Below, piece by piece: positions 1-64,000 of a stretch of DNA of 64,000 nt. Where the stretch lies: NCBI GenBank assembly GCA_029879725.1, contig JAOUPR010000005.1, positions 1 through 64,000 of the forward strand, in the 5' to 3' direction. The position numbers and the translations under genes are program-made. Source of the DNA: Gemmatimonadota bacterium (GTDB lineage: Bacteria > Gemmatimonadota > Gemmatimonadetes > Longimicrobiales > Gaopeijiaceae). Every line of letters begins with the position of its first letter. Positions within the stretch are counted from its first letter, which is position 1. The notes under the pieces are model-generated. The model saw only the letters and a program-made list of their open reading frames with translations. It was not told the DNA's origin and did not search any database.

Positions 1-41
1 CCTGGAGTGAGTCCCCGCCGGCGGGTCACGATCCCCGCGAC

Positions 42-74
42 CCGAAATCCATTTCGGACACGCGGGTCCGAAAT
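42..74. promoter_or_regulatory. Overlapping inverted repeats upstream of kinase promoter (operator candidate)
   Basis: ATTTCGGAC (51-59) and GTCCGAAAT (66-74) form a perfect 9-bp inverted repeat with a 6-nt spacer. CCGAAAT (42-48) also pairs with ATTTCGG (51-57), so three copies of one 7-nt half-site lie within 33 nt. The larger repeat is centred about 61 nt upstream of the predicted transcription start, a usual activator position. It could instead be part of a terminator for a gene to the left of the window. Confidence 0.45.
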
Positions 75-88
75 GTCCCGCGCATCCC

Positions 89-117
89 TTGCCTGGTGGG
101 GTCACCGGTGGGATAAT
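89..117 (+). promoter_or_regulatory. Sigma70-like promoter for hybrid sensor kinase
   Basis: TTGCCT (89-94), a 17-bp spacer and GATAAT (112-117) match the -35/-10 pattern, predicting transcription from about 124 and a leader of roughly 37 nt before the ATG at 161. The in-frame TTG at 89 lies inside the -35 box, so it is not the translation start. Confidence 0.6.
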
Positions 118-160
118 CGGTGTTCTCGTGAATGATTGTGCGTCTACGTCGAGGACGGTG

Positions 161-2701
161 ATGTCGGGTCCATCTCCCTCCATCCGAAGCAGGGTCCGAC
201 AGCTGCTGGGGGCGGTCGCCACGGTGATGCTCCTGGTCGTGGCGGTGATGGCCTATGGCGATTCCCGCAACGAATGGCGGCAGGTCGACTCCCAGATGGC
301 CACGCTGGCGCTCGTGGTCGCCGAAGACGTCCAGGACTTCCTGGACGATTCGGAGGCGATCCTGGAGGCCCTGGGCTCCCGGGCGCGCGATTTCATCGCG
401 TCGGGTGAGAGTTGCGGCGTGTGGATCAGGGACGTCCAGGCGCTCATGCCCCGCTTCGCCAATGCCGGGGTGGTGCTTCCGTCCGGGGAGATGGTGTGCT
501 CACCCCTTCTCGGGTCGGGGGAGCGGGTGTCGTACGCGGACCGGCCCTGGTTCCGGCGCACCATGGAGACCGGTCGTTTCACCGCGGGTTCTCCCAGGAA
601 GGGGAGGATCACGGGGAGTTGGTCTCTGGCCCTGGCTGCTCCCATCAAAGGGGAGGATGGCGCGACGGAGGGCGTCGTGGTCCTGGGGATGGACCTGGTC
701 GGGCTGCGGCGTCTCCTGGTGCGCCGCGATCTCCCCGGTGGCGCCGTGGTGACGCTCACCGACCGCGAGTCGACGGTCATTTCGCGCACACGCGATCCGG
801 AGCGGTACATCGGGAGCAAGGCCCCCCGGTCCGCCGGATACGTTCCGCCTCCCGAGGAAGGCGCGGGAGCCCTGGCGTCGGCCGAGTCGTTGGAGGGAGA
901 AGAGTTCGTGTGGGGGGTGGCGGACATCTCCTCCGTGGGGTGGCAGGTCTTCGCCGGCGTCCCGAAGGACCAGATCATGGGACCGGTTCGCCGGTTGGTG
1001 ATGATCTATCTGCTGGTGGCCGCGGTGGGAAGCTTCCTGATCTTCCTGCTCGCCGGAAGGGTCCGGGACGACATCCTGGGCCCCCTGGACGACCTCAGGG
1101 AACGCATCCATGCGTCCCTCATGGACACGAGGGCGGAAGTTCCCGAAACGGGGCCGGAAGAAGTCGCCGAGGTGGCTCGCGACTTCAACCGGACCATGCG
1201 GGCGTGGGCCGAGGCCCAGTCCGGCGTGAAGCGCCTGTCCAGCGCGGTGGAGCAGTCCGCGGATCCGGTGATGATCACCGATCGCGGTGGAGCCATCGTG
1301 TACGTCAACCCTGCCTTCCAGTTCGTCACGGGATACTCGGCCGCTGAGGTCAGAGGGAAGAGTCCGAGCGTTCTGAGGTCCGGAGTCCACCCGGGTACCC
1401 TGTACCAGGAGCTGTGGACGACCATCCGGTCCGGCTCCCCGTACCGCGGCGTGTTCACGAACCGACGCAAGGACGGGAGCCTGTATCAGGAGGAGAAGAC
1501 GATCACGCCGGTGTTGGACGAAGCCGGTGAGATCACGCATTTCGTGTCGTCGGGGAGGGACGTGAGTGCCCAGGAGGAGCTCCGGCGGAAGATCCGGGAA
1601 ACGGAGAAGCTGGAGGCGCTCTGGCAGCTCGCCCGAGGAATCGCCCACGACCTGAGGAACGTGGTCACGGTGGTGGGCGGGCACGTGCAACTCCTGGCGC
1701 TGGATCTGGAGGAGGCCGAAGCGTCGTGGGGTCAGGGCAGCCTCCAGGAGATCTCCCGTGGGGTGGAGATGGCCACGGCTCTGGCCGGACAGCTCCTGAC
1801 GTTCAGCGGAACCACGTCCGCGCACGACACGGTGGTGTCCGTCAACGAAGTGCTCGGTGCGCTCGAGTCGTTCCTGACCGGGGTGCTGCCCAAGACCGTC
1901 CGGCTCTCCATGGAGCTGGATGGAGACGTTCCGCCGGTGTGGATGGATCGAAGCCGGCTGGAACAGCTCCTGATGAACCTGGTGGTCAACGCGCGCGACG
2001 CCATGCCCTCCGGAGGAGACATCACCATCCGGACAAGCCGGACCGCCGAGGGACGCGGCGTGGTCATCGAGGTGGTCGATACGGGTGAGGGGATGGACGA
2101 ATCCGTGCGGGAGCGGGTGTTCGACCTCTTCTTCACGACGAAGAAGGAGGGGACCGGACTGGGGTTGGCGACCGCGCACATCGTGGTGAACGAGGCGGGT
2201 GGGACCATCGGCGTGGAGAGCGCGCCCGGACGGGGTACGACGTTCAGCGTCGTGCTCCCGGCCACGGATCGGGTGGCGAAGATCCAGGAGACCGTCGATG
2301 ACTTCACGTCTTCGGATCCGGCGGTCCACCGCATCCTGGTCGTGGACGACGTGGAGGCGTTGGGGCGTCTGGCACGGCGGGTCCTGGAGCGGGAGGGGTA
2401 CTCCGTGGAGGTGGGCGCGTCGGTCCAGGAGGGGCTCACCCTCGCCCGCTCCGCGGGAGACGAGTTCAGCCTCGTATTGACGGATCTGAACCTGCCGGAC
2501 GGGAGAGGCACGGATCTCTACGATGCCCTTCGCGAGAGCCATCCCGGGCTCAGGGTGCTCTTCATGAGCGGCTTCGCGGGTGGCGTGGACGAGTGGGACC
2601 GGATCGTCGAGATGGGACACCCCGTGCTGTCCAAGCCGTTCGCGCCCGCCGATCTGGTGCAGGAGGTCCGCCAGGCCCTCCATGCCCGGGTCACCTCTTG
2701 A
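161..2701 (+). CDS. Hybrid sensor histidine kinase (Cache-HAMP-PAS-HisKA-HATPase-REC)
   Basis: The product (846 aa) is a membrane sensor kinase that should autophosphorylate and pass phosphate to its own receiver. Visible order: a membrane segment near 12-32; a periplasmic Cache-like sensor to about 270; a second membrane segment near 275-300; a HAMP-like linker; PAS from about 361; HisKA with AHDLRN (His496); HATPase boxes NLVVNARDAM, DTGEGMD and TGLGLA; then a receiver with ILVVDD and phospho-acceptor Asp775 in LTDLNLPD. The ATG at 161 is chosen because GAGG lies 6 nt upstream and the promoter overlaps the longer open frame. It has no separate output domain, so the receiver may feed another protein. 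The ligand is unknown. Confidence 0.88.
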   Translation: MSGPSPSIRSRVRQLLGAVATVMLLVVAVMAYGDSRNEWRQVDSQMATLALVVAEDVQDFLDDSEAILEALGSRARDFIASGESCGVWIRDVQALMPRFANAGVVLPSGEMVCSPLLGSGERVSYADRPWFRRTMETGRFTAGSPRKGRITGSWSLALAAPIKGEDGATEGVVVLGMDLVGLRRLLVRRDLPGGAVVTLTDRESTVISRTRDPERYIGSKAPRSAGYVPPPEEGAGALASAESLEGEEFVWGVADISSVGWQVFAGVPKDQIMGPVRRLVMIYLLVAAVGSFLIFLLAGRVRDDILGPLDDLRERIHASLMDTRAEVPETGPEEVAEVARDFNRTMRAWAEAQSGVKRLSSAVEQSADPVMITDRGGAIVYVNPAFQFVTGYSAAEVRGKSPSVLRSGVHPGTLYQELWTTIRSGSPYRGVFTNRRKDGSLYQEEKTITPVLDEAGEITHFVSSGRDVSAQEELRRKIRETEKLEALWQLARGIAHDLRNVVTVVGGHVQLLALDLEEAEASWGQGSLQEISRGVEMATALAGQLLTFSGTTSAHDTVVSVNEVLGALESFLTGVLPKTVRLSMELDGDVPPVWMDRSRLEQLLMNLVVNARDAMPSGGDITIRTSRTAEGRGVVIEVVDTGEGMDESVRERVFDLFFTTKKEGTGLGLATAHIVVNEAGGTIGVESAPGRGTTFSVVLPATDRVAKIQETVDDFTSSDPAVHRILVVDDVEALGRLARRVLEREGYSVEVGASVQEGLTLARSAGDEFSLVLTDLNLPDGRGTDLYDALRESHPGLRVLFMSGFAGGVDEWDRIVEMGHPVLSKPFAPADLVQEVRQALHARVTS

Positions 2702-2762
2702 CCGGAACCTCCCGACAGCGTCGTTTGCGGAGTATTCCGTCCCACCCACGCCGGTCGTGTGC

Positions 2763-3983
2763 ATGAGCCTGAAGAAGAACTACGCGGGATACGAGTCGTA
2801 CTCCTATCTGGACGCCGACTCGGACTTCAAGACCTTTCCGCTGGCGGACGAGCTGGAGCGGGTACACCCCTTTCGCGTTCCCCTCACCGACGAGGAGGAG
2901 GGCCGTACGCGCGAGCTCATCGAACGGTTCGTCTTCGTGTCGCTCCACGAACACCTGGGGGTCTTTCCCGACCGCATCGAGGACACGCCCGAGTACGTGC
3001 GGCACGGGAGGATGTCGACGGCGTTCAAGGGCCTGGCCGCCTCCCATTGGGACTGCGTCTTCGACAACCTCATGGACGGGATCTGCACGATCCACTCCCG
3101 ATCGGGATGGCAGTGGGACGACGTGCTCCACGACCTGGGGATGAGGATGTGCGACCTGGCGCACCAGGACTTCCTCGTCCACTGCCGGCGCGTGGAGGAC
3201 ATCCTGCGGGCGCATGACGAAGGGAGGATCGCCTGGGTGGCCTCCATGGAGGGCGCGGCCATGATCGAGCACGAGGTCGACCGCATCGACCTCCTGTACG
3301 GGTTCGGCGTCCGCGCGCTGGGGATCACCTACTCCGAGTCCAACGCCCTGGGGAACGGGCTCAAGGAACGTCGGGACGGGGGGCTCACCGCCTTCGGGCG
3401 CCGGGCCGTGGAGCGCATGAACAAGGTGGGGATGCTCATCGACTGCTCCCACTGCGGCGACCAGACCACCCTCGACACCATCGAGTGGAGCGAGAAGCCC
3501 ATCGTCCTCTCCCACATCGGTGCCCGTGCCCTGTGGGAGTCCAACCGTCTGGCGCCCGACGAGGTGCTCGAGGCCTGTGCCGCCAAGGGGGGAGTGATCG
3601 GGATCGAGGCCGCCCCCCACACGACACTCACCTGGGATCGGCGCACCCACGACCTCGACGCCTTCATGGAGCACTTCGAGTATGTGAAGAGCCTGGTGGG
3701 GATCGACCACGTGGGGTTCGGTCCGGACACTCTGTACGGCGATCACGTGGGACTGCACCGCGTGTACTCGGCCAACCTCTCCCTCAAGGAGTCGCGGGGG
3801 AGCGGGAAGACGGGGCGAGACCAGTCCCACGAGCCCGTGGAGTACGTGAAAGGGCTGGAGAACCCCACCGAGGGCTCGTACAACATCGTCCGCTGGCTGG
3901 TGAAGCACGGGTACTCCGACGAGGACATCGAGAAGGCGATGGGAGGGAACGCCCTGCGGCTCCTGAGGGAAGTCTGGGGATGA
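2763..3983 (+). CDS. Membrane dipeptidase family protein (peptidase M19)
   Basis: This 406-aa protein fits the M19 zinc dipeptidase family, which cleaves dipeptides, including D-amino-acid containing ones. Visible metal-site elements are Glu163 in ASMEG, His230 in DCSH, His251 in LSHIGAR and a later Asp in GFGPDT. The usual N-terminal His-x-Asp appears as His-x-His (His62/His64, SLHEHLG). There is no obvious signal peptide, so it is probably cytoplasmic. Its stop overlaps the next start as ATGA, the first of four such couplings running to a symporter and an M28 peptidase, which suggests it works on imported or recycled peptides. Substrate is not determined. Confidence 0.8.
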   Translation: MSLKKNYAGYESYSYLDADSDFKTFPLADELERVHPFRVPLTDEEEGRTRELIERFVFVSLHEHLGVFPDRIEDTPEYVRHGRMSTAFKGLAASHWDCVFDNLMDGICTIHSRSGWQWDDVLHDLGMRMCDLAHQDFLVHCRRVEDILRAHDEGRIAWVASMEGAAMIEHEVDRIDLLYGFGVRALGITYSESNALGNGLKERRDGGLTAFGRRAVERMNKVGMLIDCSHCGDQTTLDTIEWSEKPIVLSHIGARALWESNRLAPDEVLEACAAKGGVIGIEAAPHTTLTWDRRTHDLDAFMEHFEYVKSLVGIDHVGFGPDTLYGDHVGLHRVYSANLSLKESRGSGKTGRDQSHEPVEYVKGLENPTEGSYNIVRWLVKHGYSDEDIEKAMGGNALRLLREVWG

Positions 3984-4678
3984 CCCGTTTCCGGACGGCA
4001 CTCTTCCTCGCGGCTGCCGTCCTCGCGCCTCCGCGGACTCCCGTGGAGGGGCAGGGGTGGGTCCGGTCCGTGGGGATGGAGGTATCCCTCCTTTCCGGGA
4101 CGGGGGACGCGGTGGTGGAGATGACGTACGACTTCGGTGGGGTCGCGGCCGGTGATCCCGTGCCCTTCCGGATCCTCGCCTTCGCGGGCGCGCAGGTGGA
4201 CACGGTGGAGTTCGGTTGGCGGGATGGAGGGGCGGCCCGATCGGTCCCCCTCGTTCCGGTCCGGGGCGCTCTCGACACCCTGACCATTCCGTGGGACGTC
4301 GGCCCCGAAGGGATCCCCCTGCGGGTACGCTACCATGTCGCCGATGCCGTGGAAGCCGAGGGTGCGGGGATGCTTCGCATCCACCTTCCGGTGCTGGCCC
4401 CGGCATGGCCTCCGCAGGAGGCGGAGCCGGGCCTCTTCCGAGCGCGGGTACCGGTCCCGCCCGAGTGGGTGGTCACCGAGTCCTTCCCGACCTCGCTGTC
4501 GGGGGGAGGCGGGGAGCCGAGCATCACCCTGGCCGTGGTTCCCTCGGTGGTCACACTCCGCGTGCGCATCGGGGACGCGCGTGGGGTCACGCTTCCGCTG
4601 ATCCTGGACGCGGCCGCGCTGGCCGTGCTCCTCGTCTTCGCGGGGTTGGGATGGCGCCACCTGAGGGTGACGGGATGA
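3980..4678 (+). CDS. Unknown exported protein with C-terminal membrane anchor
   Basis: I do not recognise this 232-aa protein. It has an N-terminal signal-like segment (residues about 1-24), a central stretch rich in beta-type sequence with repeated hydrophobic/Gly patterns, a GGGGEP loop, and a C-terminal membrane helix near 205-225 followed by a short basic tail. That topology suggests a mostly periplasmic domain anchored in the inner membrane. It overlaps the M19 gene upstream and the microprotein gene downstream, each as ATGA. Its position between a dipeptidase and a symporter suggests an accessory role in substrate capture or assembly, but this is inference only. Confidence 0.75.
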   Translation: MTRFRTALFLAAAVLAPPRTPVEGQGWVRSVGMEVSLLSGTGDAVVEMTYDFGGVAAGDPVPFRILAFAGAQVDTVEFGWRDGGAARSVPLVPVRGALDTLTIPWDVGPEGIPLRVRYHVADAVEAEGAGMLRIHLPVLAPAWPPQEAEPGLFRARVPVPPEWVVTESFPTSLSGGGGEPSITLAVVPSVVTLRVRIGDARGVTLPLILDAAALAVLLVFAGLGWRHLRVTG

Positions 4679-4773
4679 AGGGGCCGGGCTTCCTGTTCTG
4701 GGGCCTCTTCCTGGCGTGCGGGCTGGTGGTGACGGCGTACGTGGTGTGGATGTGGTGGGAGGAGCGCCGATGA
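4675..4773 (+). CDS. 32-residue membrane microprotein (symporter small accessory protein candidate)
   Basis: A complete small frame of 32 aa begins at an ATGA overlap with the upstream gene and ends in an ATGA overlap with the symporter gene. It encodes one hydrophobic helix (FLFWGLFLACGLVVTAYVVW) followed by MWWEERR, a charged cytoplasmic end. Very small single-helix proteins encoded directly before sodium/solute symporters are known as symporter small accessory proteins. Position, size and double coupling fit that class. Function in assembly or regulation of the transporter is inferred. Confidence 0.7.
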   Translation: MKGPGFLFWGLFLACGLVVTAYVVWMWWEERR

Positions 4774-6212
4774 GCATCCAGGTCACGGTATTCGCGGCCT
4801 ACTTCGTGGTGGTGTTCGCCATCGGGTGGCTCAGCCTGCGCCGTACCCGGACGGAAGAGGACTACTGGATCGCCGGAGGGCGCCTCGGCTGGTTCATCGG
4901 CGGCGCCACGGTGGCGGCCACGCACACCAGCGCGGGAACCTTCGTGGGGACCATCGGCGTGATGTACACCGCCGGATGGTCGTTCGGGTGGGTCCTCCTC
5001 TCCATCCCCCTCGCCTACTGGTTCGTCGCCGCCGTCCTCGCGCCGCGCTTCACGCGGGTGCGCCAGCTCACGCTCCCCGCCTTCATGGAGGACCGGTACT
5101 ACAGCAAGGGAGTGCGGGGGCTCGCCGCGGGGATCGTGCTCATCGCCACCGTGGTGTACATCCAGGCGCAGATCGTGGCGGGGGGGCTCATCGCCAACAT
5201 CGTGTTCGGGGTTCCCACCGAGTGGGGGATGCTGGGATTCACCGGTATCCTCCTGGCGTACACGGTCATCGGAGGGATGATCGCGGTGGTGTACACCGAC
5301 GCATTCCAGCTCGTCGTCATGCTCCTGGGGGTCCTGTTCGCCCTCCCGCTGGCGGTCCGGCAGACGGACGGGTTGGACAACCTCCTCTACCTGGTGGAGT
5401 CGGCGCACCCCATGGTCTTCTCGTGGGGGACGCTTCCCGGGACGCTCCTGTTCACCATGGGGTTGGCGTTCTTCCTGGGATCCATCGCCACCCCGGAGCG
5501 GCTCATCCGCCTGTACGCGATGAAGGACATGAAGACCATCCGGCGGGGGATGCTCTTCGCCCTGGTGGCCATCACCGGGATCAACCTCATCGTCTTCGTC
5601 CTCGCCCTGGCCGCCATCGTCCTCTTTCCGGCGCTCCCCACGGGGGATCTGGCCATGCCCATGGTGGCCACCGCGGTACTTCCGCCCACCCTGGGCGCGG
5701 TGATGCTGGCGGCCATCACCGCGGCCATGATGTCCACCGTGGACTCCCTGCTCATCGTGGCGGGGTCGGCGCTGTCGGTGGACATCTACCAGAACCTCAT
5801 CCACCCCGACGTGACCCCCCGCCGCCGCATGGTCGTCGACCGGATGGGGATCGTGGTGGTGGGGTCCGTGCCCGTGATCCTCCTTCTCAGCGGGGTCGGG
5901 GAGGGGGAGTTGGTCCAATTCATCGTGCTCCTCTTTTCCGCCCTGATGGCCTCGAGCTTCGTGGTCCCGGTGGTGGGAGGGGTCCTGTGGAGGCGCGCCA
6001 CCAAGGAGGGGGCCGCCGCGGCCATGCTGGGAGGAGTGTCCACCACGCTGACGTGGGAGGCGTACGGCCCCGAGCACATCGACCCGGTACTTCCCGGCTT
6101 CCTGGTGTCCGCCGTACTGTGGACCGTGGTGAGCCTCCTCACGCCACCCCCGCCCCGCGGTGCGGTGGATCCGTACTTTTCCGACGCCGTTGCCCAGGAG
6201 ATGGACCCATGA
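4770..6212 (+). CDS. Sodium:solute symporter (SSS family)
   Basis: The product (480 aa) has roughly 13 hydrophobic segments and SSS-family signatures: an N-terminal helix followed by EEDYWIAGGRLGW, the conserved unwound-helix Gly/Ser/Thr stretch ATHTSAGTFVG, and a middle region AYTVIGGMIAVVYTDAFQ typical of the family. It should couple Na+ (or H+) entry to uptake of an organic solute across the inner membrane. The start overlaps the microprotein stop (ATGA), and the stop overlaps the M28 peptidase start. Flanking peptidases hint at amino acid or peptide-related substrates, but SSS substrate specificity cannot be read from sequence. Confidence 0.9.
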   Translation: MSIQVTVFAAYFVVVFAIGWLSLRRTRTEEDYWIAGGRLGWFIGGATVAATHTSAGTFVGTIGVMYTAGWSFGWVLLSIPLAYWFVAAVLAPRFTRVRQLTLPAFMEDRYYSKGVRGLAAGIVLIATVVYIQAQIVAGGLIANIVFGVPTEWGMLGFTGILLAYTVIGGMIAVVYTDAFQLVVMLLGVLFALPLAVRQTDGLDNLLYLVESAHPMVFSWGTLPGTLLFTMGLAFFLGSIATPERLIRLYAMKDMKTIRRGMLFALVAITGINLIVFVLALAAIVLFPALPTGDLAMPMVATAVLPPTLGAVMLAAITAAMMSTVDSLLIVAGSALSVDIYQNLIHPDVTPRRRMVVDRMGIVVVGSVPVILLLSGVGEGELVQFIVLLFSALMASSFVVPVVGGVLWRRATKEGAAAAMLGGVSTTLTWEAYGPEHIDPVLPGFLVSAVLWTVVSLLTPPPPRGAVDPYFSDAVAQEMDP

Positions 6213-7579
6213 GCGTGCGTAGATCATTCCCGGTATTCATGGTCGCGGCCGTGCTCTGCGCCGGCTCCCCGACCGCGGCCGCGACCCAGGTCGTGACGGA
6301 TTCCCACCGCCGTGCGGCGGAGCGGCTCATCGCCGCGGCCACCGCGGACCACGCCGCCTACGAGCGGCTGGCCGAGCTGGTGGACCGTTTCGGACATCGC
6401 CTCTCCGGATCCGCGAGCCTGGAGCAGGCGTTGGACTGGATCCTCGAGGAGATGAAGACCGACGGACTGGAGAACGTGCGGGGAGAGCCCGTGATGGTCC
6501 CGCACTGGGTCCGGGGGGAGGAGTCGCTCACCCTCACGTCGCCTCGGGCGCGCACACTCCCCATGCTGGGACTGGGAGGGAGCATCGGCACCCCCGCAGG
6601 AGGGATTCGCGCCCAGGTCCTGGTGGTGGGAAGCCGTGAGGAGCTCGAGGCGAGGGCGGACGAGGCGCGGGGGCGCATCGTGGTGTTCGACGTGCCGTTC
6701 ACGAACTACGGGGAGACGGTCCAGTACCGGGGGAACGGCGCCGTGTGGGCCGCCCAGGCCGGGGCCGTGGCGAGCCTGGTGCGCTCCGTGGGTCCGGCTT
6801 CGCTCCAGACGCCGCACACCGGTGGGATGCGGTACGACCCCGACGTCCCGAGGATCCCCCACGCCGCCCTCACCGTGGAAGACGCCCAGATGCTCCACCG
6901 CATGCAGGAGCGGGGCGAGCGCATCGAGGTACATCTCTCCATGGAGGCGCAGACCCTTCCCGACGCACCCTCACGGAACGTCGTCGCCGAGATCGTGGGC
7001 TCCGAGTTCCCCGACGAGGTGGTGGTTCTGGGGGGGCACAGCGACTCGTGGGACGTCGGCCAGGGAGCCATGGACGACGGCGGCGGGATCGTGGTGGCCT
7101 GGGAGGCGGTGCGGCTCATGAAGGCTCTGGGGCTGCGTCCCCGGCGCACGGTGCGCGTCGTGTTGTGGACCAACGAGGAGAACGGCTTGCGTGGCGGTAC
7201 CCGGTACGCGGAGGACCACGCCGACGAGCGCCACGTCCTGGCCATGGAGTCGGACGGTGGCGTGTTCAAGCCCGCGGGATTCGGGTTCACGGGGTCCGAC
7301 CGTGCGTACGAGATGGTGCGGGAGGTGGGGCGGCTTCTCGACGGAATCGGATCGGGGACCATCACCCGGGGTGGCGGCGGGGCGGACATCGGCCCCCTCA
7401 TGCGGACGGGGGTGCCCGGGATGGGGCTGAGCGTGGACGGGACGAAGTACTTCTGGTACCACCACACCGACGCCGACACCATCGACAAACTGGATCCCGA
7501 CGAGGTGGCGCTCTGCGTGGCCACCATGGCGGTGATGGCGTACGTGGTCGCGGACCTCCCGGAGGCCCTGCCACGCTGA
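6209..7579 (+). CDS. Secreted M28 family metallopeptidase
   Basis: This 456-aa protein has a signal peptide (about residues 1-26, ending AAA) and an M28 zinc aminopeptidase/carboxypeptidase fold with an inserted PA-like domain in the middle. Zinc and catalytic elements are visible: GGHSDSWD (His, Asp), MDDGGG (bridging Asp), TNEENGL (catalytic Glu pair), MESDGG (Asp) and YHHTDADTID (His). It resembles carboxypeptidase Q/PGCP-type enzymes that release amino acids from peptides. It ends the five-gene coupled unit and probably works outside the inner membrane, supplying substrates for the symporter. Confidence 0.87.
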   Translation: MSVRRSFPVFMVAAVLCAGSPTAAATQVVTDSHRRAAERLIAAATADHAAYERLAELVDRFGHRLSGSASLEQALDWILEEMKTDGLENVRGEPVMVPHWVRGEESLTLTSPRARTLPMLGLGGSIGTPAGGIRAQVLVVGSREELEARADEARGRIVVFDVPFTNYGETVQYRGNGAVWAAQAGAVASLVRSVGPASLQTPHTGGMRYDPDVPRIPHAALTVEDAQMLHRMQERGERIEVHLSMEAQTLPDAPSRNVVAEIVGSEFPDEVVVLGGHSDSWDVGQGAMDDGGGIVVAWEAVRLMKALGLRPRRTVRVVLWTNEENGLRGGTRYAEDHADERHVLAMESDGGVFKPAGFGFTGSDRAYEMVREVGRLLDGIGSGTITRGGGGADIGPLMRTGVPGMGLSVDGTKYFWYHHTDADTIDKLDPDEVALCVATMAVMAYVVADLPEALPR

Positions 7580-7855
7580 GGAGGGCAGGGTACGCTCAAG
7601 TTCCGGGCCCGCGCCACCGAGACTCTTGAACAGGCGCCGGCATGGCCTGGTCTCGAAGCGGATCAAAATACAGATAACCGACCGTTATATACGCGTCCGG
7701 CTCTCGATACGGCCTCCGGCTCGAACCCCCGTCCATCTCGCATGGACGGGGGTTCGGCGTATCCGGTCAACGGCGGCGGAGTTCCTCGTCGTCGCGCCTA
7801 CGTGGAGCCGGCGTCTCCACCCTCCCGGGGGCTCGGGAACTCCTTCGACACCCCA
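7580..7855. other. Intergenic region between convergent genes
   Basis: The 276-nt gap between the M28 gene and the amidohydrolase gene, which face each other, holds the perfect hairpin at 7722-7756 and an AT-rich patch near 7665-7692. I see no coding frame with a ribosome site and no tRNA-like fold. Confidence 0.6.
7722..7756. terminator. Perfect 15-bp hairpin between convergent genes
   Basis: Positions 7722-7736 pair exactly with 7742-7756, leaving the loop CTCGC. The stem contains a run of five C paired to five G. It lies between the ends of two convergent genes, so it probably stops transcription from both sides. There is no clear T-run on either side, so the mechanism may not be classic intrinsic termination. 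Confidence 0.6.
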
Positions 7856-9499
7856 CTACCGTCCGGTCACGAAGGGGGCGTTGGTCACGTTGGGTCCGAC
7901 ACCCTCCTTGGACGCGGCCACCATGCGCGCCACCTCCTCCATCATACGGGCGTTCTCGATGACGATCCCGTCCTTGATGGTGTGGACGATGCCGCTGGTC
8001 CGGACCATCTCACCGTCCCGGAGCGTCAGCGCGCCGAAGGAATAGAGGAAGCGCAGATTGTACGCCGGGTTTCCGTCCACGATGACGAGATCCGCCAGGT
8101 ACCCGGGGCGCACCAGCCCCAGGCGGGGCTGACGGAGCGTCTCGGCGGAGTTCCTGGTCGCGGACTTGATCACCTCCAGCGCGTGCATCCCCGTCTCCCG
8201 GAGGAGCTGGAGCTCCCGGACGTTGCTGAATCCGGGGGTCGCCCAGATGTAGTTGTCGTCGGTTCCGTAGGCGACACGCCCGCCCCGCCGGTTGAACTCG
8301 TAGATGAGATCGCCCCAGAGGTCGAAGGCGTCGTACCAGTACTGCTCGTCCTCGCTGGACCAGTCGTAGTGGAAGGACCCATGGAAGGACGGATTGGGGA
8401 GGTTCCATTCCGTGAGCGCCTGGTGGGTGTACTTCTCGTGCCAGGGGAGGCTCTGGGCGCGGAGGATGTCCCGGTTGGCCTCGTACACCACGCGCGTGGG
8501 GAGCATGGTCACTCCGCACGCCACCATGGAGTCGGCCACGGTGGTGAGGAGCCGCTCCCTGGCGGTGGCGCCCGCCTCCTCCCACACCTTTCCGGCGTGG
8601 CGGAAGCGCATGAGCTCGTCGTTGAAGTTGTAGTCCCTGGGAAAGTCCTGCACCTGACGCCCCAGCGCCGACTCGGCGTAGCCGTAGTGGTGCTCGATCA
8701 TGGTGGCGCCCAGGCAGGCCGCGTTCACCGCGTCCACCACGGCGTTGGTGGAGGGTGGGAGGTGGATGGTGGTGATCCCGCCGGCGTCCCAGACCCCCCG
8801 GGCGACCGCGCCGAAGAGGTCGCGGTCCCAGGTGACGCTCCCCAGGCTCACCACGTGGGCGCCCTTTTCCGCCATCTCCCGGGCGATGCGTTCGGCGTTG
8901 GCCGGGTTCTCCAACTCCTCGCGCGAGAGGTCCAGGCCGGATCCCCACCCCCAGATGGGGTACATGCGCGGCGCCAGGATCTCGTTGCTCGCGCTGCGGG
9001 CCGCCTCCGCCATGGCGGACTCGAGCCCCCGGTCCGGGGCCGGCACCAGGGTGGTCACGCCGTGGGCGAGCTTCGTGTAGTACACGTACTCGATCTCCAT
9101 GGGCTCCGTGCGCAGATGCATGTGGAGATCGATCATCCCGGGCATGACGTACATCCCGGTGGCGTCGATGACCCGGTCGCCCGTGGCCCGCGCCGACTCC
9201 CCGCGGCGTTCGGCCGTGACCGGATCGAAGGGCGTCATGGACTCGATGACGTTCCCGCTGATGACGATGTCGTAGGGTCCGGCCGGGGGTCCGCCGTGTC
9301 CGGGGATGACCATGGCCCCACGGATGACCAGCCGGTCGTACGGTCCTTCGGCCAGGTCACCGAACGTGCGCGTCTGCACGGGGGCCGGACGCGCGGTGGA
9401 GACGGCGCGGACCGCGCTCGACGCCTGGCCGGCGGTGGAAGAGGGGAGGAGCGGCATCGCCAGGAAGGCGAGGACGCAGACGACGGATACGGGACGCAT
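7856..9499 (-). CDS. Secreted amidohydrolase family protein
   Basis: The product (547 aa) starts with a signal peptide (about residues 1-24) and shows an amidohydrolase core: VIDATGMYVMPGMIDLHMHL with the metal-binding His-x-His, a later ATMIEHHYG histidine pair, and the C-terminal LADLVIVDGNP segment that closes the composite beta domain. It resembles imidazolonepropionase-like secreted hydrolases of unknown substrate. The ATG at 9499 is supported by GGAGG 5 nt upstream on the minus strand; the open frame beyond it is only the antisense of the molybdoenzyme gene. It is monocistronic and divergent from that gene. Confidence 0.85.
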   Translation of the reverse strand: MRPVSVVCVLAFLAMPLLPSSTAGQASSAVRAVSTARPAPVQTRTFGDLAEGPYDRLVIRGAMVIPGHGGPPAGPYDIVISGNVIESMTPFDPVTAERRGESARATGDRVIDATGMYVMPGMIDLHMHLRTEPMEIEYVYYTKLAHGVTTLVPAPDRGLESAMAEAARSASNEILAPRMYPIWGWGSGLDLSREELENPANAERIAREMAEKGAHVVSLGSVTWDRDLFGAVARGVWDAGGITTIHLPPSTNAVVDAVNAACLGATMIEHHYGYAESALGRQVQDFPRDYNFNDELMRFRHAGKVWEEAGATARERLLTTVADSMVACGVTMLPTRVVYEANRDILRAQSLPWHEKYTHQALTEWNLPNPSFHGSFHYDWSSEDEQYWYDAFDLWGDLIYEFNRRGGRVAYGTDDNYIWATPGFSNVRELQLLRETGMHALEVIKSATRNSAETLRQPRLGLVRPGYLADLVIVDGNPAYNLRFLYSFGALTLRDGEMVRTSGIVHTIKDGIVIENARMMEEVARMVAASKEGVGPNVTNAPFVTGR

Positions 9500-9670
9500 G
9501 GCGACCTCCGATGGTGGGGATGGGTTCCGCCAAGGTGTCGGGGCGGCGGTGTTCCGGCAATACGGGACATCGTGTGCCTCGACTTGACGCCGGACGGGAT
9601 GGTTCGGGAGGTTGGAGTCGTCGTGGGGGCCGTGCGCGGGCCTCCGTCCCTCCCATCCACGGAACGCGGT

Positions 9671-11902
9671 ATGGAATTCGGCTGGAATCCTTCCCTGTGG
9701 GCCTCCAGGGTCCCCTTCGGTCTGGGGAAGGAGAAACCCCACCACTTCCGGGACATGCTCCGCATCGCGTGGGAGAACCGCGACGAGATGGAGTACGCCA
9801 TGCGCATCCTCGACAAGGGGGTGTGCGACGGGTGCGCGCTGGGCACCACCGGGATGAAGGACTTCACCCTGGACGGCGTCCACCTCTGCACGGTCCGACT
9901 GGAGCTTCTGCGCCTGAACACCATGGGGGCCTTCGACCCGTCCGTGGTGGCCGACGTGGCCTCCCTCGAGGGACTTTCGGGAGAGGCACTGAGGAAGCTC
10001 GGGCGCATCCCCGTTCCGCTGATCAGGCGAGCCGGCGATCCGGGATTCACCCCCATCGGATGGGAGGAGGCCATGGGGCTCCTGGCCGGGAGGGTGCGGG
10101 ACACCGACCCCCGGCGCATGGCCTTCTATCTCACCTCCCGGGGGATCACGAACGAGGTCTACTACGCCGCGCAGAAGGTGGCGCGCTTCCTGGGTACGAA
10201 CCACGTCGACAACTCGGCGCGCATCTGTCACGCTCCGAGTACCACGGCGCTCAAGCGATCCCTGGGGGTCGCGGCGTCCACCTGCTCGTACAGCGACTGG
10301 ATCGGCACCGACCTCCTGGTGTTCTTCGGTTCCCACGTGGCGAACAACCAGCCCGTCGCCACCAAGTACATGTACCGGGCAAAAGAGCAGGGTACGCGCA
10401 TCCTCATGGTGAACGCCTTCCGCGAGCCCGCCATGGAGCACTACTGGATTCCCTCCATCTTCGACAGCGCGCTGTTCGGAACGCGCCTCTGCGACGAGTT
10501 CTTCCAGGTGCACCAGGGTGGAGACGTGGCGTTCCTCGACGGGGTCCTCAAGCATCTGGTGGCGCGGGGCGCGGTGGACCGTGGCTTCGTGGAAGGACAC
10601 ACCGAGGGCTTCGACGACGTGTGCGCCGCGCTGGAGGCGCAGCCGTGGGAAGATCTCGAGCGGTTCAGCGGCGTTCCCCGCGCGGAGATGGAACGTTTCG
10701 CGGAGCTGGTGGCCGGAGCCCGCAATGCCGTCTTCGTGTGGAGCATGGGGATCACCCAGCACCGTTTCGGCGTGGACGCCGTGCAGGCCATCGTCAACCT
10801 GGCGCTCGCCCGGGGGTACGTGGGGCGCGAGAAGTCCGGCCTCATGCCCATCCGCGGCCACAGCGGGGTGCAGGGGGGCGCGGAGGTGGGAGCGGTGCCC
10901 TGGTCCTTCCCCGGTGGACGGGCGGTGGGCGAGGAGGGCGCCGCGGAGATGACGGCGCTCTGGGGCTTCGACGTCCCTCCGTGGCGGGGGCTCTCCGCGG
11001 TGGAGACCGTACACGCGGCGCACCAGGGTGGAATCGACCTCCTGTGGGCCATCGGCGGCGACTACCTCGGCACCCTCCCCGATCCGGCGTACTGCCGGCA
11101 GGCGCTGGAGCGCGTGCCGCTGCGCGTGCACCAGGACATCGTCCTGGCCCACCAGATGTTCGTGGACACCACGGACACGGTGCTGGTCCTTCCCGCCACC
11201 ACGCGGTACGAGCAGCCCGGTGGAGGGACGGAGACCTCCACGGAGCGGCGCATCTACTTCTCCCCGGAGATCCCGGGACGCCGCATCCCCGGCGCGCGCT
11301 CCGAGTGGGAGGTGCTGGCGGATCTCGCCCGGCGCGTCGATCCGGAGCGGGCTCCCGCCCTCGGCCTCCACGACGCCCGGTGGATCCGTGAGGACATCGC
11401 GCGGGCGGTCCCCTTCTACGACGGGATCCAGCGGCTCCGACACGCGGGGGACGCGATCCAGTGGGGCGGTCCCCGGCTGTGTGAGGGAGGCCGTTTCGGC
11501 CTCCCCGGCGGAAGGGCGCGCTTCCACGTGGCCATCCCACCCGAGACGGATCTTCCCGAAGGTCGCTTCCACCTCAGCACCCGGCGCGGAAAGCAATTCA
11601 ATTCCATGGTGCAGAAGGAGCGCGACCCCATCACCGGGGGGATGCGCGATCACGTGTTCATGGCGGAGGCCGATGCGCGCCGCCTGGGCCTGGCGGAGGG
11701 AGATCCGCTCACGCTCCGCTCCGAGGTGGGGGTCTTCCACGGGCGCTGCCGCATCGCCCCGGTGAAGGAGCGCAATCTCCAGGTGTTCTGGCCGGAAGCC
11801 AACCCGCTCATCCGGAGGGACGTGGTGGAGCCGCAGTGCGGGATCCCGGACTTCAACGCCGTGGTGCAGGTGTTCGCGGGGAAGGGAGACGGATCGCCGT
11901 GA
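9671..11902 (+). CDS. FdhF/YdeP-type molybdopterin oxidoreductase
   Basis: This 743-aa protein belongs to the DMSO-reductase superfamily, FdhF/YdeP branch: an N-terminal Cys motif (GVCDGCALG followed by HLC), the bis-MGD binding core (LTSRGITNEVYYAAQKVARFLG; ARICHAPSTTALKRSLG), SGVQGGAEVG in the middle and the C-terminal molybdopterin dinucleotide-binding domain (FHLSTRRGKQFNSMV). The ATG at 9671 puts WNPSLW near the N-terminus as in related proteins as I recall them; an in-frame ATG at 9599 would add 24 residues. The substrate is unknown, and formate dehydrogenase activity should not be assumed. fdhD, mobA and mobB follow directly. Confidence 0.85.
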   Translation: MEFGWNPSLWASRVPFGLGKEKPHHFRDMLRIAWENRDEMEYAMRILDKGVCDGCALGTTGMKDFTLDGVHLCTVRLELLRLNTMGAFDPSVVADVASLEGLSGEALRKLGRIPVPLIRRAGDPGFTPIGWEEAMGLLAGRVRDTDPRRMAFYLTSRGITNEVYYAAQKVARFLGTNHVDNSARICHAPSTTALKRSLGVAASTCSYSDWIGTDLLVFFGSHVANNQPVATKYMYRAKEQGTRILMVNAFREPAMEHYWIPSIFDSALFGTRLCDEFFQVHQGGDVAFLDGVLKHLVARGAVDRGFVEGHTEGFDDVCAALEAQPWEDLERFSGVPRAEMERFAELVAGARNAVFVWSMGITQHRFGVDAVQAIVNLALARGYVGREKSGLMPIRGHSGVQGGAEVGAVPWSFPGGRAVGEEGAAEMTALWGFDVPPWRGLSAVETVHAAHQGGIDLLWAIGGDYLGTLPDPAYCRQALERVPLRVHQDIVLAHQMFVDTTDTVLVLPATTRYEQPGGGTETSTERRIYFSPEIPGRRIPGARSEWEVLADLARRVDPERAPALGLHDARWIREDIARAVPFYDGIQRLRHAGDAIQWGGPRLCEGGRFGLPGGRARFHVAIPPETDLPEGRFHLSTRRGKQFNSMVQKERDPITGGMRDHVFMAEADARRLGLAEGDPLTLRSEVGVFHGRCRIAPVKERNLQVFWPEANPLIRRDVVEPQCGIPDFNAVVQVFAGKGDGSP

Positions 11903-12747
11903 TGGGGCGGCGCGGGGCCACTCGGACGCTGCGCGTGACGCGTTACCGCGAGGGGGGTGCCGAGCGGGTGCGCGAGTCCCTGGCCGTGGAGGAGCCGCTG
12001 GAGATCCGGGTGGCGTGGACCGTTCCGGGTGGAGAGCGACGCTCGGAGCAGCTCACGGTGACCATGCGGACCCCCGGCGACGACTTCGACCTGGTGGCGG
12101 GGTTCCTCTTCGCCGAGGGCGTGGTGTCCGGGCGCGACGAGTTGGGTGAGCTCACCTACTGCCGTGGGGACGACACCCAGGAGTACAACGTGGTGGAGGC
12201 CCGCCTCCGCGCCGGGGTGGGGTTCGACGCGCCGTCACACCGGCGTCACTTCATGACCTCGTCCAGTTGCGGCGTCTGCGGGAAGGCATCCCTCGACGCG
12301 GTGGCCGACACGGGATGCGTGGTGCTTCCCGGAGGCACCGTGCGGGTGGAGCCGGCGCTCCTCCCGGACCTTCCCCGGCGTCTCCGCGACCGCCAGGAGG
12401 GATTCCACCGCACGGGAGGGCTTCACGCGGCGGGGCTGTTCACCCCCGAGGGCGAACTGGTCGATCTCCGCGAGGACGTGGGGCGGCACAACGCCGTGGA
12501 CAAGGTGCTGGGGCACGAGTTCCTGGGCCCGGGCCTCCCCGCCACCGAGCGGGTCCTGGTGGTGAGCGGGCGGACCTCCTTCGAGATCATCCAGAAGGCC
12601 GTGCGGGCGGGGGTGCCGGTGGTGGTGGCGGTGGGCGCGCCTTCCAGCCTGGCCGTGGAGCTGGCCCGGCGGTTCGGCCAGACGCTGGTGGGCTTTGCTC
12701 GCGACGGGGGGTTCAACGTGTACGCCGGCGCGGAGCGCCTGGGTTGA
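11902..12747 (+). CDS. fdhD: Sulfur carrier protein FdhD
   Basis: FdhD (281 aa) carries sulfur from a cysteine desulfurase to the molybdenum cofactor of formate dehydrogenase-like enzymes. The defining Cys pair is visible in TSSSCGVCGKASLD, and further family segments include RTPGDDFDLVAGFLFAEG (written here MRTPGDDFDLV), REDVGRHNAVDKV and SGRTSFEIIQKA. The ATG shares one base with the stop of the upstream oxidoreductase, so the two are almost certainly cotranslated and the oxidoreductase is the likely client. Confidence 0.93.
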   Translation: MGRRGATRTLRVTRYREGGAERVRESLAVEEPLEIRVAWTVPGGERRSEQLTVTMRTPGDDFDLVAGFLFAEGVVSGRDELGELTYCRGDDTQEYNVVEARLRAGVGFDAPSHRRHFMTSSSCGVCGKASLDAVADTGCVVLPGGTVRVEPALLPDLPRRLRDRQEGFHRTGGLHAAGLFTPEGELVDLREDVGRHNAVDKVLGHEFLGPGLPATERVLVVSGRTSFEIIQKAVRAGVPVVVAVGAPSSLAVELARRFGQTLVGFARDGGFNVYAGAERLG

Positions 12748-13355
12748 GCGCGCTCATGGGGGTGGTTCTGGCGGGAGGGCGGGGCCGCCGCTTCGGGGCG
12801 CCCAAGGCGGACGCGCGCGTGGGTGGGTCCACCCTGGCGCACCGGGCGGTGTCGGTCCTGACGGAGGTGTTCGACACGGTCGTCGTGGTGTCCTCGCTCC
12901 CGGTGGCGCCTCCTCCCGGTGTGCCGGTGATTCCCGACGTCGTCGCCGACGCCGGCCCCATGGGTGGGCTCCACGCCGGCCTCGTCCACGCCGCGGACGC
13001 GGGGTTCGGCGGGGTGTTCGTGCTGGCGTGCGACCTCCCCCTCATGGAGGCGCGGGTGGTCGCGGCGGTGGCGGCGTCCTGGTCGGGGGACGGCGCCGTG
13101 GCGGCCCCGCGGGCGGACGCTCCGGGTGTGGAGACGCTGTGCGCCGCGTACGGCGTGGGGATCCTCGCCGAGATCGAGGGGCGCCTGGCGGCGGGGGATC
13201 TCGGCCTCCAGGATCTCTTCGCCTCGGTGGGAGGGAAGGTCGTACGCGTCGAGGCGTTCGAGGCCGACACGGACGCCTTCTTGAACGTGAACACCCCCGC
13301 GGACCGCGATCGAGCGGAGAACCTCCTGGCCCGGCGTGGAAGGGACTCCTCATGA
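12744..13355 (+). CDS. mobA: Molybdenum cofactor guanylyltransferase MobA
   Basis: MobA (203 aa) attaches GMP to molybdopterin to make the MGD cofactor. The nucleotide-binding motif GVVLAGGRGRRFG lies at the N-terminus, with Lys in APKADARVGG, then ACDLPLM holding the metal-binding Asp and NVNTPAD near the end. A TTG at 12744 overlapping the fdhD stop gives an N-terminus MSALMGVVLAGG; an ATG at 12756 is the alternative. It supplies bis-MGD for the upstream oxidoreductase. Confidence 0.88.
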   Translation: MSALMGVVLAGGRGRRFGAPKADARVGGSTLAHRAVSVLTEVFDTVVVVSSLPVAPPPGVPVIPDVVADAGPMGGLHAGLVHAADAGFGGVFVLACDLPLMEARVVAAVAASWSGDGAVAAPRADAPGVETLCAAYGVGILAEIEGRLAAGDLGLQDLFASVGGKVVRVEAFEADTDAFLNVNTPADRDRAENLLARRGRDSS

Positions 13356-13894
13356 ACCGATCCTCTCCCGTCGTGGTCTGCGTCACGGGGAAGAAGAAGT
13401 CCGGAAAGACCACCACCACGGTGGGGCTGGTGGAGGAACTCGTCCGACGTGGACATCGCGTCATGACCGCGAAGCACGGACACGGGTTCGCGCTGGACAC
13501 GGAAGGGACGGACTCCTGGCGCCACCGGCACGAGGGCGGGGCCCATCGCGTGGTGCTGGCCGGCCCGCGGGAGATGGCGGTGGTGGGGGAGTGGGGGTCT
13601 TCCGGCGAGGCGGGGTTGGAGGAACTCGTGGAGCGATTCCTCGCCGACGCGGAGATCGTGGTGGCGGAGGGGTTCAAGAGTTCCTCCGCGCCCAAGATCG
13701 AGGTGTTTCGATCGTCGGCCCACGAAGCCCCTCTGTACGGATCGGATCCCCGGTACGACGCCACCTGCCTTGCCATCCTCACCGACGTGGCGGACTTTCC
13801 CGCCCACGTCCCGGTCATGGACGTGAACGATCCGGCGCGTTTTCGGCGCCTCGCGGATCTGGTGGAATCGCTGCGAGCGGGGGGGGACGCATGA
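13352..13894 (+). CDS. mobB: Molybdopterin-guanine dinucleotide biosynthesis protein MobB
   Basis: The product (180 aa) is a small P-loop GTPase: Walker A GKKKSGKTTTTVGLVEEL, the KHGHGFALDTEGTDSWRH segment typical of MobB, and VVAEGFKSSSAPKIEVFR. MobB is thought to assist MobA by handling GTP or delivering cofactor. The start overlaps the mobA stop as ATGA, and the stop overlaps the acyltransferase start in the same way. Confidence 0.92.
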   Translation: MNRSSPVVVCVTGKKKSGKTTTTVGLVEELVRRGHRVMTAKHGHGFALDTEGTDSWRHRHEGGAHRVVLAGPREMAVVGEWGSSGEAGLEELVERFLADAEIVVAEGFKSSSAPKIEVFRSSAHEAPLYGSDPRYDATCLAILTDVADFPAHVPVMDVNDPARFRRLADLVESLRAGGDA

Positions 13895-15063
13895 AGAGCG
13901 AGGAAGGAATGGATTCCGGCGGGGCGGCCGCGGAGGGTGCCGTGGAGACCCCGGTGCCAGGATCGGGAGGCCGCCTGACCTCCCTCGACGCCTTCCGGGG
14001 GCTCACCATCGCGGGGATGATCCTGGTGAACAACCCGGGGAGCTGGAGCCACATCCATGCACCCCTTCGTCATGCCGAGTGGCACGGGTGGACCCCCACC
14101 GACCTGATCTTCCCGTATTTCCTCTTCATCGTGGGGGTCGCCATCCCCTTCTCGTTCGCGAGGCGCCTCGCCGAAGGGGAGCGCCGGCGGGACCTCTTCC
14201 GCCACGTGGTGCGCCGGGCCCTCATCCTGGTCGGGTTGGGGCTCCTCATGCGGGCCGTGCCCGACTTCGACATCCTGGAGATGCGATGGCCCGGGGTTCT
14301 CCAGCGCATCGGGGCCGTGTACATGGTGGCGGCCGCGCTCTACCTCTGGGTGGGACCGCGAGGGCGTTGGGTGTGGAGTGGAGGACTCCTCCTCGTCTAC
14401 TGGGCCCTCATGACGTGGATCCCGGTTCCGGGGTACGGCGCCGGAGACCTGAGCGCCGAGGGGAACCTGGCCGCCCACCTGGACCGCCTCCTCATGGGCG
14501 GACACCTCTGGCAGGGCACGTGGGATCCGGAGGGGCTCCTCTCCACCGTGCCCGCGGTGGTTTCCACGCTCCTGGGGATCTTCGCCGGGGAATGGCTCCG
14601 CTCGGGTCGGGACCGGCCGGAGCTCTTCCGGGGGCTGATGGCCGCGGGGGCGGTACTCATCCCCCTCGGTCTCGTGTGGGACCTGGCCTTTCCCATCAAC
14701 AAGAACCTGTGGACGAGTTCGTACGTCGTGTTCACCACCGGCACCGCGCTCATCCTCCTGGGAGTCCTCTACTGGGCCATCGACGTGAAGGGATGGAAGG
14801 GGGCGTGGCACAAGCCGCTGGTGGTGTACGGAACCAACGCCATCGCCGTGTTCGTCCTCTCCGGGATGATGGCCAAGATGATGGGACGCATCCGGGTGGG
14901 CGGCGAAGGGGGAACTTCCGTGCACGGGTGGATCCACGGGACCTTCTTCCGGTCGTGGCTCGGCGACCTGAACGCGTCGTTGGCGTTCGCCCTTTCGTAC
15001 GTGGTGTTCTGGCTGGTCCTCATGTGGCTCCTGTATCGGCGCAGGATCTTCATCAAGATCTGA
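13891..15063 (+). CDS. Membrane acyltransferase family protein (NagX/HGSNAT-like)
   Basis: This 390-aa polytopic protein has about ten hydrophobic segments and the N-terminal signature TSLDAFRGLTIAGMILVNN plus PTDLIFPYFLFIVG, typical of the DUF1624/DUF5009 group that includes heparan-alpha-glucosaminide N-acetyltransferase and bacterial NagX. Members move acetyl groups across the membrane onto sugars. The first 25 or so residues are Gly/Ala/Glu-rich and probably disordered. It is ATGA-coupled to mobB, an odd neighbour: it may simply share the transcript rather than the pathway. Confidence 0.82.
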   Translation: MKSEEGMDSGGAAAEGAVETPVPGSGGRLTSLDAFRGLTIAGMILVNNPGSWSHIHAPLRHAEWHGWTPTDLIFPYFLFIVGVAIPFSFARRLAEGERRRDLFRHVVRRALILVGLGLLMRAVPDFDILEMRWPGVLQRIGAVYMVAAALYLWVGPRGRWVWSGGLLLVYWALMTWIPVPGYGAGDLSAEGNLAAHLDRLLMGGHLWQGTWDPEGLLSTVPAVVSTLLGIFAGEWLRSGRDRPELFRGLMAAGAVLIPLGLVWDLAFPINKNLWTSSYVVFTTGTALILLGVLYWAIDVKGWKGAWHKPLVVYGTNAIAVFVLSGMMAKMMGRIRVGGEGGTSVHGWIHGTFFRSWLGDLNASLAFALSYVVFWLVLMWLLYRRRIFIKI

Positions 15064-15153
15064 CGGACGTGGCGACATGCCTTGCCCGGCATCCGGGGAT
15101 CGGCTCATGTTGCGAACCACACATCCACTTCTCCAGACCGGAACACCTGCCCC

Positions 15154-15624
15154 ATGATGGACATCGAGAGGTATTCACGGCTCCTCGTGTGTCTCGGACT
15201 CGCCGCGTGCGCGTCGGCGCCCCAGGAGTCCGCGCCCGTCGACGCGCCCACCGCCACCGCTCCGTCCGCCACGGCCCCGGCTCCGTCCCAGGCGGCCACG
15301 GCCGGCGCAGGCATCTTCACGGCGGATCAGGCATCGCGGGGCGAGGCCGTCTTCCAGAACGTCTGCTCCGAGTGCCACTACGCCAGCGAGTTCCGCGGGA
15401 GAGCCTTCCAGGCCACCTGGGAAGAGCGCACCGTGCGCGACTTCTATCGGCAGATCGTCCGGACCATGCCCGACGGCGAGCCCGGGTCCCTGGCGCCACA
15501 GGAATACGTCGACGTGGTCACCTTCGTGCTCCGGAGCAACGGATTCCCGGTCGGCTCGGTGGAACTTCCGCCGGACGACGAGGTCCTCCGCGGGTACTCC
15601 ATGAAGGCCCCCGAGAGCAACTGA
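15154..15624 (+). CDS. Lipoprotein c-type cytochrome
   Basis: The product (156 aa) begins with a short lipoprotein-type signal (LLVCLGLAAC, lipid-modified Cys near residue 21), then a Pro/Ala/Thr-rich linker and a single class I cytochrome c domain with haem motif CSECH and a C-terminal segment with candidate axial Met residues. It would be tethered to a membrane on the periplasmic side. A second ATG at 15157 gives the same protein minus one Met. A weak promoter candidate is TTGCCC (15082) with CATGTT (15106). It lies 24 nt ahead of a Tat-exported flavoenzyme, its likely electron donor. Confidence 0.83.
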   Translation: MMDIERYSRLLVCLGLAACASAPQESAPVDAPTATAPSATAPAPSQAATAGAGIFTADQASRGEAVFQNVCSECHYASEFRGRAFQATWEERTVRDFYRQIVRTMPDGEPGSLAPQEYVDVVTFVLRSNGFPVGSVELPPDDEVLRGYSMKAPESN

Positions 15625-15648
15625 GACCCCTTCCGGGAGTACGACCCG

Positions 15649-16953
15649 ATGCCCATCGATCGCAGGAACTTTCTTCGGGCCGCCACCGCCGGTGCCGGTC
15701 TCGCGTTGGCGGGAGGGACGCCCGCGGGCGCGGAGGGGCCGAAGACCGCGTCGCGGGGAGCGCCCCTGGTGCGCTCCGGGGTGTCTCCCGACGTGGTGGT
15801 GGTGGGCGCCGGGTCCTTCGGTTCCTGGACGGCGCTGAATCTCCAGCGCATGGGCGCCCGGGTCACCCTGGTGGACCAGTACGGGCCCGGGAACTCGCGC
15901 TCGACGTCGGGCGGTGAGACCCGCGGCGTACGCACCAGCTACGGCGACCGTCCGCACGGGCTCTTGTGGGGACGGTGGGCCGCCCGGGCCATCGAACGCT
16001 GGAAGGAGTGGGACGAAGAGCACGCCGGCGGGATGCTTCCGCGCGTGTTCTTCACCACGGGCGACATCATCATGCGCGACGAGGTCACCCCGTTTCTCGC
16101 CGACACCATGGCCAACTGGGACGTCATGGGCCACGAGTACGAGGTGCTCACGGCGGAGGAGATCCGGTACCGGTGGCCGGTGATCAGGACGCCGGACGTG
16201 AACGTGGGCCTGTACGAGCCGGCTGCCGGAGTCGTGCGCGCCCGGCGGACCATCGAGTCGGTGGCGCAGGTCTTCCGTCGGGAAGGCGGCACGGTGCGGA
16301 TCGGGCGCGTGGAGATGGGAGACGTGGAGGGCCGTACCGTCCAGAACGTGCGTCTCGCGGACGGAGAGCGGATCGGTGGACAGACGTTCGTCTTCGCCCT
16401 CGGTCCCTGGTTCCCCAAGTTCTTCCCGGACCTCATGCGCCGCCGGTTGCGCATCCAGACGTTGGGGCACGTCTACTACTTCGCGACCCCGCCGGGGGAC
16501 GAGTCGTACCGGTATCCCAACCTTCCCAGCTACAACGTTCCGGGCGTGACCGGGTGGCCGGTTCTGGGCCGGGACGCGCGGGGCTTCCGTATCCGCACGG
16601 GCGGGCATCGGGACGACGATCCGGACACGAGTGTCCGGTGGATCGACGCCGAGTACCACCAGCGCCCGCGAGATGTCCTGGCGAAGTACTTTCCCGACCT
16701 CGCCGAGAGGCCCATCAACGAAACCCGAGCGTGCCACTACGAATCCAGCGTGGACTCCAACTTCATCATCGACGAACATCCGGACTACGACAACGGATGG
16801 TTGGCGGGTGGGGGATCGGCGGAGGCGTTCAAGCAGGGCCCCGTCCTGGGCGAGTACATCGCGGGGCGGGTGCTGGGGACGGAGGTCGACGAAGAATTGA
16901 AGGAGTCATTCCGCCTCAAGGACGAGGAGTTCGAGTCGGAAGACCGGCGCTGA
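15649..16953 (+). CDS. Tat-exported FAD-dependent oxidoreductase (DAO family)
   Basis: This 434-aa protein has a twin-arginine signal (DRRNFLRAATAG near residue 4-15) and then a DAO-type flavin fold: dinucleotide motif VVVVGAGSFGSWTALNLQ, the segment STSGGETRGVRTSYG that in monomeric sarcosine oxidase-like proteins approaches the flavin, and a C-terminal SNFIIDEHPDYDNGWLAGGGSAEAFKQGP. It resembles sarcosine/N-methyl amino acid oxidases but is folded with cofactor before export. GGGAG lies upstream of the ATG. Together with the cytochrome lipoprotein it suggests a periplasmic amine or amino-acid dehydrogenase; the substrate is unknown. Confidence 0.85.
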   Translation: MPIDRRNFLRAATAGAGLALAGGTPAGAEGPKTASRGAPLVRSGVSPDVVVVGAGSFGSWTALNLQRMGARVTLVDQYGPGNSRSTSGGETRGVRTSYGDRPHGLLWGRWAARAIERWKEWDEEHAGGMLPRVFFTTGDIIMRDEVTPFLADTMANWDVMGHEYEVLTAEEIRYRWPVIRTPDVNVGLYEPAAGVVRARRTIESVAQVFRREGGTVRIGRVEMGDVEGRTVQNVRLADGERIGGQTFVFALGPWFPKFFPDLMRRRLRIQTLGHVYYFATPPGDESYRYPNLPSYNVPGVTGWPVLGRDARGFRIRTGGHRDDDPDTSVRWIDAEYHQRPRDVLAKYFPDLAERPINETRACHYESSVDSNFIIDEHPDYDNGWLAGGGSAEAFKQGPVLGEYIAGRVLGTEVDEELKESFRLKDEEFESEDRR

Positions 16954-17032
16954 CGGATCGGACGGGCATGATTCCTGCACTTGCATCCTTGGATCGTCCT
17001 CGTCGTTTGCTCCCGAACGGGCCCCGCCGAAC

Positions 17033-18868
17033 ATGGTGAACTCGTCGTCCCCCTCCACGTTCTCGTCTCCGTCCTCCGTGGACGGGGAAGTTCCACGGAT
17101 CGCGGGAACGTACTGGCTGCTGGCCCTGGTCAGCGCGGCGCTCCTGGCCATGGCGGCCGTCCCCGTCCTCCTGGGTGAGCGGACCGACCGTCTCCAGTCG
17201 GAGATCGTCGACGTCCTCGAGCCCGCCCGCACGCTGGGTTCGCGCCTGACGCTCCTCCACGCCCGCCAGATGTCCCGGTTCCAGGCGTTCCTTCTCACCG
17301 GCGACCGATCGTTCCGGATTCCCTACCAGGCGGCGCTGGGTGATGAACAGGAAGCCTATGGACAACTCCAGGCCCTCGTGCGCGGGATGGACCTCACCGT
17401 GCGGGAAGGCGTGGCGAGGCTCTCTTCGGTGTCCGAGGTGTGGCACGCCGGGCATCAGGCCGCGTTCGCCTCGGAGGAGCAGAGGATCTTCCTCATGGAG
17501 AACTTCGACGTGGAGCAGCGGCGGTACACGGACCTCCAACAGGCCACGCTCCAACTCGAAGACGCGATCCGCCGGGAGGTGAACGCCGGTCGGTACCGCA
17601 TGGACGAGGTGCGGCGCCTCCAGGGACGCATCCAGATCGGATTGATCCTGGTCGTCCTGATCGCCCTGGTGGGGTTGGTGCAGGTCGCCCGGGATCTCCG
17701 GAACCTGACACGGGACGCCCAGGCGCGCAGGCGTGAGGCGGTGGTCGCGCGCAGGGACATGGACGCTCTCCAGGAAGCCACCAGTGACGGTGTGCTCAGC
17801 GTCGACCTGGAGGGGAAGTGCGTCACGCTGAACCGGGCCGGGTCCGAGCTCCTCGGCTATCTCTCCGGCGACCTCCGGGGGAGGGATCTGCACGACGCGC
17901 TCCACCACACCGGCGCGGACCGCACCCCCCGCGCCCGCGAGGCCTCCGTCATCCTGGGTGCGCTCCGTGGGGATGGGATCGCCCGGTCGTTGGACGACGT
18001 GTTCTGGCGCAAGGATGGGTCCGCCCTCCCGGTGCAGTGGTCTCTCCGGCCGCTCATGGACGGGAGGGTCATGAGAGGGGGTGTGCTCACCTTCTCGGAC
18101 ATGAGCGAGCTTCGGGCGCAGGAGGCGGCGTTGCGGCGGGCGGTTCAGGCCCGGGAGGACGTGGTGGCCATCGTGTCCCACGACCTCCGCAACCCGCTGG
18201 GCGTCGTGTCGGCCTCCGCCGAGCTCCTCCTCGAACTCCCGCTCACCGAGGACGAGGTGCGCAGCCAGGCCGAGGTGATCTCCCGGTCCGCCCAACGGAT
18301 GAGGCAGCTCACGGAAGACCTCCTCGACGTGTCGAAGATGGAGGCGGGCGCCCTGTCGGTGGACACGAGCACGCAGGATCCCCGTGACATCCTGGACGAC
18401 ACCATTCTGGTGTTCGGTCCGCAGGCACGGGCCAAGGGGATCCGTCTCACCGTGGCGCCGCTCCCGTTGTCGGTGAGGGTCAAGGCGGATCGGAGCCGGG
18501 TACTCCAGGCCCTCGCGAACCTCGTGGGGAATGCCCTGAAGTTCACCCCCATCGATGGCGAGATCACCCTGTTCGCCGAGGAGACCGCCGACGGCCGGGT
18601 CGCGTTGGGCGTATCGGACACCGGACAGGGGATCCCGGAGGAAGCGCTCTCGCATCTGTTCGATCGTTTCTGGCAGGTGCGCCGCCACGATCGTACCGGA
18701 GCCGGGTTGGGTCTCGCCATCGTCAAGGGAATCGCCGAGGCCCACGGAGGCGACGTCTCGGTGGAGAGCACGCCCGGTGCCGGGACCACCTTCCGCCTCG
18801 TCCTGTCCCGTCCCGACGATCCTCCCGCGGGTGCGGCTCCGACGGTGGAGGACGCGGGGCGGCCATGA
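17033..18868 (+). CDS. PAS-domain sensor histidine kinase
   Basis: The 611-aa product has a membrane helix near 25-45, an extracytoplasmic helical sensor (about 46-200, CHASE3-like in style), a second helix near 203-222, a PAS domain near 245-365, HisKA with IVSHDLRNPLG (His383), and a HATPase domain with NLVGNALKF, SDTGQGIPEE and TGAGLGLAIVKG. It is an orthodox kinase without receiver, and no response regulator is adjacent. Its stop overlaps the start of an acyl-CoA ligase gene as ATGA, an unusual pairing. Confidence 0.9.
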   Translation: MVNSSSPSTFSSPSSVDGEVPRIAGTYWLLALVSAALLAMAAVPVLLGERTDRLQSEIVDVLEPARTLGSRLTLLHARQMSRFQAFLLTGDRSFRIPYQAALGDEQEAYGQLQALVRGMDLTVREGVARLSSVSEVWHAGHQAAFASEEQRIFLMENFDVEQRRYTDLQQATLQLEDAIRREVNAGRYRMDEVRRLQGRIQIGLILVVLIALVGLVQVARDLRNLTRDAQARRREAVVARRDMDALQEATSDGVLSVDLEGKCVTLNRAGSELLGYLSGDLRGRDLHDALHHTGADRTPRAREASVILGALRGDGIARSLDDVFWRKDGSALPVQWSLRPLMDGRVMRGGVLTFSDMSELRAQEAALRRAVQAREDVVAIVSHDLRNPLGVVSASAELLLELPLTEDEVRSQAEVISRSAQRMRQLTEDLLDVSKMEAGALSVDTSTQDPRDILDDTILVFGPQARAKGIRLTVAPLPLSVRVKADRSRVLQALANLVGNALKFTPIDGEITLFAEETADGRVALGVSDTGQGIPEEALSHLFDRFWQVRRHDRTGAGLGLAIVKGIAEAHGGDVSVESTPGAGTTFRLVLSRPDDPPAGAAPTVEDAGRP

Positions 18869-20490
18869 AGGGAGGGATGATGCAGTATCCCCTCTCTCCC
18901 ACCCACTTCATCGAGCGGGCGGGACGCTGGTTCGGGGGTCGGGCGGTGGTCTCGGAGGGAGACGAGGGCACGCACCGGGGAAGCTGGGCGGAGGTCCTCG
19001 ATGGCGCCCGCCGGGTTTCGGCGTTGGTGGCCTCCTGGCATCCTACTCCGGGAGATCGGGTGGCGACCCTCGGGTGGAACACGCACCGGCACCTGGAGCT
19101 GTACTTCGGGGTTCCCGCCGCCGGTGCCGTGCTCCACACCGTGAACGTGCGTCTGGCCCCCGCCCAGATCGCCCGCATCCTCGAGCACGCCGGGACCCGC
19201 ACGGTCCTGGCGGATCCGGAGTTCACGGATCTCGTGGATCGAGTGGAGCGCGAGGTCTCCCGGCCGCTGAGGAAGATCGTGCTGGATGGCGGCTCGCCCA
19301 GCTCGGACGCATGGCCGTCCTACGACGAGCTCGTCGATTCCGTCGCGCCGGTCGACCCGCTTCCGGTTTGGCCGGAAGAGTCCGCCGCCGGGCTGTGCTA
19401 CACGTCGGGGACCACGGGGGAGCCCAAGGGCGTGATGTACTCCCATCGGGCCATGGCGCTGCACGCCATGGCCATCTCTCTTCCCGACGGGTTCGGACTC
19501 GGCGAAAACGATACCGTTCTCCCGGCTGTCCCCATGTTCCATGCCAACGCGTGGGGGCTGCCCCACGCCGCGGCCATGACCGGCGCGGGACTGGTTCTTC
19601 CCGGGCCGCGTCCCTCGGTGGAGCGCATCGCCCACCTCCTCTCGCGGGAGGGCGTCACGTTCGCCGCCGGGGTTCCCACCGTGTGGATGGGGGTCCTGGA
19701 GGAGTTGCGGCGATCCAGGCTCTCCTTGTCGCCCCGTCTCAGGATCCATTCCGGAGGGGCTCCCACGCCATCGTCACTCGTCGATGCGTATCGGGAGGAG
19801 TTCGGCGTGGAGATCGTGACGGGGTGGGGGATGACGGAGCTCACGCCGGTGGGAATGGCGGCGCATCCGCGACACGACATGTCCGCCTGGACTCCCGCCG
19901 AACTCGCCGGGATCCGCACCGCCCAGGGAACTCCGCTCCCCTTCGTGGAGGCGCGCGCCGTGGACGAGACCGGTACCGAGGTGGATCGCGACGGCCGTTC
20001 GGTGGGAGAACTGGAGGTGCGTGGCCCGTGGGTGGCGGCTTCCTACTACCAGGGTGGGTCGCCGCCGGAGTCCTTCCGGGACGGTTGGCTGCGCACCGGC
20101 GACGTGGCCACGGTGGACGGGCGGGGGTACGTGCGGCTGGTGGACCGGACCAAGGACCTCATCCGGAGCGGGGGTGAGTGGATCTCCAGCGTCCAGTTGG
20201 AGAACGCGCTCATGGACGACCCCCGCGTGTCCGAGGCCGCCGTGGTGGCCGTGCCCCACCCACGGTGGCAGGAGCGCCCCCTGGCGTGCGTGGTGCTGAA
20301 AGAGGGAGTGGGGGAGTTGGACGGATCGACCCTGTTCGCCCCTCTGGAGGGACGGTTCCCCCGCTGGTGGATCCCCGAGGACGTGGTGTTCATGGCCGCG
20401 CTACCCCGCACCTCCACGGGGAAGTTCGACAAGAAGACGCTCAGGGAGTGGGTGCGACGAGAGCGCGGAGACGGCTCAGACGGCTCGTGA
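18865..20490 (+). CDS. AMP-dependent acyl-CoA synthetase (fatty-acyl-CoA ligase type)
   Basis: This 541-aa enzyme belongs to the ANL adenylating family. Visible motifs are the P-loop-like CYTSGTTGEPKGVMYSHR, the acyl/adenylate motif TGWGMTELTP, the hinge region DGWLRTGDVATVDGRGY with RTKDLIRSGGEWIS, and the catalytic Lys near the end in TSTGKFDKK. It activates a carboxylic acid, probably a medium or long chain fatty acid, to the acyl-CoA. It is translationally coupled to the preceding kinase, and its last 15 nt overlap the end of the opposing GDPD gene. Confidence 0.9.
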   Translation: MKGGMMQYPLSPTHFIERAGRWFGGRAVVSEGDEGTHRGSWAEVLDGARRVSALVASWHPTPGDRVATLGWNTHRHLELYFGVPAAGAVLHTVNVRLAPAQIARILEHAGTRTVLADPEFTDLVDRVEREVSRPLRKIVLDGGSPSSDAWPSYDELVDSVAPVDPLPVWPEESAAGLCYTSGTTGEPKGVMYSHRAMALHAMAISLPDGFGLGENDTVLPAVPMFHANAWGLPHAAAMTGAGLVLPGPRPSVERIAHLLSREGVTFAAGVPTVWMGVLEELRRSRLSLSPRLRIHSGGAPTPSSLVDAYREEFGVEIVTGWGMTELTPVGMAAHPRHDMSAWTPAELAGIRTAQGTPLPFVEARAVDETGTEVDRDGRSVGELEVRGPWVAASYYQGGSPPESFRDGWLRTGDVATVDGRGYVRLVDRTKDLIRSGGEWISSVQLENALMDDPRVSEAAVVAVPHPRWQERPLACVVLKEGVGELDGSTLFAPLEGRFPRWWIPEDVVFMAALPRTSTGKFDKKTLREWVRRERGDGSDGS

Positions 20491-21216
20491 CCACTCCAGG
20501 AGCTCGGACACGCGGTCGGTGGTGATCCGTCGTATGCCCAGGCCATGGAGCCGGAGCGCCGTGTCGGAATCGTTGACCGTCCACACCGCCATGTCCACAC
20601 CCGCGTCGTGTGCCCGCCGCGCGATGTCCGGGGCCTCCAGGAGCACCCGGGCGTCGAAGTCCAGGAGGGCGCGGGAGTCTCCCTCTCCGCGGGAGATGGC
20701 TTCGTCCGCCTGATCCGCGGAGGTCACGATGTACCCCACGCATACGTCCGGGTGGGTCGTTCTCATGCGGTCGAGGAGCGTCCAGTTCATGGCGATGAAT
20801 ACGGTCTGGTCCAGCATCCCCGACTCCGCGGCGATGTCGGCCATCCGGTCCACGTCCTCCAGCTCGCGGAAACCCTTGATCTCGGAGTAGACGCGTCGGA
20901 CGCGCCCCCGAACGTGTTCCAGTGCCTCCCGGAGGGAGGGGATCCTCTCCCCCTCGAACTCCGGCCCGAACCACTTTCCGGCGTCGAACGCCTTGAGTTG
21001 TTCGAGCGTGCGCCGCTTCAGGGGACCCACGCCATTGGTGGTGCGACTCACCATGTCGTCATGGAAGAGCACCGGAGTGCCGCAGGCGGCCGTATGCACG
21101 TCCCACTCGAGGGCGGTGGCTCCCGCCTCGATGGCGGCGTCCAGGGCGGCCAGGGTGTTCTCCGGCGCCACGGCGCTGTATCCACGATGTGCGATGATTT
21201 CTACGGCGTCGGACAT
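20476..21216 (-). CDS. Glycerophosphodiester phosphodiesterase
   Basis: The product (246 aa) is a GDPD-fold enzyme hydrolysing glycerophosphodiesters to glycerol-3-phosphate and an alcohol. The catalytic His and metal residues are seen in IAHRGYSAVAPENTLAA, EWDVH and VLFHDDMVSRTTNG, with YSEIKG later and VWTVND near the C-terminus. No signal peptide is seen, so it is probably cytoplasmic. It converges on the acyl-CoA ligase gene and overlaps its 3' end by 15 nt. A weak minus-strand promoter (TTGCAC near 21292-21287) lies upstream. Confidence 0.92.
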   Translation of the reverse strand: MSDAVEIIAHRGYSAVAPENTLAALDAAIEAGATALEWDVHTAACGTPVLFHDDMVSRTTNGVGPLKRRTLEQLKAFDAGKWFGPEFEGERIPSLREALEHVRGRVRRVYSEIKGFRELEDVDRMADIAAESGMLDQTVFIAMNWTLLDRMRTTHPDVCVGYIVTSADQADEAISRGEGDSRALLDFDARVLLEAPDIARRAHDAGVDMAVWTVNDSDTALRLHGLGIRRITTDRVSELLEWSRAV

Positions 21217-21303
21217 GGTCTTCCACGGATCGGCTGATCGGTGCCCCGATATTGGAAGGATGAAATGTCGTGACGTGACGTAGAGCGTGCAACCCGGGGG
21301 GAA

Positions 21304-21624
21304 TCAGGCCAGGGTCGGCCTCATTCGCGGGACGGCTCCGAGGCCACCCTCGCCCAGGTAGTACATGAGGAGCGTGGAGGCCGGGATGAAGTCCGATACC
21401 GGGTTCCTTCCCGGCTCGAGGTAGGTCACCAGCATGGCGGGACCGTCTTCGTCCATCTGATGCCCGTAGAGCCAGACCCAGACGCGGGAGGCTCGGTGCG
21501 ACCGCGAAGCGGCCCACTCCTCTCCGATGCGGCGGAGCTCGACCCGGGGGAGGGACCCGTCCACGCGGATCTTGATCCCCAGGCCGGACTCGTCCAGCAC
21601 CTCGCTGATCAGTTCAGTATGCAT
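21304..21624 (-). CDS. Hypothetical protein
   Basis: I do not recognise this 106-aa protein. It contains a Trp/Tyr-rich core (SRVWVWLYGHQMDEDGP) and a Gly-rich C-terminal part (YYLGEGGLGAVP), has no signal or membrane helix, and shows strong GC third-position bias. ATG at 21624 is preferred; an in-frame ATG at 21696 would add 24 residues but lacks a ribosome site. GGAG lies about 11 nt upstream of the chosen start, so translation signals are weak. Confidence 0.5.
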   Translation of the reverse strand: MHTELISEVLDESGLGIKIRVDGSLPRVELRRIGEEWAASRSHRASRVWVWLYGHQMDEDGPAMLVTYLEPGRNPVSDFIPASTLLMYYLGEGGLGAVPRMRPTLA

Positions 21625-21818
21625 CGTCCGTGACGCTCCATCGGGCCAATCGGTTCCCTCCGATTCCTGTATGTGAGGATCGTCACCCGGGTCCATCGGC
21701 TTTAGATGAAGACCGGCCCGGGCACCCTGGGGGGCGTCCGGGCCGGATGCATCGACGGTGGGAGCCGTGGCGCGCGGGCTACCCGTGCGTCGGCGCGCCG
21801 TCGTAGTACAGACCTCCT
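21625..21818. other. Intergenic region with a GC-rich inverted repeat
   Basis: This gap on the path of two minus-strand genes holds a 9-bp perfect inverted repeat, CCGGCCCGG (21713-21721) with CCGGGCCGG (21738-21746), separated by 16 nt. It may slow or end transcription coming from the DUF2911 gene. No T-run follows on the minus strand, so termination is only a possibility. Confidence 0.4.
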
Positions 21819-22442
21819 CTAATGCACCATCACCGGGATGCGGAAGGTCCGACCCTCCCATTGGTACACGAGGGCGCCGTTCGCCGCGTCCGCACTTTCA
21901 TAGGAGAAGGTGAGCGTTTCCACCGGCGGATCGAGGGGCGTGGGGGTCACGGTGAACTCCCCCACGTCCTGGGCCCGGACCTCTTCACCGATGGGGATCC
22001 CCCAGCGTTCGAGGCTCGAGTTGACGACGATGGTCCAGTCGCCCTCGGTGGGGATCGCGTAGACGGCGTACGACCCTGCCGCCAGAGACACGGTGCCCAC
22101 CATGGCCGCACCCGAGAGGTGGAGCGTAGTGGGTTCGTTGGCCCCCATCCGCCAGGGCGTATCGAAGGGGTCGAGGTCTCCCACCATCACCCGTCCCTTC
22201 GCGGACGGGCGCCCGTAGCAGAGCAGCCCGTGCGTATCCCCCACCTGGAAGGCCACGGAGTCGGGCGGGCTGGGGCGCTCCGCGAGTTCGGCCGCGGCGG
22301 ACGTGTACCCGCAAGTGAGGGGTTGCGCGGTCGCCTGGGCGGTCGTCTCCGCGGTCGTCATCTCACCATCGGACCCCGAATCCGGGTTCCCGCCACACGC
22401 GGCGAGGGCGATGACGCTCAGATGAACGAAGGTTCTTCGCAT
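21819..22442 (-). CDS. DUF2911 domain lipoprotein
   Basis: The product (207 aa) has a lipoprotein signal with Cys near residue 16 (VIALAACGGN), a Ser/Thr/Ala-rich linker, and a DUF2911-type domain recognisable from VMVGDLDPFDTPWRMGANEPTTLHLSGA, GSYAVYAIPTEGDWTIVVNSSLERWG and FTVTPTPLDPPVETLTFSYE. Proteins of this family are periplasmic with unknown function. GGAGAG sits about 5 nt upstream of the ATG. It is divergent from the thioesterase gene. Confidence 0.85.
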   Translation of the reverse strand: MRRTFVHLSVIALAACGGNPDSGSDGEMTTAETTAQATAQPLTCGYTSAAAELAERPSPPDSVAFQVGDTHGLLCYGRPSAKGRVMVGDLDPFDTPWRMGANEPTTLHLSGAAMVGTVSLAAGSYAVYAIPTEGDWTIVVNSSLERWGIPIGEEVRAQDVGEFTVTPTPLDPPVETLTFSYESADAANGALVYQWEGRTFRIPVMVH

Positions 22443-22655
22443 CGGATCTCTCCTTGTTCGATGAAGGTGCCTCAGGGCAGGAGGCCCCCACCAGACTACC
22501 ACCGACGACACGCGCACGCCATCCGTGAAGCGGGGTCGGGGGGAGTCTCGGGCACTTCCGGGGTCCGCCATCTCCCGGAGGCACTTTCTTCGGGCGGCAG
22601 GGGGTGTGAGAATGCACGCTGTCCGTGTCGACCCCGTGCCCCCCGGAGTCCCCTC

Positions 22656-23087
22656 ATGACCATTCCGTCTCACAACGACTTCTCCTTCTTCCATCCCGTG
22701 GCGGTCCGGTTCCGTGACATCGACATCGGCGGCCACGCCCATCATTCCGAGGCACTCATCTTCTTCGAGGAGGCCCGGGCCGCCTACTGGCGCGCGGTGG
22801 TGGGGCGGGGCGGGGCGGAGGATGTGGACTACATCCTCGCCGAGGCCCGGATCCGGTGGCACGCGCGGGTGCTCTGGCCGCAGACCCTTTCCGTGGGCGT
22901 GCGGGTGTGCCGCCTGGGCCGGAAGCACTTCGAGATGGAGTACCTGGTGCGGTCCGAGGAGGGGGAGCCGCTGGCCAGCGGCTCCACGGTCCAGGTGATG
23001 TACGACTACGCCGAGGGGCGGAGCATGCTCGTCGCTCCCGAAGTGCGGGACGCCCTCGAGCGGCAGGACGGCCCCTTCGGCGGGTGA
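22656..23087 (+). CDS. Hotdog-fold acyl-CoA thioesterase (4-hydroxybenzoyl-CoA thioesterase family)
   Basis: This 143-aa protein fits the small hotdog thioesterase family. The region VRFRDIDIGGHAHHSEALIFFEEARAAY matches the family pattern with an acidic residue and the following Gly-His/Asn segment on the long helix. It probably hydrolyses acyl-CoA thioesters in the cytoplasm. GGAG lies upstream of the ATG with a spacing of about 8 nt. It sits alone between a divergent lipoprotein gene and the TPR gene promoter. Confidence 0.82.
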   Translation: MTIPSHNDFSFFHPVAVRFRDIDIGGHAHHSEALIFFEEARAAYWRAVVGRGGAEDVDYILAEARIRWHARVLWPQTLSVGVRVCRLGRKHFEMEYLVRSEEGEPLASGSTVQVMYDYAEGRSMLVAPEVRDALERQDGPFGG

Positions 23088-23134
23088 AGGCCGGCGTCGC
23101 GGAAGGGTCGGACGGAGAGAGGCGATGCACGACG

Positions 23135-23162
23135 TTGACCCTGAACCTCGTCTAGCCATAAA
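23135..23162 (+). promoter_or_regulatory. Candidate promoter for the TPR protein gene
   Basis: TTGACC (23135-23140), a 16-bp spacer and CATAAA (23157-23162) fit a sigma70-like promoter. It would give a leader of about 145 nt before the ATG at 23314. The -35 is identical to those of asnS and fbp in this window. Confidence 0.5.
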
Positions 23163-23313
23163 TTGAAGTCTTTGCCACCTTCGATCCCGGCCGCGGGCCG
23201 GGACCCTGGGGGCGTATTGTGGGTTAGTAGTCGAACACACGTTCGGGTACCGGTCCGGACAGTCCGCGGAACGCGGCACACAAGTTGGGGGAAACCCCGG
23301 GGAGACCCAGTCC

Positions 23314-25053
23314 ATGGTTTCACGGCTCAAGAACATGACGATCCTGGCGCTCGCGGCCCTCGCCTTCGGGCAGGGTGAAGCGTTGAACGCGCAGGAGGGG
23401 GCTCAGGGGCGGTTTCGCGTTCTGATCCCCAACTTCCAGGCGCTCCAGGATGCCGACGACGGTTTCGGGAAGGATGTCGCCAAGGAACTGCGGGAGCTCA
23501 TCAACGCGCTGCCGACGCACCAGCCCGTCGATGAGAAGGAGATCAAGCAGGCGCTGAAGCAGTTCAAGCTGAAGATGGAGGACCTGGATTGCATCCGGAC
23601 CCGCCAGCTTGCGTCCCAGATCAATGCCCAGCTCGCGCTCTGCGCCACGTACACGGAGCCGCAGGACAAGGAGTTCGTTCTCAACGCCGAGTTCTGGGGC
23701 ATCGAGACCGGTGAGTCGTTCCAGGTGGACGAGGTCGCGGTGGCGGACCGGGAAGAGGAGCGTGCGGCTCAGCACATCTTCAGCCAGTTCGACGAGTACA
23801 TCCAGCAGATCCGCTTCGCCGCCTTCTGCGCGGACTACGCGCGCAGCCAGCAGTGGGACAACGCGCTGGAGAACTGCGACAACGCCCTCGAGCTCAACCC
23901 CAACGCAGTCGGGACGCGCTTCCAGCGCGGGCGCATCCTCTTCGATGCCGGGCGCCTCGAGGAGTCGCTGGTGGAGCTGGAGCGGGTGCTCGAGTTGAAC
24001 CCGGTGCACGACGATGGTCTCCAGCTCGCCGGGTACGTGGCCGCCAAGCTCGGCCGGGACGACGAGGCCCGCGCGTACTACGGCCAGTATCTCGAATTGA
24101 ACCCGGGGGACGCCAGCGTCCGCATGAAGATCGCCTACGACCTGGCCACGGCCGGTGACCCCGTCGGCGCCATGCAGTTCATCCAGGTCGGCCTCGACGT
24201 GGACGGCGAGAACACGGCCCTGTGGGAGCAGTACGGGAACTTCGCCTTCACCGCGGCGGCGCAGATCGTCGAAGAGGCCGGTCCGGAGAACGGCGGAGGC
24301 GTGCCGCCCCAGGCCGCCGAGTTCTACCGGGAGGCCATCGGGGCGTACGACCGGGTCTTCGCCCACCCCGAGGGTGAGTTGAAGGTCGGCCAGCTGCGCA
24401 ACTCCATCGCGGCCCACATCCAGCTCGAGGAACTCGACATCGCGGTGGCCAAGGGGGAGGAGTACGTCGCCGCCCATCCCGAAGAGGTGATGCTGCACCT
24501 GATCCTGTCCGACGCGCATCAGCGGCGTGGGGACATCCCCGCCGCGTTGGCGGCGCTGGATCGTGTGCTCGAGATCGATCCCGCGCATCCCACGGCGAAG
24601 CTTCGCAAGGGTCAGGTCCTGATCCAGGCAGGGCGGATAAACGAGGTCGGGCCCCTGTTGAGGGAGGCCGTGGCCGGGGATCCCCAGCAGGCGCTCCAGG
24701 CAGCGCGTCTCATCTTCAACGACGCGTACGCCAACGGATACCAGAAGGACCGCTGGCAGTATGCCATCACCGGCTTCACGGTGGCGAAGCAGCTTCCCGA
24801 CGTTCCCGCCGACATGGTGGCGCAGCTCAACTTCTGGCACGGCTTCAGCCTGTACCGGTTGGCCATGCAGGAGCAGGAGCCGCAGACGCTCCAGACGGCG
24901 CAGACGTCACTGGCCAAGTTCCAGGAGGCCGTGCGCCTCTTCGAGCGGTCCGGTAACTACCCGGCTTCCGTGAACGTGAACGTGGACCAGCTCCTGGGGA
25001 ACGCCAACACGTACATCGAGATCCAGGAAGCGATCATCAAGCGGGGTCGCTGA
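23314..25053 (+). CDS. Secreted tetratricopeptide-repeat protein
   Basis: The 579-aa product has a signal peptide (about residues 1-26), an N-terminal domain of about 140 residues that resembles the beta-rich part of secreted CsgG/TolB-like assembly proteins in style (RFRVLIPNFQALQDADDGFG), and then TPR-type helical repeats from about residue 165 (for example ENCDNALELNPNAVGTRFQR and AALDRVLEIDPAHPTAKLRK). It is acidic and soluble, so probably periplasmic and a scaffold for protein complexes. It has its own promoter and a double hairpin terminator, suggesting an independent, well-expressed gene. Confidence 0.83.
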   Translation: MVSRLKNMTILALAALAFGQGEALNAQEGAQGRFRVLIPNFQALQDADDGFGKDVAKELRELINALPTHQPVDEKEIKQALKQFKLKMEDLDCIRTRQLASQINAQLALCATYTEPQDKEFVLNAEFWGIETGESFQVDEVAVADREEERAAQHIFSQFDEYIQQIRFAAFCADYARSQQWDNALENCDNALELNPNAVGTRFQRGRILFDAGRLEESLVELERVLELNPVHDDGLQLAGYVAAKLGRDDEARAYYGQYLELNPGDASVRMKIAYDLATAGDPVGAMQFIQVGLDVDGENTALWEQYGNFAFTAAAQIVEEAGPENGGGVPPQAAEFYREAIGAYDRVFAHPEGELKVGQLRNSIAAHIQLEELDIAVAKGEEYVAAHPEEVMLHLILSDAHQRRGDIPAALAALDRVLEIDPAHPTAKLRKGQVLIQAGRINEVGPLLREAVAGDPQQALQAARLIFNDAYANGYQKDRWQYAITGFTVAKQLPDVPADMVAQLNFWHGFSLYRLAMQEQEPQTLQTAQTSLAKFQEAVRLFERSGNYPASVNVNVDQLLGNANTYIEIQEAIIKRGR

Positions 25054-25061
25054 CGATTCCA

Positions 25062-25092
25062 CCGGGGAGTCCGCCATGGGCGGACTCCCCGG
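25062..25092 (+). terminator. Hairpin 1 downstream of TPR gene
   Basis: A perfect 14-bp stem (25062-25075 with 25079-25092) closes on the 3-nt loop ATG, starting 9 nt after the TPR gene stop codon. It is the first of two tandem hairpins. Confidence 0.7.
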
Positions 25093-25103
25093 AACGCAGC
25101 ACC

Positions 25104-25139
25104 GAGAGCGCCGCGGGGCCCAGGCCCCGCGGCGCTCTC
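25104..25139 (+). terminator. Hairpin 2 downstream of TPR gene
   Basis: A perfect 17-bp inverted repeat (25104-25120 with 25123-25139) with only 2 nt between the arms, followed by TCGTTGT. It is very GC-rich. With hairpin 1 it should insulate the division operon from upstream transcription. Confidence 0.7.
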
Positions 25140-25334
25140 TCGTTGTATCCCACCCTCCGGGAAGCCTCCCCACTTCGTCCCACCGGTATGCCGGCGCCCT
25201 TCGGGTAGTTTTCGGTATTTCTTCGGAATTGTATCGAGGCGCTCCCCAGGCCGATGCCCATCAGTCGCTTAAATGCTGGACATTCGTGACCACGGGGCGT
25301 TCGGTGCCCTCCCAATAATTCGAAATAATTGCTC
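25140..25334. other. Intergenic stretch ahead of the division operon promoter
   Basis: This part of the 361-nt gap between the TPR gene and mraZ becomes markedly AT-rich toward its right end (for example AATAATTCGAAATAATTG around 25315-25332), unlike the surrounding GC-rich DNA. It could act as an UP-like element or DNA-bending region for the promoter. I see no gene in it. Confidence 0.5.
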
Positions 25335-25364
25335 TTGACGCCGTATGGGATAATGCCGTATTAT
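25335..25364 (+). promoter_or_regulatory. Promoter of the dcw (mraZ) operon
   Basis: TTGACG (25335-25340), an 18-bp spacer and TATTAT (25359-25364) form a good sigma70-like promoter, with transcription predicted from about 25371. An AT-rich tract lies just upstream. It is the only convincing promoter seen ahead of the fourteen coupled division and cell-wall genes. Confidence 0.7.
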
Positions 25365-25367
25365 CTC

Positions 25368-25402
25368 CCCATCGGTACCCACTTCTACCCACCGCTTCCC
25401 AC
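25368..25402 (-). promoter_or_regulatory. MraZ operator candidate: four TGGG boxes at 10-bp pitch
   Basis: CCCA occurs at 25368, 25378, 25388 and 25398, each exactly 10 bp apart; the last three extend to CCCAC. Read on the minus strand these are TGGG boxes. E. coli MraZ binds direct TGGGN repeats separated by 5 nt, the same 10-bp pitch, and represses its own operon. The array covers the predicted transcription start and early leader, just before the mraZ ribosome site (GGGAGGG, 25403-25409). Confidence 0.72.
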
Positions 25403-25414
25403 GGGAGGGCACGG

Positions 25415-25846
25415 GTGAACGGCTTCGTAGGGCAATACGAGTACCAGATGGACGAGAAGGGGCGGGTGAGTCTCCCCTCGGCGTTTCGCCGGGAGGCCGA
25501 CTCCGACCGCTTCGTTCTCCTCCAATGGGAAAAGCCCTACCTGACGCTGTTTCCCGCCGCCAAGTGGGGGGAGATCCAGGAGAGACTCCTGGAATTCCGG
25601 CGGGCCAACGCCGAGGCGTGGAACCGGGTGCGCGTCATCGTGTCCAGCGCCGTCGAGGTCGCGCCGGACAAGCAGGGGCGGATCCTCGTCCCCGCGGGCC
25701 TCCAGTCCGCGGGTGGGCTGGCCGGAACCGTGATCCTGAGCGGGAACATCGACCGCATCGAGATCTGGGACCCGGAGACCTACCGGAGCACGGTGGAGCA
25801 GCAGGCCGCCGGGTTGGAGGACTTCGCACACAGGCTCTTCGGGTGA
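25415..25846 (+). CDS. mraZ: Transcriptional regulator MraZ
   Basis: MraZ (143 aa) is the AbrB-like DNA-binding regulator that heads the division and cell wall operon. The two halves each carry the family motif: DEKGRVSLPSAFR near residue 13 and DKQGRILVPAGLQ near residue 87. The GTG start is supported by GGGAGGG 5 nt upstream. It forms rings that bind repeated TGGG boxes; a four-box array lies directly upstream, so autorepression is expected. Confidence 0.95.
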   Translation: MNGFVGQYEYQMDEKGRVSLPSAFRREADSDRFVLLQWEKPYLTLFPAAKWGEIQERLLEFRRANAEAWNRVRVIVSSAVEVAPDKQGRILVPAGLQSAGGLAGTVILSGNIDRIEIWDPETYRSTVEQQAAGLEDFAHRLFG

Positions 25847-25851
25847 CGGCC

Positions 25852-26784
25852 ATGGACGCGATCCGCTATCACGAGCCCGTCATGGTGGGCGAGGTGCTCG
25901 GCTTCCTGTCTCCGGCCGGAGAGGGGTTCTACCTGGACGGGACCGCCGGGGGAGGGGGGCACACCCGGGCCATCCTGGACGCCTGCCCCGGGTGCCGCGT
26001 CCTGGCCGTGGATCGTGACCCCGAGGCGCTGGACGAGTGCCGCACGGCGCTGGCCGCGCACCGCGACCGCGTCCGCTTCCTCCGCCGCCGGTTCGACAAG
26101 GCGGTGGACGACCCGGAGGTGCGGACACGGGGACTGGAGGGCGCGCTCCTGGATCTGGGCGTGAGCTCGCACCAGCTCGACGATGAGCGCCGGGGGTTCG
26201 CCTTCCGCCGCGGAGTCGTCCTCGACATGCGTATGGGGGGAGAGGACGAGGGAGCGTCGGCCGCGGAATTCCTCCGCGAGGCCCCGGAAGAAGATCTCAC
26301 CCGGGCCTTCCGGGAGTGGGGAGAGGAGCCTCGCGGACGGCGGTTGGCCCGGGAGGTCGTGCGCCGCCGTGAGGACCGCTCCTTCGACGACGCCGACGAC
26401 CTGGTGGGAGCCCTCGCCGCCGTGCTGGGGCGCGCCCCCACGGCGCAGGAGAAGGCCCGTGTGTTCCAGGGTGTCCGCATCGCCGTGAACCGTGAGATGG
26501 AGGCTCTGGAGCTCGCGCTGCCGGCCATCCGGGACGCGTTGAACGAGGGCGGCGTTCTGGTGGTGATCGCGTACCACTCCCTGGAAGACCGCATCGTGAA
26601 GCACGCTTTCCGGGAGTGGAGTCTCAGCTGTGTGTGTGCTCCGGGGATGCCGGTCTGCACGTGCCGCGGGCGCCCCCTGGGAGAGACCCTCACCAGGAAG
26701 CCGGTCCGTCCTTCGGACGACGAGGTTTCGGCGAACCCCCGTGCTCGAAGCGCGCGCCTGAGGGCGTGGAGGAGGGCGGCATGA
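25852..26784 (+). CDS. rsmH: 16S rRNA (cytosine(1402)-N4)-methyltransferase
   Basis: RsmH (310 aa) methylates N4 of C1402 in 16S rRNA using SAM. Family signatures: YHEPVMVGEVL at the N-terminus, SAM motif DGTAGGGGHTRAIL, DLGVSSHQLD, AYHSLEDRIVKHAFREW, and the C-terminal KPVRPSDDEVSANPRARSAR. The ATG at 25852 is chosen because GGGTGA lies 5 nt upstream; a GTG at 25843 overlapping the mraZ stop would add three residues. Confidence 0.95.
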   Translation: MDAIRYHEPVMVGEVLGFLSPAGEGFYLDGTAGGGGHTRAILDACPGCRVLAVDRDPEALDECRTALAAHRDRVRFLRRRFDKAVDDPEVRTRGLEGALLDLGVSSHQLDDERRGFAFRRGVVLDMRMGGEDEGASAAEFLREAPEEDLTRAFREWGEEPRGRRLAREVVRRREDRSFDDADDLVGALAAVLGRAPTAQEKARVFQGVRIAVNREMEALELALPAIRDALNEGGVLVVIAYHSLEDRIVKHAFREWSLSCVCAPGMPVCTCRGRPLGETLTRKPVRPSDDEVSANPRARSARLRAWRRAA

Positions 26785-27065
26785 AGGGCTTGATGGTGTT
26801 GGTGCGGGCCGGCGTCGTGACCACCGTGCTCCTCGCGTCGATGGCGTTGGTGCTCTGGCGGCAGAGCCGGTCGCTGGAGGTGCTCGCCCGACTCGATGAG
26901 ATCCGGCAGCAGACGTCGCTCGCCCAGTCGGAGATCGCCGAGCTGGAGCGCAGGATCCAGATGCTGGAGAGCCGGGGGCGCGTGGTGGAGGCCGCCCGGT
27001 CGCGCCTCGGCATGCATGCCCCCGAAGGTGCGGAGCTCGTCATCCTTCCCGGAGCGGCGGACTGA
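26781..27065 (+). CDS. ftsL: Cell division protein FtsL-like
   Basis: This 94-aa bitopic protein has a membrane helix near residues 5-25 followed by a coiled-coil heptad segment (about 32-72) and the end motif RSRLGMHAPEG, similar to FtsL/DivIC proteins. It bridges FtsQ and the FtsW-FtsI synthase in the divisome. It starts in an ATGA overlap with rsmH and shares one base with ftsI. Assignment rests on size, topology and position, since FtsL sequence is poorly conserved. Confidence 0.82.
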   Translation: MKGLMVLVRAGVVTTVLLASMALVLWRQSRSLEVLARLDEIRQQTSLAQSEIAELERRIQMLESRGRVVEAARSRLGMHAPEGAELVILPGAAD

Positions 27066-29068
27066 TGGCGCGCCGCGGAAACGCTTCCGGCGCGGGCCCC
27101 CGGCCCTGGCGGCGACGGGTCGTGCTCGCCGCATGGCTGGTGGCGGCGATCGTGATCAGTGCCCGGGCCGTGCAGGTCCAGGTGATCCAGTCCGGAACCT
27201 GGAAGACCATGGCCGAAGCGCAGCACAGGACGGACGTCCTGGTGGACGCTCCCCGAGGCACCATCCTGGATCGGGACGGAATGCCCATGGCCGTGTCCCG
27301 CGAGACGTATCGTGTGGGGATCGCCCCCCACGAACTGTCGGACATCCCCGCCGCCCGGGAGCTTCTCGCCTCGGCGCTGGGCGTGTCGGCCCGCCGGGCC
27401 GCGGAGTTCACGGACACCCGGAGGAAGTGGGTATCCGTGCCGGGGTACTTCACCCCCGCCGTGCGTGAGCGTCTAGCCGGCGTGAGGGGCGTCTATCTCG
27501 AGCGCGAGTTGCAGCGATCCCTCCTCCACGGAGACCTGGCCCGTGGCGTGGTGGGTACGGTCCGCGACGGCGTGGCCCGCGGCGGAGTAGAGGAATTGTT
27601 CGAGGACGTCCTCCGGGGACGCGAGGGGCGCGAGGTGGTGGCCCGGGACAACGTGGGGCGTCCGATCCCGGGCGAGACCTTCGTGGTGACCCCTCCCGAG
27701 GTCGGCGGACAAGTCGTCCTGACGCTGGACATGGACCTCCAGGAGATCGCCCGGCAGGCGCTGGACGAAGCGATGGAGACCACGCAGGCGCGCGGCGGTG
27801 ACGTGCTCGTCACGGATCCGCGGACCGGTGAAATCCTCGCCTTCGTGTCCAGTCGGGCCGGGGGCGCGGCCTCCCTGTCGGCCATCAACACGCCGTATGA
27901 GCCCGGGTCCACCCTGAAGCCCTTCACGGTGGCCGCGCTCCTGGACCGGAAGCTGACCACGCTCCGTGACACGGTCGACGTGGGGGACGGTACGTGGGAG
28001 GTCGCGGGAAGAACGCTCCACGACGTGCACAGCTCGGGACGCATGACGGTGGGCCAGGCGTTGCGCACCTCGTCGAACGTGGGGATCGCGAAGGCGGCGC
28101 AGGCTCTCACGCCCGGGGCGCAGTACGAGACCCTCCGCGATTTCGGCTTCGGCGTACCGACGGGACTCGAACTTCCGGGTGAGGTGGGCGGGACGTTGCG
28201 GCGGCCGGTGGACTGGTCGGGGCAGAGCCCCGCGTCCCTGGCCATCGGATACGAGGTCTCCGTCACGTCGCTCCAGATGGCCATGGCGTATGGAGCCCTC
28301 GCCAATGGAGGGAGGCTCATGCTTCCGCGTCTCGTGAAGGAGATCCGCGACTCGGAGGGCGAGGTGGTGAGGTCGTTCGGTCCGAAGGTGGTGAGGCAGG
28401 TGGTGTCCGCGGAGACGGCCGAGTCCGTGGGGCGGGCGCTGGTGGACGTGGTGGAGGACGGCACGGGCACCGCCGCGCGGCTGGGGGCGTTCCGCGTGGC
28501 CGGGAAGAGCGGAACGAGTCGGGCCTACGTGGACGGGAAGTACGTATCGGGCGAGTACTACTCGTCCTTCGTCGGCTTCTTCCCCGCGGAGGATCCCCAG
28601 TTGGTGGTGTTCGTGAAGCTGGAGCGTCCCGAGGGGACGTACTACGGCGGAGCCACGGCGGCGCCGGTGACCCGCGCCACCATGGAGGCGGCCCTGGCCG
28701 CCCGGGCGACGACCCTGGACCGCACCGCGCTCCTCCGCACCGTGCGGCGGAGCCCCGGAGAGGTGGAGGCTCCGCGCGTCCACTTCGCGTCGCGGGCCAT
28801 CGACCCGCCCCTCCCTCCCACGTCGGAGAGAGGAACGGCTTCGGATCCGTCCGAGCGTGACGGCGGAATCGCGCGAGGTGGACGGATGGCCCTTCCCGAC
28901 GTGGCCGGACTCCCCACCCGGGTGGCCGTGAGGCGTCTGCACCATCTCGGTGTGCGTGTCGTTCGGATCGGGTCGGGAGAGGTGGTCGGTACCGCCCCGG
29001 CCCCGGGGTCGTGGGTCATGGCGGGGGATACCGTGCGCCTGAGGCTGGGGAGGCGGGGCGATGAGTGA
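27065..29068 (+). CDS. ftsI: Division-specific peptidoglycan transpeptidase (class B PBP) with PASTA domain
   Basis: FtsI (667 aa) cross-links septal peptidoglycan. There is an N-terminal membrane helix (about 18-36), a PBP dimerisation domain with RGTILDRDGMPMAVS, and a transpeptidase domain with SxxK at Ser282-Lys285 (EPGSTLKPF), SSN at 336-338 and KSG at 481-483. A C-terminal PASTA domain follows a Pro/Ser-rich linker (about 600-665, LPDVAGLPTRVAVRRLHHLG). PASTA is not found in proteobacterial FtsI but is common in Firmicutes and Actinobacteria PBPs. It overlaps murE by 8 nt. Confidence 0.94.
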   Translation: MARRGNASGAGPRPWRRRVVLAAWLVAAIVISARAVQVQVIQSGTWKTMAEAQHRTDVLVDAPRGTILDRDGMPMAVSRETYRVGIAPHELSDIPAARELLASALGVSARRAAEFTDTRRKWVSVPGYFTPAVRERLAGVRGVYLERELQRSLLHGDLARGVVGTVRDGVARGGVEELFEDVLRGREGREVVARDNVGRPIPGETFVVTPPEVGGQVVLTLDMDLQEIARQALDEAMETTQARGGDVLVTDPRTGEILAFVSSRAGGAASLSAINTPYEPGSTLKPFTVAALLDRKLTTLRDTVDVGDGTWEVAGRTLHDVHSSGRMTVGQALRTSSNVGIAKAAQALTPGAQYETLRDFGFGVPTGLELPGEVGGTLRRPVDWSGQSPASLAIGYEVSVTSLQMAMAYGALANGGRLMLPRLVKEIRDSEGEVVRSFGPKVVRQVVSAETAESVGRALVDVVEDGTGTAARLGAFRVAGKSGTSRAYVDGKYVSGEYYSSFVGFFPAEDPQLVVFVKLERPEGTYYGGATAAPVTRATMEAALAARATTLDRTALLRTVRRSPGEVEAPRVHFASRAIDPPLPPTSERGTASDPSERDGGIARGGRMALPDVAGLPTRVAVRRLHHLGVRVVRIGSGEVVGTAPAPGSWVMAGDTVRLRLGRRGDE

Positions 29069-30539
29069 CATCCACCCGAGCCTGAAGGTGGTGGGCGAAG
29101 TCCTCCGGTCCGCGGGGCTCCTGGTGGAGCTGAACGGCCCGGAGGACGTCGCCGTTTCCGGTGCTTCCCAGGACTCCCGTGCCGTGCGCGCCGGCGACCT
29201 CTTCCTCGCGTGGAAGGGGGTCACGCACGACAGCCACGACTTCGTCCACTCCGCGGTGGCCGCGGGCGCGGTGGCCGCGGTCGTCGAGAGAGCCCTTCCC
29301 GTGGACGTCCCCCAGCTGGTGGTCACCGACGGGCGGCGCGCCGCGGCCCTGGTGGCCGACCTGTTGGCGGGCCGGCCCGCGGAGCGGCTCTTCATGGTCG
29401 GAATCACGGGGACCAACGGAAAGACCACGACGGCCCTGTTGGTGCGGCATCTCCTCTCGACCCGGGTGCGCGCCGCCGCCATCGGCACGCTGGGGCTCAC
29501 GGGGCCGGACGGAGCGGTGCGCCCCGACACCGAGGCGCTCACGACGCCGGGCCCGGTGCAGCTCTCCGGATGGTTGAAGCAGCTGGTGGAAGAGGACGTC
29601 GGGGCCGTGGTCATGGAGGCGTCCTCCCACGCCCTCGAGCAGCGCCGGCTGGACGGCGTCCGCTTCGACGTGGCGATCTTCACCAACCTGACCCAGGATC
29701 ACCTGGACTATCACGGTGACCTCGCCACGTATCGGGGGGCCAAGCTCCTCCTGGTGGGGAGGCTCAAGGAGTCGGGAGGCGTGGTCGTCAACGGCGACGA
29801 TCCGGCGTGGAGCTCCATCGACGCGGGCCGGCACACCCTGGTCGTCTTTTCCTCCGCTGCCGCCGGCGACCTGCGGGCCTCCGACGTGGAGCTCGACGCC
29901 TCGGGCTCCACCTTCACCCTGGAGTGGAAGGGGGAGTCCCGCCGGGTCAGGTTCCCGCTCCCCGCCGGGTACAACGTGGAGAACGCGCTGGCCGCCGCGG
30001 GCGCGGGCCTCCTGTTCGGCCTCACTCTCGACGAGGTGGCCCACGGGCTGGAAAACGCGCCCCGCGTGAAGGGACGGCTGGAGGTCGTGCACGAGGATTC
30101 ATTCACGGTTCTCATCGATTTCGCCCACACCCCGGACGCGCTCCGGGGAGCGCTGGCCGCCGTGAGGCCCCTGACGCGGGGACGTCTCATCGTGGTCTTC
30201 GGCGCCGGCGGCGATCGGGACCGCACGAAGAGGGGGCCCATGGCGGTGGCCGTGGCCGAACTGGCCGACGTCGTGATCCTGACGTCCGACAACCCGCGCA
30301 CCGAGGACCCTGAGCGGATCCTCGACGACCTGGCCGTCGGGCTCTCGGGAGTCGCCTTTCACCGCTTCGTGGACCGCCGCGACGCGATCCGCCACGCGCT
30401 GGAGATGGCCGCCACCGGCGACACCGTCGTCCTCGCGGGGAAGGGTCACGAGACGTACCAGGTGATCGGACACGAGAAGCGTCCCTTCGACGAGCGGACC
30501 GTGGTGCGGGATTGTCTGGCCCGCCTGGGGGCCGCATGA
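29061..30539 (+). CDS. murE: UDP-MurNAc-L-Ala-D-Glu:meso-diaminopimelate ligase
   Basis: MurE (492 aa) adds the third residue of the peptidoglycan stem peptide. ATP motif GITGTNGKTTTA lies near residue 112; TNLTQDHLDYHG and FAHTPDAL are family segments; and DNPRTEDP near residue 410 is the specificity motif for meso-diaminopimelate. GKGHETYQV is near the C-terminus. It overlaps both ftsI (8 nt) and murF (ATGA). Confidence 0.96.
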   Translation: MSDIHPSLKVVGEVLRSAGLLVELNGPEDVAVSGASQDSRAVRAGDLFLAWKGVTHDSHDFVHSAVAAGAVAAVVERALPVDVPQLVVTDGRRAAALVADLLAGRPAERLFMVGITGTNGKTTTALLVRHLLSTRVRAAAIGTLGLTGPDGAVRPDTEALTTPGPVQLSGWLKQLVEEDVGAVVMEASSHALEQRRLDGVRFDVAIFTNLTQDHLDYHGDLATYRGAKLLLVGRLKESGGVVVNGDDPAWSSIDAGRHTLVVFSSAAAGDLRASDVELDASGSTFTLEWKGESRRVRFPLPAGYNVENALAAAGAGLLFGLTLDEVAHGLENAPRVKGRLEVVHEDSFTVLIDFAHTPDALRGALAAVRPLTRGRLIVVFGAGGDRDRTKRGPMAVAVAELADVVILTSDNPRTEDPERILDDLAVGLSGVAFHRFVDRRDAIRHALEMAATGDTVVLAGKGHETYQVIGHEKRPFDERTVVRDCLARLGAA

Positions 30540-31912
30540 GCGCCTTCGTGTGGACCGACGCGCGGGTGCGCGCCGCCCTGGGGCTCCGCGCGGACCGGGC
30601 CCGTGAGGGAGTCGAGTTCACGGGGATCTCCACCGACTCCCGGACGGTGGAGCCGGGGAATCTCTACGTGGCTCTGGTGGGCGATCGGTTCGACGGCCAC
30701 GATTTCGTGGCGGACGCCTTCGCCCGGGGTGCCCTCGGCGCGGTGGTCTCCGCCCCCGTCCCGGGCGAGCCGGGAGGGTCGCTGTACCCCGTTCAGGACA
30801 CCCTCTCCGCCCTGGGATCTCTGGCGGCGCACTTCCGCAACACGTTGGAGATCCCGGTGGTCGCCATCACGGGCTCCGCGGGAAAGACGACCACCAAGGA
30901 CTTCACGCGCGGCGCGCTCTCCCAGAGCCTCAGGGTCCACGCGACGCGGGGGAATCTGAACAATCGGGTGGGGATGCCCCTCACCCTCCTGTCCACCCCC
31001 GCCGATGCCCAGGCGGTGGTTCTGGAACTCGGGACGAACGAGCCCGGCGAGATCCGTCTGCTCGCCAGGATCGCCACTCCCGACATCGCCGTCGTGACCA
31101 CCGTGGGCGCCAGCCATCTCGAGAAGCTGGAGACGGTGGCCGGGGTGATGAAGGAGAAGCTCTCTCTCTTCGCCCACGTCGCGGAGGGGGGCGTGTGCGT
31201 CACGGGTGACACTCCCCCGGAGCTCCCCGTGGAGGCTCGTCGGGTTTGCCCCCACCTCGTGGTGGCGGGTGAGGCCGAGGAGGCGGACGAGCGCTTCCGT
31301 GCCCGCCACGTGGAATCGGACATGTGGGGAACGTACAGCTTCGTGTGGCGCGGGCAGCGGGTCACCCTCCCCGTGGCCGGTCGGCACATGGTTCTCGACG
31401 CCGTGCTGGCGCTCACCGTGGCGGACACCGTGGGGATCGCCGCCCGTGACGCGGTACGAGGGATCCGGAGCGCCGACTTCGGCGCCATGCGCGGGGAGAC
31501 TCGAAGGGTAGGCGGGCTCACGGTCATCGTCGACTGCTACAACGCCAATCCCGTGAGCGTGAAGGCCGCACTCGACCTCCTGGGAGCACACTCCGGGGGC
31601 TCGGGAAGGGTGGTGGTCCTCGGCTCGATGCTCGAGCTGGGTGCCGCTTCGGACGCGCTCCACGAAGAGGTCCTGGACGATGCTCTGTCCCGCGGCTTCG
31701 ATCGCGTCGTGGCCACCGGCGAGTTCGCCCGCGTGGCCGGGGACCGTGCCCACCCCGCGCTCATGACGGCTCCGACGTGGAACGAGGCCTATCCCTCTCT
31801 CCGCGGGGTGCTCACCGGGGACGAGGTCGTGCTCCTGAAGGCGTCGCGGGGCGTCGCCATGGAAGGGATCCTCCCCCTTCTGGAATCCGACTTCGGTGAG
31901 GAGGCGGCCTGA
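30536..31912 (+). CDS. murF: UDP-MurNAc-tripeptide:D-alanyl-D-alanine ligase
   Basis: MurF (458 aa) adds the D-Ala-D-Ala dipeptide to the cytoplasmic precursor. ATP motif AITGSAGKTTTKDF, then TRGNLNNRVGMPLTLL and LELGTNEPGEI characteristic of MurF, and the C-terminal DCYNANPVSVKAAL and VVLGSMLELG. It overlaps murE (ATGA) and shares one base with mraY. Confidence 0.96.
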   Translation: MSAFVWTDARVRAALGLRADRAREGVEFTGISTDSRTVEPGNLYVALVGDRFDGHDFVADAFARGALGAVVSAPVPGEPGGSLYPVQDTLSALGSLAAHFRNTLEIPVVAITGSAGKTTTKDFTRGALSQSLRVHATRGNLNNRVGMPLTLLSTPADAQAVVLELGTNEPGEIRLLARIATPDIAVVTTVGASHLEKLETVAGVMKEKLSLFAHVAEGGVCVTGDTPPELPVEARRVCPHLVVAGEAEEADERFRARHVESDMWGTYSFVWRGQRVTLPVAGRHMVLDAVLALTVADTVGIAARDAVRGIRSADFGAMRGETRRVGGLTVIVDCYNANPVSVKAALDLLGAHSGGSGRVVVLGSMLELGAASDALHEEVLDDALSRGFDRVVATGEFARVAGDRAHPALMTAPTWNEAYPSLRGVLTGDEVVLLKASRGVAMEGILPLLESDFGEEAA

Positions 31913-33018
31913 TGCTGTATCATCTCCTCCCCCAGTTCAGCGACGTCCACATCGTGTTCAACGTCTTCCGGTACCTCACGTTCCGGGCGGCGGGAGCGTT
32001 GGTGACGTCGCTTCTGGTCGCGTTCCTCATCGGCCCGGCGGTGATCCGGTGGCTCACCCGCCTCCGCGTGGGCCAGATCGTCCGCAGCTACGGGCCGGAG
32101 AGCCATCTCTCCAAGGCGGGAACGCCCACCATGGGGGGACTCATCATCCTGGGAGCGACGGTCTCGTCGACCCTGCTGTGGGCGAATCTCACGAACTGGT
32201 TCACCGTGCTCGCCCTGGTGTCCCTCCTCTGGACCGGGGCCATCGGGTTCGTGGACGATTACCTCAAGGTCGTGCGCAAGCAGTCCCGCGGCCTGGTGGC
32301 CCGGTACAAGATGGTGGGGCAGGTCACCTTCGGGTTGGCCCTGGGCGCCTTCCTCCTCCTGCAGCCCATCTCCCCGATCCCGACCACGGTCACCGGCCTC
32401 CCCTTCTTCTCCGAATGGTCCGTCGCCTTCTGGGCCCCGGCCTTCGTGTTGTTCGTGGCGCTGGTCGTTTCCGGGTCCTCCAACGCGGTGAACCTGACCG
32501 ACGGCCTGGATGGTCTCGCCGCCGGCCTGGCCAGCATCGCCGCCGCCACATTCGGGATCCTGGCGTACATCATGGGCCGCGTGGACCTCTCCCAGTACCT
32601 GGGGCTCTTCTACCTCCCCGGCGCGGGGGAGCTGTCCATCTTCGCCGTGGCCCTGGCGGGAGGTGCGCTGGGCTTTCTCTGGTTCAATGCCCATCCGGCC
32701 CAGGTGTTCATGGGCGACACGGGCTCACTCGCGCTGGGAGGGGCCCTGGGGGTCATGGCCATCCTCCTCAAGTCGGAGTTCCTCCTCGTCATCGTGGGCG
32801 GCGTGTTCGTCATGGAGGCCGTCTCGGTGATCCTGCAGACGTCGTGGTTCAAGTACACGTCGAGGAGGTTCGGAGAGGGGCGGCGGATCTTCCGTATGGC
32901 GCCCATCCACCACCACTTCGAAAAGCTGGGCTGGGCGGAAACGCAGGTGGTGACCCGTTTCTGGATCCTGGGCGTGCTGTGCGCGATGGTCGCCCTCAGC
33001 ACCCTGAAGATCCGGTAA
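31912..33018 (+). CDS. mraY: Phospho-MurNAc-pentapeptide transferase
   Basis: MraY (368 aa) is the inner-membrane enzyme that makes lipid I. It has about ten membrane helices and the conserved cytoplasmic motifs GTPTMGGLIIL, GFVDDYLKV, NLTDGLDGLAAG, GDTGSLALGG and APIHHHFEKLGW. These hold the Asp and His residues of the Mg2+ active site. It starts one base inside the murF stop, and murD follows after 16 nt. Confidence 0.97.
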   Translation: MLYHLLPQFSDVHIVFNVFRYLTFRAAGALVTSLLVAFLIGPAVIRWLTRLRVGQIVRSYGPESHLSKAGTPTMGGLIILGATVSSTLLWANLTNWFTVLALVSLLWTGAIGFVDDYLKVVRKQSRGLVARYKMVGQVTFGLALGAFLLLQPISPIPTTVTGLPFFSEWSVAFWAPAFVLFVALVVSGSSNAVNLTDGLDGLAAGLASIAAATFGILAYIMGRVDLSQYLGLFYLPGAGELSIFAVALAGGALGFLWFNAHPAQVFMGDTGSLALGGALGVMAILLKSEFLLVIVGGVFVMEAVSVILQTSWFKYTSRRFGEGRRIFRMAPIHHHFEKLGWAETQVVTRFWILGVLCAMVALSTLKIR

Positions 33019-33034
33019 GGGACGACGATGACCC

Positions 33035-34423
33035 ATGGCCGAAAGGCGGAGAAGGGGAAATGAACTGGAAGGCAACGACATCGCGGTCATCGGCCTCGGC
33101 GCCAGCGGGATCGCCGCCGCGAGGCTCGCACTCAACAAGGGAGGGAACGTCTATGTCTCGGATGTGCGTACCGACGACTCAGCTTCAGCTGGTGGAGCCG
33201 AGCTCCGGGCACTGGGCGCCCGGGTCGAGCTGGGACGGCACGACCTCGAACGACTGGCGGGCGCCGACCACGTCGTCGTCAGTCCGGGAATCCCCCCGGA
33301 CGCTCCGGTGCTCCGGGCCCTCGCGGAACGAGGCGTCCGTTGCATCTCCGAGCCCGAGTTCGCCGTTCGGTTCTTCGCGGGTCCACTGATCGCCATCACC
33401 GGAACCAACGGGAAGACCACGACCACCATGCTCACCGGACACCTCTTGGAACAGGCAGGCATCTCCGCCGGGGTAGGGGGGAACGTCGGGGGAGGCTTCG
33501 CCCCGCCGGCTTCGGAGTTGGCTCTCATGGAGCCGGCGCCGGCATGGTACGTCCTGGAGTTGTCGTCCTTCCAGCTCGCGGGGATCGAGACGCTCTCGCC
33601 CGACATCGGCGTCGTGACCAATCTGTCACCGGACCACCTGGACCGATACGATTCGGTGGCCTCGTACTACGCCGACAAGGCCCGGCTCTTCGACAACGCC
33701 ACGGAGACGTCGCGCTGGGTGCTTCCCGCCGGCGACACCGAGGTGGACGCCCTCATCGGCGACACGCCCGGACGCCGATTCCACTTCGGTGACGAGCCCC
33801 GGAAGGGAACGCACGCCTTCGTGGAGGAGGGGATCCTCACGCTGGACGTGGAGGGGCGCGAGCCGGTCCTTCCCGCGGCCGACCTTCCCCTTCTCGGGCG
33901 ACACAACCGCCTCAACGCGCTGGCCGCCGTCCTCACCGCCCGTCTGGCCGGAGCGCCCGTGGAAGCGTTGGGCGAGGGGCTCCGGTCCGCCCGGTCCCTT
34001 CCGCATCGGATGGAGCCCGTGGCCGACGTGGCCGGCGTGCTCTGGGTCAACGATTCCAAAGCCACCAACGTGGCCGCGACCCGCAGCGCCCTGCAGAGCC
34101 TCACGCGCCCGGTCGTCCTCCTTCTCGGCGGTAAGGACAAGGGGGAGGATCTCACCGTCCTGCGCGGCGCCATGGGCCCCTCGGTCCGGGTCGTGCTGGC
34201 GTACGGCGCGGCCGGGCCCCGCATCGCGGCGGCGCTGGAGGGAGCGGCCGAGGTGCGCCTCCTGGAGTGCGGATTCGCCGACGTCGTGGAGGAGGCCCGC
34301 CGCTGGGCCCGCGCGGGAGACATGGTGCTCCTCTCTCCGGCGTGCTCCTCCTTCGACATGTTCCGGAACTACGAGGAGCGGGGACGCACCTTCGCGTCTC
34401 TCGCCGGGGGGGACGCCCGATGA
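33035..34423 (+). CDS. murD: UDP-MurNAc-L-alanine:D-glutamate ligase
   Basis: MurD (462 aa) adds D-Glu to the stem peptide in the cytoplasm. N-terminal nucleotide fold IAVIGLGASGIAAARLAL, ATP motif ITGTNGKTTTTMLTG, TNLSPDHLDRYDSVASYYADKA, LLGRHNRLNALAA, NDSKATNVAATRSAL and the C-terminal LLSPACSSFDMFRNYEERG all match. The N-terminal 12 residues are basic and slightly longer than usual. It is the only junction in the early operon with a real gap upstream. Confidence 0.96.
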   Translation: MAERRRRGNELEGNDIAVIGLGASGIAAARLALNKGGNVYVSDVRTDDSASAGGAELRALGARVELGRHDLERLAGADHVVVSPGIPPDAPVLRALAERGVRCISEPEFAVRFFAGPLIAITGTNGKTTTTMLTGHLLEQAGISAGVGGNVGGGFAPPASELALMEPAPAWYVLELSSFQLAGIETLSPDIGVVTNLSPDHLDRYDSVASYYADKARLFDNATETSRWVLPAGDTEVDALIGDTPGRRFHFGDEPRKGTHAFVEEGILTLDVEGREPVLPAADLPLLGRHNRLNALAAVLTARLAGAPVEALGEGLRSARSLPHRMEPVADVAGVLWVNDSKATNVAATRSALQSLTRPVVLLLGGKDKGEDLTVLRGAMGPSVRVVLAYGAAGPRIAAALEGAAEVRLLECGFADVVEEARRWARAGDMVLLSPACSSFDMFRNYEERGRTFASLAGGDAR

Positions 34424-35595
34424 CCGCCCGCCCCGTGGACATCGCGCCGCTGCGTCCGGTGCTTCTCCCGGACTCGGGACTGCAGCGCGGTTGGGAGACC
34501 ACCGTCCTGCTGGGGGTCACCTTCTTCCTCCTCTCCTTCGGGTTGGTCACCCTGTACAGCACCTCGTCGGTGCTGGCCCTGCGGCAGAACCTCCCCGACA
34601 CCTACTTCGTCCTTCGGCAGGCCGGAGGGGCGGGGGTGGGACTCCTCGCCCTGGGCGCGTGCGCCTGGATGCCCTATACCTGGTGGAAGCACCTGGCCTG
34701 GCCGTTGATGTGGCTGTCGGTGGTTTGTCTGGTGATCCTGATCCTTCCCGGAACGGAGGCCATCGCCCCGGAGATCAACGGGGCGCGACGCTGGCTGCGC
34801 CTCGGGGTGGCGGTCCAGCCGTCCGAGTTCGCGAAGATCGCCATGGTGATGTGGACCGCGTCCATGGCCGTGAAGAAGCTCGATCAGTTCCAGAGCCTCT
34901 CCCGGGGGCTGGGGCCGTTCTTCGTGATGTGGACGGTCATGCTCGTGCCCGTGGCGATGGAGCCGGACCTCTCCACGGCCATCCTCCTGGCACTCCTGGG
35001 GATGATCGTGATCTTCGCCGCCGGGGCGCGGCTGGCTCACTTCCTCTTCCTGGGACTCCTCGCGCTCCCCGTCCTGAAGGGGCAGCTCGCCGTGGGCTTC
35101 CGCGCCGAGCGGATCGCGTCCTTCCTGAACCCGGCGTCGGATCCGTCCGGGGCGGGATTCCAGGCCCACCAGTCGCTCGTGGCGCTCGGGTCGGGGGGGA
35201 TCACCGGTGTGGGGATCGGAGAGGGCCGCCAGAAGTTCGGCTTTCTCCCGGAGGCGCACAACGACTTCATCTTCGCCATGGTGGGCGAGGAATGGGGGCT
35301 CCTGGGCGTCCTCTTCCTCGTGGCCCTCTACCTCACCCTGATCCTGGTGGGGTTCCGCATCGCGAGCCGCGCGCCGGACCTCTTCGGAGAGCTCCTGGCG
35401 GTGGGGCTCACCTCGCTCATCGCGCTCCAGGCCGTCCTGCACATGGCGGTGGGGCTGGCGTTGGTGCCCACCACCGGGCTGGCGCTCCCCCTGGTCTCGT
35501 ACGGACGGTCGAATCTCATCGTGATCATGGTCGCGTTGGGTGTCCTCATGTCCATCGCCCGCCACTCCCGCGGCGGAAAGGGGGCTCGTGCATGA
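34420..35595 (+). CDS. ftsW: Septal peptidoglycan polymerase FtsW (SEDS family)
   Basis: FtsW (391 aa) is a ten-helix SEDS protein that polymerises glycan strands with FtsI. Signatures: GARRWLRLGVAVQPSEFAKI, the catalytic-loop Asp in MEPDLSTA, PEAHNDFIFAMVGEEWG and LPLVSYGRSNL. The last normally reads SYGGS, so this copy has Arg in place of the second Gly. Between murD and murG in a dcw cluster, it is FtsW rather than RodA. Confidence 0.94.
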   Translation: MTARPVDIAPLRPVLLPDSGLQRGWETTVLLGVTFFLLSFGLVTLYSTSSVLALRQNLPDTYFVLRQAGGAGVGLLALGACAWMPYTWWKHLAWPLMWLSVVCLVILILPGTEAIAPEINGARRWLRLGVAVQPSEFAKIAMVMWTASMAVKKLDQFQSLSRGLGPFFVMWTVMLVPVAMEPDLSTAILLALLGMIVIFAAGARLAHFLFLGLLALPVLKGQLAVGFRAERIASFLNPASDPSGAGFQAHQSLVALGSGGITGVGIGEGRQKFGFLPEAHNDFIFAMVGEEWGLLGVLFLVALYLTLILVGFRIASRAPDLFGELLAVGLTSLIALQAVLHMAVGLALVPTTGLALPLVSYGRSNLIVIMVALGVLMSIARHSRGGKGARA

Positions 35596-36724
35596 CGCCC
35601 CGGGACCCGTGGTGGTCTTCTCCGGAGGAGGGACGGGTGGGCACCTGTATCCCGCGCTCACCCTGGCCGACGCGCTCCGAGCGCGCCGCCCGGCGGTTCG
35701 TGCGTGGTTCGTCGGTGCGTCCCGTGGCATCGAAGCGACGGTCCTCCCCGCCGAAGGGAGGCCCCATCACCTCCTCCCCGTGGCGGGCTTCCAGCGTGGG
35801 CGCGTCCGGGGATACGGCCGGGTGGTCCTCGCACTTCTCCGCTCCCTCATCGAGGTCGCGGAGCTGTTCCGGCGGCTTCGGCCGGAGGTCGTCGTGGTGA
35901 CCGGTGGATATGCCGGCGGGCCGGCCGGAATCGTGGCGGGGATCATGGGGATCCCCCTGGTGATCCAGGAGCAGAACGCCGTGCCGGGGATGACCACGCG
36001 CCTTCTGAGCCGGTGGGCACGCGAGATCCACGTCGCCTTCCCGGAAACGGCGGACCGTCTTCCGGGACCGGCCCGGGCACGCGTGACGCTCTCCGGGAAT
36101 CCGGTCCGCGGGAGCGGCGCCGTCACCCGCGATGAGGGGCGGGGCGCCTTCGGGATCGTCGAGGACGCCACCGTCGTCCTGGTCATGGGTGGTAGCCAGG
36201 GAGCCCGGGCACTCAACCGCGCGCTCCTGGAAGGACTCCCCCTGGAGCGGCCCGGCGAGATGGTCCTCCTGTGGTCCACCGGCCCGCGACACATGGCGGA
36301 GGTGGAGAGGGAGTTGGCGGAGCGGGGGAATCCCTCTTGGATCCAGGCGGTCCCCTATATCCACGACATGCCCTCGGCGCTGGCGGCGGCGGACATGGCG
36401 GTGAGCAGGGCGGGCGCGATGGCCACCGCGGAGCTCCTGAACCAGGGGCTTCCGGCCATCCTCGTCCCCCTTCCCACCGCGGCGGCGGACCATCAGACCC
36501 GGAACGCGGTCGCCCTGGAGGAAGCGGGCGCCGCGGTGGTGCTCGACGAGCGTGTGCTCACCGGGGCATCGCTGTGGAAGGAACTCCTGGCACTGACGTC
36601 GGATCCGGATCGCCGGGGACGCATGTCCCGGTCCGCCCGGGAGCGGGCGCGGCCCGCGGCGGCGGATCACATCGCGGCGTCCATCGAGGCCATCCTCGGC
36701 GCATCCCGGGGAGGCCACGCATGA
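35588..36724 (+). CDS. murG: UDP-GlcNAc:lipid I N-acetylglucosaminyltransferase
   Basis: MurG (378 aa) converts lipid I to lipid II on the inner face of the membrane. GT-B fold motifs: GGGTGGHLYPALTLA at the N-terminus, VTGGYAGGPAGIVAG, IQEQNAVPGM, VMGGSQGARALN and RAGAMATAELLNQGLPAILVPLP with the donor-binding Glu. The GTG at 35588 is supported by AAAGGGG just upstream and gives an 8-nt overlap with ftsW. Confidence 0.95.
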   Translation: MHDAPGPVVVFSGGGTGGHLYPALTLADALRARRPAVRAWFVGASRGIEATVLPAEGRPHHLLPVAGFQRGRVRGYGRVVLALLRSLIEVAELFRRLRPEVVVVTGGYAGGPAGIVAGIMGIPLVIQEQNAVPGMTTRLLSRWAREIHVAFPETADRLPGPARARVTLSGNPVRGSGAVTRDEGRGAFGIVEDATVVLVMGGSQGARALNRALLEGLPLERPGEMVLLWSTGPRHMAEVERELAERGNPSWIQAVPYIHDMPSALAAADMAVSRAGAMATAELLNQGLPAILVPLPTAAADHQTRNAVALEEAGAAVVLDERVLTGASLWKELLALTSDPDRRGRMSRSARERARPAAADHIAASIEAILGASRGGHA

Positions 36725-38127
36725 ACACCATGGACCTGATGTCGCTGTCACGCCGGGCTCCGGTGCACTTCATGGGCGTGGGCGGGGCCGGGATGTGCGC
36801 TCTGGCCGAGTTGATCCTCCGCTCCGGCGGGATGGTGTCCGGGTGTGACGCCAAGGAGTCGCCGGTGCTCGACGACCTCCGTGCCTTGGGTGCGGACATC
36901 CGGGTGGGCCACGCCGCTTCCCACGTGGACGGCGCCTCGGCGTTGGTGGTCACGGCGGCGGTGGATCCCGCCCACGAAGAAGTGGCCCGGGCCCGTGACC
37001 GCGGGATTCCGGTGGTGAAGCGCGCGCGGGCGCTGGGCGCGTGGGTGAATCGGGGCCGGCTGGTCGCGGTGGCGGGGACCCATGGGAAGACCACCACCAC
37101 GGCCATGACCACGGAGATCCTGACCGAAGCCGGGCTCGATCCCACCGGGCTCGTGGGTGGACGGGTGGCGGAGTGGGGGGGGAATCTCCGCTTCGGTTCC
37201 GACGACGTGTTCGTGGTCGAGGCCGACGAGTACGACCGTTCGTTCCACGCACTCACGCCCGACGTGGCCGTCGTCACCAACGTGGAGGCCGACCACCTGG
37301 AGATCTACGGTGACGCGGAAGGCGTGCGGGAGGGATTCCGGACCTTCCTCCGCGGGCTGAGAACGCCGGGCCGCGCCATCGTGTGCGCCGACGATCCCGG
37401 TGCCTCCTCCCTGGTGGGGGACCTGGGCGCCGCGGCCTATACCTATGGGCTGTCGGCGGGGTGCCGGCTCCGCGCGGTGGACGTGACCGTGTCGGCGGCG
37501 GGTACGAAGTGCGTCGTGATGGAGGAGGGCGTGCGCCTGGGTTCTCTGGGACTTCGCGTCTCCGGCGCCCACAATCTCCGCAACGCGCTGGCCGCGGCGG
37601 CTGTGGGCCGGTACCTGGACGCGCCATGGGACGCCGTCGCGCGGGCGTTGGCGGACTTCCGGGGGGTGGGACGCAGGTTCGAACGCCTGGGCGAGGTGGG
37701 TGGGATCAGCGTGGTGGACGACTATGCCCATCATCCCACGGAGATCCGCGCCACGCTGGCCGCCGCGAGGGACGCCTTCGCCGGTCGCCGCGTGGTGGCC
37801 GTGTTCCAACCCCACCTCTATTCCCGGACCCGCGACTTCGCCACCGAATTCGGCCAGGCGCTGGCCATGGCGGACGCGGTCTGGGTCACCGACGTGTTCC
37901 CCGCCCGCGAGGCGCCCATCCCCGGCATCACCGGTGAGGTGGTCGTGGATGCCGTGCGGAGTGGGGGAGGCGCCGAGGTCCGATATTGTCCCGAACTGGG
38001 AGATGTTCCGGGGGTCGTGATGGAGACGCTGCGCGAAGGCGACGTGGTCGTCACCCTGGGAGCGGGGTCCGTGGAGACGGTGGGACCGCGGCTGGTCGAG
38101 CTGCTCCGGGAGGCGATCCATGCGTAA
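36721..38127 (+). CDS. murC: UDP-MurNAc:L-alanine ligase
   Basis: MurC (468 aa) adds the first amino acid to UDP-MurNAc. Motifs: HFMGVGGAGMCALAELIL, AVAGTHGKTTTTAM (ATP), VVEADEYDRSFH, TNVEADHLEIYG, VVDDYAHHPTEIRATL and FQPHLYSRT. The start overlaps murG (ATGA) and the stop overlaps ftsQ by 8 nt. In many bacteria murB and/or ddl lie between murC and ftsQ; here neither is present. Confidence 0.96.
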   Translation: MNTMDLMSLSRRAPVHFMGVGGAGMCALAELILRSGGMVSGCDAKESPVLDDLRALGADIRVGHAASHVDGASALVVTAAVDPAHEEVARARDRGIPVVKRARALGAWVNRGRLVAVAGTHGKTTTTAMTTEILTEAGLDPTGLVGGRVAEWGGNLRFGSDDVFVVEADEYDRSFHALTPDVAVVTNVEADHLEIYGDAEGVREGFRTFLRGLRTPGRAIVCADDPGASSLVGDLGAAAYTYGLSAGCRLRAVDVTVSAAGTKCVVMEEGVRLGSLGLRVSGAHNLRNALAAAAVGRYLDAPWDAVARALADFRGVGRRFERLGEVGGISVVDDYAHHPTEIRATLAAARDAFAGRRVVAVFQPHLYSRTRDFATEFGQALAMADAVWVTDVFPAREAPIPGITGEVVVDAVRSGGGAEVRYCPELGDVPGVVMETLREGDVVVTLGAGSVETVGPRLVELLREAIHA

Positions 38128-38851
38128 CCAGCTTCGCGTGCTCGTCACGACCCTGGTGCTCGCGGCGGCCTGGGTGACGGTGCCCCGGGTGACCGAGTCC
38201 GTGCGGTCCTGGGAAGGGTTCGTGGTCAAGGAGGTTTCCTTCAAGGGACTCCGCTACCTCACCCGCGAGGAGGCGCTGTCCGTGGTGGCCCCGGCGGCGA
38301 GCGCGTCCGTCTGGGCCGCTCCCGACTCCTGGGAGATCCTCCTGGCCCAGCATCCACTCGTCCGGGAGGTCGAGGTCCGCCGCAGCCTTCCGTCCACCCT
38401 GGAGGTGACCATCGTCGAGCGGGAGCCCGTCGGGTTGGTGGCCACACCGACCCTCGAGCCGGTGGATGCGGAGGGATACTTCCTCCCCATCGACCCTGCC
38501 CGCCATCCATTGGACCTTCCCATCATCGAGGGACGCGATCGTCCGGCGCCCGGGGCACGCCTCACGCCGCGCAGTACGCGTGTCCTCGCCTCTGCCGTCG
38601 CGCGATTCGCCGATGCCGAGCCCACCTTCGGGATGATGGTGTCGGAGTGGGGATGGAAGGATCAGCGCACCGTGGTGGCCCGTTGGAGTCAGCCCGAGGT
38701 GGAGTTCCATCTCGCCGTGGACACGGCGCCGCGACGGCTGCGCGAAGGGCTGGCCGCTCTGGCGGACGCCATGGCCCGGATGGCGGGAACGCCGCCCGGG
38801 GTGATCGATCTACGTTACGTGGACCGCGTCGTGGTCCGCCGCAAAAGCTGA
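38120..38851 (+). CDS. ftsQ: Cell division protein FtsQ
   Basis: FtsQ (243 aa) is a bitopic divisome protein. It has an N-terminal membrane helix (about residues 5-24), a POTRA domain (FVVKEVSFKGLRYLTREEAL through HPLVREVEVRRSLPSTLEVTIVEREPV) and a beta domain. It recruits FtsL and other partners in the periplasm. The start lies 8 nt inside murC, and ftsA follows after a 15-nt gap that carries a GGAAGGAA ribosome site. Confidence 0.9.
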   Translation: MRNQLRVLVTTLVLAAAWVTVPRVTESVRSWEGFVVKEVSFKGLRYLTREEALSVVAPAASASVWAAPDSWEILLAQHPLVREVEVRRSLPSTLEVTIVEREPVGLVATPTLEPVDAEGYFLPIDPARHPLDLPIIEGRDRPAPGARLTPRSTRVLASAVARFADAEPTFGMMVSEWGWKDQRTVVARWSQPEVEFHLAVDTAPRRLREGLAALADAMARMAGTPPGVIDLRYVDRVVVRRKS

Positions 38852-38866
38852 ACGGAAGGAAACGTC

Positions 38867-40096
38867 ATGCGCGCGAACCTCATCGCCGGATTGGACATCG
38901 GAACCACCAAGACCTCCGCCGTCATCGGGGAGATCTCGGGGGATCCCCGGCGGGGCACGCTCAACATCCTGGGGGTCGGTCAGGCCCGGACCAGCGGGGT
39001 CCGGGGCGACGTGGTCACCAACATCGACGAGATGACCGAGTCCATCCGCACCTCGCTCAAGGAGGCCGAGCTCATGGCCGGCGCCTCCGTGGACCGGGTG
39101 TTCGCGGGGATCGGCGGCGAGCACATCAGGGCCTCGAGCTCCATGGGGGTGGTGGCCGTGGCCGACGAGGAGATCAGCCACGACGACGTGGACCGGGTCC
39201 ACGTGGTGGCGCGCGCGGTGGCGCTCCCCCCCGATCGGGAGATGCTCCACGCCATCCCTCAGGAGTACGTGGTGGACCACCGCCGCGGCATCAAGGATCC
39301 CGTGGGGATGACGGGAACCCGACTCGAATCGGACGTCTATCTGGTCACCTGCGCGTCCATCGCCGCCGCCAACATCCGGCGGGCGGTGAATCGCGCGGGG
39401 TACCGGGTGCAGGAGCTGGTGCTGGACCCGCTGGCCGGAGCCCGCAGCATCCTGACCGAGGACGAGAAGGAGGTCGGGGTGGCCATGGTCGAGATCGGGG
39501 GAAGCACCATGTCGGTGGCGGCCTACTTCGAAGGCAAGATCCGCCACGTGGCGATCCTTCCCTTCGGTGGGACGACCCTCACCCAGGACCTGGTGCGTGG
39601 ACTCTCCGTGCCCTACGCCGAGGCCGTGCGCGCCAAGGAGCGGTTCGCCACGGCCTACGCGCAGCTCGTGGATCCGAGGGAGACCGTGGAGTTGCCCGGG
39701 CCGTCCCCGAACCAGCAACGGCACGTGGCGCGGGAGCTCATCGCCCACATCGTGGAGCAGCGCCTGGACGAGATGTTCGGGTTGGTCGAGAGGGAACTGC
39801 AGGAACAGGACCTCCTGAATCGCCTCGGCGCCGGAATCGTCGTGACGGGAGGCACTGCGGCCCTACCGGGGATCGTCGAGTTGGCTCAGCAGATCTTCGC
39901 CGCGCCGGTGCGGCTGGGGCGCCCTGGAGAGGGGCTCTCCGGCCTGGCCGACTCGGTGGCCCGGCCGAAGTTCGCCACGGCGACGGGGCTGGCGCTCTGG
40001 GGCGCCGATCGTTTTGCGGAAACCGGAGAGGGAGCGTCGACCCTCACCTCCGGAGTGCTCACCAAGCTGGGCACCTGGATCAAAGAGTTCTTTTAA
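38867..40096 (+). CDS. ftsA: Cell division protein FtsA
   Basis: FtsA (409 aa) is an actin-like ATPase that tethers FtsZ to the membrane. N-terminal phosphate-binding [18 protein letters not shown], the SHS2 segment in the first third, [32 protein letters not shown] and an amphipathic C-terminal helix ([12 protein letters not shown]) that would bind the membrane. Confidence 0.96.
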
Positions 40097-40118
40097 CCCA
40101 TCCCACCAGGGAGGAGAC

Positions 40119-41354
40119 ATGATGATCTTCGAGTTCGAGGAGACCCCCGTCCAGAACGCGCGCATGAAGGTTGTGGGAGTGGGCGGTGCCGGCGGCAACG
40201 CCGTCAACCGGATGATCGATGAGGACCTGGAGGGCGTGGAGTTCATCTCCATGAACACCGATGCCCAGGCGTTGAAGGTGTCGCGCGCGCAGGTGACGTT
40301 GCAGATCGGGAAGAAGCTCACCCGTGGACTCGGCGCCGGGGCGCGGCCGGAGATCGGGCGGCAGGCCGTGGCCGAAAGCGAGGAGGACGTTCGCCGGGCG
40401 CTCGAAGGGGCGGACCTCGTGTTCGTCACCGCCGGGATGGGCGGCGGCACCGGGACCGGAGCGGCGCCCATGGTGGCAGAGATCGCCCGGGACATGGGCG
40501 CCCTCACCATCGGGATCGTCACGCGCCCCTTCTCCTTCGAGGGGAAGAAGCGCTCCCGGCACGCCGCCCAGGGATTGGCCGAGCTGCGGCGCTGCGTGGA
40601 CACCGTCATCGTGGTGCCCAACGACCGCCTCATGTCCGTGGTGCCCAAGGGAACGTCGTTCCGCGATGCCCTGAAGCGGGCGGACGAAGTACTCCTCCAC
40701 GCCACGCAGGGGATCAGTGACCTGATCCGCGTGACCGGCGAGGTGAACGTCGACTTCGCCGACGTGCGCACCATCATGTCCGCCCGCGGTCCCGCCCTCA
40801 TGGGGACGGGCTTCGGCGAGGGAGACAACCGGGCCCAGGAGGCGGCGCAGGAAGCCATCTCCTCACCCCTTCTGGACGAAGTGTCCATCCAGGGAGCCCG
40901 TGGCGTCCTCATCAACATCACCGGCGGGATGGATCTCGCCATCGACGAGGTCACCGAGATCTCCTCCATCATCCAGGAGGAGGCCGGAGAGGATGCCGAG
41001 ATCATCTTCGGCGCCGTCCACGATCCGGAGTTGGAAGGCCGCATCCGTGTCACGGTCATCGCCACCGGGTTCGACTCGGCGGAGGACGACAAGGTCATCC
41101 GTCCCGATTTCCGCCGGGCTCAGCCGGAGCCCCAGGTGGCGGTTCGGGAGGTCGCGACCGAGTCCCGACCCATCGCAGCGCAGATGCCCCGCCCCGTGGA
41201 GGTGCCGGTCCACACCCAACAACGTATGGCGGCCGTGGGCGGTGGATATGCCGAGCCGGTGCTCCCCCTCAACCGTTTTCCGGAGCGGGTGGTCACGCGG
41301 GAGACCCTCGGGGAACTCGACATCCCCACCTTCATCCGGCGGCAGATGGACTGA
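40119..41354 (+). CDS. ftsZ: Cell division GTPase FtsZ
   Basis: FtsZ (411 aa) polymerises into the Z ring. Visible: [15 protein letters not shown], the tubulin signature [12 protein letters not shown] near residue 106, PNDRL, the T7-loop region with DFADVRTIM, and after a variable linker of about 75 residues the conserved C-terminal peptide [11 protein letters not shown] that binds FtsA. GGGAGGAG lies upstream of two adjacent ATG codons (40119 and 40122); the first is used here. Confidence 0.97.
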
Positions 41355-41380
41355 AAACTCGCTGCGAAACGGCATTCATC

Positions 41381-41396
41381 TGTTAGATTGGGAGGT
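41381..41396 (+). promoter_or_regulatory. Possible extended -10 promoter next to M23 gene start
   Basis: TG (41381-41382), one base, then TAGATT (41384-41389) reads as an extended -10 element, with a poor -35 (CTGCGA near 41362). It would start transcription close to 41396, nearly at the ATG at 41397, giving a leaderless or very short leader mRNA. GGAGG at 41391-41395 points instead to ordinary initiation at GTG 41403. Confidence 0.3.
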
Positions 41397-41402
41397 ATGG
41401 GC

Positions 41403-42764
41403 GTGACGCGATCTCCTGGCGGGCTGAACCTATTGCGCATCCGAGGGCTTCCGGGCCCGCGGGTGTGGGCGCTCGCGGTCGCCCTCATTCCGGCCGCCTG
41501 CCTTTCCGGACCCACTCCGGAAGTGGGGGAACTGGATCCCATCCATGCCCGTCCGGCGGAGGACATCCGCACGGTCGAGTTGGGTCGGGGGCAGACCCTG
41601 GGGGGACTCCTCTCGGGTGCCGTGGACGCGGATGACTACTATCCCGTCCTCATGGCGTTTCGGGAGCAGGCCAGCCCGCGTCGCATGAGGCCGGACACGG
41701 AGATCACCTTCCGGTACCTCCCGGGCGAGGTCCGCGTCCGCGGGATCGACGTGGAGGTCAACGAAGACGAGACGGTGCGGCTCACCAGGGATCCCGTGGG
41801 TTGGCGTTCGGAGTTGGTGGAGACCCCCACGTACCTGGATACGCTGTTCGTATCCGGGCAGATCGAGAACGTCCTCTGGACATCCGTGATCCGGAACCCG
41901 GGGCTCGCCGACCTTCCCCTGGGGGATCGGAACCGGCTCATCGACCGCCTCGACGGGGTCTTCCAGTGGCAGGTGGACTTTTCGCGGCAGATCCGGGTGG
42001 GTGACACGTACCGCTTCATCTTCGAGCGTGCCGTGCGCCCCGACGGATCCTTCCGTGAGGGACACCTGCTGGCGGCGGAGCTGGTCAATTCGGGCACGCC
42101 GTACCACGCGATCTGGTTCGACCCCAACGGCGACGGGGAGGGGTCGTACTTCGACATGGAGGGTCAGTCCGTGCGGCGGGCATTCCTCCTGAAGCCGCTC
42201 TCCTACCGGCGGATCTCTTCACGATTCACCAACAGTCGGTACCACCCCGTCCTCAAACAGTGGCGGGCGCACCGCGGGGTCGACTACGCCGCCGACCGCG
42301 GTACGGAGATCATGGCCACGTCCGACGGAGTGGTGATCCATCGCGCATGGAAGGGGAACTTCGGGAACACCGTGGAGATCAGGCATCCCAACGGATTCAT
42401 CACCCGGTACGCCCATCTGAACGGATTCCGTCGGGGCGTCAACGTGGGCACCCGCGTCCATCAGGGCGACATCATCGGATACGTGGGGATGACCGGGCTC
42501 GCCAACGGGCCGCACCTCCACTACGAGATGATCCGGGGGGGACGGCAGATCGATCCGTTGTCCGTGGATCTTCCGGCCGGTGACCCGGTTCCCGCCGACG
42601 ACATGGCGCGGTGGACGGCGGAGCGCGGCGTCCGCTTCGCGCTCCTGGAGTCGATTCCCCAGGGAGGTCCCGTCCGGACGGTGCTCGTGGAGGACGTAGA
42701 GGCCGAGGACGGTGTGGAGGGTACACCCGTGGCCATCGTCGACCGCTCGGGAGGGTTGCCGTAA
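41403..42764 (+). CDS. M23 family murein endopeptidase / LytM-type protein
   Basis: This 453-aa exported protein has an N-terminal hydrophobic segment ending in AAC (possible lipoprotein), a long LysM/OapA-like beta region, and a C-terminal M23 zinc domain with HRGVDYAADRGTEI and HLHYEM, the complete set of metal and catalytic residues. It probably trims or regulates peptidoglycan at the septum, consistent with its place 48 nt after ftsZ. GTG at 41403 is chosen because GGAGG is 7 nt upstream; ATG 41397 has only 1 nt spacing. Confidence 0.85.
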   Translation: MTRSPGGLNLLRIRGLPGPRVWALAVALIPAACLSGPTPEVGELDPIHARPAEDIRTVELGRGQTLGGLLSGAVDADDYYPVLMAFREQASPRRMRPDTEITFRYLPGEVRVRGIDVEVNEDETVRLTRDPVGWRSELVETPTYLDTLFVSGQIENVLWTSVIRNPGLADLPLGDRNRLIDRLDGVFQWQVDFSRQIRVGDTYRFIFERAVRPDGSFREGHLLAAELVNSGTPYHAIWFDPNGDGEGSYFDMEGQSVRRAFLLKPLSYRRISSRFTNSRYHPVLKQWRAHRGVDYAADRGTEIMATSDGVVIHRAWKGNFGNTVEIRHPNGFITRYAHLNGFRRGVNVGTRVHQGDIIGYVGMTGLANGPHLHYEMIRGGRQIDPLSVDLPAGDPVPADDMARWTAERGVRFALLESIPQGGPVRTVLVEDVEAEDGVEGTPVAIVDRSGGLP

Positions 42765-42816
42765 CGGTTCGCTCCGCGTACCGTGGCCGCCCCCTCGAAC
42801 GGATGGACAAGCGGGG

Positions 42817-44694
42817 ATGACCCGAGCGCTCCTCTTCATTACCGCGATGGCGGCCGCGGCCGGCTACGCCGGCTGGGTGTACTCCCGCATGGAGGTACGC
42901 GTCCCCGGCGCGCGTATCCTGGCCGGGCTGCGCTTCTCCTCCCTCACTCTTCTGGCGGCGCTTCTCCTCGACGTCTCCGTGCCCGGGTCGCCGCTGGAGC
43001 CGGAGCGGTGGGCTCTGGTGGACGTTTCCGCCAGCACCGGCGGGGACGTGGCCACCGCGGTGGCCACCCGAAGGGCGGAACTGGAGGACGCGGGATGGCG
43101 TGTGGTCCCGTTCTCCTCGTCCGTGGGCGACGGGGCGGCCGCCGCAGGATCCGCGCACCACACGCTGCTGGCGCCCGCCCTCGCGAGGGCGGCCGAGGCG
43201 GGTGCGGTGGACGTGCTGGTGGTTTCGGACCTCCGTTTCCACGACGTGGTCGCGGCGGAGTCGGTGCTCGACCGGACCGGACTGCACGTCATCTTCGAGC
43301 GGGTGGAGGGCGGAGGCACGAACGCCGGAATCACCACCTTCGAATTCGAGACTCCTCCGTCGCGTGGCGAGGCGGTGCCGGCGCGGGTCGAGTTCTTCTC
43401 GTCCGGGCCGGGCCCCGATTCGGCGCTCCTCGAGATCCGTGAGGAGGAACGCCTGGTGGCGTCACGACGGGTCGCCCTTCCGGCTCCCGGACGGCGTGCG
43501 CTCACCACGGTGCAGGTCCCGTCCACCCGGCGGGAGGGGAGGGTACGCTACGAGGCGACCCTGAGACGGGACGGCGACGACTATCCGGCCGACGACCGCG
43601 CCGCCGTCTACGCCCAGGTGGATCGCGAGGAAGGCGCGCTGGTCCTGATCTCCCTGCGCCCCGACTGGGAGCCGCGCGTGCTGCAACCGGTACTCGGGGA
43701 CGCGTCCGGTCTGGAGACGCGCGGGTTCCTCCGCATCGGGGCGGATCGGTTCGCGCCCACCGGGCGGGGGATCGATCGGGGCGCGCCGGTGGGGGCGGCG
43801 GCGGTACGGGCGACGGCGGAGGGCGCCCACGTGCTGGTCGTGCACGGGACCGGCCCCGACGACCCGGAGTGGGTGGCGACCCTGGTGCGACGATCACCCC
43901 GGGTCGTGTTGATCCCCGCGGACGAAGGAACTCCCGGCGAATGGTACGTCTCGTCGGAGGTGCCGGCGTCCCCCGTGGCGGGGCAGTTCGTGGGGGTCAC
44001 GCTCCAGGGCCTTCCTCCTCTCCTGTCCGTCGGAGGTGGCGCCGACCCCGCCGGCGGCGACGCGGTGTTGGGGGCCCAACTCCGGGGGACGGGTCCGCTT
44101 TCCGGAGTCCTGACGCTCCATTCCGGTCCTTCGGGAAGGGTGGCCGTCACTCGCGCCACGGGCTTCTGGCGATGGGGGATGCGGGGGGACGGTCCCCGGG
44201 ACGTCTATCGGCGTCTCTGGTCGGGCGTGCTGGGTTGGCTCCTGGAGGACGTGGGCGTGGGGAGCGGAACCGGGGAGGTTCGCCCCGACGAATGGGTGAC
44301 GCCACCCGGGGAGCCGGTCTTGTGGAGGGTCCCCGGAGCGGCGGTGGACACCGTGGTGGTGGCGGTCACGCGGGGGGACACCCTGGTGGCGGTGGACACC
44401 CTGGCGGGGGGCGGCACCGTTGGCGGGAGAATCCTCCTCCCGGGGACGTACGCGTACACGGCGTCCGCCGCGGGCGGCGGCCCCCGCGGGGCCGGGCGTT
44501 TCGACGTGGCTTCGGACGCGGGGGAGATGCTCCCCCTTCCGCGCACTCCGTCCATCGCCGGCCCGGAGGGCGCGACGCGAGGGGCCGCCGGCGGCGAGTC
44601 CAGACCCCTGCGAACGCTTCCGTGGATGTATCTTCTCGTGATGGCTCTTCTCTCCGCGGAGTGGGTGATCCGCCGTCGCGTGGGCCTCCGATAG
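42817..44694 (+). CDS. Membrane protein with VWA-like motif and C-terminal anchor
   Basis: I do not recognise a precise family for this 625-aa protein. It has two N-terminal hydrophobic segments (about 1-22 and 33-52), then WALVDVSASTGG with DVSAS resembling the DxSxS metal site of VWA domains, a long region of beta-type repeats, another Rossmann-like segment (AHVLVVHGTGPDDPEW) and a C-terminal membrane helix (YLLVMALLSAEWVI). The architecture recalls BatA-type membrane proteins of Bacteroidetes and Gemmatimonadota. It sits between the M23 peptidase and ftsY. Confidence 0.72.
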   Translation: MTRALLFITAMAAAAGYAGWVYSRMEVRVPGARILAGLRFSSLTLLAALLLDVSVPGSPLEPERWALVDVSASTGGDVATAVATRRAELEDAGWRVVPFSSSVGDGAAAAGSAHHTLLAPALARAAEAGAVDVLVVSDLRFHDVVAAESVLDRTGLHVIFERVEGGGTNAGITTFEFETPPSRGEAVPARVEFFSSGPGPDSALLEIREEERLVASRRVALPAPGRRALTTVQVPSTRREGRVRYEATLRRDGDDYPADDRAAVYAQVDREEGALVLISLRPDWEPRVLQPVLGDASGLETRGFLRIGADRFAPTGRGIDRGAPVGAAAVRATAEGAHVLVVHGTGPDDPEWVATLVRRSPRVVLIPADEGTPGEWYVSSEVPASPVAGQFVGVTLQGLPPLLSVGGGADPAGGDAVLGAQLRGTGPLSGVLTLHSGPSGRVAVTRATGFWRWGMRGDGPRDVYRRLWSGVLGWLLEDVGVGSGTGEVRPDEWVTPPGEPVLWRVPGAAVDTVVVAVTRGDTLVAVDTLAGGGTVGGRILLPGTYAYTASAAGGGPRGAGRFDVASDAGEMLPLPRTPSIAGPEGATRGAAGGESRPLRTLPWMYLLVMALLSAEWVIRRRVGLR

Positions 44695-44749
44695 CAGGTC
44701 GCGTCAGACAGGGTGATCCGCGGACACGTTCCTCTCCATCCATCTCCAC

Positions 44750-45670
44750 ATGGCACGGTTGTTCAGGAAGAAGCCGGAGGCCCGCAAGGGGTTCTGGAAG
44801 CGCGTGGTGGACCTCGCCCTCACCGATGTCCGCGTGGTGGCGGGAGGGCTGGATCACGCTTCCCTGGAGGTGTTGGAAGAGCACCTCCTCGCGGCGGACT
44901 TCGGCGTTCCCGCCACCTTGCGCCTGGTGGACCACGTGGAGGGCCTGGCCCGGCGCGGGGTCCTGCGAGGGCCGGGCGAACTGGCCGGGGCGCTGCGTGA
45001 CGAGATCCTCTCCATCCTGGCCGGAGACGCCCCGGAGTTGCGGGCCGCCGACACCGGACCCACGGTGTACCTCATGGTGGGGGTGAACGGAGTGGGGAAG
45101 ACGACCTCCGTGGCCAAGCTCGCGTACTGCCTGAAGGCGGAGGGGAAGTCGGTGTTGGTGGCGGCGGCGGATACGTTCCGCGCGGGAGCCGTGGAACAAC
45201 TCGAGGCGTGGGCGAACCGCATCGGGGTGGACTTCCTGCGTGGTCAGCAGGGGGGAGACCCCGCGGCGGTGGCGTTCGACGCCATCGATGCCGCGGTCGC
45301 CCGGGACCTGGACGTCGTGCTCGTGGACACGGCGGGGCGCCTGCACACCGACCGAGGCCTCATGGAGGAACTCCGCAAGATCGATCGGGTGATCCGGCGG
45401 AGACTGGAGGGGGCGCCCCACGAGTCGCTCCTCGTGCTCGACTCCACCGTGGGGCAGAACGCGGTCCGGCAACTCGGCGCCTTCAAGGAAGCCGTGGACG
45501 TGACCGGGATCGTCCTCACCAAGATGGACTCGAGCGCAAGGGGCGGGGTCGTGGTCGCCTGCAAGGAAGAGTTCGGCGTGCCCGTCAAGCTGGTGGGCGT
45601 CGGCGAGGGCGTCGAGGATCTCCATGCCTTCGATCCCGGCGCGTTCGTGGAGGGTGTGTTCTCCTCATGA
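44750..45670 (+). CDS. ftsY: Signal recognition particle receptor FtsY
   Basis: FtsY (306 aa) is the SRP-receptor GTPase that brings ribosome-nascent chains to the translocon. It is a short form with an N domain and G domain but almost no acidic A region. GTPase motifs: GVNGVGKTTSVAKLA, DTFRAGAVEQLEAW, VDTAGRLHTDRGLM, TKMDSSARGG and the C-terminal VGEGVEDLHAFDP. recG follows after 61 nt. Confidence 0.95.
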   Translation: MARLFRKKPEARKGFWKRVVDLALTDVRVVAGGLDHASLEVLEEHLLAADFGVPATLRLVDHVEGLARRGVLRGPGELAGALRDEILSILAGDAPELRAADTGPTVYLMVGVNGVGKTTSVAKLAYCLKAEGKSVLVAAADTFRAGAVEQLEAWANRIGVDFLRGQQGGDPAAVAFDAIDAAVARDLDVVLVDTAGRLHTDRGLMEELRKIDRVIRRRLEGAPHESLLVLDSTVGQNAVRQLGAFKEAVDVTGIVLTKMDSSARGGVVVACKEEFGVPVKLVGVGEGVEDLHAFDPGAFVEGVFSS

Positions 45671-45731
45671 TCCGGGTGCCGGGCGCCGGGACCGGAGCGG
45701 CGGGGCGCACGTCGCCCGCGGCACTCACGCC

Positions 45732-47816
45732 GTGAGCTACTCGCAGCTGGACCGACCGGCGCAGTACCTCAAGGGGGTGGGGCCCAAGCGGGTGGATCCC
45801 CTGGGGCGGTTGGGGATCATCACGGCCCGCGACCTCCTCTACCACACTCCCCGGCGGTACGACGACGCCTCCACCATCCAGCCGGTCCGGTCGCTCCAGG
45901 TGGGCGGAGAGGCGACCGTGATGGGGCGGGTGCGGAGCAAGGGGGTGATCCCCACCCGGAAGGGGCTGCGCATCTTCCAGGCCGTCGTCCAGGACGAGTC
46001 GGGAATGGTGAACCTGGCCTGGCCGGGCCAGCCGTGGCTGGACCGGAAGATCCGCGAGGGAGACGTGTTGCTCGCCACGGGGCCGGTCCGGTTCTTCCAC
46101 GGTCTCCAACTGCAGCCGCGGGAGTTCACCGTCCTCGACCGGGAGGGGATGAAGGGGGGCGAACGCGGCCACGTCTTCGTGACGTATCCGGCGAGTGAGG
46201 ACGTGCCGCAGTGGGTCATCCGCCACGTGGTGGAGGCGAATCTCGACGCCCTCCTCGAGCACGCGGACCACGACGAGTATCTGGACGACGAAGTGCGCGG
46301 CGCGCTGGGACTTCCGCTCCTCTCGGAGGCGTTCCGGCGGCTTCACCGTCCGGAGGGCATCGGCGACGCGGAGGTGGGCCGGCGGCGTCTCGCCTTTGAC
46401 GAGCTGTTCTTCCTTCAACTCCTCCACGCCCAGGTGAGATACCACGCCATCCAGGAGGATCCGGGGATCGAGCACCGCCGCACCAATGAACTCATCCGAC
46501 CGCTCCACGAGGCGCTCCCCTTCCAGTTGACGGACGCGCAGGCGCGGGTGCTCCGAGAGATCTCCGGGGACATGACCTCCTCGCGGCGGATGAACCGGCT
46601 GGTGCAGGGGGACGTGGGCTCGGGGAAGACCCTGGTCGCTCTCTTCGCGATGCTGGTGGCGGTGGAGGGGGGGTACCAGGCGGCGCTCATGGCGCCCACG
46701 GAGATCCTGGCGGAACAGCACCACGAAAAGATCGCGGCGCTCCTGGAGCCGCTGGGCGTGCCGGTCACCCTGGTCACGGGACGGATGTCCGCCGCCGCCA
46801 AGCGAGCGGCCCTGGAAGCGGTGGCCGACGGTTCGGCCAGGGTGGTGGTGGGGACGCACGCGTTGATCCAGGAGGGCGTGGAGTTCCCACGGCTGGGGCT
46901 GGTGGTGGTGGACGAGCAGCACCGGTTCGGCGTGCGCCAGCGCATGGCTCTGGCGGAGCACCGCGGGCAGCGCCCCGACATCCTCATCATGTCGGCGACG
47001 CCGATTCCGCGGTCCCTGGCCATGACGCTGTACGGCGATCTGGACCTGAGCCTTCTGGACGAACTCCCCCCGGGGCGGACACCGGTGCGCACTTCGCTCA
47101 GGTCTCCCCACCAGCGCGACGCGGTGTACGCCTTCGTGGAGGAGGAAGTGGGCCGGGGTCACCAGGCGTACGTGGTCTTTCCCCTGGTGGAGGAATCGGA
47201 GAAGCTCGATCTGAGGTCGGCCACCGACGAGTTCGCGCGACTGGGCAAGGAGGTCTTTCCCCATCGAAGGGTGGGCCTCCTCCACGGGAAGCTCCCCTCC
47301 GACGAGAAGGATCGGGTCATGAGGAGCTTCCGGGACGGCGAACTGGACGTCCTGGTGGCCACCACCGTGATCGAGGTGGGGATCGACGTTCCGCGTGCGT
47401 CGGTGATGGTCATCGAGCACGCCGAGCGCTTCGGCCTCTCCCAGCTCCACCAGCTTCGCGGGAGGGTGGGCCGGGGTGCCGCGGAGAGCCACTGTGTGCT
47501 CGTGTCCGACACCGGGGCGGAGAGCGCCGAACGCCTGAAGCTCTTCCGCGAGACGGCGGACGGGTTCGAGGTCGCTCGTGCCGATCTGCGCCTCAGGGGG
47601 CAGGGCGACCTGTTCGGCGCCAACCAGCACGGACGGGACGCGGGGCTGCGCTTCGCCGACCTCCTCACCGACGAGGAACTCCTCGTCGAGGCCCAGCGGA
47701 GGGCCCGGGAGCTGGTGCTGGAGGACCCCGAACTGGAACACCCCGGAAACCGGAGGATCCGCGATCACCTTCACCAGCGATACCGGGACCGGATGGAACT
47801 CTTCGGGGTGGGATGA
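45732..47816 (+). CDS. recG: ATP-dependent DNA helicase RecG
   Basis: RecG (694 aa) remodels stalled replication forks and Holliday junctions. It has the N-terminal wedge/OB domain (DRPAQYLKGVGPKR near the start), superfamily 2 helicase motifs GDVGSGKT, VVVDEQHRFGVRQR and SATPIPRSLAMTLYGDLD, and the RecG C-terminal LRGRVGRG and RLRGQGDLFG segments. The GTG at 45732 gives a start typical of the family; there is no clear ribosome site, so the exact start is uncertain. Confidence 0.95.
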   Translation: MSYSQLDRPAQYLKGVGPKRVDPLGRLGIITARDLLYHTPRRYDDASTIQPVRSLQVGGEATVMGRVRSKGVIPTRKGLRIFQAVVQDESGMVNLAWPGQPWLDRKIREGDVLLATGPVRFFHGLQLQPREFTVLDREGMKGGERGHVFVTYPASEDVPQWVIRHVVEANLDALLEHADHDEYLDDEVRGALGLPLLSEAFRRLHRPEGIGDAEVGRRRLAFDELFFLQLLHAQVRYHAIQEDPGIEHRRTNELIRPLHEALPFQLTDAQARVLREISGDMTSSRRMNRLVQGDVGSGKTLVALFAMLVAVEGGYQAALMAPTEILAEQHHEKIAALLEPLGVPVTLVTGRMSAAAKRAALEAVADGSARVVVGTHALIQEGVEFPRLGLVVVDEQHRFGVRQRMALAEHRGQRPDILIMSATPIPRSLAMTLYGDLDLSLLDELPPGRTPVRTSLRSPHQRDAVYAFVEEEVGRGHQAYVVFPLVEESEKLDLRSATDEFARLGKEVFPHRRVGLLHGKLPSDEKDRVMRSFRDGELDVLVATTVIEVGIDVPRASVMVIEHAERFGLSQLHQLRGRVGRGAAESHCVLVSDTGAESAERLKLFRETADGFEVARADLRLRGQGDLFGANQHGRDAGLRFADLLTDEELLVEAQRRARELVLEDPELEHPGNRRIRDHLHQRYRDRMELFGVG

Positions 47817-47846
47817 TTGACCACCTCCACCCCACTTGTCTAACGT
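47817..47846 (+). promoter_or_regulatory. Promoter of asnS
   Basis: TTGACC (47817-47822), an 18-bp spacer and TAACGT (47841-47846) form a sigma70-like promoter, starting the base after the recG stop codon. The same two hexamers occur ahead of fbp at 60590-60618, including the shared 11-mer TTGTCTAACGT. Confidence 0.68.
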
Positions 47847-47903
47847 TCGCCGCCGGGCGGGTCCCGGGCGAAGTCGCATCACGGAACAGCAGGGATCGAA
47901 TCC

Positions 47904-49190
47904 ATGGCGGAGATCAGGGAGCTCGGGAAGCACGTAGGGGACACGGTAACCCTCCAGGGGTGGGTGGAAACCACGCGCGGGCACGGGAAGGTGGCCTTCG
48001 TGGTGGTGCGCGACGGCACCGGGATCGTGCAGGGTGTGCTGGTGCGGAGTCAGCTCGAGGAGGCCACCTGGGAGCTTCACGGCTCACTCACGCAGGAGTG
48101 CGTGGTGGAGGTGACGGGAGAGGTGCGGGCCGACGACCGGGCGCCGGGCGGGTACGAGCTCGGCATCCAGGAGATGACGCTCGTCTCGCGGGCCGAGGAC
48201 TACCCCATCCAGCCCAAGGAGCACGGGGTCGAGTTCCTCCTGGATCACCGCCACCTCTGGCTGCGTTCCTCCCTCCAGCGCGCGGGGCTGAAGGTCCGGG
48301 CGGAGGTACAGCAGGCCATCCACGACTTCTTCTACCGCCGGGACTTCGTCCGCATCGACACGCCCATCCTCACCGGATCCATCGGGGAGCACGCGGGCAC
48401 GCTGTTCGAGACGGACTATTTCGGGGACAAGGCGTACATGGCCCAGACGGGCCAGCTCTACGTGGAGGCGGCGTGTCCGGCGTTCCGGAAGGTGTACTGC
48501 TTCGGCCCGACCTTCCGCGCCGAGAAGTCCAAGACCCGCCGGCACCTCACCGAGTTCTGGATGGTGGAGCCGGAAGTGGCCTTCGCCGACTCCGATGACA
48601 ACATGCGGCTCCAGGAGGAGTTCGTTTCCTACCTGGTGGAGCGGGCATTGGAGAACTGCTCGGAAGAGTTGAAGATCCTGGAGCGCGACACGAGCAAGCT
48701 GGAGCACATCAAGCCCCCCTTCCCGCGCCTGAGCTACACCGAGGCGGTGGAGCGCCTGAAGGGGAAGGGGTTGGAGGTGGAGTGGGGCGCGGACCTGGGC
48801 GCCCCCGACGAAGCGGCCCTCACCGCCGACTACGACCTCCCCGTCTTCGTGTACAACTACCCGAAGGCGGTGAAGGCCTTCTACATGAAGGAGAACCCGG
48901 CCGACCCGCGCACGGTGCTCTGCGACGATCTCCTGGCCCCGGAGGGGTACGGGGAGATCATCGGCGGAAGCCAGCGCGAGGACGACCTGGATCGTCTTCT
49001 GGCACGCATCCGCGAGGAGGATCTCCCCGAGGAGGCCTACTCGTGGTACCTCGACCTGAGGCGGTATGGAACGTTCCCCCACTCCGGCTTCGGGTTGGGG
49101 CTCGAGCGCACCGTGGGGTGGATCACCGGGCGGCACCACATCCGCGAGATGATTCCCTTCCCGCGCCTGATGAACCGGCTGAACCCGTGA
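47904..49190 (+). CDS. asnS: Asparaginyl-tRNA synthetase
   Basis: AsnS (428 aa) charges tRNA-Asn. It has the N-terminal OB anticodon-binding domain ([20 protein letters not shown]) and a class II catalytic domain: motif 2 [25 protein letters not shown] and motif 3 [15 protein letters not shown] followed by [11 protein letters not shown]. The last segment and IGGSQRE distinguish AsnRS from AspRS. It has its own promoter. Confidence 0.95.
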
Positions 49191-49269
49191 CCAGCGCGAC
49201 ACGCCGGGACGCCTGCGGGAGGAGCGGGCGCCGGCCCGCCGCATGCCCCTTCCGCCGCGAGGTGGCCTG

Positions 49270-50337
49270 ATGCCCGGAATCGTCCTGGACATGATGGACC
49301 GGCGTCCCATCTGGGCCATGCCCGGGTGGGTGCCGGAGCGTATCCGGGAGTCCCTTCCCGCGGGGTGGAAGCTCGTGGTGATGGACGAGGAGACCGACGG
49401 GTCCGGAGACGGCGCCGCGAGGATATCGTCGAGGGTGCTCGATGCGGTGGCGGCGGCGGAGATCTACCTGGGGTACGGGATCCCCGCGGAGCTTCTCCGG
49501 GCTGCTCCCGGGTTGAAGTGGGCCCACTCCGGCGCCGCGGGAGTGGGGAGCTCCCTCACCCCGGAGATGATGGCGCACCCGGTGCTCTTCACCAACTCCG
49601 CCGGGATCCACGCCCCGCCCATGGCCGAGACCGTCCTCGGGATGATGCTCCACTTCGGGAGGGGGCTGGACTTCGCCCTGGCGAACCAGCGCCTGGGGCG
49701 GTGGTCCACCGAGCCGTACTACGTCGCGGGCGCTCCCATCCGCGAACTCTCGCGATGCACGATTGGGATCGTCGGTTTCGGCGGGATCGGGAGGGAGATC
49801 GCCCGCCGGGTCGCGGCGCTGGGAGCCCGGGTGGTGGCCGTCCAGAGGAGCGTTCCTCGGGAGGGCGAAGCGGATCTCGCGCCCGTGGAAGGCGGCGGGA
49901 GCCTGGGTGATCGCATCGAGCTCGTGCATGGGGCGGCGGGTGTGGACGCCGTGCTGCGGGAGAGCGACTACGTCGTCCTCGCCGTTCCCGAGACCGACGA
50001 GACGCGCGGGATGATCGGCGCGGACGCGCTGGACGCCATGAAGCCCGAGGCGGTGCTGATCAACGTGGGGCGGGGAAGGCTGGTGGACGAAGACGCTCTG
50101 GTGTCGGCCCTGGAAGCGGGTTCGATACGGGGGGCGGGATTGGACGTGTTCGCGACGGAGCCGCTGCCGGAGGGTCACCCCCTCTGGCGGCTTCCCAACG
50201 TGCTGATCACTCCCCACGTCTCCGCCGTGACGCGAGCGTTCTGGGAGCGGGAGACGGAGCTGATCCTGGACAACCTGGAGCGGTACGTCCAGGGTGAGCC
50301 GCTTCGCAACCTGGTGGACAAGACGGCCGGTTACTGA
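49270..50337 (+). CDS. D-isomer-specific 2-hydroxyacid dehydrogenase family protein
   Basis: This 355-aa NAD(P)-dependent enzyme has the dinucleotide motif GIVGFGGIGREIARRV and catalytic residues of the family: Arg in INVGRGRLVDEDAL, Glu in DVFATEPLPEGHPLW and His in LITPHVSAV. It could interconvert 2-oxo and 2-hydroxy acids; the substrate cannot be named. GAGGTGG lies upstream of the ATG. Its last 7 nt overlap the end of the opposing mazG gene. Confidence 0.88.
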   Translation: MPGIVLDMMDRRPIWAMPGWVPERIRESLPAGWKLVVMDEETDGSGDGAARISSRVLDAVAAAEIYLGYGIPAELLRAAPGLKWAHSGAAGVGSSLTPEMMAHPVLFTNSAGIHAPPMAETVLGMMLHFGRGLDFALANQRLGRWSTEPYYVAGAPIRELSRCTIGIVGFGGIGREIARRVAALGARVVAVQRSVPREGEADLAPVEGGGSLGDRIELVHGAAGVDAVLRESDYVVLAVPETDETRGMIGADALDAMKPEAVLINVGRGRLVDEDALVSALEAGSIRGAGLDVFATEPLPEGHPLWRLPNVLITPHVSAVTRAFWERETELILDNLERYVQGEPLRNLVDKTAGY

Positions 50338-51125
50338 GCCGCCTTCACTTCCTCCCAGAGCCCGTCCAACACCTCGAGACCGGCTTCTTCCAGGGAGATG
50401 CCGCGTTGGCGGGCCAGGGCCTCCAGCGCCTCGAAGCGCCGGTGGAACTTGCGGTTCGCCCGGTCGAGGGCCGTGGTGGAGTGCACGCCGGTCAGGCGCG
50501 TGAGATTGACCACGGCGAAGAGGAGATCGCCCAACTCCTCCTCGACGGCGGCGGCATCTCCCGCGGACAGCGCTCCCTCGACCTCGGCCAGCTCTTCGGA
50601 GACCTTGTCGCGGGCGCCACGATAGTCCTCCCAGTCGAAGCCGACGCCGGCGACCCGTTCCTGCATCCGGTGGGCCTTGGTGAGGGGATCCAACCCTTTC
50701 GCGAGGCCGGACAGGACGCCCTCTTCGCCGGCCCGCTCCCGGGCCTTCAAGGTCTCCCACCCCTCCCGTTCCTCGGCCTCTCCGAAGAGGTGCGGGTGCC
50801 GCCGGATCATCTTCCGCTCCAGCGCCCCGTACACCTGGGAGGCACCGAAGCGGCCCTCCTCCTCACCCAGAACGACCTGGAACGCCACGTTGAGGAGGAG
50901 GTCCCCCAACTCCGAGGCGAGACCCTCCGGAGAGCCTTCCCGGATGGCGTCCACCACCTCGTGGGCTTCCTCCAGGAGGTGGGGGATGAGGCTGGTCGGG
51001 GTCTGCTCGGCGTCCCAGGGACATTGGGCGCGCAGGAACCGCACCAGGGTGAGCGCCCGGTCGAGGACGCCCGGACCCGGGAAGTGGAAGCCGTCGGTCG
51101 GGGAGTGGGGGTTGTTCGTGCTCAT
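50331..51125 (-). CDS. mazG: Nucleoside triphosphate pyrophosphohydrolase MazG
   Basis: MazG (264 aa) hydrolyses NTPs and dNTPs to monophosphate and pyrophosphate, cleaning the nucleotide pool. Two MazG domains are visible, each with the EExxE and ELGD pattern: LLEEAHEVVDAI with SELGDLLLNV, and SEELAEVEGAL with EEELGDLLFAVVN. CPWDAEQT precedes the first. The start at 51125 removes a longer open frame that is antisense to alr. It is divergent from alr with 58 nt between them. Confidence 0.92.
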   Translation of the reverse strand: MSTNNPHSPTDGFHFPGPGVLDRALTLVRFLRAQCPWDAEQTPTSLIPHLLEEAHEVVDAIREGSPEGLASELGDLLLNVAFQVVLGEEEGRFGASQVYGALERKMIRRHPHLFGEAEEREGWETLKARERAGEEGVLSGLAKGLDPLTKAHRMQERVAGVGFDWEDYRGARDKVSEELAEVEGALSAGDAAAVEEELGDLLFAVVNLTRLTGVHSTTALDRANRKFHRRFEALEALARQRGISLEEAGLEVLDGLWEEVKAAQ

Positions 51126-51183
51126 GGTCGGCCCGAGGGTGCGCGCTTGCTCCAGGCCCTGTTTGTCGCATCTTTCTCGGGCT
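51126..51183. other. Short divergent intergenic region mazG/alr
   Basis: The 58-nt gap must hold regulatory signals for both genes. A weak candidate for alr is TTGCTC (51147-51152) with CATCTT (51169-51174), spacing 16. I see no convincing promoter for mazG. Confidence 0.35.
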
Positions 51184-52311
51184 ATGTCAACGGAACTGGG
51201 AACCAGGGCGTGGGTCGAGGTGGACGCCTCGGCGCTGCGGGAAAACCTGAGGCGGATCGCCCATCGGGTCGGGCCGGAGGCACGGCTCATCCCCATGGTG
51301 AAGGCCGACGCCTACGGGTTGGGCGTGCTGCAGGCAGTGGATGCCCTGGAGCCGATGGATCCGTGGGGCTTCGGCGTGGCCGCCGTGGACGAGGGGCTGG
51401 CGCTGCGCCGCCACGGCGTCCGCCGGCCGGTGCTGGTGCTGAGTCCGGCACCCCGGGAAGCGCTGGAGGCCGCCGTGGCGGCGGAGCTGGAGGTGTCGGT
51501 GTCCGACGCGGGTACCCTCGACCGGCTGGTGGCGTTGGCGGAGGGCGGTGCCTCACCGGCGTTCCATCTCGAGGTCGATACGGGGATGGGGCGTGCGGGG
51601 ATCCCCTCGGCGGAGGCGGAGCACTGGATCCCACTCCTCGAGCGTGCCCGGGCGGCGGGAGTCCGCTGGGCGGGGTGCTACACCCACCTCCACTCGGCCG
51701 ACGAATCCGCCGGGTCGGTGCACGAGCAGTGGCGACGGTTCGAGGGTGCGCTCGGGGTACTTCGCGCCCGGGAGACCGGGGTCCTCGTGCACGTCCTGAA
51801 CTCCGCGGGATGCATGCGGTGCCCGGAGTACGGGTGCGACGCGGTCCGGCCTGGTATCTTCCTGTACGGGGGGGGCGTGGGAGCCGACCAGCCACGACCG
51901 GAATCCGTGGCGGCCCTGAGGGCTCGGGTGGTCCACGTGCGGGACGCGGCCCCGGGGACTCCCCTGGGGTACGGGAGCACGCACCGCGCCGTGGGGCACG
52001 AGAGGTGGGCCACCGTGTGCATCGGATACGGGGACGGATTGCCCCGGGGCCTGGGAAATCGTGGTGAGGCGCTGGTGCGCGGGAGGCGGGCCGCCATCGT
52101 CGGACGGATCTCAATGGACGTAACGGTGGTAGACATCACCGATGTGCCGGACGTTGCCGTGGGCGACGTCGTGACCTTCATCGGAAACGACGGGGATCAA
52201 CGCATCACCGTCGACGAGGTCGCGGAGATGGTGGGTACCATCAGCTACGAAGTACTCACGGGGCTCACGCCGCGCGTGCAACGGATCTGGGTGCATGATT
52301 CCACACGTTGA
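51184..52311 (+). CDS. alr: Alanine racemase
   Basis: Alr (375 aa) is the PLP enzyme that makes D-alanine for peptidoglycan. The PLP lysine is Lys40 in MVKADAYGLG; the second catalytic residue, Tyr, is in TPLGYGSTHRA; and HLEVDTGMGRAGI and GRISMDVTVVD are family segments. It starts just after a short divergent region and ends 17 nt inside cdd, so it heads a four-gene coupled operon. Confidence 0.95.
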   Translation: MSTELGTRAWVEVDASALRENLRRIAHRVGPEARLIPMVKADAYGLGVLQAVDALEPMDPWGFGVAAVDEGLALRRHGVRRPVLVLSPAPREALEAAVAAELEVSVSDAGTLDRLVALAEGGASPAFHLEVDTGMGRAGIPSAEAEHWIPLLERARAAGVRWAGCYTHLHSADESAGSVHEQWRRFEGALGVLRARETGVLVHVLNSAGCMRCPEYGCDAVRPGIFLYGGGVGADQPRPESVAALRARVVHVRDAAPGTPLGYGSTHRAVGHERWATVCIGYGDGLPRGLGNRGEALVRGRRAAIVGRISMDVTVVDITDVPDVAVGDVVTFIGNDGDQRITVDEVAEMVGTISYEVLTGLTPRVQRIWVHDSTR

Positions 52312-52702
52312 TACATTGATGGACCAGGCCCGGTCGGTCCGGGATCGGGCGTACGCCCCGTATTCCGGGTTCCGGGTCGGGGCCGCCCTGTCGACCGGGG
52401 ACGGTGTCGTGCACGTGGGATGCAACGTGGAGAACGCGTCCTACGGTCTGACCGTGTGCGCGGAACGATCCGCGGTGATGGCCGCCGTGGCGGCCGGTCA
52501 TCGTTCGTTCGAAGTGCTGGCACTCTCCACCGACGGGGACGATCCCGTCGCGCCGTGTGGAGCGTGTCGCCAGGTGCTGGGCGAGTTCGCCCCGGATCTC
52601 CGGATCGTTTCGGAGGCCGGTGGACGTAGAAGAGAGTGGAGGATGGGCGAGCTACTCCCCCATCCGTTCGACAATATCCCGTCATCCGGGGAGACACGTT
52701 GA
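52295..52702 (+). CDS. cdd: Cytidine deaminase
   Basis: Cdd (135 aa) deaminates cytidine and deoxycytidine to uridine forms. The zinc site is complete: TVCAERSAV (Cys and catalytic Glu) and PCGACRQVL (two Cys). SGFRVGAAL and GCNVENASYG near the N-terminus bind the nucleoside. It overlaps alr by 17 nt and its stop overlaps the TTG start of a lipoprotein gene. Confidence 0.95.
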   Translation: MIPHVDTLMDQARSVRDRAYAPYSGFRVGAALSTGDGVVHVGCNVENASYGLTVCAERSAVMAAVAAGHRSFEVLALSTDGDDPVAPCGACRQVLGEFAPDLRIVSEAGGRRREWRMGELLPHPFDNIPSSGETR

Positions 52703-54012
52703 TTCGTAAGAAGCTGGGGATCCTGGCGACGCTGGCGGCGTCGACCACATGGGCATGCTCCGAGCAGACGCCGACCTCACTGGAGGACGCCGTCTTCCCG
52801 GGCGACATCCGGACCGTGGAGGTGGAGTTGCCGTGGGCGCAGTTCGGATCCGGACTGGAGGTCCTGGGAGGGTACGGGTCACCCGTGGAGTTGGGGAGCG
52901 CCGTCGTGGCCCAGGCCTTCGCGGGGACGCTCGACGCCAACACGCTCGTCCGCTTCGCCGACTACCCCGATCGTGCCACCGTGCGTGACACCACGGGGAC
53001 GTCCCGGACCGACAGCACGCTGACGTTCCTGTCGGGTCGGGTCGTCGTGTTCATGGACACCATCGCCAGCACGGCCGCGGCTCCGGTCACCCTGGCGCTG
53101 GCCGAACTGACGCAACGGTGGCACCCGCAGACGACGGACTGGACGCTCGCCGTCGACACGCTCGGGGACAGCATGGCGTGGGGTGAGCCGGGCGGCGGCC
53201 CCGTTCTTCCCGTCGGCACCGCGGTCTGGGATCCCACCGCCGGCGACACCGTGGTGTTCCCGGTGGACTCGGCCCAGGTGGCCGCGTGGGGTGACACGAC
53301 GGCCGTCCGACACGGAGCGCGCATTTCCCTCGAGACTCCGGGGGAGCGCCTCCACGTGAGGCAGGTCGTCCTGAGGCTGGTGGCGTTGCCCAGCGTGAAT
53401 CCGGACACCCTGGTCGACGTGACCGCGGGCGCGCGTTCCATGAGCTTCATCTACGATCCGTCCCCGCTGCCTCCCCCGGACGGAATCCGTGTCGGGGGCG
53501 TGCCGGCGTGGAGATCGGTTCTGGACATCGGCGTGCCGGCGCAGCTCGACGGACCCCCGGCGTTGTGTGACGCCGTCGGGTGTCCCTTCCCCCTCACCCA
53601 CGACCGGGTGAACTACGCGGCGCTGGTACTGTACAGCCGGAGCAGTGATCCGGCCTTCCAGCCCACGGATTCGGTGGGGATCGACGTGCGGCCGGTGTAC
53701 GACCGGGGCACGCTTCCCAAGTCTCCCCTGGGAGGCTCCCTGGCCCCGACCATTCTCGGATACCGCGTGGGTCCTGGCGCCTTCGGTTCCGCTCCGGGGC
53801 AGCGGATGGAGATCCCGTTGACGGGCTTCGTCCGCGCGATCCTTCTCGCGAAGTCGGATTCCACCGTCAAGGCGCCGTCTCCGACGCTCGCGCTCCTCTC
53901 GCCCTTCGAGCCGGTGTCGCTGGCCTTCGCCTCCTTCGAGGGCCCGGGAACTCCCGCCGCTCCCGTGTTGAAGCTCATTCTGACAGCCGGTCGTCCGGTG
54001 GAGTTGCCATGA
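52699..54012 (+). CDS. Probable lipoprotein of unknown function
   Basis: This 437-aa protein starts at TTG 52699 overlapping the cdd stop, with GGGGAGA as ribosome site. It has a lipoprotein-like signal (Cys near residue 19, TTWACSEQ). The mature part is beta-rich with many Thr/Asp/Val residues and a repeated pattern around residues 130-220 faintly like DNRLRE-type surface domains. I cannot name a family. It is ATGA-coupled to the outer-membrane protein gene downstream, so the two are likely partners at the cell surface. Confidence 0.75.
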   Translation: MIRKKLGILATLAASTTWACSEQTPTSLEDAVFPGDIRTVEVELPWAQFGSGLEVLGGYGSPVELGSAVVAQAFAGTLDANTLVRFADYPDRATVRDTTGTSRTDSTLTFLSGRVVVFMDTIASTAAAPVTLALAELTQRWHPQTTDWTLAVDTLGDSMAWGEPGGGPVLPVGTAVWDPTAGDTVVFPVDSAQVAAWGDTTAVRHGARISLETPGERLHVRQVVLRLVALPSVNPDTLVDVTAGARSMSFIYDPSPLPPPDGIRVGGVPAWRSVLDIGVPAQLDGPPALCDAVGCPFPLTHDRVNYAALVLYSRSSDPAFQPTDSVGIDVRPVYDRGTLPKSPLGGSLAPTILGYRVGPGAFGSAPGQRMEIPLTGFVRAILLAKSDSTVKAPSPTLALLSPFEPVSLAFASFEGPGTPAAPVLKLILTAGRPVELP

Positions 54013-55184
54013 CCAGGTGGCGTATCGTGCTGGCGTTCGGCCTGGCCTTCATTCCCGCGGGGGTGGGGGCGCAGTCGCACTTCAACACCGCGGGGTTGGG
54101 GCTCGTCCAGGAAGCGCTCGATGCCCGGACGCGGGCACTCGGTGGAATCGGGGTGGGGCTCATGGGCTCCGGCCTCCTTCCCAGCGACCCGGCGTCCATC
54201 GGTCGACTGGGGATTCCGACGGCGGTCTTCACGGCTCAGCCGAGCTGGACCGACTACCGCCGATCGGACGGGGCGGACGCCGGAACCGTGCAGGGCACCC
54301 GGTTCCCCCTCGTGGGAGTCGCGTACCCCGTGCGCCAGTGGGGGATCGGATACCTCACCTTCGGGTCCGTGTTCGACCAACGGTTCCAGGCCGAGCGCCC
54401 GGGGTCCGTTGTGCTCGGCCTGGACACGGTGAACGTGGTCGATTCCCTGCACGCGGACGGCGGGGTCTCGCAGATCCGTGTCGGGTTCGCGCGGCCCTTC
54501 GGGAAGTACCTCTCGGCGGGGGTGTCGGTGGCACGGTACAACGGGTCCGCGTTGCGCCGGTTCACCCGGACCTTCGCCGACGGCGAGGTGGATCCCTCCG
54601 TGCAGGATTTCGCCACCGGAGGGCTGTGGAGGTACTCCGGCACCTCGGTGACCATGGGTGCGGGGGCTCAGATGGGGACCGTGTTCCGTGCGGCGGGCAG
54701 CGTCGAGTGGAGCGGCTCCCTCTCCGCGGAGCCGACGGAGGACACGCGGGGAAGTGCGCGCGTGTATCCCATGCCGGTCACGTGGCGCCTGGGCGCCACG
54801 GCCAACCTGGCCGGTGGGCTCGCCCTCACGGGCAGCGTCATGATGGCGGATTGGACCGAGACGGGCGCGGCCCTGGTCGATCCATCCACCGCGGGGAAGG
54901 CCACCTCCTACGGGGTGGGGATCGAGTTGGGGAACGCGCGCCTCTTCGGCCGGCCCGCGCCGCTACGGGTCGGGTACCGCAGTCGCGACCTCCCCTTCTC
55001 ACCGGGAGGAGGGATGGCCACGGAGACGGCGTACACCGGGGGATTCGGCCTCACGTTGTTGGAGTCCGGCCGGTTCGTCCTGGCCGGCGTGGATTTCTCC
55101 ATCGAGCGGGGCAAGCGCGTGGACACGGTGCTGACCGAGGAGTTCTGGCGGGGCGGTCTTTCGCTCCGGTTGGCCGGCTTCTGA
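54009..55184 (+). CDS. Probable outer-membrane beta-barrel protein
   Basis: The product (391 aa) has a signal peptide (about residues 1-22, ending AGVGAQ), alternating hydrophobic strands throughout (for example FPLVGVAYPVRQWGIGYLTF, SVTMGAGAQMGTVF and LALTGSVMMADW) and a terminal aromatic residue (LRLAGF), features of an outer-membrane barrel. It resembles PorV/FadL-like barrels in general style, especially the N-terminal AGLGLVQEALDARTRALGGIGVG. It is the last gene of the alr operon. Substrate or assembly role is unknown. Confidence 0.78.
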   Translation: MTRWRIVLAFGLAFIPAGVGAQSHFNTAGLGLVQEALDARTRALGGIGVGLMGSGLLPSDPASIGRLGIPTAVFTAQPSWTDYRRSDGADAGTVQGTRFPLVGVAYPVRQWGIGYLTFGSVFDQRFQAERPGSVVLGLDTVNVVDSLHADGGVSQIRVGFARPFGKYLSAGVSVARYNGSALRRFTRTFADGEVDPSVQDFATGGLWRYSGTSVTMGAGAQMGTVFRAAGSVEWSGSLSAEPTEDTRGSARVYPMPVTWRLGATANLAGGLALTGSVMMADWTETGAALVDPSTAGKATSYGVGIELGNARLFGRPAPLRVGYRSRDLPFSPGGGMATETAYTGGFGLTLLESGRFVLAGVDFSIERGKRVDTVLTEEFWRGGLSLRLAGF

Positions 55185-55211
55185 GCTCGATGGGATCCGG
55201 AGGGGAAGCCG

Positions 55212-56513
55212 TTGCGGGTCTACTACCACACCTTCGGATGTAAGGCCAACCAGTACGACACCGAGCGTATGCGCCAGGAAGGCGAGGCGAGGGGGGCTCG
55301 GAGCACGACATCGTGGTTGGACGCCGAAGTCTGTGTGGTGAACACGTGCACGGTGACGAACCAGGCGGACGCACAGGCACGAAGGTTCATCCGCCGGCTC
55401 CATCGTGAGAATCCGGACGCGCGCGTCGTGGTGGCCGGGTGTTCGGCGGCGCTGAAGGCGTCCATGTACGAGTCGCTGGACGGCGTGGCCGGGGTCGTGG
55501 AAGGACACGATCCCGTCGCCGTCGCCCTGGCGCTGGATCCCCCGCTCCCGGAGAAGCCGGTTCAGATCGAGTTGCGCCGCTCCCTGGACCGGATGGACAT
55601 GGAGCCCGTGGGCGGCGAGATCCTCCGCCACCGCCAGGGCGCCACCCGCGGATGGCTCAAGATCCAGGACGGGTGTGACCGCAAGTGCTCCTTCTGCGCG
55701 ACCCGCCTGGCCCGCGGCCCTTCCCGCTCCCGGGACCCCGAGGAAGTCGTTCGCGAAGCAGCCCAGCTTGCCCGGCACCACCCGGAGTTGGTCATCACCG
55801 GGATCCACATCGGGCACTTCGGACTCGATCTCGACCCCCATTGGTCGCTCTCGCGGATGCTCGCGCATCTCCTGGAGCGCGTGCCCGACGTGCGCTTCCG
55901 TCTGGGGAGCGTGGAGGCCACCGAGGTGGACGACCTCCTCCTGGAGCTCATGGAGACGTCGGGGGGGCGCGTGGCTCCCCACCTCCACATGCCCCTCCAG
56001 AGCGGGGCCGACCCCGTGCTGCGGAGGATGCGGAGGTGGCACACGCGGGAGATGTATCGCTCGCGCACACTCGAGATCTGCGACCGGATGGGATCGATGG
56101 GGCTGGGGGCCGACGTCATCACCGGCTTCCCCGGGGAGACCGCCGACGACCATGCGCAGACGGTGGCGCTGGTGGAGGAGCTTCCCTTCACCTACCTGCA
56201 CGTGTTTCCGTATTCCCCCCGGGACGGCACGGCGGCCGCCACCGGTTCGGATCCTGTGCCGCAGAGGATCTCGGGAGAGCGGAGCCGCGAACTCCGCACG
56301 CTCGCCCAGGAAAAGGGGTCGCGGTACCGGGAAGGGAGGGTGGGGGAGGAGGCGCGGGTGGTCCTGGAAGGGGATGCGGCTCTCACGGGGGACTACCTGA
56401 GGGTCGGGTGGGAGGGTCCTCGCCCCGAGGAGACGGGTGTGTTCAGCGCCACCCTGCAGGGAAGCGGGGAGCACCTGTATATTGCGTGGTCCCGAGATTC
56501 CTCCCTGAATTGA
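55212..56513 (+). CDS. mtaB: MtaB-like tRNA (N6-threonylcarbamoyladenosine) methylthiotransferase
   Basis: This 433-aa radical SAM methylthiotransferase has the N-terminal UPF0004 domain with the first cluster Cys residues (HTFGCKANQYD, NTCTVT, VAGCSA), the radical SAM motif CDRKCSFC and a short C-terminal domain. It resembles MtaB, which methylthiolates t6A37 of tRNA. The TTG start at 55212 has a GGAGGGG ribosome site. miaB follows 4 nt later. Confidence 0.85.
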   Translation: MRVYYHTFGCKANQYDTERMRQEGEARGARSTTSWLDAEVCVVNTCTVTNQADAQARRFIRRLHRENPDARVVVAGCSAALKASMYESLDGVAGVVEGHDPVAVALALDPPLPEKPVQIELRRSLDRMDMEPVGGEILRHRQGATRGWLKIQDGCDRKCSFCATRLARGPSRSRDPEEVVREAAQLARHHPELVITGIHIGHFGLDLDPHWSLSRMLAHLLERVPDVRFRLGSVEATEVDDLLLELMETSGGRVAPHLHMPLQSGADPVLRRMRRWHTREMYRSRTLEICDRMGSMGLGADVITGFPGETADDHAQTVALVEELPFTYLHVFPYSPRDGTAAATGSDPVPQRISGERSRELRTLAQEKGSRYREGRVGEEARVVLEGDAALTGDYLRVGWEGPRPEETGVFSATLQGSGEHLYIAWSRDSSLN

Positions 56514-56517
56514 GGCC

Positions 56518-57942
56518 ATGAGCGGAGAACGGCACCCCAGACGCGCGTACGTGGAGACGTACGGCTGCCAGATGAACATCAGCGACGGCGAGCTGATGGA
56601 GGGCATCCTGGAGCAGAGCGGGTACCGGATCGTGTCGGCCCCCGAGGATGCCGACGTGGTCCTGGTGAACACGTGCGCCATACGCGAGCACGCCGAGCAA
56701 CGCGTGTTGGGGAGGGTCAACCAGCTCCACGGGCTCAAGCGGGAGCGGCCGGACGTCGTGTTGGGCGTGACGGGGTGCATGGCACAGCGCATGGGTTCCA
56801 CGCTCCTGGAGAAGGTCCCCCATGTGGATCTGGTCATGGGGCCCGACGGGTACCGGGGCCTTCCGGAGGCCCTGGATGGTCTGGGCACCGTGCGGCCGGC
56901 CGCGCTTCCCGGGGACGAACTCGCCCCACCCCCGTCGGCGTTCCCGTCCGGCGGGCCCCGGAAGGGTCGGCGGCAACTGGCGGTGCTCGACCTGAACCTG
57001 GGGGAGAACTACCAGGGACTCGAACAGCGTCGAGCGCACGGAGCCTCGGCGTGGGTGGCCATCCAGCGGGGGTGCGATCATCGGTGCACCTTCTGCATCG
57101 TGCCCTACGTGCGCGGGCCGGAGAAGAACCGCGCGGCGCCGGAGGTGCTCTCGGAGATCCGCGGACTGGTGGAGCAGGGGGTCACGGAGGTCACCCTCCT
57201 GGGGCAGACGGTGAACTCGTATCAGGCCGGGGACTGGGGCTTCGCCCGGCTCCTCCGTGAAGTCGCCCGCGTGGACGGCATCCGGCGCGTGCGTTTCACC
57301 TCTCCGCACCCCAACGACGTCACCCCCGAGCTCATCGAGGTGATGGCCACCGAGCCCACCGTTTGCGAACAGCTCCACCTCCCGGTGCAGTCCGGAAACG
57401 ACCGGACGCTCAAGCGGATGTTGCGCCGCTACACCGTGGAGGCCTTCCTGGACCGCGTGGAGGCCGTGCGGGCGGCCATCCCCGGGATCGCCCTCTCCAC
57501 CGACGTGATCGTGGCCTTTCCGGGTGAGACGGAGGAGGAGTTCCGCGATACGCTGGCGCTCCTGCGCACGGTCCGCTTCGACGACGCCTTCACCTACCGG
57601 TACTCTCCGCGGGACGGTACGCCGGCCACGCGGTTCCCCGAGGAGGACTTCATCGATCCCGACGAGGGACAGCGTCGCCTCGAGGAGCTCATCGAGGTGA
57701 GTCGGGGGATCCAGGCCGAGATCAACCAGGGCGAGGTGGGCCGGATGGAGGAGGTCCTCGTGGAGAAGGAGGCCCGCCAGGACGACAGCGTCATGGGCCG
57801 CACCCGCAGGAACAAGGTGGTGGCCTTCGAGGGGGATCCGTCGTGGGTGGGGTCGTATCGGTGGGTGGCTCTGGAACGCACCACGGGAGCCACCTTCGGC
57901 GGGAGCCTCGTGGACGAACCGATCCCCGTCGCGGCTCCATGA
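56518..57942 (+). CDS. miaB: tRNA-2-methylthio-N6-dimethylallyladenosine synthase
   Basis: MiaB (474 aa) methylthiolates i6A37 of tRNA. It has the UPF0004 domain (ETYGCQMNISDGELM, NTCAIREHAEQRV, GVTGCMAQRMG), the radical SAM motif RGCDHRCTFCIVPYVRG, and a C-terminal TRAM domain (about residues 400-460). A long MiaB N-terminal insertion is normal. Two methylthiotransferases in tandem cover both A37 pathways. Confidence 0.93.
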   Translation: MSGERHPRRAYVETYGCQMNISDGELMEGILEQSGYRIVSAPEDADVVLVNTCAIREHAEQRVLGRVNQLHGLKRERPDVVLGVTGCMAQRMGSTLLEKVPHVDLVMGPDGYRGLPEALDGLGTVRPAALPGDELAPPPSAFPSGGPRKGRRQLAVLDLNLGENYQGLEQRRAHGASAWVAIQRGCDHRCTFCIVPYVRGPEKNRAAPEVLSEIRGLVEQGVTEVTLLGQTVNSYQAGDWGFARLLREVARVDGIRRVRFTSPHPNDVTPELIEVMATEPTVCEQLHLPVQSGNDRTLKRMLRRYTVEAFLDRVEAVRAAIPGIALSTDVIVAFPGETEEEFRDTLALLRTVRFDDAFTYRYSPRDGTPATRFPEEDFIDPDEGQRRLEELIEVSRGIQAEINQGEVGRMEEVLVEKEARQDDSVMGRTRRNKVVAFEGDPSWVGSYRWVALERTTGATFGGSLVDEPIPVAAP

Positions 57943-58253
57943 AGCGCTTCTGGGGTCCGCTGGGCGTGCTTCTGGTCGTGGCGGCCGCCATGGGGTTCGC
58001 CACCCTCAACGGATCCACGGAGGTTACGCTCCGCCTGGGGATCATGACGCTCTATCGGGTGCCCCTCACCGTGGTGACGTTCGGAGCGCTCCTGGTCGGG
58101 ATGGTGATCATGCTCGTCTCCAGCGTGGCTTCGGATCTGAAGGTGCGAGGCATCCTCCGTGACCGGTTGGCCCAGGAAGCCATGGAAGAGGAAGCCCGCT
58201 TCGTCGATCTTGCCCAGCATGATCTCTTCCAGGAGGGCAAGGAGGCGGAGTGA
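57939..58253 (+). CDS. LapA-domain membrane protein
   Basis: This 104-aa protein has two membrane helices (about 5-25 and 44-64) and a cytoplasmic coiled tail rich in Glu/Arg, with the pattern of the lipopolysaccharide assembly protein A (LapA) domain. In E. coli LapA helps regulate LPS synthesis. It is ATGA-coupled to miaB, and the ComEC open frame begins immediately after its stop codon. Confidence 0.75.
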   Translation: MKRFWGPLGVLLVVAAAMGFATLNGSTEVTLRLGIMTLYRVPLTVVTFGALLVGMVIMLVSSVASDLKVRGILRDRLAQEAMEEEARFVDLAQHDLFQEGKEAE

Positions 58254-58286
58254 TGCCCGGCGAGCCACCCGGGCGGGGGAGGGCCC

Positions 58287-58445
58287 CTGACCGGCCGGGC
58301 TCCGCCCGTCACCGGGGTCGCCGGGGCTTTTGCCGCCGGGGTCGCGACCCTCTCTCTCGGCGCTCCCTTCCCCCTCCTCCTGGCGCCTCTCCTCCTCCTC
58401 CTCCTCGCCCCGCCCGATCCGACATCCCCACCTCGCCATCCGGTC
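58287..58445 (+). other. Probable N-terminal coding extension of comEC (CTG start candidate)
   Basis: The comEC frame is open from the stop at 58251-58253 to the ATG at 58446. Translating it gives a Gly/Pro/Arg stretch and then a hydrophobic helix (GAFAAGVATLSLGAPFPLLL, followed by more Leu), the usual start of ComEC proteins. There is no ATG, GTG or TTG in this part; a CTG at 58287 has GGAGG 4 nt upstream. The gene therefore likely starts here, adding 53 residues. Confidence 0.55.
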
Positions 58446-60593
58446 ATGGGGATCTCCCCCAGGGCGCTCCGGAGGTTCCTGGCACTGGCGTATCTCTCCG
58501 GGGGGATGCTGACGGAAGCTCTTGATCCCGACCGCTGCGCGCTCCCCGAGGGCGTGCGGGCGGATTGGACGGTTCGGGGGAGAGTGCTGGCTCCGCCCGG
58601 GCGGGACGGGTTCGTGCGGGCCGAACTCGATCTACCGGGGTGCGTGCGGACCGTCGGGTTGCGCCTCCCCCGTGACGCGAGGGGAGTGGTGGTGGGACGC
58701 GACACGGAGTTCCGGGGTGGGTGGCGCCCGGGAAGAGCCGGTGGGGGTACCCTGGAGGTTCGAACGCTCACTGCGATCGGGGGGGACGGAGTCCTCGCCC
58801 GAGGCTTCCTGGTGCGGGTCCGGGAAGGGTGGATGAGGAGGATCGAGCGTCTCTTCGGGGACCGGGCGCCCATGGTGGGCGCGTTGGTTCTGGCCCGCAA
58901 GGAGGGGCTCGACCCGGAATTGCGAGAGGCGTTCGCGCGTAGCGGCACGGCCCATCTTCTGGCCATCTCGGGCTTCCACGTGGGCGTCATGGCGGGCCTC
59001 TTCCTCGCGGTGTTGCGTGCGCTCCCCGTCGGGCGGAAGCGGGCACGCGTGGGCGCGGTCGTGGCGGTGTGCCTGTACGTGGCCGTGATCGGCTTTCCCG
59101 ATGCCGCGTGCAGAGCGGCCCTCCTCTTCCTCCTGGTGAGCGTGGCGTGGCTCCGCGGGAGGCCGACGGCGCGCGGAGCGCCGCTGGCCGCGGTACTGCT
59201 GCTCCTCCTGGTGGCCGATCCGGCCGGGTTGTCGCGCCCCGGGTTCCAGCTGTCCTTCATGGGAGCGGGAGGGCTCCTCCTGTGGGCGCGGTCGTGGGAA
59301 TCGGGGATGGCGGAGATCCCGGTGGCTCGCCGGATGCCCCGGAGCATTCGATCTGCCCTCGCCGCGGGGATCGCGGCCACCGTCGCCACCACGCCGGTGG
59401 TGGCGTGGCACTTCGAGCGTGTCTCCCTCGTGTCCATCCCCGTCACCCTGGCGGCGTCTCCCCTGGTGGCACTGGCCCTCCCGGGGATCGTGATCACGGT
59501 GGCGGCGGACGTCGTGGCTCCCCCGCTGGCACCCCTCCTCGCCGGGGGGGTCGACCTCGTGCTCGCGATCATCGAGGGGATCGTGAGGAACTGCGCGGCT
59601 CCTTCGTGGGCGAGTGTCTGGGTCCCCCGGACGTGGGTGCTGGTGGGCGGGGTCGGAGGGGTGCTCTCGTGGGGTCTCGCGCGTCGCGGATGGGTCCGCC
59701 CGGTGGTCGCGGGGCGGGTGGCCGTGCTGGGCGCGGCCACCGCCATTCTGGCCTGGCCCGCCGCCCTCCATTTCCAGGCACGGGGCACCATGGAGATCCT
59801 CATGGTGGACGTGGGGCAGGGGGACGCCATCGCCATCCGGACCCCCGGAAATCGGTGGATCCTGGTGGACGCGGGCCCGCCGGCGCGTTCGGGTCGGTCG
59901 GCCGTGGCCAGCGCCCTGGCCCGCCGCGGCGTATCCACGCTGGATCTCGTCGTCCTGACCCACCCGGACATGGATCACATGGGTGCCGCGGCGGAAGTGC
60001 TGGAGGCGTTCACCGTACGGGCGGTGGCGGATCCCGGTCGCGCGGCCGCCAAGGAAGCGTACGTCTCCCTGCTCGAGACGGCGCGCCGGCGCGCCGTTCC
60101 CTGGGTAGCGGCGGCGGTCGGCCACGCGTGGCTCCTGGACGGAGTGTCCATCGAGGTCCTCGCTCCCCTCCCCGGGGAATCCCCGCAGTCGCGCTCCGAG
60201 TCCAACGCGGCTTCCGTGGTCCTCGCGGTACGCTACGGCGGGTTCGACGCCCTCCTCATGGGCGACGCGCCCACCGAGGTGGAGCGGGCCGTGCTGGCTC
60301 GGCTGCCCCGAGCTCCTTCCGGGACATCCGGAGAAGGAGTGGAGCTTCTCAAGGTGGGCCACCACGGGAGCGACACCTCCACTGATTCGGTGTTTCTCTT
60401 CACCCTGATGCCGGAGACGTCGGTGCTCTCCGTGGGCCGCGGAAACCGCTATGGGCATCCCACCCCCCGGGTGATGGCGCGCCTGGAAGCGAGCGGAACC
60501 CGGATCTGGCGTACCGACGAGGTCGGGACGGTGCGGGTGCGCGTGCGGCGGAGTGGTGCGTATACCGTGGACGGCGCGCGGCGGCGACGTTGA
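58446..60593 (+). CDS. comEC: Competence protein ComEC/Rec2
   Basis: ComEC (715 aa from this ATG) is the inner-membrane channel that imports single-stranded DNA during transformation. It has an OB-type domain (about 40-115), a competence domain of several membrane helices with ARSGTAHLLAISGFHVGV, and a C-terminal metallo-beta-lactamase-like nuclease domain with VDVGQGDAIAIRTP, THPDMDHMG and VGHHGSDTSTDS. No conventional start exists upstream, yet the first membrane helix appears to be encoded before this ATG. Confidence 0.9.
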   Translation: MGISPRALRRFLALAYLSGGMLTEALDPDRCALPEGVRADWTVRGRVLAPPGRDGFVRAELDLPGCVRTVGLRLPRDARGVVVGRDTEFRGGWRPGRAGGGTLEVRTLTAIGGDGVLARGFLVRVREGWMRRIERLFGDRAPMVGALVLARKEGLDPELREAFARSGTAHLLAISGFHVGVMAGLFLAVLRALPVGRKRARVGAVVAVCLYVAVIGFPDAACRAALLFLLVSVAWLRGRPTARGAPLAAVLLLLLVADPAGLSRPGFQLSFMGAGGLLLWARSWESGMAEIPVARRMPRSIRSALAAGIAATVATTPVVAWHFERVSLVSIPVTLAASPLVALALPGIVITVAADVVAPPLAPLLAGGVDLVLAIIEGIVRNCAAPSWASVWVPRTWVLVGGVGGVLSWGLARRGWVRPVVAGRVAVLGAATAILAWPAALHFQARGTMEILMVDVGQGDAIAIRTPGNRWILVDAGPPARSGRSAVASALARRGVSTLDLVVLTHPDMDHMGAAAEVLEAFTVRAVADPGRAAAKEAYVSLLETARRRAVPWVAAAVGHAWLLDGVSIEVLAPLPGESPQSRSESNAASVVLAVRYGGFDALLMGDAPTEVERAVLARLPRAPSGTSGEGVELLKVGHHGSDTSTDSVFLFTLMPETSVLSVGRGNRYGHPTPRVMARLEASGTRIWRTDEVGTVRVRVRRSGAYTVDGARRRR

Positions 60594-60618
60594 CCGGCAC
60601 CCGGCGGTTGTCTAACGT
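60590..60618 (+). promoter_or_regulatory. Promoter of fbp
   Basis: TTGACC (60590-60595), a 17-bp spacer and TAACGT (60613-60618) form a sigma70-like promoter. The -35 box overlaps the comEC stop codon (60591-60593). The same hexamers and the 11-mer TTGTCTAACGT are shared with the asnS promoter. Confidence 0.68.
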
Positions 60619-60683
60619 CCGGACGGAATCGCCTGCTCCCGACGCTGGGGGCGGCTTCGCCATCCCGTCAGGAAGAGCACACG

Positions 60684-61697
60684 GTGTCCCAGAGCCACGT
60701 CCATACCATCTCCCGGTTCCTCATCGACCAGGAGCGCCTGAATCGGGAATCCCGCGGCGCCCTCACCGACATCCTCCAGGAGATCGCGCTGGCGGCCAAG
60801 GTCATCTCGCGGGAGGTGAACAAGGCCGGGCTGGCCGAGATCCTGGGTGCCGCGGGCGACGAGAACGTCCACGGTGAGGAGGTCCAGAAGCTGGACGTGT
60901 TCGCCGACCGCGTGATCTACCGGGCCCTGGACCACACCGGGCGGCTGGCCTGCATGGCGTCGGAAGAGCACGAGGGCTTCATCCCCATCCCCGACAAGTT
61001 CCCGACCGGGGACTACGTGGTTCTCTTCGATCCGTTGGACGGGTCGTCGAACATCGACGTGAACGTCTCCATCGGCACCATCTTCTCCATCCACCGGAAG
61101 ATCTCCGGCGGGGAACGGGGCGCGCTGGAGGATTGCCTCCAGACGGGGAGACGCCAGGTGGCGGCCGGTTACGTGCTCTATGGCTCGTCCACCATGATGG
61201 TGTACACGACGGGTTCGGGAGTCCACGGATTCACCCTCGATCCGAGCCTGGGTGAATTCATCCTGAGCCATCCCGACATGCGTTTTCCCACCCCCCCCAT
61301 GAAGGTGTACTCCATCAACGAAGCGTATTTCTCCCGCTGGTCCGAGGGGCAGCGCCGCATGGTGGCCTACATGAAGGGGGAGGAGGGCGTGGGAGGCGGA
61401 TTCAGCTCCCGGTACATCGGATCGCTGGTGGCCGACTTCCACCGGACGCTGCTACGGGGTGGGGTCTTCATGTATCCCCGGGACACCAAGAGTCCCGAGG
61501 GGAAGCTCCGCCTCCTCTACGAGGCGGCGCCGCTGGCGTTCGTGGCGGAGCAGGCGGGTGGGCGGGCCAGCGACGGCCGCACGGACATCATGGACGTGGT
61601 CCCCTGCGATCTCCATCAGAGGACTCCCCTCTACATTGGATCCCGGGAGTTCGTGGACATGGCCGAGGAGTATCTCCGGGAGGACCCGGCTCCCTGA
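60684..61697 (+). CDS. fbp: Fructose-1,6-bisphosphatase class I
   Basis: FBPase (337 aa) removes the 1-phosphate of fructose-1,6-bisphosphate for gluconeogenesis. Metal and substrate motifs: [39 protein letters not shown] and the C-terminal [21 protein letters not shown]. The GTG start at 60684 has AGGAAGAG about 6 nt upstream. It is separated from the convergent add gene by only 8 nt. Confidence 0.95.
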
Positions 61698-61705
61698 GGG
61701 GAGGC

Positions 61706-62743
61706 CTATCCTTCGGACAACCCCGCGGCGGCGGCGTCGAACTCGCGGAGGAATGCCTGTTTGTCCGGCCAGGAGAGGAACGCGCTCTCGAACCCCATGC
61801 GTGCCACCCGGACGAGTTCGCTCCATGTGAATCCGAGGTGTTCCGCCATGAGCTCGTATTCCCGCGTGAGGGTCGTGCCCGAGATGAGGATGTTGTCCGT
61901 GTTGAGCGTCACCACGATGCCCTCGTCGAAGTACCTCCGGATCGGGTGATCGGCGAGGGTTTCGACCACGCGCGTCTGCACGTTGGAGGTGGGGCAGATC
62001 TCCAGGGGAATGCGGAGATCGCGCACGTAGGCCATGAGGTCCGCGTCCTCGAAGAGGCGGGTGCCGTGTCCGATGCGGTTGGCGCGGCAGTAGTGGAGCG
62101 CCTGGTGGATGGACTCGGGACCGTAGGCCTCACCGGCGTGGATGGTGGTGGGCATGTTGCGGTTGATGACCGTGAAGAAGGCGTTCTTGTGCTTCTTCGC
62201 CGGATAGTTGTACTCGGCTCCGGCCAGGTCGAAGGCGACCACGCCACGCCCCTTGTACGCCACCGTGAGGTCCGCCAGATCCCGGGAGGTCTCGGGCTCC
62301 ATGTTCCGGATTCCGCAGATGATGATGGCCGTGCGGATCCCCGTCTCCTCCTCGGCCCGGCGCAACCCGCGGAGGGGGGCGTCCACGGTTTCCGGGAGGG
62401 GAAGCCCCGCCTGGGTGTGGAGGATGGGGGAGTAGCGCACCTCCATGTACCGGACGCCTTCCCGGTGATTGTCGATGGCCAACTCGTAGGCGATACGCTC
62501 CAGCGCGTCGGCGTGCTGCATGACCGAGAGGGTGAGGCGGAAGCGATCAAGGTACTCCTCCAGGTTCCGCGTATCGCTGGCCAACATGTACCCGGCCAGC
62601 TCCTGGAGGTCTGTGCTGGGGAGCTCCTTCCCGTACTCGCGGGCGAGTTCCAGCATCGTCTCCGGGCGGAGGCTCCCGTCCAGGTGGACGTGGAGTTCGG
62701 TCTTGGGCAGCGCGCGCAGGCGCTCGACGGTGGGGCGGGTCAT
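61706..62743 (-). CDS. add: Adenosine deaminase
   Basis: This 345-aa TIM-barrel deaminase converts adenosine to inosine. Zinc and catalytic residues are present: His18/His20 in ELHVHLDGS, HAGEAYGPESI (His and Glu), RIGHGTRL and LNTDN. The last normally reads TDD in animal enzymes; TDN is, as I recall, the form in several bacterial ADA groups. Some relatives prefer other adenine nucleosides, so substrate is probable rather than certain. It lies 15 nt downstream of purF on the same strand. Confidence 0.88.
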   Translation of the reverse strand: MTRPTVERLRALPKTELHVHLDGSLRPETMLELAREYGKELPSTDLQELAGYMLASDTRNLEEYLDRFRLTLSVMQHADALERIAYELAIDNHREGVRYMEVRYSPILHTQAGLPLPETVDAPLRGLRRAEEETGIRTAIIICGIRNMEPETSRDLADLTVAYKGRGVVAFDLAGAEYNYPAKKHKNAFFTVINRNMPTTIHAGEAYGPESIHQALHYCRANRIGHGTRLFEDADLMAYVRDLRIPLEICPTSNVQTRVVETLADHPIRRYFDEGIVVTLNTDNILISGTTLTREYELMAEHLGFTWSELVRVARMGFESAFLSWPDKQAFLREFDAAAAGLSEG

Positions 62744-62758
62744 GGTGGGTCTACTCCG

Positions 62759-64000
62759 TCAACACTTGGGTGGCCCGTCGGGTGAGGAGAGGCCACGTTC
62801 GACATCGATGAGGGGGGCCGGGTACTCCCCCGAGAAGCAGGCGGTGCAGTACGGTCCGGCTTCGGCCACGGCGCCCACCATCCCTTCCAGGGAGAGGTAG
62901 CCCAGGGAGTCCACCGCCAGGTCCTTCGCGATCCCGGCGACGTCCAGCCGTGATCCGATGAGCTCTCCCTTGGTGGGCATGTCGATCCCGTAGAAGCAGG
63001 GGTGACGCACCGGGGGGCTGGCGATGCGGAAGTGGACTTCGCTGGCTCCTGCCTGGCGGAGCATCCTCACCAGGGAGCGGCTCGTGGTTCCCCGTACCAG
63101 GGAGTCGTCCACCACGACCACGCGCTTCCCGTCCAACACCTCCCGGACGGGGTTGTACTTCATGCGCGCGCCGAAGTCACGATCCTTCTGCGAGGGCTGG
63201 ATGAAGGTCCGGCCCACGTAGTGGTTCCGCAGGAGCCCCAACTCGAAGGGGATCCCGCTCTCCTCGCTGAAACCGAGGGCCGCGGAGTTGGCGCTGTCGG
63301 GGACGCTGATGACGGCGTCGGCCTCCACAGGGTTCTCCCGGGCCATCTGCCGGCCGAAGGCTCGCCGCGCGCGGTCCACGCTCATCCCCCAGATGTGGGA
63401 GTCCGGGCGGGCGAAATACACCAGCTCGAAGATGCACGGCGAGATGTGCGGCGCCGCCGGGAGGGGGCGGAGCTGGGTGAGCTTCCCCTGATGGATCTTG
63501 ATCACCTCTCCCGGCTCGATGTCGCGAACGTACTCCGCTCCCACGATGTCGAGGGCACACGTTTCGCTCACCACCATGTATCCCTTCCCCTTCCGTCCCA
63601 GGATGAGGGGGCGGAAGCCGCGCGGGTCCCGGGCGGCGTAGATGGTCTCCCCCACCGAGAGGACGATGGAGTAGGCCCCTTCCAGATGCGTGAAGGCGTC
63701 GTCCACCTGGGCGTCGACGGTATCGTGCCGGGACTTGGCGATGAGGTGGATCAGGATCTCCGAGTCCGAAGACGTGCGGAAGATGGCTCCCTCGTCCACC
63801 AGCCGATTCCGGAGGTCGAGCTGGTTGCACAGGTTCCCGTTGTGGGCCAGGGCCAGGTTCCCCCGGGCGTACCGGGCCACGATGGGCTGGACGTTCTCCA
63901 GGTTGTTGCCACCCGCGGTGGAGTACCGCACGTGTCCCACGGCGGTGGTGCCCTTCAACCCTTCCAGCTTTTCCGCGTCGAACACCTCCGACACCAGTCC
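62759..64000 (-). CDS. purF: Amidophosphoribosyltransferase PurF (5' end outside window)
   Basis: PurF makes 5-phosphoribosylamine, the first step of purine synthesis. About 413 residues are present; the N-terminus with the catalytic Cys lies beyond the window edge. Visible are GHVRYSTAG and NGN of the glutaminase domain, and VVVVDDSLVRGTTS, the PRPP-binding loop. Four Cys match the [4Fe-4S] ligands of Bacillus-type PurF: one in SPCIFELVYFARPDS, one in HPCFYGIDMP and two in YCTACFSG. add follows in the same transcript. Confidence 0.94.
   Translation of the reverse strand, partial: GLVSEVFDAEKLEGLKGTTAVGHVRYSTAGGNNLENVQPIVARYARGNLALAHNGNLCNQLDLRNRLVDEGAIFRTSSDSEILIHLIAKSRHDTVDAQVDDAFTHLEGAYSIVLSVGETIYAARDPRGFRPLILGRKGKGYMVVSETCALDIVGAEYVRDIEPGEVIKIHQGKLTQLRPLPAAPHISPCIFELVYFARPDSHIWGMSVDRARRAFGRQMARENPVEADAVISVPDSANSAALGFSEESGIPFELGLLRNHYVGRTFIQPSQKDRDFGARMKYNPVREVLDGKRVVVVDDSLVRGTTSRSLVRMLRQAGASEVHFRIASPPVRHPCFYGIDMPTKGELIGSRLDVAGIAKDLAVDSLGYLSLEGMVGAVAEAGPYCTACFSGEYPAPLIDVERGLSSPDGPPKC

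Follow-up and report, generated by a model that had tools for sequence, protein, structure and literature searches.

The MraZ operator of the dcw operon in Escherichia coli is reportedly the one described by Eraso et al. 2014. In the E. coli K-12 sequence (NC_000913.3), we found three perfect GTGGG boxes on the sense strand, which agrees with the three repeats that the first-pass annotation had ascribed to this species. For Burkholderia cenocepacia, the available excerpt of PMC7761207 describes a repeated GTG motif in which four 7-nt repeats with 3-nt spacers overlap the transcription start, in DNA that is bound by MraZ in a gel shift; the array of the related B. stagnalis is sense. For Mollicutes, excerpts of PMC5282649 and PMC8475190 cite Fisunov et al. 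2016 for an MraZ site of the form AAAGTGKN3 x3, and the excerpt of PMC8475190 states that M. genitalium has a single such site in its genome, at mraZ. Our literature search turned up no paper that describes an antisense MraZ operator, which is a weak negative.

Here, we have analysed a window (the whole stretch of DNA under study, 64,000 nucleotides) of a Gemmatimonadota genome in which the repeats ahead of mraZ are turned the other way. On the plus strand, CCCA occurs at 25368-25371, 25378-25381, 25388-25391 and 25398-25401, so the minus strand reads TGGG four times with an exact 10-bp period. As minus-strand 5-mers, the boxes are ATGGG (25368..25372, CCCAT on the plus strand) and three copies of GTGGG (25378..25382, 25388..25392 and 25398..25402), each assigned from its sequence and its 10-bp register with the others. 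The array is located between a sigma-70-type promoter and the probable ribosome-binding site of mraZ, GGGAGGG (25403..25409, plus strand), which ends 5 bases ahead of the GTG start codon. The -35 element TTGACG (25335..25340, plus strand) and the -10 element TATTAT (25359..25364, plus strand) are separated by an 18-bp spacer; with 10 matches out of 12, they form the sole sigma-70-type promoter found in 25050-25600. Box 1 starts 4 bp past the -10 element, which places the array at the mraZ promoter. From the TTGACG-18-TATTAT arrangement, we infer that transcription of mraZ starts at about 25371, within box 1.

The array thus has what we take to define an MraZ operator, namely at least three direct repeats with a TGGG/GTG core, a 10-bp period and a location at the mraZ promoter. 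It departs from the usual state, in which repeats and mraZ are on one strand, although a common strand is not a stated requirement. Both the E. coli operator and the window array are made up of TGGG/GTGGG direct repeats with a 10-bp period just 3' of the promoter, but E. coli has three perfect boxes in the sense orientation and the window has four in the antisense orientation. The four repeats and, with the predicted start of the window, the overlap with the transcription start are shared with the B. cenocepacia site, as far as the excerpt of PMC7761207 describes it. The Mollicute site, as given in the excerpts, resembles that of the window in its GTG core, its 10-bp unit and, for M. genitalium, its being the single genomic site at mraZ, but differs in having three units, other flanks and, in the leader of M. 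hyorhinis, the sense strand.

The four exactly spaced minus-strand repeats and their orientation opposite to mraZ, both pointed out in the first-pass annotation, were confirmed. When the 300 nt ahead of mraZ were shuffled 2000 times with their dinucleotide composition kept, no shuffle contained four exact TGGG spaced by 10 bp (0/2000), and a single one contained three on either strand (1/2000). In the whole 3.94-Mb genome, the window array is the best four-box match, with one mismatch to GTGGx4; one other site with one mismatch is found on C74. The number of four-box matches genome-wide is at chance level (21 vs 26 for a reversed control pattern), as is that of exact CCCAx3 (3 vs 5 for the control). 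A wider MraZ regulon in this genome was considered and rejected, since the remaining matches are at chance level. We also considered whether the array could be sense for another gene. No divergent or antisense promoter was found in 25050-25600, and the upstream gene, encoding a TPR protein (23314-25053), has the same direction as mraZ.

By its Pfam match, the gene behind the array is mraZ. It encodes a protein of 143 residues (25415..25846, plus strand) and is the first gene of the dcw cluster, ahead of rsmH (mraW; 25852..26784, plus strand), whose product scores 270.5 bits against NCBIfam TIGR00006 (cut-off 154.3). The MraZ protein matches Pfam PF02381 in two stretches with 85.8 bits (gathering cut-off 23). 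Against the equivalog model TIGR00242 of NCBIfam it scores 88.1 bits, under the cut-off of 98.35; this cut-off is strict for the phylum, as it is reached in no more than 8 of the 149 genomes of the class. The DxKGR and DxxGR motifs, which by alignment contain R15 and R86 of E. coli, are both present, and D13, K15, G16, R17, D85 and R89 are invariant across 13 aligned MraZ proteins. Each solved structure that was matched by sequence is an MraZ entry (1n0e-g, 9qlg, 9qlr, 9r4j, 9sx6 and 9sz7), and the named relatives are Gemmatimonadota metagenome-assembled genomes, some of them labelled Longimicrobiales or Gemmatimonadales. With E. coli MraZ as the query, no MraZ was found in viral contigs; a phage collection contains 13 records with MraZ-like matches.

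The orientation of the array was surveyed across the phylum. Both strands of each mraZ leader were given a simple score for a trio of GTGGG boxes spaced by 10 bp, and an orientation was called when at least 12 of 15 positions matched with a margin of 2. Leaders were left out when the protein start was truncated, when they were shorter than 60 nt or when their last 60 nt were identical. In the family of the window (f1), 110 of 116 genomes have an mraZ match, and the leader was read for 96 of 113 mraZ matches. The boxes are antisense to mraZ in 84 of these 96 leaders, sense in 9 and without a call in 3. By genus, 34 of 38 are antisense, three (g20, g30 and g33) are sense, one has no call, and none is mixed. 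Outside this family, sense arrays were called in f2 (4, with 1 no call), f3 (13), f4 (12), f5 (3) and f9 (7), and in f11, which belongs to the same phylum but lies outside the class (3, with 3 no calls). Some f3 loci entered the survey through their box pattern, which biases them toward the presence of an array but not toward either orientation. Altogether, 27 of the 31 genera in the other groups of the phylum are sense and none is antisense, the rest having no call. E. coli K-12 was called sense in the same survey, and seven further named records gave one antisense and six sense arrays. The unusual part is the orientation: the array is antisense in the window and in most of its family, but sense in E. 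coli and wherever a call was obtained in the other groups of the phylum. The boxes are kept in nearly all mraZ leaders read, so they are conserved alongside mraZ, a point on which the first-pass annotation had made its reading depend. Some of this conservation simply reflects common descent.

Several loci of the survey deserve separate mention. Two of the three f1 leaders without a call, L004 and L060, resemble weakened antisense arrays when inspected by eye. The third, L017 (G008, genus g9), lacks a clear box array and sits on a very long branch, and the first motif of its MraZ is changed, with DGAGR replacing DxKGR; the protein and its operator seem to have drifted together. DxKGR is present in the MraZ of every leader with an orientation call. 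In G037, mraZ is present twice, as L052 and L058, on separate contigs; each copy has an antisense array, and the pair could reflect two genomes in one bin. In two genome groups of the same class, f6 and f7, no mraZ was detectable among the listed members, which have near-complete genomes, apart from one weak, broken match in f7 (G177). One f6 genome without detectable mraZ (G132; for example L241) contains 15 exact CCCACx3 matches, mostly within a CCCACCTTGC/CCCACCCTGC unit. We rejected these as MraZ operators and regard them as a dispersed short repeat.

On a tree of MraZ (138 rows), the orientation requires two changes, and the same number is required on a tree of MraZ and RsmH combined (123 rows). 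This pattern would be explained most simply by a flip at the base of f1 followed by a return in the g33 clade, which on the MraZ tree also includes g20 and g30. Forcing all antisense rows into one clade costs 24 log units with an AU p of 0.047 on a quick tree; as this value is borderline, one flip and two flips are both compatible with the data. The sense clade within f1 consists of L084 and L101-L108. Their array is placed differently: in several of these leaders, one box lies upstream in the promoter spacer and its neighbour overlaps the -10 element, with the start of mraZ a short way downstream. The site looks as though it was rebuilt once the flip had taken place.

A three-box score of at least 13 at period 10 was reached by 72 of 85 antisense leaders and 50 of 57 sense leaders; at each of the periods 6-9 and 11-14, it was reached by at most 1 of 85 and at most 3 of 57, respectively. 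On the opposite strand of the antisense leaders, none of the 85 reached this score at period 10. When the promoter was placed without reference to the array, the phase of the box centres, counted from the end of the -10 element, had a mean of 5.0 and a resultant of 0.83 in antisense arrays (n=72), and a mean of 2.0 and a resultant of 0.69 in sense arrays outside f1 (n=38). The lock to the promoter is thus as tight for inverted arrays as for the usual ones, at an offset of a few bp, and is partly due to common descent. If the MraZ ring stays on the same DNA face in both kinds of array, the 3-bp shift would put its contact centre on the 3' side of the middle of GTGGG, at a distance of about 1.5 bp, a position that comes from phase arithmetic and not from a structure. 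At the cut-offs used, no alignment columns separate the MraZ proteins behind antisense leaders from those behind sense leaders.

Taken together, these observations argue that the four boxes form an MraZ autoregulatory operator that was turned in place and at which MraZ rings would occlude the promoter of the dcw operon. We give this reading, with its predicted binding and repression, a probability of roughly 0.85. MraZ rings would bind the boxes, which recur once per helical turn along a single face of the DNA and extend from the edge of the -10 element across the beginning of the leader. A bound ring would occlude RNA polymerase at the dcw-operon promoter, and MraZ would thereby limit the expression of mraZ and of the genes that follow. 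As the f1 array reads against the direction of mraZ, the ring would be docked the other way round from that in E. coli, over the same promoter segment. That both orientations survive at the same promoter position suggests that repression is indifferent to polarity. Binding and repression at this array are inferred by analogy from the protein family and the published cases. It is very probable that the site is an operator for MraZ covering the start of the operon that mraZ heads, as the first-pass annotation had proposed, with that start placed by the promoter elements.

Other explanations for the repeats have to be weighed against this reading. That they are kept as a leader G-quadruplex (G3N7 x4) and not for MraZ binding seems very improbable to us. 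The minus strand of the window does provide four GGG runs with 7-base loops, an excerpt of PMC11796246 proposes a G-quadruplex in the Staphylococcus aureus mraZ promoter, and the canonical pattern fits 11 of 13 arrays in f3 and 9 of 12 in f4. However, this pattern is present on the array strand in just 10 of the 84 antisense arrays, so that four runs of three or more G are not conserved, and 92 of 252 boxes are without GGG, the most frequent replacement being GTGGT (54). Loss of GGG with retention of the 10-bp register and of GTGG is the pattern of a box recognized by protein. It is very improbable that the boxes act as RNA, with a C-rich leader pairing with the Shine-Dalgarno sequence and controlling translation. 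The exact 10-bp period and the phase lock to the -10 element are features of DNA, and the leader folds no better than its shuffles (z -0.81, 41/200 as good), even though CUUCCC stands beside GGGAGGG and is used in the predicted fold.

It is also quite improbable that a different regulator of TGGG repeats uses the antisense array, leaving MraZ in f1 with some other operator or with none. The sense orientation in 17 of 23 named comparators would be in line with such a substitution, but sister groups have sense arrays with the same box, period and place, antisense leaders have no array on their other strand, and the genome of the window has no second good array of this kind. A further question is whether a fourth box does something special and makes autorepression stronger than it is with three, as the first-pass annotation had suggested from the four boxes of the window and the three of E. 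coli. Among the 84 antisense f1 leaders, the number of boxes is two in 3, three in 27, four in 36 and five in 18, with four or five boxes together being the most frequent state. Because relatives carry two to five boxes and four repeats have already been published for B. cenocepacia (excerpt of PMC7761207), the fourth box is ordinary, and a special role for it is improbable. The best reading remains an ordinary MraZ autorepression operator, which appears to have been inverted in place once or twice in family f1.

Inverted arrays are also found outside the phylum. Besides E. coli, the 23 named comparators are records of a plasmid collection, many of them chromosome-sized (19 chosen from 36, plus three). 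In this small and uneven sample, sense GTG arrays were seen in 17: E. coli, Proteus, Aeromonas, Legionella (weak and irregular), Burkholderia, Neisseria, Listeria, Bacillus, Subdoligranulum, Paenibacillus, Nonomuraea, Tsukamurella, Phocaeicola, Microbacterium, Monoglobus, Bacteroides and M. hyorhinis (short). No array was seen in the mraZ leader of Sphingomonas. Antisense arrays were seen in five, namely Shinella, Rhizobium leguminosarum, Sinorhizobium meliloti, Sinorhizobium sp. K101 and Tistrella, with four exact TGGG in each of the first four and 15 of 16 matches in Tistrella. Like the window, these alphaproteobacterial leaders (L284, L287, L289 and L292 of Rhizobiaceae; L291 of Tistrella) have four antisense TGGG with a 10-bp period. 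Unlike that of the window, their arrays are located about 200-230 nt upstream of mraZ and consist of ATGGG/TTGGG boxes, and those of Rhizobiaceae lie over an apparent TTGACG -35 element. They look like a separate, independent instance of an inverted MraZ operator in Alphaproteobacteria.

On balance, we lean towards a broader account in which a polar direct-repeat operator at a core cell-division promoter was turned in place with its repressor unchanged. In Gemmatimonadota, the turn would date to the base of one family, with a probable reversal in one sub-clade (g20, g30 and g33), and a further, independent turn would have occurred in Alphaproteobacteria. The flip would have come with a phase shift of about 3 bp, and repression by MraZ would then be independent of the direction in which the ring docks. 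For operator finders, the finding is a warning that searching a single strand is inadequate. MraZ heads a highly conserved cell-division operon, and structures of the protein exist. A family with a backward operator beside relatives with a forward one is a natural experiment, which predicts that repression by MraZ would be indifferent to polarity and constrains where the contact centre of the ring may lie.
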